From the NCBI GenBank assembly GCA_943736015.1, contig OX031060.1, positions 4,546,001-4,610,000 of the forward strand: a stretch of DNA of 64,000 nucleotides, given 5' to 3'. Below the pieces are notes generated by a model. The model was not told where the DNA came from. It ran no database searches and saw only the letters and a program-made list of their open reading frames with translations. Numbering within the stretch: position 1 is the stretch's first letter; each line of letters opens with the position of its first letter. A program made the translations under genes and the position numbers. Source of the DNA: Tridacna crocea. Its lineage: Eukaryota > Mollusca > Bivalvia > Cardiida > Cardiidae. Positions 1 through 64,000 of the stretch are shown here, piece after piece.

Positions 1-91
1 TAAAAACGTTTCTTTTTCCGGAGTTTCTGTCATATTCTTACGTTGGATTAACTTAAGACGCAAAGAGAAATTCTTTCTTACTATCTTTTAA

Positions 92-172
92 TTTACGAGC
101 AATACGATCGAATAAAATGAATAACATTTACAAGCAATACGACCATGATAGAATAAAATGAATAACAGTTAG
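92..172. repeat. Short direct duplication
   Basis: Two imperfect copies of a roughly 40 bp unit carrying GCAATACGA and GAATAAAATGAATAACA lie head to tail. No gene is visible in 1-480 apart from this and a short CA/CCA-rich run at 311-329. Confidence 0.5.
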
Positions 173-480
173 TCTTTGGAAATATGAGTAAAACCTTTAA
201 AGGTGGGTATTTAGATTTTCTCTCATCAAATTAAAGAATATATACATCACTGAAATTTATATGAAACAAAGACATTACAAATCATCAATGATTAAGAATC
301 ATAAAATTACACACACACCCACACCCACACCTGAAGTTTTTTTTAATGTGCTCCCATAAAGGGTTACGTAGCCTCTTAATGTATTTTTAGATTTCGCGCC
401 AGAAATAATAAAAAAAAAATACTATTGTGGGGGGATGTAAAGTGACTGGCACGAAAAGAAAAATTGACTAAAACTTTCTA

Positions 481-702
481 GAAAATGAGTGACACTTTTT
501 GAAAAATGAGTGACACTTTTTGGAAAATAAGTGGTACTTTTTTTTAATTTGAGCCTTTGAGAATTTACGTGTAAACGTACAAAAACGTAAAATGAGTGAC
601 ACTTTTTAATATTTGTTTGACAATTTTTAATATTTGTGTGACATTTTTTTGAAAATTGAGTGACATTTTTTTTTTTTATCTTTTTGAGAATTGAGTGACA
701 AT
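481..702. repeat. Degenerate minisatellite (ATGAGTGACACTTTTT)
   Basis: About eight degenerate copies of a 20-25 bp unit with core GAGTGACACTTTTT are separated by T-runs. The array lies just downstream of the polymerase stop codon. Its T-rich units supply ATTAAA-like sequence on the minus strand that could act as poly(A) signals, but this is speculative. Confidence 0.65.
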
Positions 703-774
703 GAAGAAATATCTTACAGGTTTACATATAAATGTCGTAATATCGTTGAAAGCAAATTTGACAGAGATCGACTA

Positions 775-3700
775 TCAAAACCCGTATGGCTCTGTATCAA
801 AGTGGTCTACTTTTCGTCTTTTTGTATAAACCATTTGATAACTTTTTTGTTCTTCTCTATTATACAATTTTCTTTTCCTTTTGTCCCTACAAATTTTACT
901 AGGATTGGTCACAGTGATATTTGAACTACTTTGAGGGTCTGCGACTATATCTTTCACGCTATGGAAATTAATGAGTTGACTGTTTTTATAATTTAGGGTA
1001 AATCCCCTCACTTTACAAGTTTCGTTGTTTTCATTCGTTTTGTAGGCATAATTTTTTGGCCCCCCAGACACAAACTCCACAATGTACTCTCCATTCTGAA
1101 GCTCATTCGTCAGTTCACCCAAATAATCACCTAGAGGTGGATCATACTCATTTGGACGACTCACGTATATGATGCTATCTGTGTCATAATACAGGACTCT
1201 TCTACCCAGCTGCTCAAGTACACTGTAAAGTTTAAGTCTGGCCCAGCACGTTGTAAATGTTGCCAAATATATGTTGGTCTTGTTATCTTCGGGTTGACAA
1301 TCGTTCTTATACTGCCATTCAACTTGTATCGTATCATTAGACAATATATGAAAATCGATGGGTTGCTTCAATGGATCGGAAAAAAGTTGAAAAAACATGT
1401 TGGCCTGACTTTCGTGAAAAAATTCCGTTTGTCGCATATTAAGTCTCTGACCAAACTTTCCCCAAAAACTATTCAGACACAGTTTTGCCAAAGCTCTAAG
1501 TCCTGGGTTCTTTCGAATATTTTTTCGATCCAATGAGACTCCTTCTTTTTCCATATATTGCCCCATGTACTTATTCATATCATCGTAACACTTAATCCAA
1601 ACGGGAGGACCGCTTGCTTCTTGTTTGAATTTCAAAAATGTGTTAATATATTGAGCAAACAATCCTCCTTTATTGGTTTTGGGGTCATATTGAGTGCTTT
1701 CTTTCCAGTGATATATTTCATAAATTTTTGTGATTTTATACCCTAATCTGATAGCCGTTTCTATTTCGGGGGTGCACCACGTACCAGTCAACTCTCTTTG
1801 TTCATTTGTACATTCGCACGGGGTTTGACTTTCGGTATCCGCGCAGGTCCGACATAAAGGAAATTTTAATTTGCCATTGGACCTGTAAGGAAGGACTGGG
1901 TGATAGAGTCCCCTGGGCGGGATAATCTTCACCTTGGCAATACCAAAATAATCCTTGATGTCCCCAAAATCTTTCGAAATGACTGTGGGGTGACCTAAGG
2001 GATAACGACAATACTTGTTTACCCAAGGATAAAGACTCGTAAAATCCACATATTTCACCCGCTCGTTTTCTTTTACTTTGTAATAGAGCCGGCTGGCATT
2101 GGTGCGACCCCCAAAGAAACTTTCTCTCGGGTCTAGTCGATCCATGATATCTAGCTGAGAAATAAATTGCCGAAGTTCAGGGTTTTGGTTTTGTTGTTTT
2201 TTGAAGTCGTGATCCCAAATACAAATATATTTCATACCTAAATTTTCGAGGCGTGTTTGTTTTTTCAATGTCAGCGCGTACAATTCGTCCAAAGACTGGT
2301 TTGTGAGTGGGTGATACGTTTCTTCACGATTGTCAGAGAAACACACGGGGCATCCGTGAAATATACATCCGTGATATTCATAGGCCGTGTTAGTTTCTCT
2401 ACAATATCCGTCCAATTTGTAGCGAGTGCCGGGGATCGTTTTCTCCCCTTCATTCAAAGCATGTTGGATATGAACGTTATCGAGTTTCGCCCTCCACTCT
2501 AACCATTGAATTGACGCTTTACTGTATTGATCACTGTAACCACAGGGAGGAATTTTCGCTATGGGGGAACTCACAAATTCTTTCTTGCACACTTTCTCTC
2601 CTTTCAATTCGAATTCTTGGACCCACTCGTTTCCGTTTTGTATATACAATTTTTCGTCGATGACTTTTGCGGGTACCCATTGATCATTGCCTTGCAGTTT
2701 TACGCGCCATGTTTCTTCCATTTCCGCTATGGGGGTACTTACAAATTCTTTCTTGCACACTTTCACTCCTTTCAATTTGGATTCGTGGACCCATTCGTTT
2801 CCCTTTTGTATGTACAATTTTTCGTCGATGACTTTTGCGGGTACCCATTGATCATTGCCTTTCAGTTTTACGCGCCATGTTTCTTCCAAAAATTTGGTTC
2901 TAAAGACGTTCATGCAAACGGAAGCTATAGTGACAGAATCGAAAGGATCCACGGCTCCAACCCATTGTTTCTCTTCCTTCCCTTTTTTATTGAGAACCAC
3001 TTTCTCTTCCCCCGTAGCACTCATTAATAAATGTCTAAATTTCATACAAGCTTGTCTTAAAATATCTACATCACTTCTACAATATTGTAACATTTCTTTT
3101 CTAAAATCGAATATTTCATTCTCTCTCTCACTCAACCACGCTACTAACTTGCTTCTTTCTTTCTCACTCATAAAATCATAACCATAATCTTTTGCATCAG
3201 GGTAGGGTCCAACATAATTTTGATTCTCTCTGGTATTAAAATAATGCGGGAACCACCCTTTTTTCAATTCTTGCAAGTCAAATGCTTCCGGGAGTGCTGA
3301 TAATTTCATGGGTAAAAAGCTGAGGCTGTCAATCACCTTTATATGTAAATTTTTCTCCACTGTCATATACATGATTTTTGAGCCGTTGTAAATAATTTTG
3401 GCGGGTCTTATGGATTGATCGATCAAATATTCCAGAATAAAATAGCCATCATACCCTTTCATGTTATGGGCTACAACCTTGAAATATTCGTGTTGATCCG
3501 TAAAGAGCCACTGTCCAAACTTTTCGGCCGTATCCGCGCCCTCGAATATGACTTCTCTGAATCCGCATTTACCGGGACAAGGACCTGGGTCCTCATTCTC
3601 GTGCAGATCAAAATTGTCACATTCTTCGCAACGAGTACCACAACCCTTACATACGGAATCGGGAGTGAGTTCTTTTTCAATGCATTTAGGGCATACTGAA

Positions 3701-5562
3701 TGAGCCACAACAAAGTTTGGACGGTGGGTCGCTTTACCGCACCATGCTGTTTTGCAATTCTGACATTTGGAGCAAGATTTACACATCTCTGGCAATTGAC
3801 AGTCCTTACAGTTTAATTTTGAATCGGCTACGTATCCTTCAACACAGTAACTCATCTCATCCTGACTGCATTCAAAATCAAAAAATATAAATTTTGGAAT
3901 GTAATATTCTTTGGCCGGTGTGGCTCTTAAATAACATTTATGATCATTCATGACATATTTGTGACAGGAGGAGCACTGGTATTCGCCACATCGATGTTCC
4001 TCCTTTTTGCGTTTGTCTGTTCTCAACACCTTGAAACATGTGGGACACTTCCACCATTTTTCGCATGGTGAAGGACCACTGGGTTGTCCTTTTTTAGGCC
4101 CAAATTTGTATGTTGTAACTTTTTTGTGCTCAGCGTAACAAACTGCCGATCTGCAGGACATATTACAGTCGCTACATTTCACAGGTTCTACGTTAAGGCA
4201 CATGTCACTTTTACAGACAATACATTTTATTTCACATTGATGTCCTTCTCTATTATTATGATGTTTGAGACATTTTGTACAGAAATAACTGCAACTGAAA
4301 AATCCCGTGATGCTTGTAATGGCGTGAAAGTGATCATCATCAACCAAATAAATATAAATGCATGGACAATTGTCATTGCTAGCCACGGTTATAAATTTGT
4401 TTCCTAAGCGAGCACTCACCACCATTACACGAACACCAAGGAATTCTTCAAACATCCTAACATCATTTAAACTGAGGGGTTGCTCGGTGCTCACACCGAC
4501 GGCATGGCACAGTGCTTGGGCTAATTTCTTTTGTTCGTTTCTACTCTTATTGCGTAAATTTTTATAATAACTTTCGGGTACTTTTCTGTGTTCTAAAATC
4601 AAGTCTATATTACTTTTTTCCCCTCTGTTTTTCCTTATTTCTTTCCATTCATCTACAGTGCATATGTTTAATTTTGCCCAACTGACCCCTATAGCCCTAG
4701 CCATACACAAATTGTCTTTATTTTCAATAGTCACAAGGGACCTTTTTAGATGTACCAAATTGTTCTTACCCTTTACTTTTGTCATTTGTCGTTTTGATGA
4801 CCCTTTTGGCAAAATGATCAAACCAATAACAATAATAAAACTCTGATCAATTAACAGTTCTTGATGGCTATTTAGCACTTTCATAATGGCCTCTATAACT
4901 TTTGCCGCATTAAGTTGATCCCATCTCTGTAGTGGAACTATAATAGGGTTATCAAGTCCTTGGTGTTGAATAATTACCCGTCCCAAGTCATTACCAGCTA
5001 CATTACCTCCGGTCTCATTTAATACATTTTCGAATAATTGCTCAAGTCCTCTTTGAATACCACTTATACTTTGACCGTAATGTCTTTCGTCTATTTTTAT
5101 TTCATAGGTCCTGTCCACAGCCTTGTTTTTGGCATACGTTCTTTCAGACTTCTTTCGAATATTATACCGAATATCGTTCGAAGATCCTGGCTGAGGTTGA
5201 TTTGGAGGGAGTACAGGATTCCATTCCCCATCTTCAACACAAATTCGAGCAGTTTCCTCCATTTCGTCGTCAAACAGAAGCGCTTTTATTGCCCCCTGTA
5301 TCTCTTTTTCTATTCTTACCGATTCCAAATCTAAGTCAGTACTGTCATTGGTTATAGCCACTGGACCTCCTAAATTATGAAATAACGAATCAATTTGTTC
5401 ATTTATATAATGATCACTGTACTCCGGATTTCGCAGTTGGAATAAACGGAACCTTACAATAGGGGAATCCTGAATACCCATGGTCGCAGAAAAATTCATC
5501 AACTCTTCAGCATCGGTATAAGATTGGACCATTGTCTCTAAAGCCAACTCGAAGGAATCCAT
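775..5562 (-). CDS. Protein-primed family B DNA polymerase, Polinton/Maverick type
   Basis: Replicative DNA polymerase with 3'-5' exonuclease, expected to copy a linear mobile element from a protein primer. Residues are counted from the ATG at 5562; an in-frame GTG at 5568 is possible but unlikely in a eukaryote. Visible in order: an N-terminal region of about 420 residues ending in the YLVDDDHFHAITSITGFF stretch typical of Polinton polymerases; two Cys/His-rich zinc-finger-like clusters (about 430-545); Exo I DFE near 562; a third Cys-rich cluster (about 577-665); Exo II HNMKGYD near 700; Exo III YCRSDVDIL near 831; a duplicated insertion (about 892-1004); a YEYHGCIFHGCP motif near 1064, resembling a Vsr-type endonuclease fold; Pol A DFTSLYP near 1173; Pol B LNSFWGKFGQ near 1364; Pol C YYDTDS near 1458. 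Every catalytic motif is intact and the frame is open throughout, so the copy is young or maintained. No integrase, packaging ATPase, protease or capsid gene is visible nearby. Function is sure; whether it is a complete mobile element is not. Confidence 0.95.
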   Translation of the reverse strand: MDSFELALETMVQSYTDAEELMNFSATMGIQDSPIVRFRLFQLRNPEYSDHYINEQIDSLFHNLGGPVAITNDSTDLDLESVRIEKEIQGAIKALLFDDEMEETARICVEDGEWNPVLPPNQPQPGSSNDIRYNIRKKSERTYAKNKAVDRTYEIKIDERHYGQSISGIQRGLEQLFENVLNETGGNVAGNDLGRVIIQHQGLDNPIIVPLQRWDQLNAAKVIEAIMKVLNSHQELLIDQSFIIVIGLIILPKGSSKRQMTKVKGKNNLVHLKRSLVTIENKDNLCMARAIGVSWAKLNICTVDEWKEIRKNRGEKSNIDLILEHRKVPESYYKNLRNKSRNEQKKLAQALCHAVGVSTEQPLSLNDVRMFEEFLGVRVMVVSARLGNKFITVASNDNCPCIYIYLVDDDHFHAITSITGFFSCSYFCTKCLKHHNNREGHQCEIKCIVCKSDMCLNVEPVKCSDCNMSCRSAVCYAEHKKVTTYKFGPKKGQPSGPSPCEKWWKCPTCFKVLRTDKRKKEEHRCGEYQCSSCHKYVMNDHKCYLRATPAKEYYIPKFIFFDFECSQDEMSYCVEGYVADSKLNCKDCQLPEMCKSCSKCQNCKTAWCGKATHRPNFVVAHSVCPKCIEKELTPDSVCKGCGTRCEECDNFDLHENEDPGPCPGKCGFREVIFEGADTAEKFGQWLFTDQHEYFKVVAHNMKGYDGYFILEYLIDQSIRPAKIIYNGSKIMYMTVEKNLHIKVIDSLSFLPMKLSALPEAFDLQELKKGWFPHYFNTRENQNYVGPYPDAKDYGYDFMSEKERSKLVAWLSERENEIFDFRKEMLQYCRSDVDILRQACMKFRHLLMSATGEEKVVLNKKGKEEKQWVGAVDPFDSVTIASVCMNVFRTKFLEETWRVKLKGNDQWVPAKVIDEKLYIQKGNEWVHESKLKGVKVCKKEFVSTPIAEMEETWRVKLQGNDQWVPAKVIDEKLYIQNGNEWVQEFELKGEKVCKKEFVSSPIAKIPPCGYSDQYSKASIQWLEWRAKLDNVHIQHALNEGEKTIPGTRYKLDGYCRETNTAYEYHGCIFHGCPVCFSDNREETYHPLTNQSLDELYALTLKKQTRLENLGMKYICIWDHDFKKQQNQNPELRQFISQLDIMDRLDPRESFFGGRTNASRLYYKVKENERVKYVDFTSLYPWVNKYCRYPLGHPTVISKDFGDIKDYFGIAKVKIIPPRGLYHPVLPYRSNGKLKFPLCRTCADTESQTPCECTNEQRELTGTWCTPEIETAIRLGYKITKIYEIYHWKESTQYDPKTNKGGLFAQYINTFLKFKQEASGPPVWIKCYDDMNKYMGQYMEKEGVSLDRKNIRKNPGLRALAKLCLNSFWGKFGQRLNMRQTEFFHESQANMFFQLFSDPLKQPIDFHILSNDTIQVEWQYKNDCQPEDNKTNIYLATFTTCWARLKLYSVLEQLGRRVLYYDTDSIIYVSRPNEYDPPLGDYLGELTNELQNGEYIVEFVSGGPKNYAYKTNENNETCKVRGFTLNYKNSQLINFHSVKDIVADPQSSSNITVTNPSKICRDKRKRKLYNREEQKSYQMVYTKRRKVDHFDTEPYGF
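2551..2888 (-). repeat. 168 bp in-frame tandem duplication inside the polymerase gene
   Basis: Two head-to-tail copies with an exact 168 bp offset encode two 56-residue repeats containing ETWRVKL, NDQWVPAKVIDEKLYIQ and KVCKKEFVS. They lie between the Exo III region and the IPPCGY segment, where related polymerases generally have little or no sequence (family knowledge). The copies differ at a handful of codons. Their W/K-rich, beta-like pattern could be a small DNA- or chromatin-binding module; that is inference. Confidence 0.9.
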
Positions 5563-5603
5563 TTTCACAGTAAGAGGTTCACTGATACAAAGTAAATGAT
5601 TAT

Positions 5604-5722
5604 GATAAAACTAGTACGCTATTGGGCTATAAATAGTTCCTCTCGTTCTTGTGTCTTACAAACAAGATAAAACTTGTACGCCATTTGTAATGTCTATAAA
5701 TAGTTCCTCACGTTCTTGTATC
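5604..5722. promoter_or_regulatory. Tandem pair of TATA-containing repeats upstream of the polymerase
   Basis: Two roughly 60 bp units, each with GATAAAACT, GTACGC and TATAAATAG followed by TTCCTC and CGTTCTTGT, lie 40-160 bp upstream of the polymerase start. The TATAAATAG sites are at 5628-5636 and 5695-5703. They read as TATA boxes on the plus strand and as weaker TATTTATA on the minus strand. They may be the promoter or part of the element terminus; direction is uncertain. Confidence 0.4.
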
Positions 5723-6240
5723 CTTTACTCATATCTATTTACTTTAGGAATAAATAGCACATGTATCAGCTGCTTTATGCCTGAAAGAAAAAAAAAACAA
5801 CACCAATTATAAATGAAAATAATTCTATATGATAATATAAGGAAAACAGTTTGAGAGGGATAAGAAATAAAAAAAAATCGAAAAAAAAAAAACCTTTTCC
5901 ACCATATTTTCTATTATGAAATACACTATGTATAAACACGTTTCATGGTCCTGTCATTGCGAATATATCGCTGTATTTTTTTTTCATTATGTTATCAATT
6001 TCTATCCGATTTTTAAATTGTTTGGCTAATCGTTAATAAGAAAAAAAAAATCTCTGTACACCGGTATAACGAATTATTATTGACTGTCTAATATATTAAG
6101 AATTAATATAAAAATAAAACTTACCCCTCAAAAGATCCTTTCAATCCAATTTTCACAGAACTTTGTATAATTAATGAGCAGTGATTTTAAAGCGTATCTT
6201 CATGTAAGAATGATAGAGGTTAAAATTACGAGCAACGAAC
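5723..6240. other. AT-rich spacer, no gene seen
   Basis: Long A and T runs, no convincing open frame and no recognised repeat. Confidence 0.6.
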
Positions 6241-6274
6241 GATTCGGGGAGAGAGGGAGGGGGTGGGGGGGGGG

Positions 6275-6620
6275 GATCTACACTGTCTGCTAGAGGTCAG
6301 TGAGTGGTGCTTGGCAGCCAAAGGGTTAGTTATAATTGGGCTTCGCGCTGCATGTTTGGTGTAGTCTGATCTTGATCTACACTGTCCGGTAAAGGTCAGT
6401 GAGTGATGCTTGGCAGCCAACGGGTTAATAATAATTGGAGGGTCGCGCTGCCTGTTCTGTGTAGTCCGATCTTGATCTACACTGTCTACTCCGTAAAAGG
6501 CGAGTGAGTCACGCTTAGCAGCCAAAGGGCTAATAACAATTGGTGGGTCGCGCCGTCTAATCTTGGTCGACACTGTCGGTAAAAAGTCCGCGAGTCGCGA
6601 CCAGCCAGAGGGTTAAATAA
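6275..6620. repeat. Roughly 100 bp tandem repeats derived from family B ends
   Basis: Four units start near 6275, 6375, 6475 and 6565. Each carries GATCTACACTGTC, GTGAGTG, TTGGCAGCCAA and GGGTTAATAATAATTGG. These are half-palindrome and terminal sequences of family B repeated head to tail. Open frames across it are by-products of the repeat. Confidence 0.75.
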
Positions 6621-7056
6621 TAATTTTGGGCAGAAAGTTATGCTCTCAGTAATTGTTTAATGACATCGCAGTAAAATCCATATAACGCAATAACTGACAA
6701 AAAGAAACTTAACAATAAAAATTGGAGTGCTGCATGTTCTGAGTAGTCTGATCTTGACCTACACTGTACGCAAAAGGTCAGTGAGTGGCGCTTGGTATCC
6801 AAAGGGTTAATAATAATTTGGGGGCGGAAAGTCAATAATTGTTTAAAGACATCGCAGTAAAAGTTATAATGCTATAACCAACAAAAAGAAACTTGACTGG
6901 ACACGTTTGAACGAGATTGAACGTACTGCTCACATCCTTTACATCAATAACCTCCAATAATTGATATATTACTGTTTCAAAGTTATAATTTGGGGAATAA
7001 TATTTCCTTATCGTGTTCTGTGTAGTCTGATCTTGATCTACATCGTCCACAAAAGG
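6620..7056. repeat. Two copies of a roughly 200 bp repeat; third copy near 7595-7765
   Basis: Shared blocks include CTCAGTAATTG, ACATCGCAGTAAAA and ACACGTTTGAACGAGATT. They recur at 7595-7765, always next to family B-derived units, so this module belongs to the same composite repeat. Confidence 0.65.
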
Positions 7057-7979
7057 TTAGTGAGTCGTGCTTAGTAGCCAAAGGGTTAATAATAATTGGA
7101 GGGTCGCGCCGCATGTTCTGTGTAGTTTGATCTTGATCTACACTGTCGGCAACAAATATCAAACTGAATGTTCTGCGCAGTCTAATCTTGATCTACACTG
7201 TCGGCAAAAGGTTAGTGTATGGTGCTTGGCAGTCAAAGGGCTGATTACAATTGCAGGGGTCGCCCTCTATGTTCTGATTTTAATCTACACTGTCCATAAC
7301 AAAGATCAAACTACATGTTCTATACCGTTTGATCTTGATCTTCACTGTCCATAAATGGTTAGGTAGTCACGTTTACCAGCCAAAGGGTTAATAATAGATG
7401 AAAGGCCGCGGGTTTTGACATTTTCTGTACTAACCTCCCAGGAAGCAGAATCGAGAGAGATTAGTATAAGTTGTCAGAACTTGTTTCTCAATCGATGTAA
7501 AATAAATATGTTTAAACTAACCTCCTTTACGATTTCAAATTTGCTAATATTTGAAAGAATACTTTAAGTCGAGTGATTCTATAAGAAAACAGTATAAGGT
7601 CATGTCGAAAGGTTATACTCTCAGTAATTGTGTACAGACATCGCAGCAATATTTATATAACGCAAATAAACAACAAATAGAGACTTGACCGGACACGTTT
7701 GAACGAGATTAAACGTGCTGTTCACATCCTGCGAAATGATCTTGATCTACTCTTTAATTTTCAATTCGACATCAATAACCGAAATATTGCTGTTCCATCA
7801 AAGTTATGATATGGGAATTAAAATATCTCCTTAGCGTGTTCTGTGCAGTCTGATCTTGATCTACACTGTCCTTAACAAATACCTCCTTAGCGTGTTCTGC
7901 GCAGTCTGATCTTGATCTATACTATCAGCCCAAAGGTCAGTCAGCCACCCTTACCAGCCAAAAAGGTTAATAATAATTG
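7057..7979. repeat. Degenerate family B-derived units
   Basis: Repeated TGTTCTGTGTAGT, TGATCTTGATCTACACTG and CAGCCAAAGGGTTAATAAT blocks occur at irregular spacing. They link the 100 bp array to the 158 bp array. Confidence 0.6.
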
Positions 7980-8575
7980 AAGGGGTTGTGCCGCATGTTC
8001 TGCGCAATCTGATCAGAATCTACACTATCCGCAACAAAGATCAACTTACATCTTCTGTGCAGTCTGATCTTGATCTTGGGGTTTCTGAATTATGTATAGT
8101 GAGCCACCCTTACCAGCCAAAAGGGTTAATGATAATTGAAGGGGTCGTGTCGCATGTTCTGCGCAATCTGATCAGAATCGACACTATCCGCAACAAAGAT
8201 CAACTTACATCTTCTGTGCAGTCTGATCTTGATCTTGGGGTTTCTGAATTATGTATAATGAACCACCCTTACCAGCCAAAAGGTTGATAATAATTGAAGG
8301 GGTCGTGCCGCATGTTCTGTGCAATCTGATCAGAATATACACTATCCGCAACAAAGATCAACTTGCATATTCTGTGCAGTCTGATCTTGATCTTGGGGTT
8401 TCTGAATTATGTATAGTGAACCACCCTTACCAGCCAAAAGGTTAATAATAATTGAAGGGGTCGTGCCGCATATTCTGTGCAATCTGATCAGAATCTACAC
8501 TATCCGCAACAAAGATCAACTTGCATCTTCTGTGCAGTCTGATCTTGATCTTGGGGTTTCTGAATTATGTTTATA
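7980..8575. repeat. 158 bp tandem repeat, four copies
   Basis: Units beginning at the CAT(G/A)TTCTG block are at 7994, 8153, 8311 and 8469, so the period is 158-159 bp. Each holds two arms of the family B hairpin (AATCTGATCAGAAT and GTCTGATCTTGATC) plus TTACCAGCCAAAAGG. Copies are more than 90 percent alike by eye, which points to recent amplification. The short open frames in it are periodic artefacts. Confidence 0.85.
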
Positions 8576-8878
8576 CATTGTCTTCACTCAAATCACTCTT
8601 CAAACAGCCTTCAAGTACCTGTAAACATCGTTAGGCGGATTTAGTACCACTCACTAATATTTGAAAAGCACTTAAAGATGACTGACGCTATCAAAAACAG
8701 TGTGAAAGAAGGAAAAATTGGTGACGCGCTAGGAACCCGTATACTACTCTTCTTTTCCCACAGTGTTTTCTATCCGTACATATACAAATTTAATTATTTT
8801 AGTCACGTGAATATGTGGTCTTCCAACTTTTTTTTTTTTCAGTTTGGGTAAAATTGTGAAATCCTATTGTAAAGAGTT

Positions 8879-9093
8879 GTCCCTTTATCAAACGACAATA
8901 TTTTAGACTGGTCCAAATTGAAAGCATTTGCAGACAACAAAATAAGCCTAACTCAAATTGAAATTTGTTTCTAGCAGGGTAGAAAACATTGTGAGAAAAG
9001 GAGGCAATGCTGGTTATAAGCATTTTCTCCTTTTTCCACAATGTTTTCAAAAGTCTTCTATTTCAGGATCATAAAAACCAGGGATTGTTTGGT
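8879..9093. mobile_element. Family A MITE
   Basis: Left end CCCTTTATCAAACGACAA, internal GTCCAAATTGAAAGCATTTG, imperfect central hairpin (GGAGGCAATGCTGGTT...), and right end GGGATTGTTTGGTA. The TTAA flanks are eroded. Confidence 0.75.
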
Positions 9094-9403
9094 ACATAGT
9101 TATATAAAAAAAAAAAACCTGCATATTGGGTAATGGTTCAAAACGGAGATTTTCGTGATACATAATAAAAGTTTCTTCCATAAAAAAATTATTTACGAGA
9201 GATGTCTCTTTAAAACCGCCTGTGCTGAATAATCAAGTTATTATATTTCTGGCGTCTAACCGGCCAGCATCGCACGATAGGGTGTGGGCTAAAAATTGCT
9301 GTGGAAAAAAAAATAACACTTTCGTTGATAACAGCATGACGCCATTTTATTGCGATAATTTCTAATCGGACGCCAGTGCTAGATTTTGGTTCATTTTTTT
9401 TTT

Positions 9404-9470
9404 TGCAGACAGTGTAGATTAAGATCAGACTGCACATAAAGTGCAGTCTGATCTTAGATCACACTGTCCA
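9404..9470. repeat. Family B palindrome
   Basis: Arms AGATCAGACTGCAC and GTGCAGTCTGATCT, bounded by CAGACAGTGTAG and ACTGTCCAC. Downstream, 9471-9857 holds a short TA run at 9520-9536 and nothing else recognisable. Confidence 0.75.
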
Positions 9471-9515
9471 CATATCTCTAAAGTAGTACGATCTTAATTG
9501 GTTGAACAATTCTGT

Positions 9516-9546
<31 letters not shown>

Positions 9547-9857
9547 CTCCTCCATTGTACTCACTGACTATGTCTTTTCCTTCAATTGATAAGGTATCAA
9601 TGGCATAAAAATCCAACGTTGCTTTTTATTACAGCGTATTGGAGAAAAAAACAACACACAATTACTTCTGTGTTGCAGCAATCATTTGTCTTCAAAATGT
9701 CATTTGTGCCTCAATTGTCAAGGTTTATATTAGGTACAGTGTGGTTCAAAAGTAAGTTTGAGCCTTAACCGATACACTGAGCTCTTCGTGGGAGGGCACA
9801 TTGGTAAGGAACTGCAGGATCTAGCATTTTAATGATAAAACCAAGGAAACTGCAAAA

Positions 9858-9944
9858 AGTGAGTGAGTGAGTGAGTGAGTGAGTGAGTGAGTGAGTGAGT
9901 GAGTGAGTGAATGAGTGAGTGAGTGAGAATGTGGTTGAGTGAGT
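9858..9944. repeat. (GAGT)n microsatellite
   Basis: About twenty GAGT tetramers with one interruption, decaying into GACTGA and GATT repeats up to about 10010. Confidence 0.95.
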
Positions 9945-10378
9945 TGGTGGTTGAGTAAATGACTGACTGACGCTGACTGATACTGATTGATTGATTAATT
10001 GATTGATTGACAGTTCTGCTTATGCCTTTATAATCGCACGGACGGTACAGTCTGATCTAGACCGATATCACCCATGCTTAAATTTTGTACTTTTTTGACC
10101 TCTTACTAATTGTTATGTCCTTTGGTCAGTAGTCTTGTCGTTATCATTTCACATAATGTGTTGTCCAAGCTGGATTCCTTCATTGTCCATTTCTAAATTA
10201 TTTGTTTCGATTGATCGCCACGTCCTCAGTCAAGAAACTTCTGCTAAACCTGTTGCCTTTACACAGAGAGTACAATTTGATCATTGATCTACCTCGTACA
10301 AGTTTAAATTCGGTCCTTTTTCCTTTTGAACTGTCCTATATTCACTAAAATTCTGCAAATTTCTATGGCCAATAATGT

Positions 10379-10549
10379 GAGGTTATTTAAAATGCTTGGG
10401 TACAATACTGAATTCTGTTGGATGAGTACACTGAAGAACCAGTCTATATTTTGGACGAGGCAACAGCCTCGTCCAAAATAGAGACTGGTTCTGCAGTGTA
10501 CGAATCCAATTGAATTCAGTATTGTATTCAAGCATGTTAAATGACCTCT
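10379..10549. mobile_element. Foldback element, 171 bp
   Basis: Almost the entire length is one inverted repeat. Arms run from GAGGTTATTTAAAATGCTTG to a mirrored CAAGCATGTTAAATGACCTC around a 4-base loop near 10463; GGACGAGGC and GCCTCGTCC meet at the centre. Only a few mismatches separate the arms. Confidence 0.85.
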
Positions 10550-10722
10550 TTTTTCCACACTTCCGTACTGACTTTAAAGTAAGCGACAAGTATAGGGTCA
10601 TTTTAATTTTAATATTTTGAAAAAAAAAAGTAGAAATCAAAACATATCAAAGTAGGGTTTTGAAGTTGCTTTTTTACAGCGGGCTTCGGTAGACTACTCT
10701 TTCGGTCCAATATAGATATTCG

Positions 10723-10855
10723 GGACTCTAGCCTCGTTCTGAAAAATCCGTATTGAACTCTTGCCTCGTTCTGAAAAATCCGTATTGGACTCTTGCCTCG
10801 TTCTGAAAAATCCGTATTGGACTCTAGCCTCGTTCTGACAAATCGTATTGGACTC
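10723..10855. repeat. 32 bp tandem repeat, four copies
   Basis: GCCTCGTTCTGA occurs at 10731, 10763, 10795 and 10827, so the period is 32 bp, with the shared tail AAAATCCGTATTGGACTCT. Confidence 0.9.
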
Positions 10856-10952
10856 AACAGCGTCTAATATAGGCTAAATTATTCTGTACTCACATGTTAG
10901 TATTAAATCGATTTCATTGGGCATAAATTGCAGGTGTGATTAAAACAGGACA

Positions 10953-11405
10953 TATATTTCATGCTTTCCGGTAGGATATCGGGAAATAGCGGTGAAAATA
11001 TTTCGATATTACACGGGTACGACCAGTGAAAATACCGATTTTCATGTTCTTGTCGCCTAGGTAGATTGGGCGTGCCTGACAACCAGATGGGAAATATGGC
11101 GTCATTTACCTTACATTCCTGGTGCTTGACGTACTATTGTAATGCGTTGCTATGCGGGAGGGGTACGCCACGGGGAATAACGGAAAAGAACTGTGCTGGA
11201 ATTTGATAAAGCTCCTCTCAGAAAGGGTCAAAAGCATGAAAATAAATAGAATACATGTAATTGGTTGTTGTTTTTTTTGTTGACAGATCGAAATTTACTT
11301 CATCTCGTGAACACCGTAGGTAATATTTTCACTCGTGGCTGCGCCTCTCGTGAAAATATTACTAATGGTATTCACTTGATGAAATAAATTTCGATCTTTC
11401 ACCGA
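10953..11405. mobile_element. Family E element plus foldback
   Basis: The first part (about 10953-11245) runs from ATTTCATGCTTTCCGGTA to AAGCATGAAAATAAATAG. The second part (11283-11404) is a foldback with GATCGAAATTTACTTCATC at one end and its mirror at the other. Marker strings are GGGTACGCCACGGGGAATAA and ATATGGCGTCATTTACCTT. Confidence 0.75.
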
Positions 11406-11584
11406 AAAAAAACCACATATCCTCTGTCTATTTCACATGCAGAAAATTTATCGATAACAAAGAGTTTTGACACAGTTCAGCCTGACCTATGTCGTCACTT
11501 ATTGCAGATGCATTAAGCCCATTTTTCCTAGAGAATTTCTATTTAGTTCATAACAAAGCATATGTATGCTTTCTATTTGAAAGG

Positions 11585-11866
11585 GCACCAGCAAATTTCT
11601 CCTTTTTCCTCATTGTCTTCAAAAATATTCTTTATTCAGGGAAGTAAAACTCGATTTTTTTTTTTTGGAAACCTGGAACAAGGACTAAAGGTGAACAATA
11701 AGTTTCGTCGGTAAACTACCTCCGGGAGTACCAGCAAGTTTCTCCTTTTTCCAAAATGTCCTTAAAATATTCTTTATTCAGGGAAAATAAAACTCGAAAT
11801 TGTTTGGAAGACGGGAATAAGTCTAATGGTGAACATTAAGTTTCGTCGGCAAACCACCTCCCGGAG
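11585..11866. repeat. Two tandem copies of a roughly 141 bp unit
   Basis: Units starting near 11585 and 11727 share ACCAGCAA, TTTCTCCTTTTTCC, AAAATATTCTTTATTCAGGG and AAGTTTCGTCGG. The first half resembles one arm of the family A hairpin, so the unit may come from a decayed family A copy. Confidence 0.7.
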
Positions 11867-11966
11867 AAATTTAAGTTTATATCAAAATCATATGGCGTTA
11901 AATAGTTTTCTTGTATAATAACCTGCTCAGCCTTAATATTTCTATAACCTTCCATATGGCATGCAA

Positions 11967-12211
11967 CACGCTAAAGGGACATTCGGACATTGGCGGAAAG
12001 TGTCGTTTCGGATCAGCCTGCGCAGTCCGCGCAGGCTAATCCGAAACGACACTTTTGTTTTAATGAAATTTTCTATTTCACACATGTCTACTGATGCACA
12101 AAATCTAATGAAGTCGTAAAGTGCCGTCTCGGATTAGCCTGCGCGGACTGCGCAGGCTGATCCGAGACGACACTTTACGCAAATATCCGAATGCCCCTTT
12201 TCATGTGTTGC
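11967..12211. mobile_element. Family F element with two internal palindromes
   Basis: Ends GCAACACGCTAAAGGGACA and (mirrored) GCAACACATGAAAAGGGGCA form inverted repeats. Inside are two separate GC-rich palindromes, 11998-12055 and 12115-12180, each with CAGCCTGCGC facing GCGCAGGCT. A related copy is at 42665-42888. Confidence 0.8.
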
Positions 12212-12224
12212 AAGCCAATTATAA

Positions 12225-12555
12225 GACGCAATCAAAATGATTCATTGTATGGTTTTTAACGCCGTTTTCATCATTAATTCAGTTATACTGCGGTGGCTAG
12301 TGTATTCATTCATGCTTTTCTGGAGTTTCTTATACCGTTATTCCAGAGAATATTCAGCACAATATTCCTTCCAAGTCATGGCTGCTTTCACACGTGACTG
12401 TTATCCAAACAATGGTGAGCGGTGAGAGTTGAATGATTCCCGTCGCTATGACTATCATTAACTCTCAGGAAGAAATTGGTTGAGCCTCGGATCGAATCTG
12501 CGACCACTTATTCTAAAGTCCTGTCTTCTACCGACTGAGGTACAGAGGCTCGATT
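12225..12555 (-). mobile_element. tRNA-derived SINE, near full length
   Basis: Read on the minus strand, the head near 12555 has a pol III box A-like TACCTCAGTCGGTAGA and box B-like GGTCGCAGATTCGATCC. The body is shared with other copies here (GATGATAGTCAT-like, GAAAGCAGCCA, CTCCAGAAAAGCATG) and the tail holds AACGGCGTTAAAAACCATAC. It belongs to the same family as 29870-30165 and 40342-40640. Confidence 0.85.
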
Positions 12556-13104
12556 GCAAAAGAAGAAATGCATTTACGATTCTTTTCTCAAGGCGCAAAA
12601 ACACGATTGTATAACTATTCCTGTTTGGAAAGCCGAGCCCCCTTAACTCAATCGTCAGCATGCAGGACTTGAGAACAGGGGGTAGCTTCATCTACGTAAG
12701 CCAAGGCTTGCGATTCACTACGCTTCTCTACCCTTGGCGGATCGAGCTTGAATTTTACATTCCCCCGATACGCTTTTTCATTGGATGCAGCCAGCTCTAA
12801 CTGCAACGAATAAAATCGCACGAATAAAATCGCTCGTAGCATTTCATCTTTGATAAAAATAGAACAAGGTCTCTACTTTTCGAATAGAAGGTAAACATGG
12901 AAACCCACGTGGATGTCTGCTTATCGCTTCATGTGTATTCGTAAGCTGTTTGTAAAACGATATTTCATTGGCTTTTAGAAATATGACGTAAAGGGTAGTA
13001 ATAACTAGCATCCAATAGAGGGCGCATCGCAGGAATCTCAAAATCGGGCTCAATCAGCCAAGGTAAGATCCACGTAGTGGTCGTAACCTTGGCTTTCGAA
13101 GATG
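12556..13104. other. Spacer, nothing recognised
   Basis: Contains CGAATAAAATCGC twice (near 12805-12835) and no supported gene. Short minus-strand frames here show no family signature. Confidence 0.5.
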
Positions 13105-13230
13105 GGGGTAGCATGTTCGATCACCGGCTCGGTCAATTTCTTTCCTAGGATTGACGATAGGCATTGAGACAGGATTCGTTCGTCTATCCCCTCTAACCAT
13201 TCTTTAGGTAAAAGTAAAGTGGAAAAGAAG
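13105..13230 (+). mobile_element. SINE fragment
   Basis: The box B-like GCATGTTCGATCACCGG is followed by the SINE body CGGTCAATTTCTTTCCTAGG and ATTGACGATAGGCATTGAGA. The head and tail are missing. Confidence 0.65.
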
Positions 13231-13278
13231 CTAGCGGCTTTGAAAGAAGATTGTGTGCGACTCAGTGGCCTTTTAAGG

Positions 13279-13351
13279 ACTATGTAGATAAAGATCAGAC
13301 TGCACAGAACGTGCACAGAAAGTGCAGTCTGATCTTGGATCTACATTGTCC
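13279..13351. repeat. Family B palindrome with expanded loop
   Basis: Arms AGATCAGACTGCACAGAA and GTGCAGTCTGATCTTGG flank a loop in which GTGCACAGAA is partly duplicated. Confidence 0.7.
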
Positions 13352-13433
13352 TATTTTACCCCCCAAAATAACAATGTGATTATCATATTCAGGACTTTAC
13401 TTAACAAGACAGGGGTCAACTCCCTGAAAATAT

Positions 13434-13520
13434 GATGTCGTCGGTTTACTTAAAAAACCTCGTAACTACAGCTTGTTTCAAGCTGTAGTTACGAGGTTTT
13501 TGAAGTAAGCCGACGATATG
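13434..13520. repeat. Family G palindrome
   Basis: TCGGTTTACTT, AAAACCTCGTAACTACAGCTTG and mirror AAGCTGTAGTTACGAGGTTT form near-perfect arms around a TTTC loop. Other copies are at 23711-23792 and 56231-56313. Confidence 0.85.
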
Positions 13521-14233
13521 CTGAATCGTCAATATTTTACAAAAACTGTAGAATGTAGAAAGACTTTAAAGGGAGCTATTCCAATTTTTGTATGATCTCG
13601 CCAAACTTCCAATGAAGAAGAAGGAGAAGAAAAAAAGATTCATCATCGAATTAAGAAAGGCGATAACTTGCGAAACTATTTTTAAAGAAGAAAACAGGAG
13701 CAAAAAAAGCATTTTAAGTGGTATTTCTTTCAATGGGCTACGTAGCCTCTTACTATATTTTTAGAATTTCACGAAGGGCCCTGTGCAGTCTACGCAGGAT
13801 GACCAAGACCGAATCTTTTTGTTATCAGTCAATTTCCTGCGTGTCAAAGGACCAGTCTACCTCATAATATCCCATGATTGATCGGCGTTTGGACAAAAAA
13901 GATTTTATGAACCAATGATTATGTAATGACTTGCTTGGTATCATGCTCTACGAGAGATGCAACAGGCCCCATTTTGTCAAAGCGTGGCTTATATGTATTT
14001 GTATTCATCGACGTTTTACAAAAAAAAAAAACACTGATTCAGGGCATATAAAGTAAATAGGACCCTTTAATATATGAGCAGTGCCCTGGCAAAAAGGGGC
14101 TTAATGCATTTCCTTGATTTATTGTACCAAGCAGGTCATCACATAATAAGGGTTACATAAAACCCACTTAGTCTAATGTATGACTTAATCTTGGGGAAAA
14201 GTGGTTCTTGGACGTACAGGAAATCGACCGATA

Positions 14234-14300
14234 GCGAAAAGTTTCGACCCAGGTCAGCCTGCGCGGACTGCGCAGGCTGACCTGGGTCGAAACTTTTCGC
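14234..14300. repeat. Family F palindrome, 67 bp
   Basis: Arms GCGAAAAGTTTCGACCCAGG...CAGCCTGCGC are perfect around a 5-base centre GGACT. Flanking sequence (about 13780-14105 and 14301-14330) has GGACCAGTCTACCTCATAAT and related strings that recur beside other family F copies, so the mobile unit is longer than the palindrome. Confidence 0.85.
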
Positions 14301-14859
14301 AGATGCACTAAGTCTACATTTCACACTTCATGGCTCTTATATAATGGAAAAAATGTGTAATTTTGCGAATTTGACAAATATGAATCCTGAATAGACAGAC
14401 ATGGTGGGTGGGGAAGATTAAATGGTTCATTTACTGAAGATTTATAAACGGCCGTCTATTAGATTTATAAATAACTCGGTTGGGTATCAGTTTTGCATAT
14501 GCATAATAATCATCTTCTACAACCCCCATTCCACTGAACAGCGATTCCGCTACGCTTAGAAATTTTGGTGTAAATATCGTGATTCGCAGCAGGTATGGCA
14601 AGAGCGCAGTAGAAACTCCTTGATCGTAGAAGAAGCAAAATGGAAAGCCTCCTGGTCGATATATCAGAGTGCTTGATTGACCTTGCTCAAAATCTACGAG
14701 GCGAGATCGCCGTGGACTCCAAGCGACACAAAAACATGGTATAAAGTGTAGCAACAAATTCCTAAACGCAGCAGTTTCGAAGCCGCAGAGGGAGTATCGT
14801 ACAGTAAGTACAGTAGCACCTAACAAAAGCATCGAGATAACATTCCAATTTTATTAGAT

Positions 14860-15006
14860 GTACGATCAGGTGGCAGGGGACTTGGAAACTTGTTCACGGC
14901 TGTGGTGAGTCACCCCAAGCCGACTTAGAAACTTGTTCACTGCTGTGGTGAATAATTCACCACAGCCGTGAACATGTTTCCAAGTCCCCTGCTACCTGGC
15001 CGTACT
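14860..15006. mobile_element. Foldback with internal repeat
   Basis: GTACGATCAGGTGGCAGGGG at the left mirrors the sequence ending CCCCTGCTACCTGGCCGTAC at the right. AGAAACTTGTTCACTGCTGT repeats the left-arm sequence AAACTTGTTCACGGCTGTGG. The stretch 14304-14859 contains no supported gene. Confidence 0.8.
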
Positions 15007-15088
15007 ACGAATTTATTATACTGCAAAGTTTTACCATTCCAATATTTGTTTAGCGACCTTTTTTTTGGTTTAAAATGTTGAGTTCGCT

Positions 15089-15240
15089 GACGAAGTAGAA
15101 TTTCCCTTTTGAGTGCCCCAATTCAATGAAAACTGAAGTCACTGGGAAGTGATGTCACTGAAACCTTGGTAATATGAGTTAAAACGTGTAGCTTGGCGCA
15201 TAATCTTGATGTTAGTATTGATCTACTCCGCCATTTTAGA
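15089..15240 (+). repeat. Dispersed repeat R7, copy 1
   Basis: Shares GACGAAGTAGAATTT, AATTCAATGAAAACTGA, CACTGAAACCTTGGT and TTGGCGCATAATCTTGA with 60305-60455, in the same order and orientation. Confidence 0.75.
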
Positions 15241-15481
15241 TGATGTGCTTCTTTGCTAAAGATTGACTTAATCGGTTAATTGACTTGAGATCACCAGTTT
15301 TAAAAGTGACATTAGTTGACAAAATAATCAGAAGAAATATAATTGATAGATCCACAACAAAATGTCCTGATTGCTGTTATTTGTATTCCATATAGACGCT
15401 GAAAACGTCAGCGTTGAAAAACATAAACGTTACTTTATTGTAACACAGGTCACCAGTATTTGACGCGACGTCAATATACAA

Positions 15482-15652
15482 TAATTTATTTCATCAGCTT
15501 GTAGTTAATATGGGGAGACATTTGCCTCAAAAGGGAAAGGTCCGCGAAAATAACTCGTGTCATACGGCACTCGTTATTTTCGCATACCTTCCTCTTTTTC
15601 GGCAAAGATTTCCCCATATTAACCACAAGCTGATGAAATAAACTCTATTTAC
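15482..15652. mobile_element. Foldback element, about 170 bp
   Basis: TTTATTTCATCAGCTTGTAG and GTTAATATGGGGA at the left mirror TCCCCATATTAAC and ACAAGCTGATGAAATAAA at the right. An inner palindrome has CGAAAATAACGAGT-like arms. Confidence 0.8.
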
Positions 15653-15948
15653 TTGTAACAATGGCGATCAAAGTAAAAGGAAATACACTTTTTTCACAAG
15701 TCTTTTTGTATCCTTTACTGACAAAGTCTAGTATATAAACGATACCGTGTCTGAACTATATATTTTGTCTAACATTTTTAAAACAATATTCAATGTACAC
15801 CAGGATGACGGATATCGTATATCATCTTTGCCCTTTTCTCTACACTGGATGGCACTTTTCAAGTACATACATTTGTTTCTTTGTGACGGACTTTGTAAGT
15901 AAGACTATCCCGCAATAGGAGATAACTTTCATGATACTTTTAGAAAAC

Positions 15949-16764
15949 TATCGCGATAAATCAACGTTTCCTGGAAACTTTATCGAAATAGTAAATAGTT
16001 TTCTGAAAAAAAAAATCACAATCAACTTTGTTTCCTAGAAAATTTTACATTGATCAGTGAATATTCTAAGGCAGAATTTCTCATTCGTGGACGAAGCTGA
16101 CATTCGAGATGAAATTATCGTGATAGTTCTACCCGTTTCCGGATATCTATAAATAGAAAAACTTCACCATTTGGATGACTCGGTAGCGTTTAACTCAAAA
16201 AGATTGCAGTAAGTTAAAAATTGAATTATTTGCAACTGTAGCTTAACTCATTACCAAACGACAAAATTTTAGACTAGTTCAAATTGAAAGCATTTGCAGA
16301 CGACAAAATAAAAGTGACCTACAATTTGTTTTGTGAAGGGTAGAAAACATTGTGGGAAAAGGAGAAAATGCTGGTTACCAGCATTGTCTCCTTTTCCCAC
16401 AATGTTTTCTAAAGGCTTATTTTAGGGGCGTCAAAAGTAGGGATTGTGTGGTAATGGGTTAATCGGTAATTTCTAACCACACATAGTATTAATTGAAGCC
16501 TGTTTAATACAAAGACGGCTCAAAATGCCTCTTACGAACAATTTTAAAACCATTCAGGGAAAAGGAGAATTCATTAGATTGGAAACCAAGATGTTCCGAA
16601 ACTGTATCTAGATATAGAAACTGTGGATGTAACTTGCAGGCACGAAAACTAAATATAAAGATTTTGAAAACAGAGAGAGTTATCGCGATATTTTTTATAT
16701 TATCTAGATGATATTTACATGAAAGTTTGTTATATCGCGATAGTTCTCTTTAACTATCGCGATA
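15949..16764. repeat. Cluster of the palindromic 10-mer TATCGCGATA
   Basis: Exact copies at 15949-15958, 16681-16690, 16733-16742 and 16755-16764, plus near matches around 15981 and 16108. The last two flank GTTCTCTTTAAC, giving ATCGCGATAGTT and its mirror. This could be a binding-site cluster or a small repeat; function is unknown. Confidence 0.7.
16243..16462. mobile_element. Family A MITE, complete
   Basis: TTAA at both ends. Left end CTCATTACCAAACGACAAAA, right end GGGATTGTGTGGTAATGGG. The centre AATGCTGGTTACCAGCATT is intact. Confidence 0.9.
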
Positions 16765-16858
16765 GTTATCTAGTACCACGTGGCACAGATATGCCACCAT
16801 AAAGATCAGACAACATTTTTTATTAAGCAGATAAATCTGGTCTCAAAGCCTGAAGGGT

Positions 16859-17086
16859 TTAACTCTATACCAAACGATACCATTTCAGACTTGTCCAAAT
16901 TGAAAGCATTTGCAGACGACAAAACAAATTTGATTCAAAAATTGAAACGTTAATTTGGAAGAGTGGAAAACATTGTGGAAAAAGAAGAAAATGCTGGTCA
17001 CCAGAATTTTCTCCTTTTCCCACTATGTTTCAGAAGGCTTCGCCTGGAGGGTCATTGAAACCAGGGATTGTTTTGTAAAGGATTAA
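16859..17086. mobile_element. Family A MITE, complete but diverged
   Basis: TTAA at both ends. The palindrome has mismatches (GGTCACCAGAATTTTC). Confidence 0.85.
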
Positions 17087-17914
17087 ACGTGATGGGTTAC
17101 CCAAAATTATTTTAATACGTAATCATCTCTCTCTCCGGGGGAGAAAGGCAATATGGTTTAAGATGACTTCATTTACAAGTAGCCAAGAATTTTAATATGT
17201 TGATAAAACCGATTGAATTAACCTTTCACAGCACCTTATAAATAAAGTCAGTAATTTTCCGGCAGTCAGATAGATCAATTTTTTTTTACTGTTTATTTTC
17301 TTTTTCAGAAAAGCTCAGAAAATATTGGTAGGCGTGATTCTTTTATGAGTCTGCGCGGTACTTGCAGTCTGACTCTCAGAGTCTACATTCTTCTCCAAAG
17401 CGAGTACATCTGAGATTGGGGCGAAGTCTTCAAATGTTTATGCTCCCCGGGGCCATGATAATAATATTTTTTTTGTATCTGCAGTCGAATTTTGCTTCTA
17501 GTGGAAAATAATCTTTGTATTATAAACTGCTGGTTCCCAAAGTTTTCAATTACCTTCATTCTAAGGGTACAAAAAAAAAACATTCCTTTGTTTTACCAAC
17601 CACTTGAAAGGTAAGCTTTTGATATACCGTGAAAAAAAGGAGAAACGCCCATATCCAGCATTTTCTCCCTTCACAACATTTTCTAACAGTATTTTATAAA
17701 GAACTCCTATCTTTAGGTCTCATTTTATATGTATTATGTAAACACTTTCGATCTTAGAAGGTTAAAATTTGTCGTATACTAAAGAGGGTAGAGTTTGTCA
17801 TGCGCAGAGCATAATCTTAAAGGCCCATCAGAGGCCAAAAACACTGCAATGTAATTGTGTAGTCGTTACAAGTGTTTGTCCCTAGAAGAAAAATATATAT
17901 TTCAAAATAAGGCG
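17087..17914. other. Spacer, no gene recognised
   Basis: Contains T- and A-runs and a decayed family A hairpin near 17625-17690 (AAGGAGAAACGCCC...CAGCATTTTCTCC). No supported coding region. Confidence 0.5.
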
Positions 17915-18380
17915 CCGAGCACCCAAACCTCGGTCGGTAGCGTACAGAACCTTAGATTAACCCTTTACCAAAGGACAAAATTTTAGACTGGTCCAAATTG
18001 AAAGCACTTGCAGACGACAAAATGAACATAGCTCAAAAATTGAAATTTGTTTCCAGCAGGGTTGAAAACATTGTGGAAAAAGGAGAAAATGCTGGCTACC
18101 AGCATTTTCTCCTTTTCCCTAAATGTTTTCAAAAGGCTTCTTTCTCAGAGTCGTAAAAACCAGGGATTGTTTGGGAAAGGGTTAAGGGGTCGCTTGGCCG
18201 ATTCTCAGATTGGCCAATTTGCTTCCAAAGATTGATCAGTGACTTAGAAAGAATACTGTGTGTATACTATTGGTAAAAAAACTTCAGAAAAGCATGGCTA
18301 GGTGCACTGGTAGCCTTGATATAACTTAAATAATGTTGAAAATGGCCTTAAACGCCACTCAGTCACTCAATCAATCAAAA
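17915..18380 (+). mobile_element. tRNA-derived SINE split by a MITE
   Basis: The head with box A-like CCTCGGTCGGTAGCGTACAG lies at 17915-17956. The body and tail (CTTCAGAAAAGCATGGCTAG, AATAATGTTGAAAATGGCC, CAATCAATCAAAA) resume at 18186. The intervening 229 bp is a complete family A MITE. Confidence 0.75.
17957..18185. mobile_element. Family A MITE inserted in a SINE
   Basis: TTAACCCTTTACCAAAGGAC to GGGAAAGGGTTAA, with TTAA on both sides and an intact palindrome (AATGCTGGCTACCAGCATT). Nested inside the SINE, hence younger than it. Confidence 0.9.
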
Positions 18381-18478
18381 CAAGGTAAAAAGTAAAATGC
18401 CCTTTGAAACTTTTAACCTCTTTTTGACGTCAATTTCTAGCGGCCAACACTTACACCGACCAAAAAAATGATAGGTTT

Positions 18479-18985
18479 TAAATCATGATTTCCGGTTGGT
18501 TATCGAAAAATATCGGTGAAATATTTTTCAATAATTCATGGTTACAACCAGTGAAAATACCGATTTTTATATTCTAGTTACCTAAGTAAAATGCGCGTGA
18601 CTCACAAACAAATGGAAATATGACGTCATTTATCTTACATTTCTTGCACTTAAATTAATATTGTAATGCGTTGCTATACGGAAGGGGTATGCCACGGGGG
18701 AAAAACTGAAAAGTACTGTGCTAGATTTGTTCCTCCCAGAAAGGGTTAAAAGCATGAATTAAATAATATATATTTTTTTTCGGTTACAAGGTCGATTTTT
18801 TTTTATCAAATGAATACCATCGATAATATTCTCACTCGTGAGGGTGATTATATTACCGATGGTGTTCACTCTATGAAATAAGATCGAAATTTATTTCGTC
18901 GAGTGAACACCATCAGTAACATTGTCACTACCACCAGTGAGAATATTACCGATGGTGTTCACTCGATGAATTAATTTCGATCTTT
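18479..18985. mobile_element. Family E element plus expanded foldback
   Basis: ATCATGATTTCCGGTTGG to AAGCATGAATTAAATAA, then a foldback in which GAATACCATCGATAATATTC and mirrored segments occur more than twice (18795-18985), giving a multi-hairpin end. Confidence 0.75.
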
Positions 18986-19292
18986 AACCGAAAAAACAAA
19001 CCAAACATCTTCTACGTCATCTTCACAATAATAGCTTTATATCTAAATGGTATGAGTTATATCTAAACGCATTTTTTACCAATTTTGTTTACTGTTGGCC
19101 ACCATTGTCACTTTAAGGTTTAGGTTAAAAAAATATTATCCAAACTGTAAGTGGCAGGAAATTGAAAATATGAATATGAATATTAGATAAGCAGTTAATG
19201 GTGCTGAACTATCGTTTATTCATTTTCCGGCCATTACTCCACCTCAGCGTTCTCTTGGCCCCTTATACTGCTAGGTAAGTGACATGAAACTT
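18986..19292. other. Spacer, nothing recognised
   Basis: AT-rich with no repeat or gene that I can identify. Confidence 0.5.
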
Positions 19293-19506
19293 TTACCTCT
19301 TTACCAAACGACAAATTTATAGACTGGTCCAAATTGAAAGCATTTGCAGACGACAAAATAAATGTGACCGTAAAGTCCAAATTTAATTTGGAAATGGTAG
19401 AAAACATTGTTGGCTGGTTACCAGCATTTTCTCCTTTTCCCAGATTTTTTTTCAAAGGCTTCTACCTCAGGGTTGTCAAAAGTCTTCATTGTTTGGTTAA
19501 GGGTTA
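19293..19506. mobile_element. Family A MITE with shortened left palindrome arm
   Basis: TTTACCAAACGACAAATTTA at left and GTTAAGGGTTAA at right. The left arm of the hairpin is deleted (ACATTGTTGGCTGGTTACCAGC). Confidence 0.8.
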
Positions 19507-19784
19507 AAGCGTTGGAAGAAACCGAAACACCGTTACGAAAACGTCCATGTTACACAATATTTACCGATGAGTTGATGTCGTAAATGAGAACAGACGGAAA
19601 CCGCCGAGACTGGTCGAATAGCCTTCAAGAAAATGTCGATGTTTACCAATGAGCTACTGAAATGATATTGTATACGCTTCATTGATTTTGTCGACAGAAA
19701 ATCCTTTCAATTCTGGCAAGACAAATATTGTGTAGTTAGTAGAAAAGTTACCAAAAACAGATAATCTATAGAGGATATTTTTTT

Positions 19785-20178
19785 TTTTCGGTGAAAGATC
19801 GAAATTTATTTCATCGAGTGGACACCATCGGTAATATTTTCACGAGTGGCGTGTTCACGAGATGTAATAAATTTCGATCTTTCACCGAAAAAACAATAAC
19901 AAATATTCTATTTATTTCACGCTTTTAACCCTTTCTGGGAAGAGCTTTATCAAAATCCGGTACAGTTCTTTTCCGTTATTCCCCGTGGCGTACCCCTACG
20001 GCATAGCAACGCATTACAATATTACGTCAAGCGCGAGAAATGTAAGATAAATGACGTCATATTTCCCATCTGCCAACATAGGCAACAAGAACATGAAACA
20101 CTGGTGGTACCAGTGTAAGATCGAAAAATATTTTCACTGCAATTTCTAGATATCCTACCGGAAAGCATGAAATAATAT
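19785..20178 (-). mobile_element. Family E element, reverse orientation
   Basis: The foldback at 19793-19885 (GATCGAAATTTATTTCATCG and mirror) is followed by TTTTAACCCTTTCTGGGA, GGCGTACCCC and CCGGAAAGCATGAAATAA. Confidence 0.8.
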
Positions 20179-20181
20179 TGT

Positions 20182-20409
20182 TTAACTCTTTCCCACACAA
20201 TCCCTACTTTTGACACCCCTGAGGCGGAAGCCTTTAGAAAACATGGTGGGAAAGGGAGAAAATGCTGGTAACCAGCATTTTCTCCTTTTTCCACATCTTT
20301 TCTACCCTTGACAAAACAAATTTCAAATTTTCAGTCACTTTTATTTTGTCGTTTGCAAATGCTTTCAATTTGGACCAGTCTAAAATATTGTCGTTTGGTA
20401 ATGAGTTAA
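20182..20409. mobile_element. Family A MITE, first in a TTAA-linked train
   Basis: TTAA at both ends. Orientation is opposite to the copy at 16243. The right TTAA is also the left TTAA of the next element. Confidence 0.9.
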
Positions 20410-20635
20410 CTCTTTCCCATACAATCACTAGCTTTATCAACCATCGTAAATGAGGCTTTTGAAAACGTTGATGGAAAAGAGAAAATGCTGGTAACCAGCG
20501 TTTTCTCCTTTTCAAACTATGTTTTCTACTGTTCTAAAAACAAATTTAAATATTTCAGCCCGATTTATTTTGACATCTGCAGATGTTTTCAGTTTATGCA
20601 AGTCTAGATTCTGTCATTTGATAGAATATAAAGTA
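20406..20635. mobile_element. Family A MITE, second in the train
   Basis: Begins at the shared TTAA (AACTCTTTCCCATACAATCA) with the hairpin at 20460-20525. The far end is eroded (CTGTCATTTGATAGAATA). Confidence 0.8.
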
Positions 20636-20639
20636 TTTA

Positions 20640-20833
20640 TCAGGCTGCAATTTGCGCCTTTATCCTGATATAAAAAAATCAAAGAAACCTTCAAAGTAAT
20701 TTTTAGGGGGAGAAATATCTCCTTATCGGACACTGCAGATCCAAGATCAGACTGCTCGTTCTGTGCAGTCTGATCTTGATCTACACTGTCTGCAAAAGAT
20801 CTTTGGGCATTGCTTCGCAGTTTAATGGTTTAA
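20640..20833 (-). mobile_element. Family B element, third in the train
   Basis: Holds CTCCTTATCGGACACTGCAG, the GATCAGACTGC palindrome and a degenerate end GCAGTTTAATGGTTTAA. Its end TTAA is the start of the next family A copy. Confidence 0.7.
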
Positions 20834-21060
20834 CCCTTTACCACACAATGACGACTTTTGACGACCCTGTGATAGAAGTCTTTTGAAAAAAAATGTAGGG
20901 AAAATGAGAAAATGCTGGTAACCAGCAATTTCTCCATTTCCCACAATGTTTTATACCCTTTTCAAATCAAATTTTGATTTTTCAGTCACATTTATCGTGT
21001 CGTCTGCAAATGCTTTCAATTTGGACTACTCTTTACATTTGTTGTTTGGTAAAAAGTTAA
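20830..21060. mobile_element. Family A MITE, fourth in the train
   Basis: TTAACCCTTTACCACACAAT to GTTGTTTGGTAAAAAGTTAA. The hairpin carries AATGCTGGTAACCAGCAATT with one arm change. Confidence 0.88.
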
Positions 21061-21265
21061 GACATGTCTACATCTAAAACATTTGCAGACAACAAAGCAC
21101 ACTTGCTCAAATGGCGAGCTTTATGACTCAAGTTAAGCAAAAAATAACATCGTGAGAAAGGGACAAAAAATATTGTAAACCAGCAACTTATCTCCTCTTC
21201 CCACAAAAGTTTTAAAAAGCACTTCATGGTTCGTAAAACACGGATTTGCTTTGTAACGATTTTAA
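21057..21265. mobile_element. Diverged family A copy, fifth in the train
   Basis: Starts at the shared TTAA. ACATTTGCAGACAACAAAGC and a decayed hairpin (AACCAGCAACTTATCTCC) are recognisable. Confidence 0.6.
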
Positions 21266-21757
21266 GGCTCTTAAATATATGACTGAATTATAAATTTATA
21301 AACCAGAAGATGATGAAAGAAGCAGATACTGAACGTAAAAGGATCAGTGAGTAAACTTTGTGCATTCTGATCTCTTCCGTACAGTCTGATCTCTTTTGCA
21401 CAGTCTGATCTCTATCGTCTAGTCTAAACTCTAGTGCGGAGTGATCGCTGTCATTCTCAGTACCAACTAAAGTTGTGTTAGAGACTGAAAGGTTTTTCCC
21501 ATTTCCCACGTATCAGACGTCTTGACTTGCGTTCTTGAGAAAAGTGTAGACAAGGATTAACCCCGTAAATCCCAGCTATCTGATCTGAATCTAGATTCTT
21601 TGATGTCGAGATGGTGAATTAAGCTATGGCTGTATCTTACCCAATCAAACTTGGATCTACTAGATATTTCACATAAAAATCCCAGCTAATAGTAAAAACC
21701 CAATATCCTGAATTGCAATTTCAAAGATCTTTGGCCTGCAAAACTTGCCAGTCCTGT

Positions 21758-21823
21758 CGGACAGTGCAGATTGAGATCAGACTGCACGTTCTGTGCAGTC
21801 TGATCTCGATCTACGCTGTCCGC
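21758..21823. repeat. Family B palindrome
   Basis: CGGACAGTGCAGATTGAGAT and mirrored ATCTCGATCTACGCTGTCCG. The GAGATC/GATCTC change is present on both arms. Nearby, 21355-21430 has four TCTGATCTCT-like blocks. Confidence 0.8.
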
Positions 21824-21825
21824 AA

Positions 21826-22289
21826 AAGGTGTCTTGCATGTAGAAGCACGCCTACGAGACTAAGAGTGAAACTTCGCAAAACATGGGTTAGGTCCTAAAA
21901 AATTATGTTTTCGTGTAAAGCACAACGAGATAAAGGTTTTACAATAATCATTATCTTATTTAATATCTAATATTATATAAAACTCATAAAACGTTATCAC
22001 ATGGTCCTATCACCCGAGTCACGTGACTTTTATCTGTTCATCTATGTAGATTTCACGAACGAACATTAAAAAAATATTATCTTTCCATCAGATAACATAT
22101 TCTTTCATGAAAAAGATACATATCGGCTGAGAGAAATGAACTACAAGTATTTTTTTTCTGCAAGAGATTTATTCCGTATTCCGATAGTTTCACTCCTTTA
22201 ACAGATAGGAAAATTTTAAAATTTGTCAACGAAGAAGCATTTACATAGCATGAAAAAATGTGACTTAAATGACCGGATCCGTCTCCTAA
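21826..22289. other. Spacer, nothing recognised
   Basis: AT-rich with no supported gene or repeat. Confidence 0.5.
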
Positions 22290-22372
22290 AAAATAACTTG
22301 AAAGCATCGTGAAAAAGGGAGAAAAACTGTTAATTATTACCATTTCCCCTTTTCGTACCAATGTTTTAAAAC
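22290..22372. repeat. Decayed family A hairpin
   Basis: GCATCGTGAAAAAGGGAGAA faces CCCCTTTTCGTACCAATG, with most of the flanking element lost. Confidence 0.55.
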
Positions 22373-22429
22373 CCTTTTCTTTTCTTCAGTTTCAGTAAAA
22401 CACGTGATGCAAAGGCTCAACCGAACATA

Positions 22430-22609
22430 AGTGTCTGTCTGTCTGTCTTTTTGCCTGTCTTGCGTCCGTCTGTCTGTCTCTGTCTGTCTGTCTCTCCTTC
22501 TTTCTCTCTCTACCCACCTCTCCCTCCCCCTTTCTCTCCCTCTCTCTCTCCCTCTCTCTCTGTCTCTCTGTCTCTCTCTCCTTCTCTGTTTTTTGTCTCT
22601 CTATCTTTC

Positions 22610-22648
<39 letters not shown>

Positions 22649-22705
22649 GTAACTATCTACCTCTTTGCCTCTCAATTCCCCCCCCCCTCTCTCTCTCTCT
22701 CTCTC
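22430..22705. repeat. Pyrimidine microsatellite (TCTG/TC)n
   Basis: Runs of TCTG, CCCTCTCT and TC over 275 bp. The serine/leucine-rich open frames here are artefacts of it. Confidence 0.95.
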
Positions 22706-22922
22706 GCTACCCGTTCTGGAACGAAGATTTGAGTACTTTTAATCAACAATGGATGGTTTATCTATGACTCGGCTACTCTGCGTTCTCATCATTAAAACTT
22801 TTAACTACATACCATCTGATGAGAGCGTAATAAACTTACGTATGTACGCAGATTTTTTTTTTCAGGAAAGAAATATTTGGTAATCATTTCTAAGTCGGCG
22901 ATTAAGGGGATTTTTCAAACCC

Positions 22923-23119
22923 TTAATTCATTACCAAACGACAATATCTTAGGCTTGTCCAAATCGAAAGCACTTGCAGACGACAAAATTAAAAATGGCT
23001 GAAAATTTGAAATTTGTTTTATGAAGGGTAGAAAACATTGTTCTCCTTTTCCCACAATGTTTTCTAATGGCTTCTTTCAGAGGGGCGTCAAAAGTAGGGA
23101 TTGTGTGGTAATGGGTTAA
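22923..23119. mobile_element. Family A MITE lacking one palindrome arm, first of a second train
   Basis: TTAA at both ends. The left arm is deleted (GAAAACATTG directly joined to TTCTCCTTTTCCC), so no hairpin can form. Confidence 0.85.
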
Positions 23120-23334
23120 GCTGAAAAACCGATATACAATTTTTTTTGCCCACCAGAAAGATCAAGATCAGACTGCACAGAACATGCAGTCTGATCTTAG
23201 ATCTACAGTGTCCAACACCGTGAGCTATTCTTATGAAGTTATGATATAGCTATAATTTTCAAATCACTATAATTAGGTTTTTGTTTATCAACTTGAAATG
23301 TGAATTTTAATTTATTTAGAAGTTACTAATTTAA
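23116..23334 (+). mobile_element. Family B element between two family A copies
   Basis: Runs from the TTAA of the preceding copy to the TTAA of the next. It contains the GATCAGACTGCACAGAAC palindrome at 23158-23212 and the family B 3' part (TATAGCTATAATTTT, AATTTATTTAGAAG). Confidence 0.75.
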
Positions 23335-23560
23335 CCCTTTCCCAGACAATCCATGGTTTTTACGGGTCAGGAATAGAAGTCTCTTTGAAAACATTGTGTG
23401 AACAGGAGAAAATGCTGGTAACCAGCATTTTCTCTTTTTCTCACGATGTTTTCTACCCTATCATATAAGAAAATCCTCTTTTTAGCACCTTTTAATTTGT
23501 CATCTGCAAAATGCTTTGAATTTTGTCTGGTCCAAAATTTGCCGTTTGGGAAAGGTTTAA
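23331..23560. mobile_element. Family A MITE, third in the second train
   Basis: TTAACCCTTTCCCAGACAAT to GCCGTTTGGGAAAGGTTTAA, with TTAA at both ends. Confidence 0.88.
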
Positions 23561-23662
23561 GCCTTTTAGCTCCTTTCAAACAAAATATACCTCTGCGTCC
23601 AGCGTAGATGAAGATCAGGCTGCACAAAACGTGCAGCCTGATCTTTGATCTACACTGTCCGC
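23557..23662. mobile_element. Family B 5' part with palindrome
   Basis: Starts at the TTAA ending the previous element. The palindrome at 23599-23662 has AGATCAGGCTGCAC and GTGCAGCCTGATCT, a mirrored change from the usual AGACT/AGTCT. Confidence 0.7.
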
Positions 23663-23710
23663 CAGACTGAAAGTCTGTGAACAAGAGCAATCATGAAATT
23701 TCCAAATAAT

Positions 23711-23792
23711 CATATCGCCAGTTTACTTCAAAAACCTCGTAACCTTGTAACAAGCTGTAGTTACGAGGTTTTCGAAGTAAACCGACGATATG
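23711..23792. repeat. Family G palindrome
   Basis: CATATCGCCAGTTTACTTC and its mirror GAAGTAAACCGACGATATG enclose AACCTCGTAA arms. Confidence 0.85.
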
Positions 23793-24177
23793 GTTAGTAC
23801 TGTTAGAATGAACATGACTGATATGTTTGTTCGGCGGCCTAAGGAATCCAAATGCGAATTTCTGTAACATCGCATTTCATCGTCGAAAAAAACATCGGCT
23901 AACTCTCGGGGTTGTCCGTAATCGATCGTCCCATCCCGACCACAGTCCGTTTTACGATTTTGTTGATCTGGGTACGACTTTTTAAGAACAGGTTTGGTGT
24001 GACAGCGACTTCAAGTATTATCAGATCAAAATTATACGTTCTGCCCCGACAGCAGTCCGTTTTATGATCATGATAGGACGGTGTAAGACGTCCTAGGATC
24101 TAGTTTTGGTGTGATGGGGGCTTTAACAAACCAACTAACACCAATCATTATTTAAGATCGACTTTGCATGCATTTTA
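23793..24177. repeat. Dispersed repeat with GTTTGGTGTGAC
   Basis: CAGTCCGTTTTACGAT, GGTTTGGTGTGACAG and CAGTCCGTTTTATGAT, TTTTGGTGTGATGGGG make two approximate tandem units. Related GTTTGGTGTGACGG and TCAGACCAAACTTG strings occur at 37570-37720 and 38255-38305. Confidence 0.5.
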
Positions 24178-24244
24178 CAGACAATGTAGATGAAGATCAG
24201 GCTGTCTAGAACACGCAGTCCGATCTTTGATCTATACTATCAGC
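24178..24244. repeat. Family B palindrome, imperfect
   Basis: CAGACAATGTAGATGAAGAT and mirrored ATCTTTGATCTATACTATC, with a mismatched centre. Confidence 0.6.
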
Positions 24245-24491
24245 TATTTTGTTATATACATGTACTAAAAAAAAGCGTTGCAATATCTGGGTTTATACGT
24301 CTGGTTGAATAATTCGTGTTCAATTTGCGATCGCGGACTGAAAACTTGTAACAAGGGAAATAACTCTTCGGCGTTATTGGACAAGATTATATACATAGTT
24401 ACGTTTCTTACAATATTCAGAACGTGCTCTTTACGATCAAGGGAGATCAGAATTCAATGGCAAAGTTCTACACGTGATTAAATATCGCTCT

Positions 24492-24720
24492 TTCTACAGT
24501 CAAACCCCGGTGTCGCGGTCGATAGCATACAGTACATTGGGTAATTGGTTCGAAATACTAGCCTGCGGAATTCCTGGCCCAGGATTGCTTATAGTCATTG
24601 CGACAGGATTCATTCCTCTCTCACGGCTGATTATTGTTTTGGTGATGGTTATCTGGGAAAGCAGCCAGTGGCTTGGGAAAAACCCTAACATTTGTCCTGC
24701 TGAAAAACTGAAATAAAAAC
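24492..24720 (+). mobile_element. SINE copy
   Basis: The head CCGGTGTCGCGGTCGATAGC, a degraded box B and the body (GCCCAGGATTGCTTATAGTC, GGGAAAGCAGCCAGTGGCTT) match the other SINE copies. The 3' tail is missing. Confidence 0.75.
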
Positions 24721-24733
24721 TTCAATTCGATAG

Positions 24734-24932
24734 TTAACCCTTTACTCCATAGAAACTCATTTCTACGCATTGCCTGTAGGAGCCTTTAGAAAACGAGCAA
24801 TTTCACCTTTTGTGACAATGTTTTCTATGCTGTCAAAAGGTGTCATATACATATAAGAAACGGCTTCATCCATGTTATTATTTAGGGTCACTTAGAGATA
24901 CCGTAGAAATGCCTTATGGGGTAAAGGGTTAA
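24734..24932. mobile_element. Family C MITE nested in family B
   Basis: TTAACCCTTTACTCCATAGA to GGGGTAAAGGGTTAA. The palindrome is largely lost in this copy. The sequence on both sides belongs to a family B element. Confidence 0.8.
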
Positions 24933-24986
24933 ACACCCAAATATTGGTATTTCAAAGTCATGCTTAGGGGTATAACACCTCCTTAT

Positions 24987-25091
24987 CGGGCAGTGTAGAT
25001 CCAAGATCAGACTGCACGTTCTGTGCAGTCTGATCTTGATCTACACTGTCCGCAAAAGACCAGTGAGTCGCGCTTGGCAGCCAAGGGTTAA
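24987..25091 (-). mobile_element. Family B palindrome and end
   Basis: CGGGCAGTGTAGATCCAAGA and mirror, then CAGTGAGTCGCGCTTGGCAG and the TTAA at 25088. The other part of the element lies left of the nested family C copy. Confidence 0.8.
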
Positions 25092-25283
25092 AATAAGTTT
25101 TGATAAAAAGAAATTCCGGGAAAGTATGAATAAAGACAAACGACGTAATGCTTTTTACTTTTGCTATTGATTGTTGATAAAGACAAATGGTCCAGACATA
25201 CGTAATGATAAAATACAAAAGTAATTGTTTGTTATGCGACATTTATTATTTTACGACAAGAAATGCAGACAAAAAACGTCATG

Positions 25284-25505
25284 TTAAACCTTTACTACAC
25301 AGTTCCACCTTTAAACGTGGAAGAATGATTCTGAAAACATTGTGGTAAAAGAAGAAAATGACGTTACCACCATTTCTCCTTTTCCCACATTTTTTTCTAT
25401 TCTATTTGGGTCTTTTTTATTAAATTGTACCACTTTTTTAATCTATTCTCTACAATTTATCTTGATTCTGACAAGTCTTAAATTTGTCGTTGAACAAAAG
25501 TTTAA
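25284..25505. mobile_element. Family A MITE, first of a three-element train
   Basis: TTAAACCTTTACTACACAGT to GTCGTTGAACAAAAGTTTAA, with TTAA at both ends and a diverged hairpin. Confidence 0.8.
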
Positions 25506-25708
25506 CACTTTATCACACAACCCCAGCTCCTTTTAACGACCCTGAGTTAGAAAGCTTTCTAAAACATTGTGGGAATCACCTTTTTTTCCTTTCCCGAAAT
25601 ATTTTTTATGCCTCCCAAATTGAATTTATGAGTCAAAGTTAGTTTGTCGTCTGCAAATGCTTTCAATGTTGAACAAGTGTAAAAATTTGTCGAGTAGTGA
25701 AGACTTAA
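25502..25708. mobile_element. Family A MITE, second of the train
   Basis: Shares TTAA with both neighbours. One palindrome arm is deleted (ATTGTGGGAATCACC). Confidence 0.75.
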
Positions 25709-25840
25709 CCCTTTCCCAAACAAGCCCTTGTTTTTACCTGTCTGCAGTACAAGTCTTTTGAAAACACAGTGGGAAAAGGAGAAATTGCTCGTAACGAGCA
25801 ATTTCTCCTTTTCCCACAGTGTTTTCTACTCATTTGGGGG
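25705..25840. mobile_element. Family A MITE, third of the train, truncated
   Basis: TTAACCCTTTCCCAAACAAG, then a hairpin whose inner arms are AATTGCTCGT and ACGAGCAATT instead of AATGCTGGT and ACCAGCATT. Both arms changed together. The right part is lost after 25840. Confidence 0.85.
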
Positions 25841-26290
25841 AACTTTCACAGGGCCGACCTGAATCAAAACGAATGACTTGGTTGGAAAGAGTCTGGCTTT
25901 TTAACCAGATTTGACCACCTTTCTTCAATCCTGTATGGACCAACAAAGTATCTTTTATTTTCACTTATTCCATATCCGATATTCTGCCAGTACTTTCAGT
26001 GCTTTGATAAGAATTCCGTGGGAATTCCAAAATCTAAATCGGCATAGGTCAGCCTGTGTGGCGGAATTGCTTTATTGAAAATGCATTAAAACTCCCTTCT
26101 TACCACATCAAAGATATATATCATCAGTTTAGCAAGATTTAAATTGTAACTTGTCATCTGCAAATGCCATCAACCTGGGCCAGTTTAGATGTTTTTTTTT
26201 TGTTTCTAAATAGTTAAGAAAAGTGTAAAAGAAGTACTTATGATTACCCATCTGAATGATAAAGAGATAAAAGTTTCCCTTGAACCGTTC

Positions 26291-26519
26291 TCAACCCTTT
26301 CCCAAACAGCAAATTTTGGACCAGACCAAATTGAAAGCATTTTGCAGGTGACAAATTAACAGTTGCTAAAAAGATGATTTTTCTGTATAATAGGGTAGAA
26401 AACATTGTGGGAAAAGGAGAAAATGCTGGTTACCAGCATTTTCTCCTTTTCCCACAATGTTTTCAAAAGGCTTCTATTCCTGACCCGTAAAAACCAGGGA
26501 TTGTTTGGGAAAGGGTTAA
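26291..26519. mobile_element. Family A MITE with a perfect 67 bp palindrome
   Basis: Left end TCAACCCTTTCCCAAACAG, right end GGGAAAGGGTTAA. The palindrome 26398-26464 has two perfect 33-base arms around a single T and is identical to that at 53942-54008. Confidence 0.92.
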
Positions 26520-27939
26520 AGAACCAAAATATTGCTATCTCTTGACATGCACCTATGCAAATGGCCTTTTGATTTGGATAAATATATGGTCACGTGATAC
26601 GAATAATCATATTTATTTTCCATTGAATTTTGTCAACAAATTATTACGAAATCAGTAGAAAATATTTCAAGAAGAGATGGATAATTCCGATCAAAAGGGT
26701 TTTCATTTTGTTGCGTTTCCTGAGATTTAATATATTTTCTTCACTTCACAATTTAATATTTTATGAACATTTTCCGGGTACTTTTCGAATAATGAATTTA
26801 ATTCATTGTCAGCAAGAGCTTTTAATTGGACAAGATTAAGATTCTTTTATTAAGATTTTTTTTTTCATTAAGAAAACAAATAAAATTCGGCGCGAAAAGG
26901 GGCGATTCTAATGGAAGAAAAAAAGAAAATAATAGTGGAACTACTGGTGGAGGTAGGCATTCCCCTCAAACCAAAATAATTTTAGATGGGGACTAGTTTC
27001 TGATGTTCCTCTACCTCTACGCCAACGACAACACTCATCACAGCTCGACCGATTCCGCACCTATATCTAACCTCGTCCGTATAACGGTTGTTTCCCTCTG
27101 AACTATCAATCACGTGATATTATACGTGAAGGCGCCACTGTAAGTCGTTTAGCAATGACATAAACAACCTCCATGAAGTTATTTACATCTATCTATCTGT
27201 CGGTGAAAACTTTAATCGGAATTGATAAAGTACCGTAGAAAATGAACGTACGAACTTTTTGTCAACTGAAATATAGTCAGAAAGATTTCGATAGAAGATT
27301 GATACTCAAGTTTTCTATTTTTAGAGTAGCCTTACAATTTTCAGATCGGTAGATCGGCGTATTTCCGGCGACGACATGTACCGATCTGGTGCATATCAAT
27401 CCACCAGATACAGCATAGGTATTTGATGGTTCCCAGCACCCGAAGTATACCGAATGCAACAGGCAAGTATGCTCGAAAAAATAAATCAGCGACCCAGACA
27501 TGTTACGGAATCGAATATGTAATCCACCAAGTCACCGTTGGCTCGGTTTAAATGTCAGAAGTACTTGACGTCAGCAAATCTGCGGGACATAGGGGCTAAA
27601 TAAACGGTAGAATAAGATCAAGAGGTATAAAACGGAAATCGATGTCGTCTCGAGCTGTCCCGGCTTAGTTAAAATATTTACACTAAATCGATAATCTCCG
27701 ATTAACCCTTTGTATTTTCGAACCTAGCTAGGCAAAACTATAGATAACGATCATGTTTAGTTGGATTTTACATGTGTTTCGCCATAAATATGCAATTTTA
27801 ATGATGCATAGTAATTAATTTTCGAAATGACATCTGAAGGCCAGATAATTATTGAATAACTAAACACAAAGCACAAATATAGTGGTTCATACGTTAAAAT
27901 AAACCAAGAAACTCTCAAATGAAAAATAAACGATATCTA
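26520..27939. other. Longest repeat-poor stretch of the window
   Basis: No family named here is recognisable in these 1.4 kb. A possible TATA box (GGTATAAAACGG) is at 27624-27635 on the plus strand. A 74-residue minus-strand frame at 27277-27501 shows no known motif. It could be intronic or hold unrecognised host regulatory sequence. Confidence 0.4.
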
Positions 27940-28008
27940 AAGCATTGTTGGAAAAGGAGAAATTATTTCTCGAAACAAGAAATTGTTCCTTTTGCAACAA
28001 TGTTTTTG
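27940..28008. repeat. Diverged family A-like hairpin
   Basis: GCATTGTTGGAAAAGGAGAA faces TTGTTCCTTTTGCAACAATG; the GTTGG/GCAAC region is altered on both arms. Confidence 0.6.
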
Positions 28009-28084
28009 AGAACTCTCCTTTTTTGGGGGGTCAGAGGCTCTTAGTTGCTTTTCAATGGGTCATAGCAATGTTCATGCATATGTA

Positions 28085-28272
28085 TTAACCCTAAGTCTTC
28101 TGAGCTCGATTCACTGACCTTTTTCGGACTGTATAGATCAAGATCAGACTGCACAGAACGTGCAGTCTGATCTTTGATCCATACTGTCCGATAAGAATAC
28201 ATTTCCCTTCAAAATATGTTTGAAATATGGTTCATTGGAAGTTTACTATCTGCTTTAATGGAAAACGGTTAA
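28085..28272 (+). mobile_element. Family B element, complete
   Basis: TTAACCCTAAGTCTTC to AAACGGTTAA, with the palindrome at 28125-28190 (CGGACTGTATAGATC and mirror). Confidence 0.8.
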
Positions 28273-28427
28273 GATATTTTTTTTTTAATCTGCCGCAATA
28301 GTATACCGAGTGGAAAGGGTGTTCACACTTATCTTGATGAATGACTTCAAATAAAACTTTCAAGACGAAAATAACAACCCTAATTTTGCTATTTCAAATG
28401 TTTTTGAACGAAAATACATCTCCTTAT

Positions 28428-28530
28428 CGGACAGTGTAGATCCAAGATCAGACTGCACGTTCTGTGCAGTCTGATCTTGATCTACACTGTCCGCACAAGG
28501 TCAGTGAGTCGCGCTTAACACCCTAAGGGT
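28428..28530 (-). mobile_element. Family B palindrome and end, opposite orientation
   Basis: The palindrome is at 28428-28493, followed by CAGTGAGTCGCGCTTAACAC. It faces the copy at 28085, so the two form an inverted pair. Confidence 0.75.
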
Positions 28531-28779
28531 CAAATTTTCATTTTATCATTGCATTATTGTAACGGGTAGCACCGTTGTAGTAAGCTGGTTTGTTCTCCTT
28601 GAGCGGAACATTGTTTAGTTTCTACTTGGGAAAATGGAATATTTATTTTTCACCTATTAGTTACACGTAAGTTAAAAATTAATTAGTTTAGCTGAATCGT
28701 GGAGATACGGACAAAGATAATTAATCATGTCGAAAAGTGAAATTACTGATTTATTCATATATTACCCATCTGTGTCATC

Positions 28780-28808
28780 TCTGTCTGTCTGTCTGTCTGT
28801 CTGTCAAT

Positions 28809-28854
<46 letters not shown>
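28780..28854. repeat. (TCTG)n(TC)n microsatellite
   Basis: Five TCTG units, a 10-base break and about twenty TC units. The following 28855-29285 holds a weak family B-like pair (GAGATCAGACAG/TTCTCTGATCTTCG) and a 72-residue frame with no recognisable motif. Confidence 0.95.
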
Positions 28855-28855
<1 letters not shown>

Positions 28856-29289
28856 GTTAAACGTTTCGGAAGAACTTATATTTCTTCAAATTGAGATCAG
28901 ACAGTGGGGAACGTGTTCTCTGATCTTCGATCTACTGGGTGCTTTGTTGGAAAATCCTGATGACGAAAACTTGATATTGCAACATTTGCTCGTCTTTGGT
29001 TTAGTCCCTCTTACATCTATAGCAGCTTACGCGTTAGATTATGTACATGTACACATTAAAGACATTTCGAATGTCTTGGAAGTGATCATATTAAAAGTAC
29101 AGAGGCAAAATTGTTCGTTTCCACTTGTACAACCATTCTACACATGTACTGGTGCTTATTAAATAGCCCGTACTTATTATCTGTGTTCAACGAGAACTCG
29201 ATTTCTAAAGTTTACAAAGAATATTACTCCTTTTATTTTTGAATAACTAGATAATTTAAATCTGTAGATGTGTGTTTTGTTTTTATTTC

Positions 29290-29613
29290 GGAGAAAGATT
29301 GAAATTTATTTCATCTAGTGGACATCATCAGTAATATTTATGTGATGCGTTTAACCCTTTCTGGGAGGAACTTTATCAAAATCAGGCACATTTCTTTTTA
29401 ATTATTCCCCGTGGCGTACCCCCTCCGCATAGCGTCACATCACGTCAAGTGCGAGAAATTTATGGTAAATGACGTCATATTTCCATCTGGTTGTGAGTCA
29501 CACGCATTTTACCTAGGTATATAAAAATCTTTTTTTTTTCACTATTTGTACCCGTGGAATATTTAAAAATAATTTCCCTGCTTGTTCTCAATGTTCTACC
29601 GGAAAGCATGAAA
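29290..29613 (-). mobile_element. Family E element, reverse orientation, foldback truncated
   Basis: GATTGAAATTTATTTCATCT is present but its mirror arm is missing. TTTAACCCTTTCTGGGAGGA to CCGGAAAGCATGAAATAAA is intact. Confidence 0.75.
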
Positions 29614-29622
29614 TAAATTCCC

Positions 29623-29820
29623 ATAACCCTTTACCACATAATTCCTTGTTTCTTGAAGAAAAAATCATTTGAAAACAATATGGGAAAACGAGAAAATGCT
29701 GGTAACCAGCATTTTCTCGTTTTCCTACATTGTTTTCTACCCTTTTTAACCCATTCTTAGATTTTTAGTCTCATTTAAATTTGAGTCTGCAAATCCTTTC
29801 AATTTGGAAAAGTGTACAAG
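29623..29820. mobile_element. Family A MITE
   Basis: ATAACCCTTTACCACATAAT at left; the right end is eroded. The hairpin carries AAAACGAG and CTCGTTTT, a mirrored substitution relative to AAAAGGAG/CTCCTTTT. Confidence 0.8.
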
Positions 29821-29869
29821 ACTGATTGACCTCGGAGAAGATTTTGAAAAAAATGATGTGCAGGTCGAT

Positions 29870-30165
29870 TTCCTGCCTGGTAAAATTTAAGGTGTCCAGG
29901 GTACGATCCCTGGCTACGACCCCTGGCTCGACCAATTCCTTTCCCAGGATTGATGATAGTCACTGCGACAAGATTCATTCCTCTTCCACTGCTGACCATT
30001 GTTTGCACGATGATCATGTGGAAAAGAAACCAGTGGCTTGGAACGAAAATTGTGCTGGTAAAAGAAATTCCATGAACGCATCAATAGGGGCACTGGCCGC
30101 CGCGATATTACTAAAATAATGTTGAAAACGGCGTTAAACACCATACAATCAATCAATCAATCAAT
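29870..30165 (+). mobile_element. SINE copy with tail
   Basis: The box B region GGTACGATCCCTGGCTACGA is followed by the body (AGGATTGATGATAGTCACTG, GAAACCAGTGGCTTGGAACG) and the tail AACGGCGTTAAACACCATAC with CAATCAATCAATC. Confidence 0.85.
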
Positions 30166-30298
30166 TACCTTTTCAAAGACAAGCCATGCGATATGAGCCA
30201 CAATTGAATTTGAAATACACAATACAGCCATCATACAGGAAAACATAGATAGTTGTTCTGGCAGTCGTAATACAACGATAACGGTTAACAATGACATT

Positions 30299-30510
30299 TT
30301 AACTCTTTGGTTGCTTATCGCGACTAACAGACGTTTTGCGGACAGCGTAGATCAAGATCAGACTGCACAGAACGTGCAGTCTGATCTTGGATCCATGCTG
30401 TCCGATCCGGAGATTTTGTTCCCAACAACATACCTTTGGAATAACAATTTTTTGGTTTTTATTATCGAAGTGAAAATTTCATTTTAGTTATTTAGCAGGA
30501 TAAGAGTTAA
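30299..30510 (+). mobile_element. Family B element, complete
   Basis: TTAACTCTTTGGTTGC to TAGCAGGATAAGAGTTAA, with TTAA at both ends and a 66 bp palindrome at 30339-30404. Confidence 0.88.
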
Positions 30511-30699
30511 GCACCATGCAAAGGAACCTATATAAGCATGAAAAAAGAAATCAAGAAAAGAATATCGGTGCAAGTTTAGTTGCAGTTTTGTACACATATA
30601 TTTGATAGGCCTATTATTTTACATGTTTACCTAGTCGACAACCTGTAACATTTTAAATGTTGTGTTACCGATTTATTTAATCTGGTATTTATATTCTGA

Positions 30700-31009
30700 C
30701 AAAGTAATCCCGAGCTTTGCGACCTTGAGGAACAGGGTCTTTTAAATCATCGTGGGAAAAGGATAAAATGCTGGTAATCACGTGCTTTACAACCTTGAAT
30801 AACCTTGAGTAAGAAAGCTTTTGAAAACATCGTGGGAAAAGGAGAAAATGCTGGTAGCCAACATTTTCTCCTTTTTTACACGATTTTTTCTTCAGATTTA
30901 ATTATTTTTTTCTACTCTTCTAACAGCCAATTTTCAGCGTTTGAATCACATTTAATTTTTCGTCTTTGAACGTTTCTAATTTAAGTCTAACATATTGTGG
31001 TTCTGTTAA
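30700..31009. mobile_element. Family A MITE with internally duplicated left half
   Basis: CATCGTGGGAAAAGGA and AATGCTGGTA occur twice, near 30750 and 30826, before the right arm CATTTTCTCCTTTTTT. The element ends at TTAA 31006. The intervening CTTTGCGACCTTGAG is also duplicated. Confidence 0.7.
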
Positions 31010-31335
31010 CGACTGACACATTTCGAGACTATCTTTCTCTGCGATATTTGCCTACATAATATAATCAAAGATCAGTGTGCATGTCTATACTTTTTTATTT
31101 CTTCTCTTTTTATTTCAGTACCGCATTTATTCTTTTAGCCTCACCTGGAAACACACATATTCAATGGACAGATTTATACAAAAGAAGGATAAGTTTATCC
31201 GTTTTTATCATAGATGGGTATTAAACTAGAGTGGCCCATTTCGGGGGGAGGGGGTGGGGAGAAAGTTGATATTTCGTAAAAGAAAAAAAAAATACATTGA
31301 CTGTTTCCCCAGAGTTTGGAAAAAGAAAATGTTTT

Positions 31336-31386
31336 TATAATAATAATAATAATAATAATAATGGTAATAATAATCATAATAATAAA
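31336..31386. repeat. (TAA)n microsatellite
   Basis: About sixteen trinucleotide units with minor interruptions. The rest of 31010-31570 shows nothing recognisable. Confidence 0.95.
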
Positions 31387-31569
31387 CTCTTCCGGTAGGT
31401 CTCGCACCAATGACCTGTTAGGTCCTAGTTGGCGGCTCTTTTTTGGTATCATTTCAAAGCTTCTTTTTAATTTTGTTCTCATATTTGACAGTGTTCAGGA
31501 CAAGCATACGATTTCAGAATGAAATGAAATTCGTGTTTTTTTTCGTTTATTCACTGTCCGAAAGTGGTC

Positions 31570-31770
31570 ATACATGTCTTGCATTCGGTTGATCCATATA
31601 AAACGTTACCATGACCTTGAACTCTTGGCCAGAATGCCGTTGATCTTTGCTGCAACGGTGTGGGAAAGCAGGCAGTGGCATTTGGAAAACTATTATGCTA
31701 AGTATTGGTATAAGGGAATCAAGGAAAACATAAGAATATGCCCAGGTCGCCACGATATGAAATTATGTTT
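31570..31770 (+). mobile_element. Degenerate SINE body
   Basis: GGGAAAGCAGGCAGTGGC, TAAGTATTGGTATAAGGGAA and CCAGGTCGCCACGATATGAA match the SINE body weakly. Confidence 0.5.
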
Positions 31771-31785
31771 TAGACGGGAAAGAAA

Positions 31786-31905
31786 AAATAGTGGTAAAAG
31801 GAGAAAATGCTGGTTACCAGCATTTTCTCCTTTTGTCACAATGTTTTCAAAAGCTTTATACATTGCTATAGTTCGACAAGGGGTTGTTTGGGCAAATGGT
31901 GTAAA
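31786..31905. repeat. Family A hairpin fragment
   Basis: AAAAGGAGAAAATGCTGGTT and its mirror lie at the centre. Ends are truncated apart from a weak GGGGTTGTTTGGGCAAA. Confidence 0.7.
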
Positions 31906-32087
31906 GAGAAAAATCGTTAATCTTGTCATAAAGAACATTGAAGATACGTCAGAGCTGATGGTTATCATACAATTAAATTTTAATGAAATATGTCAAGTCA
32001 GTGCCTTAGAGCATATTCATTTGTGATATAATTTTGTTTTCGATACTGCATTATTCAGCAATGTCGAAAGAGAGCTGTAAAAACCTA

Positions 32088-32458
32088 TTAAGGTAAGACC
32101 TGTGTAATGCACTTCCGGTGAAAATTCTAATTGGTTGATAAATAAGGATAAATAAGGATTTATGCAGAAATAATATTTTTGCACATTTCTAACGGATCAG
32201 AAATTCCGTTTATGTCCATCTTGAAATTATTTTTTGATATTTTTTGTTCGTTTTCTGAAAAGGGAGGTAATTATTATCTCTTTTTTCATTGAGAATATAG
32301 TGGTTTTAGATTTATAAATGATAATTCAAAGAAGGAAAAAATGGAAATAATGAATAGGTGAAAGTAGTTCAATAATACTCATTTTTAATTATAGCTAATT
32401 TTGCAGGATGATATTTTAGTGGAAATAGCTGTTTTCCATTACACAGGTCTTACCTTAA
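32088..32458. mobile_element. Family D element, copy 1
   Basis: TTAA duplications flank inverted ends GGTAAGACCTGTGTAATG and CATTACACAGGTCTTACC. Inside are GATAAATAAGGATAAATAAG and GAAAAGGGAGGTAATTAT. 371 bp with no coding capacity. Confidence 0.92.
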
Positions 32459-32538
32459 GTTCTTTACATTTTGTTCTTTCCTTGAATGTTTTATGTGAAC
32501 AAAAGTGTACCGAACAGAAACACATATGTTCTGTTGTG

Positions 32539-34762
32539 TCCGTGAAGTTGGCTCAGCGTTCAGTAACCGACATTCAGCTCAACACCAATCTTGTTGAGCC
32601 AGCTCGAAATTCCAGCTTAACAGTAAGCTCAACAGCAAACTTACTAGATCCATGTCCTTTGAGCCAGCTCGACATTCCTGCTCAACCGCCAGCTCAACAG
32701 TAAAAAGACTTATCCATATGTTTCGTTCACTGTCCCCTGAGCCAGCTCGACATTCCAGCTCAGACACCAGCTCAACAGAGAAAATACATTTATATGTCAA
32801 AATCAAAGTCCTTTGAGCCAGCTCGACATTCCACCTCAACCATCAGTTCAAGAGCAAAATTATATATAAATATGTCAAAATCAAAGTCCGTTCAGCCAGC
32901 TCGACGTTCCAGCTCAACAGCTAGCCCAACAGTAAAAGTACTTATACATATGTTTCGATCAATGTCCACTGAGCCAGCTCGACATTCCAACTCAACAGCA
33001 AAAAATGCATATATATGTCAAAATCAAAGTCCATGGAGCCAGCTCGACGTTCCAGCTCGACCGCCAGCTCAACAGTAAAAATACTTATAAATTTGTTTCA
33101 ATTAATGTCCGTAGAGCCAGCTCGACATTCCAGCTCAACGGCCAGCTCAACAATATATTTTTACTGTTGAGTTGGCTGTTTAGCTGTAATGTAGAAGGAC
33201 ATTGATTGAAACATATGTATAAGTATTTTTACTGTTGAGCTGGCGGTTAAGCTGGAATGTCGAGCTGGCTCAACGGACTTTGATTTTGACACATATATCT
33301 ATTTTTGCTGTTAAGCTGGCTGTTGGACTGGAAAGTCGTGCTGGCTCACCGGACATTGATCGAAACATATGTACAAGTATTTTTATTGTTGAGCTGGTTG
33401 TTGAGCTGGAATGTCGAGCTGTCTAAACGGACATTGATCGAAACATATGTACAAATATTTTAACTGTTGAGCTGGTGGTTGAGGTGGAATGTCGAGCTGG
33501 CTAAACTGGCATTGATCAAAACATATGTATTTAGTATTTTTGCTGTTGAGCTGGCGGTTGAGCTGGAATGTCGAGCTGTCTCAACGGACTTTGAATTTGA
33601 CAAATATCTATTTTTGCTGTTGAGCTGGAATGTCGAGCTGGCTCAAGAAACTTTGATTTTTACATATATAATATGTATTTTTATTGTTGAGCTGGAGGTT
33701 GAGCTGGAATGTCGAGCTGGCTCAACAGACATTGACCGAAATATATGTATAAGTACATGTATTTTTATTGTTGAGCATGCTGTTGAGCTGGAATGTCGAG
33801 CTGGCTTAACAAACTTTAATTTCTACATATATAATATGTATTTTTGTTGTTTAGCTGGCCGTTGAGCTGGAATGTCGAGTGGAATCAACGGACATTGATC
33901 GAAACATATGTATAAGTATTTTTAGTGTTGAGGTAGCGTTTCAGCTGGAATGTCGAGCTGGCTCAAAGGACTTTGATTTTGACATATATATGTCTTTTTG
34001 CTGTTAAGCTGGTTGTTGAGCTGGAATGTCGAGCTGGCTGAACTGACATTGATCGAAATATATGTATAAGAATTATCAATGTTGAGCTGGCTGTTGAGCT
34101 GGAATGTCGAGCGGAATCAACGGACATTGATCGAAACATGTGTATAAGTATTTTTACTGTTGAACTGGCGGTTGAGCTGGAATGTCGACCTGACTCAACG
34201 AGACATTGATCGAAACATATGTATAAATATTTTTATTGTTGAACTGGCGGTTGAGCTGGATTGTCGAGCTTGCTCAACGGACATTGATCGAAACACTTTT
34301 ATAAGTATTTTTACTGTTGAGCTGGTGGTTGAGCTGGAATATCAAGCTAGCTCAACCGACATGGATCTAGTATTTTTGTGTTGAGCTGGCCGTTGAGCTG
34401 GAATGTCGAGGTGGCTCAACGGACGTTGATCGACGCATATGTATAGGTGTTTTTACTGTTGAGCTGGCTGTTGAGCTAGAATGTCGAGCTGGCCCAAAGG
34501 ACTTTGATTTTGACATATATGTATATGTATTTTTGCTGTTGTACTGGAATGTCGAGCAGGCTCGACGGACACTGATTGAAACATGCATATAAATATTTTT
34601 ACTGTTGAGCTGGCGGTTCAGCTGGAATGTCGAGCTGGTTCAACGGACATGGATCTAGTATTTTGCTGTTGAGCTGGCCGTTGAGCTGGAATGTCGAGCT
34701 GGCTCAAAAAGGCTGGTGTTAAGCTGAATGTAGATTACTGAGCGTTGAGCCAACTTCACGGA
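32539..34762. mobile_element. 2.2 kb inverted minisatellite element with 49 bp terminal inverted repeats
   Basis: The ends 32539-32587 and 34714-34762 are inverted repeats with about 5 mismatches in 49 (outer part TCCGTGAAGTTGGCTCA). Between them are units of 70-80 bp: about eight in one orientation (GAGCCAGCTCGACATTCCAG, to about 33150), then about twenty in the other (CTGGAATGTCGAGCTGGCTC). Two linker types tend to alternate: one with GAAACATATGTATAAGTAT and TTACTG, one with TTTTGACATATATAT and TTGCTG. Many units have lengths divisible by 3, so long meaningless frames appear on both strands. No transposase is present. The unit recurs at 61907-62375. Confidence 0.9.
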
Positions 34763-35227
34763 CCCAAATTAGACAGTTCGTTAAAATTGATTTTTGCATC
34801 GGACTTCAAAAAACCCTTGACCTGTGCACGGCGCACAACATGCACATTTTGGAATTTAATTGTAATTAAGTTGCACAATTATAAAAAATTATTACAATGA
34901 TTTAATAAAATTCATAGGACACTTTTATAACTTTCAGAGGTTTTCATCATTTGTATTAGATTTTCCCACGATATGAAGCACTGGTTTGCAGAAATTCAGT
35001 GTATTATGAGCTTTTTTTTTTGTAGGCAAGGGTCCAGTTATACAACAGTAATATAAAATCATTAAAATTTTATCCCTCGTGCATCAGAATCGATCGGAGA
35101 TCTTTAGAAACTATCAGATACAGTATCCTGCCTCGGTGTCATCATAATTATCAATAAAACCCTTGACTCGATATTATACATGTTCTATTTGAACCATGCT
35201 CTGTGAAGAGGTGGGCTTAATCCACCT
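34763..35227. other. Spacer, nothing recognised
   Basis: No repeat or coding signal that I can name. Confidence 0.5.
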
Positions 35228-35293
35228 GCGAAAAGCATCGACCCAGGTCAGCCTGCGCAGTCCGCGCAGGCTGACCTGGGCCGAAACTTTTCA
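35228..35293. repeat. Family F palindrome
   Basis: GCGAAAAGCATCGACCCAGG and mirror CCTGGGCCGAAACTTTTCAC, centre CAGCCTGCGCAGTCCGCGCA. Confidence 0.85.
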
Positions 35294-35351
35294 CTTTTTG
35301 TAAATTTTCCGTATGTCCAAGGATCAGACTAGCTCATGATTAAGTCGGTTG

Positions 35352-35786
35352 TTAAGGTAAGACCTGTGTAATGCACTTCTGGTGAACATGGGGCAAAAAT
35401 TTTAATTGGTTGATAAATAAGGATAAATAAGGATTTATGCAGAAATAATATTTTTGCACACTTCTATCGGATCAGAAATTCCGTTTATGTCTATCTTGAA
35501 ATTATTTTTTGATACTTTTGTTAGTTTTCTGAAAAGGAAGGTAATTTTTATCTCTTTTTAGAATTGAGAATATAGAGGTTTTAGATTGATAATTCAAAGA
35601 AGGAAAAAATGGAAAAAATGGAAAAAATGAACCGGTGAAAGTAGTATGATAATTCAAAGAAGGAAAAAATGGAAAAAATGAATCGGTGAAAGTAGTTCAA
35701 TAATACTCATTTTCAATTATAGCTAATTTTGCAGGATAATATTTAAGTGGAAATAGCTGTTTTCCATTACACAGGGCTTACCTTAA
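35352..35786. mobile_element. Family D element, copy 2
   Basis: TTAA duplications and the same ends as copy 1, one mismatch at the right (CAGGGCTTACC). It is longer (435 bp) because a roughly 55 bp segment with AATTCAAAGAAGGAAAAAAT and CGGTGAAAGTAGT is duplicated. Confidence 0.92.
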
Positions 35787-35964
35787 AAATTTTGATATCG
35801 TGGAACCATAACTATGTGATGACGTGCGTGGTACTGTGCATCACGGATATGTATTAAGCCCCCTTTTGCCAGAGCTTGGCCCATTTTATTAACGCTTTTT
35901 ATGAAGGATATTGCAGGACAATGGTCCCTTTAGAAGTTCGTGTATAGAATCTCTATATACAAGA

Positions 35965-36225
35965 CGTCAAGTCCGGTAGCACAGCTAGTAGTGTAGGAAA
36001 TGGGACTAAAGGGTTGCAGGCTCGAATCCCCGGCTCGACCATTTTTTTAGGAGGATTGATGATAATCATTATGACAAGATTTCATTCCTCTTTCATCGCT
36101 GATCGTTGTTTCGGCAATGTTTAAATGTAGAAAAACAGCCAGCGATTTGGGTAGAATATTTTTGCAACTTATAAAAGAAACCCTAGAAAAGCATGCTTAG
36201 ATGCACTGGCCGACGTGATAGTTGT
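35965..36225 (+). mobile_element. tRNA-derived SINE
   Basis: Head GTCCGGTAGCACAGCTAGTA, box B GGGTTGCAGGCTCGAATCCC, body ATTGATGATAATCATTATGA and GAAAAGCATGCTTAGATGCA. The tail is cut by following repeats. Confidence 0.8.
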
Positions 36226-36305
36226 TCCCGCGCACCAGTTATCTGCGCGTGCCCCACAACCTGATGGAAATATGATGTAAGTTACCTTACATTTCTCGCG
36301 CCTTG

Positions 36306-36545
36306 ACGTATATGATGTCCATCTTGAAATAATTTGAGAATATTTTTGTTAGTTTTCAGAAAAGGGAGGTAATAATTATCTCCCTTTGTAATGAGTATAG
36401 AGTGTCCCTAGATTCATAAGTGAAAATTATAAAAAGGAAGACATCGAAAAACATGGCACGGTCAAAGTAGCACAATAATAATCATTTTCAATCATAGCAA
36501 CCTTTTTAGTATAATATTACAGTGAAAAAAACTGTTTTCCATTAG
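36306..36545. mobile_element. Family D fragment, copy 3, 5' truncated
   Basis: GATGTCCATCTTGAAAT, AGAAAAGGGAGGTAATAATT and CTGTTTTCCATTA align with the right three quarters of family D. The left end is missing. Confidence 0.75.
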
Positions 36546-36605
36546 AATGGCACTTCCCAAGTCTGAGGTCGACTTGTCCTGTGAAATACAGAAAATTGAC
36601 CAATA

Positions 36606-36672
36606 GCGAAAAGTTTCGGCCCAGGTCAGCCTGCGCAGTCCGCGCAGGCTGACCTGGGTCGATACTTTTCGC
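36606..36672. repeat. Family F palindrome
   Basis: GCGAAAAGTTTCGGCCCAGG and mirror CCTGGGTCGATACTTTTCGC. Then GATGCATTAGGCCCCCTTTT, the usual family F flank. Confidence 0.85.
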
Positions 36673-36916
36673 AGATGCATTAGGCCCCCTTTTGCCAGAG
36701 CAAGGCTCATAATATACATGACCATTACCACAGCTATTTGAATAGTGTGAAACGATTATATTGTTTGTTTAATTGGTCATTTGTGTATGTCTCTCACAAA
36801 AGAATTTTTTTAAATATTTGAGGTCATGACGATCTGAGTATATCACTGGCGTTTTTACTTAGAGCTAAGTGCCTTAAATGTAGGCCTACTAAAGCATGAA
36901 ATTATCCATTGGTTGT
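36673..36916. other. Spacer, nothing recognised
   Basis: No gene or repeat beyond the family F flank. Confidence 0.4.
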
Positions 36917-37105
36917 TTAACCTATTACCAAACAATCCCGTTTTTTGACAACCCTTTCAAGGATTTTTTATCTAACTATTGCGAATGTACGTTTGGGGAA
37001 AATATCTCCTTATTGGCCAGTGAAGATCAAAGATCAGACAGCCTGATCTTGATCTACAGTGTCCGCCTAAAGTCCTGAAGTCGCGCTCAGAAGCCTAGAG
37101 CTAAA
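36917..37105. mobile_element. Chimera of family A end and family B palindrome
   Basis: TTAACCTATTACCAAACAAT (family A right end) runs directly into CTCCTTATTGGCCAGTGAAG and a shortened GATCAGACAGCCTGATC palindrome of family B. Both source elements are incomplete. The remainder to 37570 has no recognisable feature. Confidence 0.6.
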
Positions 37106-37957
37106 CAAATGTCAAAATTTGGTTACTCGCCCCAAATGACAGAATATGCAGACGCCGGTCAGATGATTGAATTCGCCTTTGTCTTCCAAACAATGTCTTC
37201 AAAGATCTTCTTCCTCCGAGGTGAAGAGGAAAACAATAAGGTAATTGTTAAGCTTCTGCTACCGATGCGACGATTTTCTAGTTTGAATAAATTCATCTGT
37301 ATCATGTACCAAGAGTTTCGAATGTGACACCGTATCACGTTAGTGTCTGGAAGCAAAGAATATCTTTATCATCGATTAAGCAACACTATACAGATTGGAC
37401 AGCATGTATCGTGTATCCAGAAATACAGATGTGACACAATATGTGTGCCCGTAAGACTAGAATGTCCTTATCAACGGTTAAGCAACACCAAACAGATTTG
37501 GCAGCATGTATAGTATACCTAAAAGCACCGATGGTATGACATATGGGTGTTCGCAAGCCTAGAACATCTCTAAAGCCCCCGTCAGACCAAACTTGTTTTC
37601 AGAACGTCTTCCCCCGTTCATACATAATCGAAAAACGGGTTTCGGTCAAGGTACAAGGTGTTATTTTGGCCTGAATACGTCCAATTTCAAGTACGTTGTC
37701 ACTTCGTCTAGATACGAAACGTCATAGCGTCCAGTCCACTCGCCCATCGCAAAATGATGATGGAACCAATGAAAAGCCAGCATTCGGCCAGCGGTAAAGC
37801 GAGGGAAATTCAATTAAATGTCCCAGGGGTCGATGAAGCGTAGTAAATAGGGAGACCCCGGGGTATTGAGGATGGTCTAGTTACAGGATGGGATGGACGC
37901 AAAAAAAGTTGAGCAGGCTCAAAGTTCTGTAGCACACTTCCCGCCCTAACTCGTCCA

Positions 37958-38187
37958 TTAAACCTTTACCACACGAGAAAATTTTAGACTGGTCCAAATT
38001 GAAAGCATTTGCAGACAACAAAATAAAGGTGATTAAAGAATAGAAATTTGTTGTGGGAAGGGAAGAAAACACTCTGGGAAAAGGAGAAAATGCTGGTTAC
38101 CAGCATTTTCTCCTTTTCCTATAGTGTTTTCAAAAGGCTTCTTTCTCAGGGGCGTCAAAACTAGGGATTGTGTGGTAATGGGTTTAA
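37958..38187. mobile_element. Family A MITE, complete
   Basis: TTAAACCTTTACCACACGAG to GTGTGGTAATGGGTTTAA. The palindrome has an outer ACACTCTGGG/CCTATAGTGT difference. Confidence 0.88.
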
Positions 38188-38319
38188 GTCGTAACCAGAT
38201 TGTAAAAAGTTGGTAATACTTCCACTTCGTCCTAATGCCGTTTTGGTCTGTTCGGCAAAAACTTTGGGAAGGGAGTGAGAACGAGTTTGGTGTGACGGAG
38301 GAATATCAATGGTTAGCAC

Positions 38320-38501
38320 ATTGCAACACCACAAGAGTCACCCAAGGTCAAAGAATTTGCAGAGGTCTTCATCGATGGTGGCTAAAATACCGGTAATGCT
38401 TTTTGCGCTAAAGAAAGCATTCTCCCATTTTCTCAGCAAAATTTTCAAAAGCTATCTTGCTCAATGTTATTAAAACTTGGGATTGTGTGGTAAAGGGTTA
38501 A
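38320..38501. mobile_element. Diverged family A copy
   Basis: The right end GGGATTGTGTGGTAAAGGG and TTAA are clear, with a decayed hairpin (AAAGCATTCTCCCATTTTCT). Confidence 0.6.
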
Positions 38502-38839
38502 AAAGCACTGGACAGGTTTGCCCGCCCAAGCATCAGTCAAGAGCTCTTGAGAAAAATGTCAATGGTGCGACACGGAAAAATTTCAATTTTGTCACGACTC
38601 GCAATGTCCTATAGATCTGTTATTTCTTTATGAACAAGTCCGGTGAATATAAACGTTTTTTCTTTTACAGGCGTTATGTCAATATTTGAATTTTTATTGT
38701 AATTAGGACTTCTTTTATAAAGAGAAAAAAAATGAGTTTCCCATTACCATCATATGCAGTATTTTTGTACTCGTCTTGTTTTAAAAGCATTTTTGACCAA
38801 AAAAAGAAGTTAAAAAAATGTCTGAATTTCATAATGAAA

Positions 38840-38914
38840 TATGAAGACAATTGTGACAAAAGAAGAAATTGCTCTGACAGCAATTTCTCCTTTTTTCACA
38901 ATGTCTTCATATAG
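38840..38914. repeat. Family A-like hairpin with altered arms
   Basis: ATATGAAGACAATTGTGACA at left is mirrored by CACAATGTCTTCATAT at right. The GAAGAC/GTCTTC pair differs from the family consensus GAAAAC/GTTTTC on both arms. Confidence 0.75.
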
Positions 38915-39414
38915 TTACCTTCACAGTGGATAAACTGTTTGTTGCCTATTTTTTTTGCCTATATATTGGACAGGGTGAAAAATACTTGCTCGTAATATAT
39001 GACTATATGACACAAAAATGTCCGGTTTCACTGCGAAATGACATGGATTACCCCAGGTAAATTTTCTTTAAGGATATAAAGAAAACCCGTAATCTACGGG
39101 ATAACTGAACACATCAGGTGAACAGTAATAATTACTCCACAGGTGAGCAATGTATGATTTTTGAAATGCAGTGTTTTATTTTTACATAATAAATACAGTA
39201 ATAGGTGAAAACGTGAAATTGGGCTTTGTAGTGGAGATACACGCTATCAGTAACATGGGTTCCAACATTATGTGTTTCTTTAAGTCAGTTTTCAACAATG
39301 TGTGTCTCCCCCTCTTTCTTGCTCACATTCAGTCATTTAGACTTCAACAGTCTGTCAATTTGAACACACACTCTCTAATTTTGTCTTCTTTTTGTTCTTT
39401 TTCTTTTTGTGTTG

Positions 39415-39788
39415 ATCTTTTTCTTCTTCTTCTTCGTCTTCTTCTTCTTCTACTTGCTTCTCTTTCTTCCCCTCTCTCTCCCTCTTTTCCTCTCCTTCTC
39501 CCTCTTACCCTTCTCTCTCTGTCTCTTTCTTTGTCTCTCTCTCCATCTTTTCCTCTCCTTCTCCCTCTTACCCTTCTCTCTCTGTCTCTTTCTTTGTCTC
39601 TCTCTTTCTGTCTTACTCTGTATCTCTTACACCACCTGTCTGTCTTTCTGTCAGTCCGTCTGCCCTCCGTCCGTCGGTCCGTCGGTCCGTCCATCAATCC
39701 GTCCGTCAATCCGTCTGTCCGTCCGTCTGTCAGTTCGTCCGTCCTTCCGCCCCTCCGCCCGTCCGTCCATCCGTCCGCCCGCCCGTTC

Positions 39789-39851
<63 letters not shown>

Positions 39852-39855
39852 TATC
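39415..39855. repeat. Pyrimidine-rich simple sequence with a 63 bp duplication
   Basis: TTC-, TC- and CCGT-rich sequence. TCTTTTCCTCTCCTTCTC starts at 39483 and again at 39546, followed by matching sequence. (CCGT)n-like units fill 39650-39785. The long leucine/serine-rich frames on both strands are by-products. Confidence 0.9.
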
Positions 39856-40103
39856 ATTTAAAATTAACAATAATGCTTTTTCGCAGATGCATTAAGCCCC
39901 CTATTCACAAATCATGGCTGAAATATAAATAAAATAACACAATGTCCATTAGCATGTATAGTCGATAAAAGTCTTTATACTGTACCGGTATTCAACTGAA
40001 TACAAAAAATAAATACAGTCTGGGGCTTGGTTTTTTACTTTGTGTTTCAGCTATAAATTACAAATCGAGATTTGATAAATCTTTTATCACACTCTTATGT
40101 ATT

Positions 40104-40337
40104 TATCCCATTACCACACAATCCCTACTTTTGACGACCCTGAGAAGGAAGCCCTTTAGAAAACATTGTGGGAAAAGGAGAAAATGCTGGTAACCAGCAT
40201 TTTCTCCTTTTCCCACAATGTTTTCTACCCAGATTTTAAAAACAAATTTCAGATGATTTTGAGTACTTTTATTTTATCGTCTGCAAATGCTTTCGATTTA
40301 GACAAACCTAAAGTTTTGTCGTTTGGTTATGAATTAA
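40104..40337. mobile_element. Family A MITE with a perfect 71 bp palindrome
   Basis: CCCATTACCACACAATCCCT to GTTTGGTTATGAATTAA. The palindrome 40157-40227 has two perfect 35-base arms around one A. Confidence 0.9.
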
Positions 40338-40341
40338 ATGC

Positions 40342-40640
40342 CGAGCCCCGGTAGTTTAGTCGGTAACGTGCAGTACTTGAAGACAAGCGGTCGTGGGTTT
40401 GACCCCTGGCTCGGTCAACTTCTTTCCGAGGATTGATGACAGTCATTGCAACAGGATTCATTCCTCCCTCACTGCTGACTAGTGTTTCGATGTGGGCTAT
40501 GTGGGAAAGTAGCTATCGGCTTGCAAAGAAAATTGTGTGAAGTACTGGTAAAACGAGTCTCCAGGAAAGCATGGGTAGGTGCACTGGCCGCCGCAATATA
40601 ATTACAATAATGTTGAAAATGGCGTTTAACAGCATATACA
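40342..40640 (+). mobile_element. tRNA-derived SINE, best-preserved plus-strand copy
   Basis: Pol III box A-like TAGTTTAGTCGGTAACG and box B-like GGTCGTGGGTTTGACCCC lie about 35 bp apart. Then the body CGAGGATTGATGACAGTCAT, CAGGAAAGCATGGGTAGGTG and the tail AATGGCGTTTAACAGCATAT with CAATCAATC. Confidence 0.9.
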
Positions 40641-40649
40641 ATCAATCAA

Positions 40650-40815
40650 CCTTTTTTAAAACATTGGGGAAAAAAGGAGAAAATGCTGGTAACCAGCATT
40701 TTCTCCTTTTCCCACAATGTTTTCTAGCCTTCCCAAATCAAGTTTTAATTTTTGAGTCACCTTTATTTTGTCGTCTGCAAATGCTTCCACTTTGGATCAG
40801 TCTAAAATCTTGTTT
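40650..40815. mobile_element. Family A MITE, one end missing
   Basis: Palindrome core and right half (TTTATTTTGTCGTCTGCAAA, GGATCAGTCTAAAAT) are present. The left end is lost at the SINE tail. Confidence 0.75.
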
Positions 40816-40829
40816 AGTAAGGAGTCGGG

Positions 40830-41008
40830 TGATTTTCAAGGAAACGGTAATTGAACAGATTTTGAGCATAACAGTTTTTTTTCCTTTTTCTACAATGTTT
40901 TTTACCCAAGCAAGGAGAACTTTTGCTCTCTATGCTATCTTTAGATTGTCGTCTGCAAGCGCTTTCTATTCTGAAAAATCTAAAATTTTTCTCGTTTGGT
41001 AAAGAGTG
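40830..41008. mobile_element. Diverged family A half copy
   Basis: TTCCTTTTTCTACAATGTTT, GTCGTCTGCAAGCGCTTTCT and TCTCGTTTGGTAAAGAG follow directly on the preceding copy. Confidence 0.6.
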
Positions 41009-41452
41009 AAAGTGCTCGATACTAGTTAATGAAATCGACTTGCTCAATCGGGGGGAAAAAAAACAGACCAGACCATTGCAGTGTAAGGGATGTCTTTGCC
41101 TGAATATTCCTCTAGATATCAGACAGTCACGATAAACCCAAGATCAAAATGCATCTTCAATGTGGTCTGATTTTGATCTATAAAGGCCAGAAAAGTTTCA
41201 TTTGAAAACTGTTGTCATTAAAAGTCTTGAATATCACAGTTCGAGACGGTCCTACTTTTTTTGGCGAAGATATATTTTTTCGTCAGTGAAGCGTTTCACA
41301 CTTTCGGTTCAACACTGAAATAACAACAGGTTGAAGTTCTAGCTTAAAAAACCGGAACTTGTCACGCGGGTAAAGGTCAAAGCAGGGATCTTATATACGA
41401 TCCCTGGTCAAAGGAAGGGTCATCAAATGGTATTAACCGAGATAAAACTGGA
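41009..41452. other. Mostly unrecognised, one weak family B trace
   Basis: CAAGATCAAAATGCATCTTC and GTGGTCTGATTTTGATCTAT near 41130-41182 look like a decayed family B palindrome. CCTGGTCAAAGG and AGCAGGGATC near 41385-41415 are unexplained. Confidence 0.4.
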
Positions 41453-41679
41453 TTAACCCTTTACCAAACAATCCCTGTTTTTATGACTCTGCAATATAAG
41501 CCTTTTAAAAACTTTGTGGGAAAAGAAGAAAATGCTGGTAACCAGCATTTTCTCCTTTTCCCACAATGTTTTCTAGCCTGCTGAAAACAAATTTCATTTT
41601 TGAGTTAACGTTTTTTTTGTCGTCAGTAAGCGTTTTCATTTTGAACCAGTCTAAAATTTTGTCGTTTGGTAAAGGGTTA
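41453..41679. mobile_element. Family A MITE, complete
   Basis: TTAACCCTTTACCAAACAAT to GTCGTTTGGTAAAGGGTTA, intact palindrome core. Confidence 0.9.
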
Positions 41680-41804
41680 GGCTGGTGATCTTGTTATTAA
41701 TTTACCCAGTCTTTAATCGTTTTTCCTCCATTAGACGAACATGTTACATATTTTTAGGTTTAATGATATTTTCCGGAAGTAGTTACAGGGTTATTTGACG
41801 TTGT

Positions 41805-41880
41805 GTGCGCATGTCAGATTCTTCGAAGATTCGACCTGTCAACTATTATGCATCAATGTACCGTACAGGATAAATATCAA
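41805..41880 (+). repeat. R6 repeat, 5' fragment
   Basis: GCGCATGTCAGATTCTTCGA and AGATTCGACCTGTCA match the start of R6 at 56545. Confidence 0.65.
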
Positions 41881-42087
41881 TGCGCGGTGTGTAAATTAAA
41901 ACGCGTTGCTAATATAGTAGGAATAGAGAAAATAGCTATAAACAGTACATTTTCGTAAATATGAAGCCTGTTCTACTCCAAATTTCTTAAATAATTAATC
42001 ATTTCAAAAGGGGAAAATAAAGTTACTGACACTATTGATTTACTGCACATCTTTGAATAAGTTTCTAAGTATAGACTTTCGGAAAAC

Positions 42088-42267
42088 CAGGACCTGTATT
42101 CACCAACCATTCTTAAGAACGTTCTTGGTTCTAATCTCCAGAAGTGTCTACATTTGTAAGTAACACAACTTCTGATTGGCTAAACCGAATGTTACTTACA
42201 CATTTGGAAAACTTTGGGGAATAAGGCTAAGAATATTCTTAAGAATGGTTGGTGAATACGTGCCCAG
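42088..42267. mobile_element. Family H foldback
   Basis: CTGTATTCACCAACCATTCT at left mirrors AGAATGGTTGGTGAATACG at right. GTAAGTAACACAACTTCTGA and ATGTTACTTAC make the inner arms around GATTGGCTAAACC. Confidence 0.88.
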
Positions 42268-42387
42268 GATTCCTACATTTTTTTATATATATAAACAAGA
42301 AGCGTCCTGGCTTATATAGAAGCTATTTCCCAAGCCTGTAGGGACTGTTTTAATAAATGACCGGTGCATAGGTTACAAGCAAGTTGA

Positions 42388-42480
42388 CCTTGGTAATCAA
42401 TGAATCATACCAAATAGCATTTTATTGAGTAAATGTCTATTTTATTTTGAATTTCAAAGTAATGGTTGCCATTTTGAAAA
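42388..42480 (+). repeat. R6 repeat, internal fragment
   Basis: AATCATACCAAATAGCATTT, TATTGAGTAAATGTC and TGAATTTCAAAGTAATGG resemble 53000-53070. Confidence 0.5.
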
Positions 42481-42493
42481 GCAGGCCGGTTCT

Positions 42494-42560
42494 TTGAAAA
42501 GCATCGACCCAGGTCAGCTTATGCATTCAGCACAGGCTGACCTGGGCCGAAACTTTTTGC
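42494..42560. repeat. Family F palindrome with decayed centre
   Basis: Arms TTGAAAAGCATCGACCCAGG and CCTGGGCCGAAACTTTTTGC. The CpG-rich centre has become CAGCTTATGCATTCAGCACA, as CpG decay might produce. Confidence 0.75.
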
Positions 42561-42664
42561 TATCAATTTTCTGCAAGTCAAAGGATCAGTCTACCTGAAG
42601 ATTCAGAAAGTTGTCAGACAAAATAAATTTTATGGATCCATGTTACGGTGATGACTTGCTTGCT

Positions 42665-42888
42665 TGACATGGTCACTCGAAGTAATGCGGAAAATGGCGT
42701 CTTTGATCAGCCAAAACGACACTTTCCTTTTTTATGTAATTTTCTGTCTTGCGCAAGTCTACTGTAGCACAAAAATCTAATGTAGTCGTAAAGTGCCGTC
42801 TCGGATTAGCCTGCGCGGACTGCGCAGGCTAATCCGAGACGGCACTTTACGCAAATGTCAGAATGCCCCTTTCCTCGTGTTGCAGGTC
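42665..42888. mobile_element. Family F element, second type copy
   Basis: The palindrome 42785-42853 (CGTAAAGTGCCGTCTCGGAT and mirror) is followed by GTCAGAATGCCCCTTTCC and GTGTTGCAGG, the same end as 11967-12211. The first palindrome of that element is reduced to a half here. Confidence 0.8.
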
Positions 42889-43274
42889 ATATGCCTTTCA
42901 TGTATTCATTGCCGAAGGACTTACGTATTTAAAAATGTAAACCTGTTGTTCTACCTGATTCGTGACAAGAAAAACACCTTTAATCACACCGTAACAGGAA
43001 GGAAACGATTGAGGGCACGGAAATGACCGTATTCAGTATCACAAGAAATTGTGATTATTTCATTGACAAAGTATGGCTTTCTGGCGCGAATATTTTCACC
43101 GCTCCTTTCCTTATAAAAATAGACTATGAGGACATCAAACATAATACGACCAAGTGCCCCAGGCCACGCTGGTTATCTTTGCTTAGAAATATCCGCTACT
43201 TATAAACAAAGATGTCGGTCACAATGTCTTTGAAACATGGCTGATACTAAACACATAAAACATAACATTAACTT
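42889..43274. other. Spacer, nothing recognised
   Basis: Short frames only, none with a recognised motif. Confidence 0.45.
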
Positions 43275-43345
43275 AACATTGATCATCATCATCATCATAA
43301 TCATCATCATCACGATCATCACCATGATCACCATCATCATCATCG
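43275..43345. repeat. (ATC)n microsatellite
   Basis: Interrupted CAT/ATC repeats. The isoleucine-rich frame here is an artefact. Confidence 0.9.
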
Positions 43346-43530
43346 TCATTATATTAAGCATTATCAACGTCATTATGAGCAGCAGCAGCATCGATAGAAG
43401 AAACGAAAACGAAACATGTCAACCTTTGTCACTCAAAGCTATTCTCTCTCACGATAGCACTATCGACATCATTATCCTCACAACCCAAAGTCAGTAAAAT
43501 TCGAATATATTTCCTTGTGCCATATTTGAA

Positions 43531-43565
43531 TTAACTTATTACCAAACGACAATATTTTAGGCTTA
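43531..43565. mobile_element. Family A left-end fragment
   Basis: TTAACTTATTACCAAACGAC and AATATTTTAGGCTT, then unrelated AT-rich sequence. Confidence 0.7.
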
Positions 43566-43632
43566 AAGATCTATTATTTCAAGATCGTTTATCATTTTCA
43601 TTATTATTACAATCATTACAATTATTATTATT

Positions 43633-44075
43633 ATTTCATGATTTCCGGTAGGTTATCAAAAAATATCGGTGAAATATTTTCTGATATTTCACAGTTACGA
43701 CCGGTGAAAATATCGATTTTTATATTCTAGTTACCTAGGTAAAATGCGCGTGACTCTAAAGTTCACAAACAGATGGAAATATGACGTCATTTACCTTACA
43801 TTTCTCGCGCTTGACGTAATATTGTAATGCATTGCTATGCGGAGGGGGTACGCCACGGGGAATAATTGAAAAGAACTGTACTGGATTTTGGTAAAATTCC
43901 CTCGAGAAAGGGTTAAAAGCATGAAATAAATAGAACTTTTGGTTTTGTTTTAGATTAGAGATCGAAATTTATTTTATCTCGTGAACATCATCGGTAATAT
44001 CTTCACTCGTGTGTGTGCCACTCGTGAAAATATTACCATTTATGCTCACTTGATGAAATAAATTTCAATCTTTAA
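43633..44075. mobile_element. Family E element plus foldback
   Basis: TTTCATGATTTCCGGTAGG to AAGCATGAAATAAATAG, then a foldback at 43958-44075 with GATCGAAATTTATTTTATCT and its mirror. Confidence 0.85.
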
Positions 44076-44266
44076 CTGAAAAAAAAAAAAACACCAAATA
44101 TCCTTTATATATTACGATTATCATCATTTTTACTGTTATTATTGTTTTTTGTGGTTGTTGTTGGTAATAGTAGATGTACTTAACAAGGCTTAGCGAGATG
44201 TGCTTAATTAGGAAAGGAGTAGAGAAAGAGACGAAAGGGTGAGAGGCGGGAAGAGAGGGGTGAGAA

Positions 44267-44511
44267 TTAACTCAATACCGAACGACAAAATTTTTGGCAA
44301 GTCCAAATTGAAAGCATTTGCAGACGACAAAATAAAAGTGACTTAAAATGTAAATTTTGTTTTGTGAGGGGTATATAAAACATCCTGGGAAAAGGATAAA
44401 ATGCTGGTTACCAGCATTTTCTCATTTTCCCACATTTTTTCTAAAGGTTTCTTTCTCAGGCTCTATTCTTTATTTCCTCCATATTGTGTGGATTGTGTGG
44501 TAATGGGTTAA
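44267..44511. mobile_element. Family A MITE, complete
   Basis: TTAACTCAATACCGAACGAC to GTGTGGTAATGGGTTAA. Contains a short insertion after CTCAGGCTCTATTC. Confidence 0.85.
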
Positions 44512-44616
44512 CACGAAAAGGCCTAATGTTTTGGCTACCGTGAAAAACATCACCACTAAATCTGCCATAAATAAACCCAGCATTGCCTAGAGTCAGCGAA
44601 TAATATTATCTGGCAT

Positions 44617-44838
44617 TTAAACAGTGTACCAAATACAAAGTTTTAGACTATTCAAAATCGAATGCATTTATACACGACAAATTGAATGGATAATAAAATT
44701 TTTGTTAGAAAGGACAGAAAACAATCTGGGAAAATGAGAAAATGCTGCACAGCAGCATTTTCTCATTTTCCCAGATTGTTTTCTAAAGCCTACTTTCTCG
44801 TGGTCATTAAAACTTGGAATTGTTAGGCAAAGGGTTAA
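44617..44838. mobile_element. Family A MITE with rewritten but perfect palindrome
   Basis: TTAAACAGTGTACCAAATAC to GGCAAAGGGTTAA. The palindrome 44716-44784 has perfect 33-base arms around ACA. It differs from consensus at matched positions on both arms (CAATCTGGG/CCCAGATTG for CATTGTGGG/CCCACAATG; AATGAG/CTCATT for AAGGAG/CTCCTT). Confidence 0.9.
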
Positions 44839-44939
44839 ACTTGAAGGGCGATCGTTTGACCACTCCTGTGCGAGAGGACCTTTTAAATCTGATCTACAAA
44901 CATGTAAAACTGGACTATATTATAATTGTTTCACTCTGT

Positions 44940-45176
44940 TCCTAAACGACAAAAATTTAGACTTGTCCAAATTAAAAGCATTTGCAAATGAAATATCATA
45001 ATTATGATAATAAAACTTATTTTCAAAATGGCAGAAAACTTTATGGAAAAAAAAGGGGAAAATGCTGGTGGTCACCGGCACTTTTTTTTTCCTTTTTTTT
45101 TTTCCAAAAATTTTTCAAAAGTTTTGATTTATTATCCAAGATCGTTAAAACTTTGAATTGATTGGTAAAGGATTAA
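44940..45176. mobile_element. Diverged family A copy
   Basis: TTCCTAAACGACAAAAATTT, TCCAAATTAAAAGCATTTGC and right end GGTAAAGGATTAA. The hairpin is degraded into T-runs. Confidence 0.7.
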
Positions 45177-45261
45177 GTGACAATATTATTACAAAACAAA
45201 TACGTAGCTAGTTTGACAATGGACAACAGTACCGGGCTCACTGTAGAGGTAAATATTTTGT

Positions 45262-45450
45262 TAAACCTTTCTCCACGTTACCCTTCGTCAACCAACTTCA
45301 ACTTTTTCGATCCTGAGGAAGCAGGAAAACGTTATTCTCCTTTCCTCGCAACGTTTTCTAGCTCTCCAGTAGCGAATCCCATTATTTGAAACACTTAAAG
45401 TTTGTGGTGTACAAAACTTTTCAGTTTTGGTAAGTCTAAAATTTCGTTAT
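45262..45450. mobile_element. Remnant of family A
   Basis: TTAAACCTTTCTCCACG, GATCCTGAGGAAGC and GTCTAAAATTTCG are the only recognisable parts. Confidence 0.45.
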
Positions 45451-45469
45451 CAGGTAAAGAATCAGCATA

Positions 45470-45690
45470 GTAACCTTTATCGTGCTAAATAACTGAAATA
45501 AAAGTTTTAATTCGATAATAGAGGTTCAAATAGTGCTTTTTCGAGGTTACTTTTAGGGAATAATACATGTATTACCTTATCGGACTGTGTAGATCAAAGA
45601 TCAGACTGCACGTTCTGTGCAGTCTGATCTTGATCTACACTGTCCGCAGAAGGTCAGTTACTCGCGCTTAGCAGCCTAAGGTTATAAATG
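45470..45690 (-). mobile_element. Family B element, reverse orientation
   Basis: AACTGAAATAAAAGTTTTAA and TTCGATAATAGAG, then the palindrome at 45581-45646 and CTCGCGCTTAGCAGCCTAAG. It provides an uninterrupted reference for the interrupted copy at 24700-25091. Confidence 0.8.
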
Positions 45691-45966
45691 AAGATTTTGA
45701 ACCAAGAAAAAAAATCATTAAAACAAATTACGAGGCTATTTGGACCAGAATTATTTCACAAGCTGAGATAGAAATTTGGATCGAAGACAGTGCAACCTGA
45801 TCTAGATCTACAGTTACGAAGGCAGTAGAGCACAGATCCTAGGACTAGAAGATTGCTATAATTATTATAGCAGCATTCACTATTGTGTTTCCCTTGCTGC
45901 ATTTGCAGACCGAGATTATACTTTACAAAATCTGCAGTCTCATTTTGATCTACACTGTCTTCCTTG

Positions 45967-46040
45967 CCTGGCTGGGTAGCTCAGTGGATAGTACATCTAA
46001 CTTTTTTTTGACTCAAGATCTTGTGGTTACGAGTTCGATA
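45967..46040 (+). mobile_element. tRNA-like SINE head, second type
   Basis: GGCTGGGTAGCTCAGTGGATA has a good box A and GGTTACGAGTTCGATAACC a good box B. The 8-T run in the anticodon loop position and poor acceptor pairing argue against a working tRNA. The sequence that follows (GGACAAGTGTACCTCATTAT...) is the family F-associated flank, so this may be the head of that larger element. Confidence 0.6.
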
Positions 46041-46578
46041 ACCGAAACTTCTTGATTTTGGTCAGTTTTAAGCATTCCAGAGGACAAGTGTACCTCATTA
46101 TTCAGGCTTTTGTATACAAAATGTGTTTTTGTAGATCTACAAAATTATGATGCTAGGTATGATATATCAAAGGGATTATATCAAACCCCCTTTTCGCCAG
46201 AGCATCGTTTACATCAATGGTCACAAACGTCATAAGAGATAATTAACCCAATATGTCACGTATTTTACCTCGAGCACCCGCTTCGCCGTACTAGGCACGA
46301 ATGGTACAGAAGGATATTTTATATCCTGTCTTATTGACATGGTTTCACAAACAGATTAGCCTTCGAGAAACAGCGTTTTGACCTCAAACTTTTTAATCTA
46401 AACCGTCCTGGTATGAGTTGACACAAGTCAGAAAAGCTTATTTCAAACAGTTGCATTCCTGGCAAAAGATATTCTTCTACTTGCTTTGACTTGATTTGTA
46501 ATACTGTTGAAGAGAAAAATGAGAGATCACGGTTGCCATTGTTTCTAACCAAATGACTAATAATGCAGATCTAAGATC
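46041..46578. other. Family F-type flank and unrecognised sequence
   Basis: CCCCCTTTTCGCCAGAGC near 46187-46204 matches flanks of family F copies. The rest shows nothing. Confidence 0.45.
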
Positions 46579-46772
46579 AGGGCATGTATTCACCAACCAT
46601 TCTTAAGAACGTTCTTGATCTTATTCTCCAGAATTTTCTACATTTGTAAGACAACTTCTGATTGGCTAAACCATTCGGTTTAGCCAATCATAAGTTGTGT
46701 TACTTACATATTTGGAAAACCTTGGAAAATAAGACTAAGAATATTCTCAAGAATGGTTGGTGAATACGGGCC
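46579..46772. mobile_element. Family H foldback
   Basis: GGGCATGTATTCACCAACCA and its mirror form the ends. AACAACTTCTGATTGGCTAA style arms meet at GCTAAACCATTCGGTTTAGC. Confidence 0.88.
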
Positions 46773-46922
46773 AAGGATGTATATTCTTTCCAGTTTTGTC
46801 GTCAGCTACGCTCTTCTGAAAAAGCTAGTACTAACCTTATTTTGGCAGTGAAAAGTTAATGGGGAAAAAAACTTCTATTTCGGCCACAATATCGACGGAA
46901 AATAGAAATACAGAAGACACCA

Positions 46923-47400
46923 TGGTCTGTATTAACCAACCATTCTCAATAACATTATTGGTCTTATCCTCCAGGTTTTGCCAAATATGAAAGTAACACA
47001 CCTTCTGATTGGCTAAACCAAATGGTTTAGCCAATCAGAAGGTGTGTTACTTTCAAACTTGGAGAGTTTTGAAGAATAAGACAATGGTTGGTTGTATTGG
47101 GGTGTAACGCCACTTAAACAGCTAAGGTCATATCATGGCGGTCGGTGACGCATATGTGTTTCCTGGCTTTCTCACATCAGTACTAACACAACTTTCTTTC
47201 CAAAGCCACCGACTACTTTTCTCACATGCTTCAGCAGAGGTGAGAGGCGAAAATACGCCGGAAAGAAAGTTCGCCTCAACCGAGTATTGAACTCACAGCC
47301 ACCAGGTCATGAGTTCGACACGCTCACCACTGAGCCGCCCGGGCAGATAATAAGACAAAGATTGTTCTTAAAAATGCTTAATGAATACAGACTCGGGTAG
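46923..47400. mobile_element. Family H foldback split by a SINE
   Basis: The left part TGGTCTGTATTAACCAACCA and a perfect inner palindrome around CCAAATGGTTTAG (46995-47056) are followed by a SINE. The right end resumes as AGATTGTTCTTAA and AATGAATACAGAC. Confidence 0.8.
47085..47348 (-). mobile_element. tRNA-derived SINE inserted with a 10 bp target duplication
   Basis: On the minus strand: box A-like GGCTCAGTGGTGAGCG, box B-like GGCTGTGAGTTCAATACTC, and tail CCAATACAACCAACC. The direct repeat AATAAGACAA is at 47075-47084 and 47349-47358. A related copy is at 50275-50515. Confidence 0.88.
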
Positions 47401-47556
47401 TGATTGGAGCTAAAATCAAATTCATGTCCTTGCAGTCTGATCTTGATCTTCACTTTTCGCAAAATAAGCCTTAGATGTTAGCAAGATTCTAGGACTATAG
47501 CATGTCTTTGTAGATCTGTTAGGGAATGAAAATAATTTGATCGCCATTTTTACTTT

Positions 47557-47559
47557 CAG
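47557..47559 (+). promoter_or_regulatory. Candidate splice acceptor before the host gene exon
   Basis: The pyrimidine-rich CCATTTTTACTTTCAG ends at 47559, 18 bases before the ATG. The start codon would then be near the 5' edge of an exon, with the 5' untranslated exon or exons upstream. Confidence 0.5.
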
Positions 47560-47577
47560 CTCGAAAGAGACTCAGAC

Positions 47578-49245
47578 ATGCCGGTCCGAATGACAAGTGA
47601 GAAGTTTATTCGAGCTGAAAGGAGGAACCAGGTCGAAAACCATCTCCTTGGCGTACATTTTAAGCATATAGACCGGGAAACAGTACGGCTTAACTATGAA
47701 ATAGACAGAGAAAAAAGAGGTATAACCAAATCCTTTAAAAATGTCGTCAAGACTTCCGGTATCAGTGATGCTGGAATTCCACCGAAAAACGAAAACGACA
47801 GGGATTTTGAAAAGTGTGCAACATACCGACAAGGGTTAAAATTGAGCAATAAACGATTACTAGAATGGAGAGAGTGTGAAAAACAACTGAATAAGTTCAT
47901 TGTAAACCACGAGAAAGAGATGCTTAAACAAAATGCAAGGAGACCTGTCGTAAAGACAACAGAGAACCATGTAAATGGAACTTCCAAGCAAAATGAAGAT
48001 AAAGAAGAAGATGATGATGATGTTTTTGAGGAATCAGAATCAGTGTATTCTGAGAATTCATCAAAAACTTCACCTGTAGATATTTTGAAGGAGAACCCTG
48101 CTGACAAAGAAGAGGTGTTCGATGTTAAAAAATGGCAGCAAGATATCATAGAGAGTTATAAAACTATGTTGTGTAAGCACGGAACAACAGACAGAGTGAG
48201 TGAAACTGATGCCAATAAAACAAAGAATAGTTTACGATCAAAATCATCCCCAGCAATTTCCTCAGAGCAGACAGTGAAAAAGACAGGTGTAGAAATGTCA
48301 AAGGTCCACCCCCATACTGCTAATGGTGCGGTACGTGTTAGACCATTCTCTGCAAATTCTTTTCGAACAAGACCATCTTCCGCTACCTCTCTTAGGAGTC
48401 GGCCCTCATCGGCTAAAACCACGCTCAGTGATACAGGGTCACCATTTCTGATCACAAAAGACAGTGTTTACATAAAGAACGGACAAAAGTTCAAAAAGTT
48501 CATAGAAAATCGACCATTAGAACAATCCGTGATGATCAATAACTATATAGATTCCAGTCCGACAGAGACCTCCGAGCCAGACACTGTGCCGGTTAACGGT
48601 TTATGTCCCGTCGAGGAAGGTAACGAAGATGATCCAGACGGAGACGAACCTAAACCGGAAGTAAAGTCCAACCGTGTTGTTGGCCCCGAAGCTAGTCATA
48701 AATCATTCCGTGGTAAACATAAGTCCAAACGTCAACGAACAACATCAATTGGCACGAGCAGCGTGGCGTCGACCCGACAAAGCACCTTTAAGCATTCCAA
48801 TTCCGATTTGAGTTCATACGTCGAAAGTCATCGCAGAAAGAGACGAGATTCAGACGCAGCATCAAGTAGTATCTTTTCTAGACCGCTGTCTAGAGCAGCG
48901 TCATCTATTTCAATAAACAGATCTAGTGTATCACTCGGAATACCCGCGGATATTGAGGAAATCTCACGAGAGCAGGATAAACTTCTCAGTGAAATCACAC
49001 CCGAAAAACCACTGGCAACGAATAAACTCGTACACGTGTCAACAATCGTTAAAGCTGCGATGACTTTCTCGCGGCTTGCACGCACGAGAGCGTTGAAGAA
49101 AATGCAAGAGGAAAATTCCGCAGACGGCCATGAAGTTATTCGTCAAGAGAGATTAAGAAGATTGCAGTCCAGACAAAATGTGCTCAATTCTATAGCAAAT
49201 CAGTGGAATTCAGATAGTCCAGCGGTCTTTGAACAAGTTGAATAA
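47578..49245 (+). CDS. Uncharacterised 555-residue basic, serine-rich protein
   Basis: I do not recognise the family. The start is the first ATG after a likely splice acceptor and has G at -3; a second Met is at residue 5. Residues 8-50 are charged and helical in character (IRAERRNQVENH, DRETVRLNYEIDREKR), suggesting a conserved N-terminal domain. An acidic tract (EDKEEDDDD, about 140-148) follows. Residues 262-291 hold three 10-residue repeats, each with RPxSA (RPFSA, RPSSA, RPSSA). A long Ser/Arg/Lys-rich, probably disordered stretch (about 365-460) has RRKRR-type basic clusters that could be nuclear targeting signals. The C-terminus (about 465-545) returns to helix with SRLARTRALKKMQEE and RQERLRRLQSRQ. 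There is no signal peptide or membrane segment. The open frame of 1.67 kb amid repeats, with ordinary codon use, supports a real host gene. Confidence 0.85.
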   Translation: MPVRMTSEKFIRAERRNQVENHLLGVHFKHIDRETVRLNYEIDREKRGITKSFKNVVKTSGISDAGIPPKNENDRDFEKCATYRQGLKLSNKRLLEWRECEKQLNKFIVNHEKEMLKQNARRPVVKTTENHVNGTSKQNEDKEEDDDDVFEESESVYSENSSKTSPVDILKENPADKEEVFDVKKWQQDIIESYKTMLCKHGTTDRVSETDANKTKNSLRSKSSPAISSEQTVKKTGVEMSKVHPHTANGAVRVRPFSANSFRTRPSSATSLRSRPSSAKTTLSDTGSPFLITKDSVYIKNGQKFKKFIENRPLEQSVMINNYIDSSPTETSEPDTVPVNGLCPVEEGNEDDPDGDEPKPEVKSNRVVGPEASHKSFRGKHKSKRQRTTSIGTSSVASTRQSTFKHSNSDLSSYVESHRRKRRDSDAASSSIFSRPLSRAASSISINRSSVSLGIPADIEEISREQDKLLSEITPEKPLATNKLVHVSTIVKAAMTFSRLARTRALKKMQEENSADGHEVIRQERLRRLQSRQNVLNSIANQWNSDSPAVFEQVE

Positions 49246-49246
49246 A
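49241..49246 (+). terminator. AATAAA overlapping the stop codon
   Basis: The TAA stop at 49243-49245 is part of AATAAA. Used as a poly(A) signal it would leave almost no 3' untranslated region; a second AATAAA at 49682 is the alternative. Confidence 0.45.
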
Positions 49247-49290
49247 GATTTTATCATTTTGCATCCTGTTTTCCATTCATTCGAGCTAAT

Positions 49291-49512
49291 TTAACCCTTG
49301 GGCTGCAAAGCGCGAGTAAATGATCTTTTGTGGACAGTGTAGATCAAGCTCAGAGTGCACAGAACTTGCAGTCTGATCTTGGATTTACACTGACCGATAA
49401 GGATATAGTATTTCCCAAAACATAACTTTGAAATAGCTATATTTAGGTTTTTTGTCATTGAATTGTCGAACTGACACTTTAATTTTAGTTATTTAGAAGA
49501 ATAAGGGTTGAA
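49291..49512 (+). mobile_element. Family B element in the likely 3' untranslated region
   Basis: TTAACCCTTGGGCTGC to GAATAAGGGTTGAA, palindrome 49331-49396 with a few mismatches. If the 49682 poly(A) signal is used, this hairpin is part of the mRNA. Confidence 0.85.
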
Positions 49513-49681
49513 TTTGTCGCCCATAAGTGCTTCGATCATGGACATGTTTAAAATTTTGTCACCTAGAAAAAGCTTAAAAGAATTTTTTAACGTTTTAGCG
49601 TCAAAATCGGGGAAGGGTAAAACTAATGTATTTGACGTCGTTCGATTTCTATCTAACAAATAATTTATAATTCATTTATTG

Positions 49682-49687
49682 AATAAA
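49682..49687 (+). terminator. Candidate poly(A) signal AATAAA
   Basis: AATAAAATGTGGTTTATA lies 437 bp past the stop codon, followed by T/G-rich sequence. Confidence 0.45.
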
Positions 49688-49833
49688 ATGTGGTTTATAT
49701 ACATGCAATCTTGTCCTTAATATGAAATTGTATTCAATGTTATTGGATAAATGGATGAATAATGGTGTTTCGTTGTTTTGAACAAGAGTTCAAATGAAAG
49801 ATAGAGTGTGAGAAAGACAGATAGGGTTGCATG

Positions 49834-50128
49834 CGCGGATCCAGATATCTTTCTCAGGGGGGGTCCCACCGAAAACACACTCGTCTAATTATATGATACT
49901 TTGATTTCCAGATTTCAGTGGATGTAAGCCGTTTACAAGAAAAGTCAACGTTTCCAGTTCTAACCATGAAGAGGTCTCCACATTTAGAACCTTTTTTAAT
50001 TTATGACTGTATTTTACATAAATGCTGTGCAATATCAAACCAGTGCCATTTCACGAATCCGATAACCACACTTTTGCCAAAATACCAGGGTGGGTCCGGA
50101 CCCCCGGTCCCCCCCTCTGGATCCGCCC
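49834..50128. mobile_element. MITE-like element with CGGATCCAG ends
   Basis: CATGCGCGGATCCAGA at the left and TCTGGATCCGCCCATG at the right are inverted repeats, each next to G- or C-runs (GGGGGGGTCCC and GGTCCCCCCC). About 295 bp, non-coding. Confidence 0.7.
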
Positions 50129-50274
50129 ATGGGGTTGTGTGCATTGATTCAAATGAACCAAGTGCCCATTTAAGACTGAGGATCTAAATGTAGTTACATT
50201 TTGATCGGAATTCCGACGTGTATGATCAATAAATAGGCAAACAAGAAGCATTTCATGATTTTTACAGCTGTGTA

Positions 50275-50515
50275 TAGGAGTTTAACGCCGTTTATACAGC
50301 GTCATGGTCATGCAAAGGTGATCCGTCCACCTACGCAGGTGTATCCTTGCTTTCTCACACCAGTACCGGCAGAACTTTCTTTCCAAGCCACTGACTCCTT
50401 TCCTCACATGAATTAGAGGTGAGAGGCTATCGCCAAGAAGAAAGATTGAATCAACGGGGAATCGAATTAGAAACTTCTAGGTCACGAAGTAGAGGTCGTG
50501 GTGGGTACGCAATTG
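50275..50515 (-). mobile_element. SINE of the 47085 type, diverged
   Basis: GGAGTTTAACGCCGTTTATA, TCCTTGCTTTCTCACACCAG, AACTTTCTTTCCAAGCCACT and GAGGTGAGAGGC match the copy at 47085-47348 in the same orientation. Confidence 0.75.
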
Positions 50516-51358
50516 TCATGGTATGAACGTAATAAGAACGCAGTGCAATCTTTCCGGTCCATACTAAGTTTGTACTTTGTCAATGAAGACCATATTAGGT
50601 TCATATCCCGTTGGTACTACGTCAGTGCCGTTGTTCCCACATCCTTATTGAGCCCTCATTGCGTCCTGATTGGATCAGGTCCTCGCTACGTTCTGTTTTA
50701 ACATGTTCAAAATTCACCCACGTTAGCCATGACCATAAACATCTCAATTACGTCCTTACAGGTTTCTATTGCGTTCCTTCTACCTCGTACAAGTTCGCAC
50801 TGCGTCGTTAGGTTTTACATTGAAGTAGTGGGAACTTGGTCTAGTGTGACAGGGGTTTTCGCTGCATGTATCTGGGCGGGCGCAAAAAAGAATCAGATAA
50901 ACCAGATTGCTTATTGAAATTAGAAGCAAAGTGCTTAGTTTTAGCTTGTGTAGGTACCTTATACGATAACTGCTGATCAAGCCGAAGTATATTGTACAAA
51001 ATAAGATTAATACTTCACCGTTTATGAAGTTTCTGTCGTACTGACCACATCTACGAAACATTGTATTATATAAACACACAAAATAACAAAAAAAGAAAAA
51101 AAAAAGTCTCAAAATGAGCAATTTCTACATTGCTCCAGCTGTTTTATTATTCGTATATCATTCTTGGTGTCCAAAAACAGTTACAATGCGTAATATTCTA
51201 TTTCTTACATATATACATCCAAATATATTGATACTGGAAGATCAAAGAACTTGAGTATGAAGTAAAGCATTATAATTCTTTAGACTTATGATCAGAAGTA
51301 ATGTCGCCATCAGACTAACCCTGTTACACTAATATATTAATGAAGGTCATAATTCTGA
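50516..51358. other. Unrecognised, weakly repetitive
   Basis: GTCCTGATTGGATCAGGTCC and CTTGGTCTAGTGTGACAGGG recall the repeat near 23793-24177. Short overlapping frames lack motifs. Confidence 0.4.
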
Positions 51359-51545
51359 TATACCCTTTATCGAAAAATATACAGAGGAAGGGCACTTTTG
51401 AAAACATTGTGGGAAAAGGAGAAAATGCTGGTAACCAGCATTTTCTCCTATTCACACAATGATTTTATTCCAACCTTTCACAGACAAATTATATAATTAG
51501 AACGCATTAAATCTGCTGCTTCGAATATAGATCAGTCTTCAACTC
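51359..51545. mobile_element. Family A MITE with eroded right part
   Basis: CCCTTTATCGAAAAATATAC, then the palindrome core GAGAAAATGCTGGTAACCAG and mirror. Confidence 0.7.
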
Positions 51546-51867
51546 TTCATCTTCAACTCTGATAAAAGATAAAGGGGGAGGAAATTAGCGCCAGATTCCA
51601 CGGTCAAGTTTAAAAGCCTGATTTGGCATCTTTGATTGCATTTAGACATCAAATGATTCACTCACGTGAGATATAGGCTTGATCTTAAAATACTTGGATA
51701 TAGAGTTGATAGGTTTGTTTCAAGTTCATAACTTAAACACAAAAGGTTCATAGTTGAACACCCTGATATTCTTTACGATTACATAGATGAGTCTGAACAA
51801 AGTAAAAACAACCGTTCATAGACTTACAAGTTATTTATGAGATAAATGAATGAATTAATGGCCGAAT

Positions 51868-51920
51868 GAATGAATGAATGAATGAAGAGGAGACAAGGAA
51901 GGAAGGAAGGAAGGAAGGAA
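51868..51920. repeat. (GAAT)n and (GGAA)n microsatellites
   Basis: Several GAAT units are followed by AAGGAAGGAAGG. The surrounding 51546-52223 has no other feature. Confidence 0.9.
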
Positions 51921-52223
51921 ATAGCATAGATAGATAAATTGATGGGTGGCTGGAAAAACAGATTATTTTTAATGATTAATTTGAATGAAAATAACTCCAT
52001 CTACATATTGATAAATTAAACCAATTACGAACTCTTCAATAGAAGGATATAGTATTGAAACCAATTTGGTAGAAGGACCATCTGTAAACATAGGAAATTA
52101 TTGCTTCTTTTTCCAAAATGCTGTCCAGAGATGCAAATTGTTGACTCGTGAAAATTTTTGATATGTTAAATCACACATTTACTTAGACAATTTCAGCAAC
52201 AAAACAAAGTAATTACTTAATAA

Positions 52224-52312
52224 ACCCCACACACACACGCACTCACACACCCACACCTACATCCACCCACGCCTTCACACGCACACCCACACCCACACAC
52301 ACACACACACCA
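52224..52312. repeat. (CA)n-rich microsatellite
   Basis: CACACA and CACCCACA runs over about 90 bp. Confidence 0.9.
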
Positions 52313-52571
52313 AGTTTCAGTGCCTAAGCAGTAGAAATTGAGCCACGGAGATGTATTTTAGCCGTTTATTTGTAAATAGGAAATCTAGATCGGTTGCCAA
52401 ATTGGACGCAATTTGAGGGCTAATCAAAGTTGCAAAAGTACTCAAAGTGATCAACTTCGTCTCTAGCCTTGGTCCGGGCATTGATGATTTTTTAATCACT
52501 CTTTCTGGCGATCTCCTTTGACGGTTCATATACATAAACCACACTCTGTAAAAAGGGGTCTCAATGGATTT

Positions 52572-52638
52572 GCAAAAAGTTTCGACTCATGTCAGCCTGC
52601 GCTGACTGCGCAGGCTGACATGAGTCGAAACCTTTTGT
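52572..52638. repeat. Family F palindrome with mirrored arm changes
   Basis: GCAAAAAGTTTCGACTCATG and mirror CATGAGTCGAAACCTTTTGT. CTCATG/CATGAG replaces the CCCAGG/CCTGGG of other copies on both arms. Confidence 0.85.
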
Positions 52639-52834
52639 TAATGGTAAATTTTCTGCATCTAAAATGACTATTCCAATTCGAGATACAGTCGATTGGTAGA
52701 TTAATTTGATTGCATGGATCGAATAGTATCTAAACAGGGCTCCAGACAAACGGAGTGGTTTTGTTTTCAAAACTGAAAATGTTAATTATCCTCTATCAAA
52801 ACACTATGTTATGGGTACTCATTAGAATCGTCTC

Positions 52835-53160
52835 ATCCACATGTCTGCTATGACGTATCACTCCCCCATGGTTGGGGGGATTGTAAAAATACGCGATATA
52901 AAGTAGCAATGGAGAAAATGGCTTTTATTAATACTTTTGAGGAGAAATCAGGCCTGCTTTAGCTCCAGATTTATCTAAATTGCTGATCATAGCTGAATGA
53001 ATTGCACCAGGAAGCGTTTTATTCAGTAAACGTTTATTTTAGTTTGAAATTCAAAGTAGCGGTTGTCGCGTAGAAAATTATTCCTATTTTGTACCCAAGA
53101 TGCCCAAATTAGATATATATAGATATGTATTTATAGAATTTCATCTAGCTGGAGATAATG
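52835..53160 (+). repeat. R6 repeat
   Basis: GGGGGGATTGTAAAAATACGC, GGAGAAAATGGCTTTTATTA, TTTGAGGAGAAATCAGGCCT and GCTGATCATAGCTGAATGAA match 56600-56760. Confidence 0.75.
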
Positions 53161-53570
53161 CTGTTGCCGAGTCGCTGTTGCCGCTGTTCTCGGAGTGAAG
53201 GAGAAGAGGGAGGACGACTTTATAGCTAATATCACTAATTAAAAGCTGACAGTGCTGAGACCTTTGCGAACTTTCTTCTCTAGTTTTACTCTTCGCCAGC
53301 GGAATCCTGATATGACTAAAAGCATTACTTTTTGCAACCGATCTAAAACAGAGCTAACAGGGGTTTTCTTCAAAACCAGCGGAGTGGGGGCACAAAATAT
53401 CGTGAGAAAAGTGGGAAATGATGGCTTTCAGCACTTCTATTCTCTGGCTACAACTTTTTATCCAAACAATTCGTTCATGGAATCTTAGAACAAGGGAATT
53501 TCACGGATAAAACGAACAACCGTTTTTCAACTCTAAGGTTAATTAATCTCTTACAATTCTAAGCACGATT

Positions 53571-53742
53571 CTACCCTTCACAAAACAATTCCATGTTTTA
53601 ACTATCTGGGAAGAAAGGCTCCTAAAACATTAATAATCAGCGTTTTCTCCTTTTTCTACAATGTTTTCAACCTATCCCAAGGCAAACCCTATCGTCGTGA
53701 AAGGTCTAATTTGTCGCCAAGGATTGTTGGGGTCTGGTAAAA
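53571..53742. mobile_element. Diverged family A copy
   Basis: CTACCCTTCACAAAACAATT, GCGTTTTCTCCTTTTTCTAC and GGTCTGGTAAAAG remain. One palindrome arm is lost. Confidence 0.6.
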
Positions 53743-53831
53743 GTGTGTCCTTATAGGCAGTGTAGATTTGTGAGAGGCGCTTTGTAACTATTTGACACAC
53801 GATAAAATGTTAAACTTTACCGAAGTAAGAT

Positions 53832-54063
53832 CATATAACTCATTACAAAACGACATTTTTTTTGGCTTGTCCAAATCGAAAGCATTTGCAGACGACAAAA
53901 TAAAAGTAACTGAAAATTTGAAATTTGTTTCGTGAAGGGTAGAAAACATTGTGGGAAAAGGAGAAAATGCTGGTTACCAGCATTTTCTCCTTTTCCCACA
54001 ATGTTTTCTAAAGGGGTCTTTCTCAGGGTCGTTAAAAGTAGGGATTGTGTGGTAATGGGTTAA
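53832..54063. mobile_element. Family A MITE with a perfect 67 bp palindrome
   Basis: CTCATTACAAAACGAC to GTGTGGTAATGGGTTAA. The palindrome 53942-54008 is identical base for base to 26398-26464. Confidence 0.9.
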
Positions 54064-54342
54064 AGACTAAAAATGAAATATGGCTCAGATTCTGAACTTT
54101 GTCTTCGGAAGGGTAGAAAAACATCGTGGCAAAAAGAGAAAATTCTAGTTACCAGCATTTTTTTCTTGTTCCACAATCGTTTCAAAAGCCTTATAAATCA
54201 ATGATAGAATAAAGTCTCCTTTTCCCACAATGTTTTATACCCTTCAGAAAACAATTTCAAATTGTCCGTCACTTTTATCTTGTCGTCTGCAAATGCTTTC
54301 AATTTGGACCAGTCTAAAATATTGTCGTTTGGTAATGAGTTA
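54064..54342. mobile_element. Two partial family A copies joined
   Basis: A left part with a worn hairpin (GGGTAGAAAAACATCGTGGC) follows the previous TTAA. A separate right half (GTCTCCTTTTCCCACAATG to GTTTGGTAATGAGTTAA) ends at 54342. Confidence 0.65.
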
Positions 54343-54464
54343 AGAACAAAGAGTGGAGAATGCAAGAGAAGATCGGAATCGACCTTTATGTGGGTGGATC
54401 TTGACCTGCACTTTCCTCTAAATATCTATTTATCTTCTGTATAGAAGAACAGGCGTTAAAGACA

Positions 54465-54703
54465 TTAATTCTTTACCACACAATCCCGACTTTTGACGAC
54501 CTTGAAAAAGAAGCTTTTTTTAGAAAAAAAAAAACATTGTGGGAAAAGGAGAAAATGCTGGTAACCAGCATTTTCTCCTTTTCCCACAATGTTCTCTTCC
54601 CTTCTCAAAACAAATTTCAATTTTTGAGTCACATTAATTTTGTCGTCTGCAAATGCTTCCAATTTGGACAAGTCTAAACTTATGTCGTTTGGTAAAGAGT
54701 TAA
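54465..54703. mobile_element. Family A MITE, complete
   Basis: TTAATTCTTTACCACACAAT to GTCGTTTGGTAAAGAGTTAA, perfect palindrome core with an A-run extension on the left. Confidence 0.9.
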
Positions 54704-54897
54704 AAAGTTGACCAAGACGAAAAGAACACACCTCATGAAAAGGCATTATATATAATGGGTAAAAAAAAGTATTCGTTAATTGAAATTTGAGAAAAGCTTA
54801 GATTTCATTCGTCCTTGTAAAAAAAAACAACACGGCGCAGGGAAAAAAATCATTCAAAAGGATTTGTGTTTTTGATCGTCGATTATTTCCCATTATT

Positions 54898-55118
54898 CAT
54901 TTACAAAACGATCCCCACTTTTAACCACCCCTGAAAATGAAGGCTTTCAAAACGTTAGTAACGAGCCTTTTCGCTTTTTCCCTCAATGTTTTCAACTGTA
55001 TCAAAGGCAGAAATCATTCATTGAACTACTGTTAATCCGTCGTCTGCAAATTTTAACTTTTCAAATCTTAAAATTTTAACTTGGTCAGGTACAACAGTTT
55101 TTCGTTTTGTAAAGAGTT
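54898..55118. mobile_element. Diverged family A copy
   Basis: CATTTACAAAACGATCCCCA to TTCGTTTTGTAAAGAGTT. The hairpin is mostly lost. Confidence 0.65.
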
Positions 55119-55425
55119 CAAAACTTGGTTTTTTTTTTTTTCATTATCTTTGATTCACATAATTGTGCTGACAAAAATTACTTGTATAAAATTGGTCGGG
55201 GAGATTTGAAGAATTTCAAAGCGTTCTGTCTATAATTGTACCCTTTTCTTTCCAATCTTTTCAAACATACGTGTGTGTTTGTCCATTTAAACTTTGGTTC
55301 AGGACAGTTCGAAGTTTCAGGAAGATGACCGGTCGGCCGACCGAAAGACTAACCGACCGAAAGACCCAACGACTCAATCACCGATAACGAGAAAGCCGCA
55401 TTTTTCATTTTTTTTTTTTTTAATC

Positions 55426-55615
55426 TTAACCCTTTACCAAACGACTTAACTGTGGACTTGTCCAGATTGAAGGCACTTGCAGACAACAAAATAAATGAGA
55501 CTCAAAAATTGAGATTTAGTTTGGGAAGGATAGAAAACATTGTGGGAAAGGGAGAAAATGCTAGTTACTAGCATTTTTTCCTTTTCCCGCAATGTTTTCA
55601 AAAGGCTTTTATTTC
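55426..55615. mobile_element. Family A MITE, right end truncated
   Basis: TTAACCCTTTACCAAACGAC at left. The palindrome centre is AATGCTAGTTACTAGCATT, a mirrored G-to-A/C-to-T change. The right end dissolves into T-rich sequence. Confidence 0.85.
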
Positions 55616-55901
55616 TTTATTTCTTTTTCTGCTGATTATAGAATACTTTTTTTGCCAGCGATTAAAAATATGGTTCGACCATACCATGTACAACAGACTG
55701 TCATCTCCACGATACTTTTTCATAATTGTACATGGCATGATTTAAATCTTAATGTATCATGATACATGCTTTGATATTTTGGCCTTTTATGTGCCCTTAA
55801 TAATTATGTTTTTAGCTTGCGTCCACTGACATCAAAGTTGTAGCTTTCTACATCATAGTGGAACATCAGTTAGATGAAAACAGATCAATGATAGTACAAT
55901 T
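55616..55901. other. Spacer, nothing recognised
   Basis: Contains GTACATGGCATGATT and CATGATACATG but no nameable feature. Confidence 0.45.
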
Positions 55902-56008
55902 TACAGAAAATATCATTGAAGCGAAAAGTGTCAAACCCTGGTCAGCCTGCGCGAATTGCGCAGGCTGACCAGGGTTTGACACTTTTCGCTTCAATGATAT
56001 TTTCTGTA
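55902..56008. repeat. Family F: perfect 107 bp palindrome
   Basis: Two 51-base arms around GAATT read without a mismatch. They begin TACAGAAAATATCATTGAAG, include GCGAAAAGTGTCAAACCC, and reach CAGCCTGCGC at the centre. The outer 18 or so bases are not seen in other family F copies, so this palindrome is longer than the family core. Confidence 0.92.
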
Positions 56009-56230
56009 TGAATTCCTGAATGATTCCTTTCGCAGTTCCCAGAAGGCCTCTTTTTGCGTACTGGATCACATATATGTTTCAGTTCATTTTGGTTTATTTC
56101 CAGAAGTTGTAGGAAAGAAAACAATATTTGAGCTACAACTAAATTGCCGTCTGAAAAATGTTCTATTCTTCGAAAAGCCTAGAATTTTCCGCCTGCTAAA
56201 CAGTACTTTTGATCCCTCTGCTGTGTAATT

Positions 56231-56313
56231 TGTCGGTTTACTTAAAAAAGAAACCCGTAACTACAGCTTGAAACAACCTGTAGTCACGAGGTCTTTCGAA
56301 GTAAACAGACGAT
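56231..56313. repeat. Family G palindrome
   Basis: TGTCGGTTTACTT, CCCGTAACTACAGCTTG and mirror CAACCTGTAGTCACGAGG, with a few mismatches. Confidence 0.75.
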
Positions 56314-56351
56314 ATGTAATTCACAGTGCATTTTCAACGAGAAAAGACAAC

Positions 56352-56432
56352 AGTTTAACAAGATCTAAATTATCGTCTGCAATGCTTTTCAATTTTAAAA
56401 ACAAAACTAATTTTTTCCGTCTGGTCAAATGT
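56352..56432. mobile_element. Family A internal fragment
   Basis: TTAACAAGATCTAAATTATC, GTCTGCAATGCTTTTCAATT and TCCGTCTGGTCAAA only. Confidence 0.5.
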
Positions 56433-56544
56433 GTAATTTTCCCTCGCTCTTAATGTAATATATTGTAATCATGGTAAACAGCCGAAGACAGTCTAAGAAA
56501 AAATATATTTGTGCCGCGTCTAACTTGTTGTTTGCTTATACATT

Positions 56545-56915
56545 CAATTTGCGTTGTCTGCACATGTCATATTCTTCGAAGATTCGACCTATCTCATATG
56601 ACGCATCGCTCTCCCCGATATTGGGGAGACTGTAATAATACGCACTATTAAGTAGCTATAAAGGAGAAAATGGCTTTTATCAATACGTTTGAGGAAAAAT
56701 CAGGCCTGTTTTAAATCCAGATTTCTCTCAACTGCTGATCATAGCTGAGTGATTCGCACCAGGTAGGGTTTTATTGAGTATGTGTTTACGTTAGTTTGAT
56801 ATTTAAATAAAAAAATAACGATTGTCGCGTACAAATGTGGTCCGGTCCTGTGTACCCATGATACCCAACTAAGATAAATGAGTATTTGTAGAATGCCATC
56901 TAGTGGGAGGTAATG
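56545..56915 (+). repeat. R6 repeat, longest plus-strand copy
   Basis: TTGCGTTGTCTGCACATGTC, TTCTTCGAAGATTCGACC, GAAAATGGCTTTTATCAATA, GCTGATCATAGCTGAGTGAT and GAATGCCATCTAGTGGGAGG occur in order. Neither ends nor coding capacity are clear. A reverse copy begins 630 bp away. Confidence 0.8.
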
Positions 56916-56999
56916 ATTCAATTTGAAACAAAAAAGAGAACATTTTTTGTCTGCTAAATAGTATAGCTGAGTACACTCGTTCTTCGCGACCTTTTGCGG

Positions 57000-57077
57000 A
57001 CAGTGTAGGTCAAGATGAGTCTGCACAGAACATGCCGTCAATGTTGGATTTATACTGTCCGATAAGGAGATATTTTT
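57000..57077 (+). mobile_element. Family B palindrome cut by family C
   Basis: CGGACAGTGTAGGTCAAGAT and mirror, then CCGATAAGGAGATATTTTTA, where a family C element begins. Confidence 0.75.
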
Positions 57078-57305
57078 ATTACCCTTTACTCCATAGATAC
57101 TCATTTCTACGCATTGCTTTTAGGAGCATTTGGGAAACATTGTGGCAAAAGGTGAAATTGCTCGTGACGAGCAATTTCACCTTTTGCCACAATGTTTTCT
57201 ACATTATCAAAAAGTGTCAAATACACATAAGAAACGGCTTCATCCTTGCTGTTATTTACGGTCAATTAGAGATACCATAGAAATGCCCTATGGGTTAAGG
57301 GTTAA
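57078..57305. mobile_element. Family C MITE, complete
   Basis: ACCCTTTACTCCATAGATAC to TATGGGTTAAGGGTTAA. The palindrome centre GAAATTGCTCGTGACGAGCA and outer ACATTGTGGCAAAAGGTG resemble family A, so A and C are sister families. Confidence 0.85.
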
Positions 57306-57544
57306 AAAAAATGATAGCAGTAGGGCTGTTAATGACTTTTCTCAGTTGCAAATTATACGTACAAGTGATATAGTCTGCCAATATTTTGAAACGCTAGAAG
57401 AGGTTAAAAGGAAGGTGAAAATAATAAACAAACATTAGCAACACCCCCTATCCTGCCGAAAAAGAATATTTCTTATACTGCAAAGAAATTTTGGATAATA
57501 TGCCCCTTACATATATATCATGTACACTGACAAAACCGACGTAA

Positions 57545-57995
57545 AAGCAAATACACGTGTATCTAATTTGGGCATCTTTGCTACAGAACCGGACTACTTT
57601 TCTACGATACAACACAACTGCATTATCTTCCGCTAGATGGCATTCTATAAATACTCATCTATCTGATATGGGCATCCTGGGTACAGAGCCGAACCACTTA
57701 CCTACGCGACAACCGTTACTTTTGAATTTCAAACTGAAATAAAGGTTTACCCAATAAAACGCTACCTCGTGCAATTCACTCAACTATGATCACCAGTTTA
57801 GAGAAATCTGTTGCTAAAGAAGGTCTCATTTCACCTCAAACGTATCAATACGTAAAAACTATTTTCAACATTGCTACTTTATAGAGCGTAATATTACAGT
57901 CAGCCCGCTTTTTGGGGCTAGTAGTGATGCGTCATATAAGACAGTCGAATCTTCGAAGAATATGACATGCGCAGACAACGAACACAACTGAGGTT
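57545..57995 (-). repeat. R6 repeat, reverse copy with an internal duplicate
   Basis: Reverse complement of 56545-56915. The first segment (GGGCATC, ACAGAACCGGACTACTTTTC) is repeated at 57668 (GGGCATCCTGGGTACAGAGC). Confidence 0.75.
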
Positions 57996-58607
57996 TATAC
58001 TATCGGTTTGAAAGTTTTATTGTGGTATTTGTCGAAGACAATACCACTATGAATTCAAGATTGGATTTTGATAACCATGTATCTTATTTTGTGCAAAGCC
58101 GAAGTAAATAAACCCAGTTAAACTCATTTTTTCTCAGGCAAATGAGTTTTTCAGTAGCACTCAGATATGTAATTTGAAATGGCATATTAAAATACATTGG
58201 GCGAGGCCATCGATCGTTGAGATACTTATTTTTAATTGAAAATAGCTTCTATCGCTCATAGCCCTTTATTGGCGTAATGATACAAATTTGCCTGCTTTTT
58301 CGATCCAAACCAATTCGCTCCATGGCTTGTCCGCCCTACGCTTCTCCATGTGATTGCTCATGAATATTATAGATCGAAGTAATTGATTGTAATGTTGGAA
58401 ATTAAATGTAAAAGGCTTAAGATATTTCAAAATTATAGTTTTAAGGTACATTAGCACTCTCCGTTCAACCGAAAAAGTATTCATTTGCTTAGTGGGTTGA
58501 CTTTTAGCCAATATTTGAACAATATGTCTCTTTTTTTTTTCAAACTATTAATTCCATACAATGTTTTTCCTTGACAAATACCACTTCAGCGTTCTCAACG
58601 CTTTGAT
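57996..58607. other. Spacer, nothing recognised
   Basis: No repeat or gene that I can support. Confidence 0.5.
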
Positions 58608-58836
58608 TTAATTCATTACCAAACGACAAAATTTTAGGCTTGTCCAAATCGAAAGCATTTGCAGACAACAAAACAAAAGCGACTGAAAATTTGAAAATTG
58701 TTTTGCGAAGGGTAGAAAACATTGTGGGAAAAGGAGAAAATGCTGGTTACCAGCATTTTCTCCTTTTCCCACAATGTTTTTAAAATGCCTCTTCTTAGGG
58801 GTCGTTGAAAGGCGTCATTGTGTGATAAAGAGTTAA
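58608..58836. mobile_element. Family A MITE, complete
   Basis: TTAATTCATTACCAAACGAC to GTGTGATAAAGAGTTAA, palindrome 58716-58782 nearly perfect. Confidence 0.9.
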
Positions 58837-59079
58837 CATATATAGCAAGATAAGTGTAAATTAAGTTAATAGGATTAAATCAGAATGTTTACACCAATTC
58901 TCAAGGTATCTAGAATGACAATACATTTTTTGGACCATGGAACAAGGCCAAAAATTAAGTTAAATGAACCCAGTGTTCGAGGGTGGGAAAGATAAAAAAA
59001 AAAACAAGGAAAATGAAGAAAGTTTTTACCTTTTATATAGCGCCGTTTTCAAGTATAGTTGCCTTTTACGTTCAGTGTA

Positions 59080-59140
59080 GATCAAGATCAGACTGCACAG
59101 AACGTGCTGTCTGATCTTTGATCTCCACTGTCCGCCCAGA
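59080..59140. repeat. Family B palindrome
   Basis: GTGTAGATCAAGATCAGACT and mirror with CTGTCTGATCTTTGATCTCC. Confidence 0.75.
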
Positions 59141-59169
59141 TGAAACATCGTAGACTTGTTAATTGACTG

Positions 59170-59545
59170 AATAGTGTTTACAGCCGCTTTCCCTGGCTCC
59201 TTTCCCACCTAATTATCGTTGAAACAATGATTAGCGGTGGGAGAGGAATGAATCCTGCCGCAATGACTATCATTAATTCTCGGAAAAAGAATGCAGTCCT
59301 TTATCACCGCCCACCATTGTCTCGACGATGGTTATTTTGGAAAGCAGCCAGTGGCTTCGAAATAACATTGTGTGGAGAGCTGGTCAAAGTAATTCCAGGA
59401 ATGCATGGATAGATGCACTGGCCGCAACGTTATAAGAGAAATAATATTGAATACACGCTTTAAACATCAATCAATTAATCAATTAGTCAGTTAGTCAGTC
59501 AATCAATCTATCAATAAATCAATCAATCAACCAATCAATCAACCA
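59170..59545 (+). mobile_element. SINE remnants with duplicated segments and (AATC)n tail
   Basis: GATTAGCGGTGGGAGAGGAA, TGACTATCATTAATTCTCGG, GGAAAGCAGCCAGTGGCTTC, AGGAATGCATGGATAGATGC and a long CAATCAATC tail (59460-59545). The head is rearranged: an inverted piece precedes the body. Confidence 0.7.
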
Positions 59546-59789
59546 ATCAAGTATTGTATGCTATGTGGTTTAGTTAATGCTCCGCGCAGCATATTTTTCC
59601 CACTGTGCTCTGAGATTATTTTTACATAAAGTTATACTCAAACACCTGTCAACATGAAGATAAATACTTGTCAAGTGGGATTAAAGCTCCTTTAAATTCT
59701 TTTAACACCAACGTCCGATTAGTATACCAAATTGATCTTTCGTTCTTTCGGTATTCGTAACAATACTTTTTTTCGGTTCATATGTAGGG

Positions 59790-59970
59790 CAAATATCATT
59801 ATCTTCCGCTAGATGGCATTCTACAAATATACACATACATCTAATTTTGGCATCTTTGGTACAGAACCGGACTACTTTTCTACAATACAACTGTTACTTT
59901 GAATTTCAAACTAAAATAAAAGTTTACTCAATAAAATGCTACCGGGTGTGATTCATTCATTCAGAACAGT
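59790..59970 (-). repeat. R6 repeat, partial reverse copy
   Basis: ATTATCTTCCGCTAGATGGC, ACAGAACCGGACTACTTTTC and AATAAAATGCTACC correspond to 57555-57770. Confidence 0.7.
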
Positions 59971-60065
59971 TTATTAGTATATTTGTTTTGCGGAGTTTTT
60001 GTTTTTTCATTAATATACTATATTTAACGGACTGATACCAGTCTATTGTAAAAGATGCAGATACG

Positions 60066-60219
60066 GTTAATTGCTTGTAACATGCATTTTCTCCTTTTCC
60101 CACAATGTTTTCTACTCTTCTGACGTCAATTTTCAATTTTTGAGTGACGTTTATTTTGTCGACTGCAAATGCTTTCAATTTGGTCAAGTGTAACATTTTG
60201 TCGTTTGGTAAAGAGTTAA
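60066..60219. mobile_element. Family A right half
   Basis: Starts in the right palindrome arm (GCATTTTCTCCTTTTCCCAC) and runs to GTCGTTTGGTAAAGAGTTAA. Confidence 0.75.
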
Positions 60220-60304
60220 ATTCTACTCTACTTGTATCATGGTTGCGCCTGTCGCCAAAATCCTCTTTGTATGTTTGTCTCCAGTCGCAGAAAAGAAGGA
60301 CAAA

Positions 60305-60455
60305 GACGAAGTAGAATTTTCCTGTATAGTGTCCAAATTCAATGAAAACTGACGTCACCGGAAACTGACGTCACTGAAACCTTGGTTAAAAAAAAATGCA
60401 GTTTGGCGCATAATCTTGAAGTTAATCTTGATCGACAGCGCCATTTTGGTTGTTG
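60305..60455 (+). repeat. Dispersed repeat R7, copy 2
   Basis: Matches 15089-15240 over its whole length, with TGACGTCACCGGAAACTGAC as a local duplication. Confidence 0.75.
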
Positions 60456-61092
60456 TTGCAGTATAACAAATATTCTTTTTCCACGGAGGGGCTGGGGTTT
60501 GCTAATGTTTGTTTGATTTATTATTTTCACCTTTTAACCTCTTCTAGCATTTCAAAATATTAGCAGACTATATCATTTGCACGTATAATTTGTAACTGGG
60601 GAAAAAGTCGTTAACAGGCCTACTGCTATCATTGAGAAATAATTACAAAGTCAAATTCAGCTCATCGGCTAAACAGTTTGTTATTTGCTTTAATGTTCCG
60701 TAAGTAATTGCAGTGAAAACATAATGTTTTATACACTAAGGCTGATCAACGAAACCAATTAACAAATACATCGTTTTTGTCTATCTTTTCGTCAAGGACA
60801 TTTTATTAGAACGACGTAAAAGCAGGACCTGAATGCAAGTCTATAAATGACTAAAAAGTATTTGGCTTGAAGAAAATATACCGCAGATCATAGGGGCTAT
60901 TACTGTGGGTCAAATCGTCTCCCTTGCTGGAGAAAGACTAAAGATATCTAAATAACAGATTGGTTCTTATACTTGTATTCCTTTGTCTTTGTCTTTGATT
61001 TCTTTGGGGATGATTCGATAAATTCAATTTGATTTATGATTTATGATTATTTGTAAGGACTACCTCACAACTTGTACTCTGCTCTAAATTCT
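60456..61092. other. Spacer, nothing recognised
   Basis: AT-rich with no supported gene or named repeat. Confidence 0.5.
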
Positions 61093-61320
61093 TAACCCAT
61101 TACCACACGAGAAAAATTTAGACTGGTCCAAATTGAAAGCATTTGCAGATGACAAAATAAATGTGACTGAAAAATTGAAATTTGTTCTGGCAAGGGTAGA
61201 AAACACCGTGGGAAAAGGAGAAAATGCTGGTTACCAGCATTTTCTCCTTTTCCCACAGGGTTTTCAAAAGGCTTCTTTCTCAGGGGCGTCAAAAGTAGGG
61301 ATTGTATGGTAATGGGTTAA
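61093..61320. mobile_element. Family A MITE, complete
   Basis: TTAACCCATTACCACACGAG to GTATGGTAATGGGTTAA, intact palindrome core. Confidence 0.9.
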
Positions 61321-61697
61321 AGAAATATGTATTTATCGATTTGTAAAACAATTTAACTACATTTATTTGAGATATCATATCAAGAACAATTCAGTTAAGT
61401 ATAAGAAAATCAAGGATGAAAACCAAGTAATTATTTTATTAGGTCCAGTGTACTATTGGAGAGGAATCAAGGAGAATTACTAAAGACTGGCCATCAGTGG
61501 TTTGTCAAACACGGGGTTAAACCTAAGTTCAATAGTATCACTTTACTATTTTTCTTTTTTTCGACTATTAATCACTTTAATGAACTCTCTTTCAAAGTGA
61601 CTGCATCTATCTCAAAACGAATTAAACCTTGCGTATAAAAGCTTCTGTTAAAATGAATATTAATTATTTGAAAGCGTCAACTATTCCTGTTGCATTC
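61321..61697. other. Spacer, nothing recognised
   Basis: AT-rich with short frames only. Confidence 0.45.
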
Positions 61698-61762
61698 CCG
61701 GCCAGTGAAGATCAAGGTCAGACTGCACGGAATGTGTCTTATCTTTGACTTACAGTGTCTGG
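61698..61762. repeat. Decayed family B palindrome
   Basis: CGGCCAGTGAAGATCAAGGT and TTATCTTTGACTTACAGTGT, arms only partly paired. Confidence 0.55.
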
Positions 61763-61906
61763 TCTGTTGTCTCGACAAAAGGAGACTTGTCAAAATGTTC
61801 ATTCTAGTCTATTTTTAAGCCGGTTAAGTCTGCATTCTACATCATTTCAGTTGGTGGCTGACTAGGCACCTATGCATGTTTTCACAGAATTTCTCTTACC
61901 AATAAT

Positions 61907-62375
61907 TCAACCGCCAGCTCAACAGTAAAATACTTATACATATGTTTCAATCAATGTCCGATGAGCCAGCTCGACATTCCAGCTCAACCACCAGCTCAAC
62001 AGCAAAAATATATATACTTTATATGTCAAAATTAACGTTCGACATTCCACCTTAACCGCAAGCTCAAGAGGGAAAATACTTACACACGTTTCGATCAATA
62101 TCCGTTGAGCAAGCTCGACAATCCAGCTCAACCACCAGCTCAACGGCAAAGAAAACATATACCTGTCAAAATAAAAATTCTGTTGAGCCAGCTCGACATT
62201 CCTTAAGATACTTATACCTATGTTTCGATCAATGTCCGTTGAGCCAGCTCGACATTCCAGCTCAACCACCAGCTCAACAGCAAAAATATATATGTCAAAA
62301 TCAAAGTCCGTTGAGCCAGCTCGACATTCCAGCTCAACTGCTAGCTCAACAGTAAAACTATTTATACATATGTTT
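61907..62375. repeat. Second copy of the alternating minisatellite, truncated by the LINE
   Basis: About six units in the GAGCCAGCTCGACATTCCAG orientation, with the same two linker types as 32539-34762 (CTTATACATATGTTTC and ATATATATGTCAAAAT). The array stops where LINE 3' sequence begins, so the rest may continue beyond the LINE outside the window. Confidence 0.88.
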
Positions 62376-64000
62376 AAGTTTAAACATATTTTATTGTATA
62401 TATAAACATACAAATGGATTGGGACGAAAGCTGATAAGAGCTTATAGAGTCCCTTTCCAAAGCAACAACATCCACATGACAGAAATAAAGAAAATGAGAA
62501 AAAGAAAAAAAACAAACATATACATACAAAAATTGGTGAGCAAGCTGGAGAAAGAGAGACAAAAAGAGAGAAAGAGAGACAGAGAGAGGTAGAGGTGGAC
62601 CTTTTTGAAAATCATTCGTTAAAACGCTTACTTTCCCTTATATACGACTGAACTTTCAAAAAGATTTCTTCATTTTCCTGAAAAGTAAGAAAATCATTTC
62701 CAAAGAGGAGTGTTTGAAGGTCTATAGTAATTTCATAGTACGATATGGAGCGAATGAACTTATTTCTTATAGTTTCATAAAGTGGACATTCAAAGAAATA
62801 GTGTGCATTTGTCTCTATAGCACCACATACACAGTTAGGAGAGTCAACTACATTTCTTAAGTACAGATGGTGCTTTAGGGAACTGCAATTATTTCGTAAC
62901 CTAGTATGCAAAATTTGAAGGCGTCTTTGTCCTATAAAAAACAATTTATTTGGATATGGCCTATTGTTGTCCAGATACCTTTTGAAACAAGGCAAGGAAT
63001 TCAAATTCCTAATATCTTGAGGAATTGAGTTCCATTCTTCCACAACGGATGGAAGAAAGGATTTTTTATAGAGATTTGTCCTACAAGCAATGGTTCGAAT
63101 ATTATTAGAATTGCGCAAGTTGTAATTGTTAAGGTTGCTATTCAGATCAGGGACAAGATTACTCAGGTAGGAAGGAACAAGGCTTTTAGTCATTTTAAAG
63201 AACAATACAAGTTTGTGTTTACGCCTGCGGTCGCCAAGTGACTCCCAACCACATTCATTTTTTAGTTCATCCAAGGAAACCAGTTTGCTACAACCTGTTA
63301 CTATTCTGGCAGCTTCATTTTGGATTTTGTCTAGATCATTTTTCAGGTATTGAGGGATATTGTCCCAAACGACGTCTCCGTATTCTATTATAGGTCTAAT
63401 GAACGTAAAATATATAACTTGCAAAGATTTCCTATCAAGACATATCTTAAGACGACGCATTATATTTATCCTTTTCCATGCTTTCTCAATAGAATTTTTA
63501 ATATGAAGATCCCATGATCCGTCGTTTGAGAAGTGAAAACCTAAATGTTTATGTGACTGGACATTTTCAATATTTATATTTGACATACAGAGATCGGGGT
63601 GAGAATTTTGAGCATTTTTACGTGTGATGATAAGTGATTCAGATTTTGAAGGATTAAATTTAACCAGCCAGGTTTCTGCCCATTTATTAATTTTTTCTAT
63701 ATCTCTCTGAAGAATTCGTCCCGCATCGTTTGGGTTACGGATAATTAATGATAGACTAGTGTCGTCTGCAAATAGGTTGATACCCGATTCTATGTTTTCG
63801 ACAATATCGTTAATAAATACCAGAAAAAGAAGCGGGCCGAGTATCGATCCTTGTGGGACACCAGCATTTATGTATTGGGCATTAGACTGGCCACCACGCA
63901 GGATAACTTTTTGACGCCTGTTAGAGAGGTAATTAGAAAGCCAATCAAGTAGTTTACCATTTATTCCTGCGCGTCTTAGTTTGAATATCAGACCCTTATG
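62376..64000 (-). mobile_element. LINE (jockey/CR1-like), 3' part
   Basis: Coding end plus about 235 bp of 3' untranslated sequence with AATAAA (minus strand, 62391-62396) and a short A/T tail that meets the minisatellite near 62376. The 5' part lies beyond the window, so target duplication cannot be tested. Confidence 0.88.
62612..64000 (-). CDS. LINE reverse transcriptase, C-terminal part (partial)
   Basis: The frame is open from the window edge to a stop at 62612 (462 codons plus stop); the ATG at 63586 is internal, since the 138 codons before it translate into RT sequence. Visible: the RT motif VPQGSILGPLLF about 50 residues in, then FADD (the YxDD catalytic box variant) about 40 further on, then the thumb region NPSKSE and HLGFHF. 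After this comes the usual non-LTR connector with RPIIEYGDVVW and a late Cys/His group (CVCG, HYFFECPLY) that may bind zinc or nucleic acid. The enzyme copies element RNA at a nicked target. No frameshift or stop, so the copy is recent. No RNase H domain is seen after the RT part. Clade assignment is by resemblance only. Confidence 0.92.
   Translation of the reverse strand, partial: HKGLIFKLRRAGINGKLLDWLSNYLSNRRQKVILRGGQSNAQYINAGVPQGSILGPLLFLVFINDIVENIESGINLFADDTSLSLIIRNPNDAGRILQRDIEKINKWAETWLVKFNPSKSESLIITRKNAQNSHPDLCMSNINIENVQSHKHLGFHFSNDGSWDLHIKNSIEKAWKRINIMRRLKICLDRKSLQVIYFTFIRPIIEYGDVVWDNIPQYLKNDLDKIQNEAARIVTGCSKLVSLDELKNECGWESLGDRRRKHKLVLFFKMTKSLVPSYLSNLVPDLNSNLNNYNLRNSNNIRTIACRTNLYKKSFLPSVVEEWNSIPQDIRNLNSLPCFKRYLDNNRPYPNKLFFIGQRRLQILHTRLRNNCSSLKHHLYLRNVVDSPNCVCGAIETNAHYFFECPLYETIRNKFIRSISYYEITIDLQTLLFGNDFLTFQENEEIFLKVQSYIRESKRFNE

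Follow-up and report, generated by a model that had tools for sequence, protein, structure and literature searches.

The hairpin at positions 44716 to 44784 of the window (the whole 64-kb stretch of DNA that was analysed, with a G+C content of 37%) raises the question of how the two arms of a short palindrome can come to carry the same changes. The first-pass annotation held that copies of a hairpin-bearing MITE, family A, differ at positions that change on both arms, wherein each copy stays self-complementary. The hairpin itself is exact. Its left arm (44716..44748, + strand) and right arm (44752..44784, + strand) are each 33 bp long and pair without mismatch around the loop ACA (44749..44751). 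When base pairs are numbered as a distance (d) outward starting at the loop, the left arm departs from the consensus by d26 T>A, d24 G>C, d15 G>T, and d2 G>C, and all four changes are mirrored on the right arm. The fourth, at the apex (GCTGC/GCAGC), had been missed. This hairpin sits in an A1-like TTAA element of family A (44617..44838, + strand; GGCAAAGGGTTAA) whose 5′ end is decayed and whose 3′ end is clear. The element has TTAA copies at 44617-44620 and 44835-44838, matches the family profile over 44627-44836, and has flanks that diverge by 0.22 from the consensus.

Family A is best described as a piggyBac-like TTAA element, non-autonomous and very abundant, with a central hairpin. Profile searches place the palindrome, with its 33-bp arms, at the centre of an element of ~227 bp with the layout TTAACYCTTTACCAAACGAC...hairpin...GGTAAAGGGTTAA. 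As judged from the element ends, TTAA flanks 48 of 51 5′ ends and 45 of 51 3′ ends, and no strong consensus lies beyond this tetranucleotide. The short terminal inverted repeats start with a pyrimidine after TTAA (consensus TTAACYCTTTACC...GGTAAAGGGTT(AA)), and the consensus termini read CYC...GGG. A stand-alone 70-bp palindromic MITE was considered and rejected, in that none of the 223 hairpin matches in the first 282 kb lies outside profile matches to the element or its relatives. Matches cover 19.7% of random DNA (47,370 of 240,000 bases), as sampled from known ranges of 13 contigs rather than from the whole of the 1.05-Gb, 31-contig assembly, and a reversed control in the same coverage search gave no matches; for a single MITE group this share is large. 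Within the window, family A occupies 9.3 kb. Tandem arrays of the hairpin occur at L003 429-8946, L054 1658-2049, and C8:35638701-35639059, with spacings of ~1,673, 110-180, and 151 bp.

Several related lineages can be distinguished. Well preserved A1 copies in the window include a reference copy with C at d26 (61092..61318, + strand; TTAACCCATTACC...GGTAATGGGTTAA) and one with a perfect consensus hairpin (53836..54061, + strand). A3 is homologous to A1 and has diverged from it. A4 is a second family, which has the hairpin in common with A1 and similar outermost ends, and whose flanks do not cluster with those of A1 on the left or the right side (13 copies; a similarity or pattern match brought in the loci of two). 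Among 170 copies from all loci, the A4 consensus is set apart by four mirrored differences, at d3, d8, d13, and d20, all of which are present in an A4-type hairpin at 57135..57197 (- strand), whose TTAA element differs in its flanks. A3 is marked by d3, d8, and d26, and d26 also marks a 12-copy clade of A1. The d26 pair (element columns 115/167) occurs in the states T-A, C-G, and A-T; with 25 mirrored and 24 one-arm changes it has the highest mirrored count of any pair, and its mirrored forms are found in the 12-copy clade as well as in scattered copies. These d26 counts, and part of the basis for the subfamily assignments, come from 179 hairpin-covering copies, including those of L002, which was added by similarity.

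Every motif that had been named as mirrored is present in the sequence; two of the spans given were off by up to 11 bases, with the real hairpins at 25760..25826 and 29671..29737. The former (- strand) is an A3-type hairpin with mirrored d3 G>C, d8 A>T, and d26 T>C and one unpaired change, and the latter (- strand) combines mirrored d15 G>C and d26 T>A with two unpaired changes. A mirrored d3 G>A (GCTAGT/ACTAGC) in the hairpin at 55533..55599 (+ strand) is accompanied by three. The hairpin at 38843..38908 has 24-bp arms spanning 38850-38902, outside of which lies the mirrored GAAGAC/GTCTTC, with arm and motif offset by one base on the left side; it has two unpaired changes. One unpaired difference is present in the family F hairpin with CTCATG/CATGAG (52573..52637). 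The earlier description omitted the unpaired differences in all five hairpins. The ATG part of the mirrored family F motif recurs in L013 (~4850) and L021 (~216), and the AGGCT/AGCCT pair of family B, which forms without unpaired differences at 23611..23645, was found there only, in one of 15 pattern-matched family B hairpins; for both families the basis is a listing of hairpins in the fetched DNA. A perfect palindrome with 51-bp arms at 55902-56008 is related to family F.

To compare paired and unpaired changes, we tabulated only copies from the window and random loci, of which 193 are distinct (10 of 203 were dropped as identical rows), encompassing 6,295 arm pairs. Changes confined to one arm number 853 (426 left-only and 427 right-only), and two-sided changes comprise 131 mirrored and 61 non-mirrored cases. 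Because one-arm changes outnumber mirrored changes 853 to 131, it is not the rule that each copy stays self-complementary, and we rejected mirrored change as the rule. Judged by the refuting conditions that the annotation had set for itself, the general claim fails on this count, and also in that most mirrored differences (85 of 131) fall at the five subfamily-marking pairs d3, d8, d13, d20, and d26. This concentration, along with the fixed mirrored sets of A3 and A4 and the predominance of single changes, speaks for a reading in which a source element acquired each mirrored change a single time, whether by two ordinary mutations or by one rare event, and passed it on by simple copying, with resident copies never correcting their arms. 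Against it, the pairs outside these five still hold 46 mirrored changes where 31.1 are expected, together with 718 single and 46 other changes.

Mirrored changes nevertheless exceed chance. When right arms were shuffled within divergence bins (5,000 rounds; 171 copies from the window and random loci), 118 mirrored changes were observed against 53.6 ± 6.9 over all pairs, a count reached in none of the rounds, and 41 against 29.6 ± 4.7 outside the five pairs, reached in 61 of the 5,000. Among the 123 least diverged copies, again from the window and random loci only, the pairs outside the five carry 220 single, nine mirrored (in six copies), and six other changes, where 2.15 mirrored changes are expected.

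Parsimony on a flank-only tree (147 columns; 172 copies, with the window and random loci contributing 142) yields 614 single-arm events, 63 of them on internal branches, as well as 53 mirrored events (seven internal; 14 of the 53 at d26) and 24 others. With only 147 columns the flank tree is weak, and some of the internal events may therefore be parallel mutations. When arms were simulated independently on the flank tree, 10.7 mirrored changes (sd 15.6) arose versus 91 observed, with seven of 500 runs reaching 91, and 11 of 500 runs of the same design reached the observed count outside the five pairs. The tail of this simulation is heavy and it produces somewhat too many single changes (685 versus 601 observed), so we count it as weak support.

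One-arm changes are also inherited. In A4, d21 G>A is present on the left arm of six of 13 copies and on the right arm of one (counts from the 170 copies of all loci), and A4 copies compared with their own consensus show 31 single changes, one mirrored change, and no others. A cluster of three A1 copies has one mirrored and three one-arm changes in common. We therefore rejected a strict rule that only mirrored changes are inherited, given that small clusters share one-arm changes and that internal branches carry 63 single versus seven mirrored events. For the same reason, the proposal that one arm is regenerated from the other at every transposition is unsupported.

We next asked where constraint acts, using copies from the window and random loci only. 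Private changes per site are about as frequent in the arms as in the flanks: 0.0160 in the flank, 0.0158 in the outer arm, and 0.0128 in the inner arm of 56 young copies; 0.021, 0.018, and 0.0215 in the same order for 35 mid-aged copies; and 0.044, 0.0525, and 0.040 for 22 old copies. Changes found in at least three of the young copies behave differently, with rates of 0.101 in the flank, 0.030 in the outer arm, and 0.008 in the inner arm, so that changes which are shared, and presumably inherited, occur 3-13 times less often in arms than in flanks. Shared variation is thus depressed in the arms and private variation is not. If private changes mostly arose after insertion and shared changes were mostly inherited, a reading made on a sampling that is shallow relative to copy number, then the hairpin would be protected in the spreading lineages while resident copies decay freely. 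The earlier proposal of selection for the folded structure finds a place here in reduced form, in that the hairpin varies little in spreading lineages, as selection on either structure or sequence would give.

Two other explanations bear on this pattern. Breaks at extruded hairpins might be repaired from another copy, by which whole hairpins would move between unrelated flanks. Indeed, in 59 young copies from the window and random loci, variability rises symmetrically from ~0.02 at the apex to ~0.1 at the bases of the arms, mirrored variants do sit in unrelated flanks, and a three-change hairpin (mirrored d26C plus one single change) is common to two copies 0.27 apart. However, the A4 hairpin is present in 13 of 13 copies of the A4 flank cluster, and three of four changed hairpins common to two sampled copies belong to close relatives (0.01, 0.07, and 0.08 apart). 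Private changes are nearly as frequent in arms as in flanks, and therefore resident hairpins are not often overwritten; we consider such ectopic gene conversion unlikely as the main cause. The second explanation is selection on pairing alone, wherein source elements need a folded hairpin, a compensating second mutation is favored, and no arm-to-arm correction takes place. It agrees with the low shared variation in arms, with the mirrored differences between families, and with the occurrence of one hairpin in otherwise different TTAA families, but it leaves unexplained the mirrored changes in scattered, non-founder copies and sits poorly with the inheritance of one-arm changes, which makes it a distinctly unlikely sole cause.

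Scattered copies were covered by exact genome-wide counts of 57-base hairpins that are otherwise perfect and carry one of two variants, d15 G>T or d24 G>C. The d15 variant is mirrored in 21 hairpins (three of which lie in one 151-bp array) and confined to the left arm in 242, and the d24 variant is mirrored in eight and left-arm only in 135. Among changed left arms, the mirrored share is thus 8.0% for d15T and 5.6% for d24C, where chance would give ~0.3-0.5%. With ~44,850 consensus hairpins, a number extrapolated from 13 in 304 kb (95% interval 23,900-76,700), and with right-only counts assumed equal to left-only counts, independence predicts ~1.3 mirrored d15T and ~0.4 mirrored d24C hairpins. 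Over the interval of the extrapolated number, the observed counts exceed expectation by ~8-28 times and ~10-34 times, respectively, and even at its lowest value the Poisson probabilities are 2e-11 for d15T (with the array collapsed) and 1.5e-6 for d24C. The double change at positions that are not partners, d15T on the left arm and d24C on the right, was found nowhere in the genome against ~0.7 expected, a zero that is weak because less than one copy is expected. The 23-base d15T arm gave no mirrored pair among the first 100 of its 3,617 places, and the arm with both 26A and 24T gave four among the first 100 of 352.

The relatedness of the mirrored copies was judged by their flanks. For d15T, 19 of 20 mirrored hairpins were compared, one per locus and with one tandem duplicate dropped; their mean flank distance is 0.230, versus 0.227 ± 0.017 in random samples of the same size, and their nearest-neighbor flank distance is 0.137 versus 0.138. 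Six of the eight mirrored d24C copies (two have too little flank) lie 0.333 apart, versus 0.227 ± 0.039. With flanks at least as varied as in randomly drawn copies, the mirrored d15T and d24C copies do not look like a subfamily. Copies no closer by flank than random ones argue against subfamily inheritance as the whole explanation, which we judge improbable. Rare arm-to-arm correction fits the residual mirrored excess best; as a cause it seems to exist, as the excess of d15T and d24C indicates, though at a low frequency that falls short of the role first assigned to it. Inversion of the loop was considered as a further sign of correction and set aside: it is found in four of 19 mirrored versus one of 44 near-consensus copies, but also in three of 20 left-only d15T copies, and is thus not enriched with correction.

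The hairpin at 44716 can be viewed in this light. With flanks 22% diverged, ~4.3 unpaired pairs are expected, and one was found, next to the loop, alongside the four mirrored changes. A 20-mer over three of these changes has four exact matches in the genome, of which two are the arms of this hairpin and the others each lie on one arm at two other places; that the 20-mer is present on both arms nowhere else again counts against inheritance of a ready-made mirrored set. Related copies, chosen by similarity, carry d26A and d24C on one or both arms in varied combinations. Because unpaired pairs are few and no other hairpin has the 20-mer on both arms, this copy is best read as one arm rewritten by the other in a single event, in which several sites were probably converted together. 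A conservative null gives its pattern P = 0.0012, which is no longer significant once all 193 copies are corrected for.

Taken as a whole, the data favor three layers, to which we assign a probability of about 0.64: free decay after insertion, retention of the hairpin in spreading lineages, and rare rewriting of arms. After insertion, arms and flanks would mutate at similar rates and arms would lose their pairing, as they do in the sample. In spreading lineages, the hairpin would remain far less variable than the flanks, which is the pattern seen; the presumed cause is selection, acting either on the hairpin or on some factor bound to it. This second layer would not be strict: the fixed differences of A3 and A4 are mirrored, yet inherited one-arm changes occur, including within A1, where clusters share them, and single events prevail on internal branches. 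Finally, in a few copies (for the two variants counted in otherwise perfect hairpins, ~6-8% of changed left arms, with both the excess and the unrelatedness of the copies seen in the counts above), one arm would be rewritten from the other, such that a one-arm mutation becomes mirrored. The likely route, as the biology of inverted repeats suggests, would be a template switch across the palindrome during replication or, with the same outcome, mismatch repair acting on the extruded hairpin.

The correction process itself is already known. Template switching between short inverted-repeat arms in yeast homogenises the arms and inverts the spacer (PMC8604942), and template switching with arm homogenisation has been proposed for RNA hairpins (PMC8794818). 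As in quasipalindrome systems (PMC8604942; PMC8794818; PMC3820800), one arm here would turn into an exact reverse complement of its partner, several sites may change at once, and the event recurs independently in short inverted repeats. Unlike in those systems, the substrate here is the dispersed copies of one transposon family, the mirrored share can be estimated, inverted loops show no enrichment, and the route is a proposed one. On a much larger scale, the arms of sex-chromosome palindromes are inverted repeats, and gene conversion between them was reportedly described by Rozen in 2003. Such arms are kept alike by conversion (PMC7023750). The arms here are 33 bp long, the repeats that hold them are dispersed, and correction is a rare event instead of the dominant one. 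In the open-licence literature that was searched, we found no case in which the rate of such correction had been estimated over a large MITE family.

By extrapolation, the genome holds tens of thousands of nearly identical hairpins with independent flanks. They amount to a natural assay of inverted-repeat correction, which needs no mutant strains and can show, for each site, how large a fraction of arm mutations is copied onto the opposite arm. The assay separates constraint while an element spreads from repair of the hairpin after it lands, two effects that are easily confused. A more speculative extension, doubtful at present, is that the hairpin is a cassette common to otherwise different TTAA MITE families and a selected unit that evolves through mirrored jumps instead of one mutation at a time; the palindrome would then be kept in spreading lineages because correction gives two-sided changes in one step.

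Family A resembles known piggyBac-like MITEs in being short, non-coding, and TTAA-flanked with ends of the form CYC...GGG, in a genome that holds piggyBac transposases. It differs in its central 67-71-bp palindrome, common to families of otherwise different sequence, and in that a cognate autonomous element was not found among four intact loci examined. Kolobok elements share the TTAA target duplication (PMC9587614) but do not fit in their termini; that source gives these as 5′-RR and YY-3′, and the family A consensus has CYC...GGG after TTAA.

The arms could instead be the transposase-binding subterminal repeats of an autonomous piggyBac, joined by internal deletion and co-evolving, with pairing incidental. 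Palindromic internal repeats bound by transposase are described in piggyBac ends (PMC7351741), the genome holds 118 PF13843 matches (26 nearly full length and without stops), and two of four examined loci have matched ends of the TTAACCCT type. However, split arms are present in the ends of none of the four, and the hairpins nearby are whole and lie outside the ends at both matched-end loci, whose ends agree with A1 for seven and four bases after TTAA and then differ. Of the intact loci, which number at least 26, four were examined for shared ends and arms and none has the arms; we regard this origin as very unlikely. As piggyBac ends hold transposase-bound palindromic repeats (PMC7351741), a role of the palindrome in binding is a fair guess and no more. 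At one of the two matched-end loci, the presence of A1-type ends on both outer sides suggests that a piggyBac transposase element landed inside an A1 copy.

Some groups of piggyBac matches have equal scores and open frames, for example one at C18:30428954, C3:66851558, and C4:69349889 and another at C3:59405428, C5:7868714, C9:10144221, and C10:12637330, which suggests recently active families. The - strand of the window contains a 1,611-aa open frame, and further long frames are present in the window and in L011; some of these look reverse-transcriptase-like, from motifs judged by eye in the translation. A diverged tandem repeat with a unit of ~78 bp and the core GCCAGCTCGACATTCCAGCTCAAC occupies 32624-34707 and 61926-62432.
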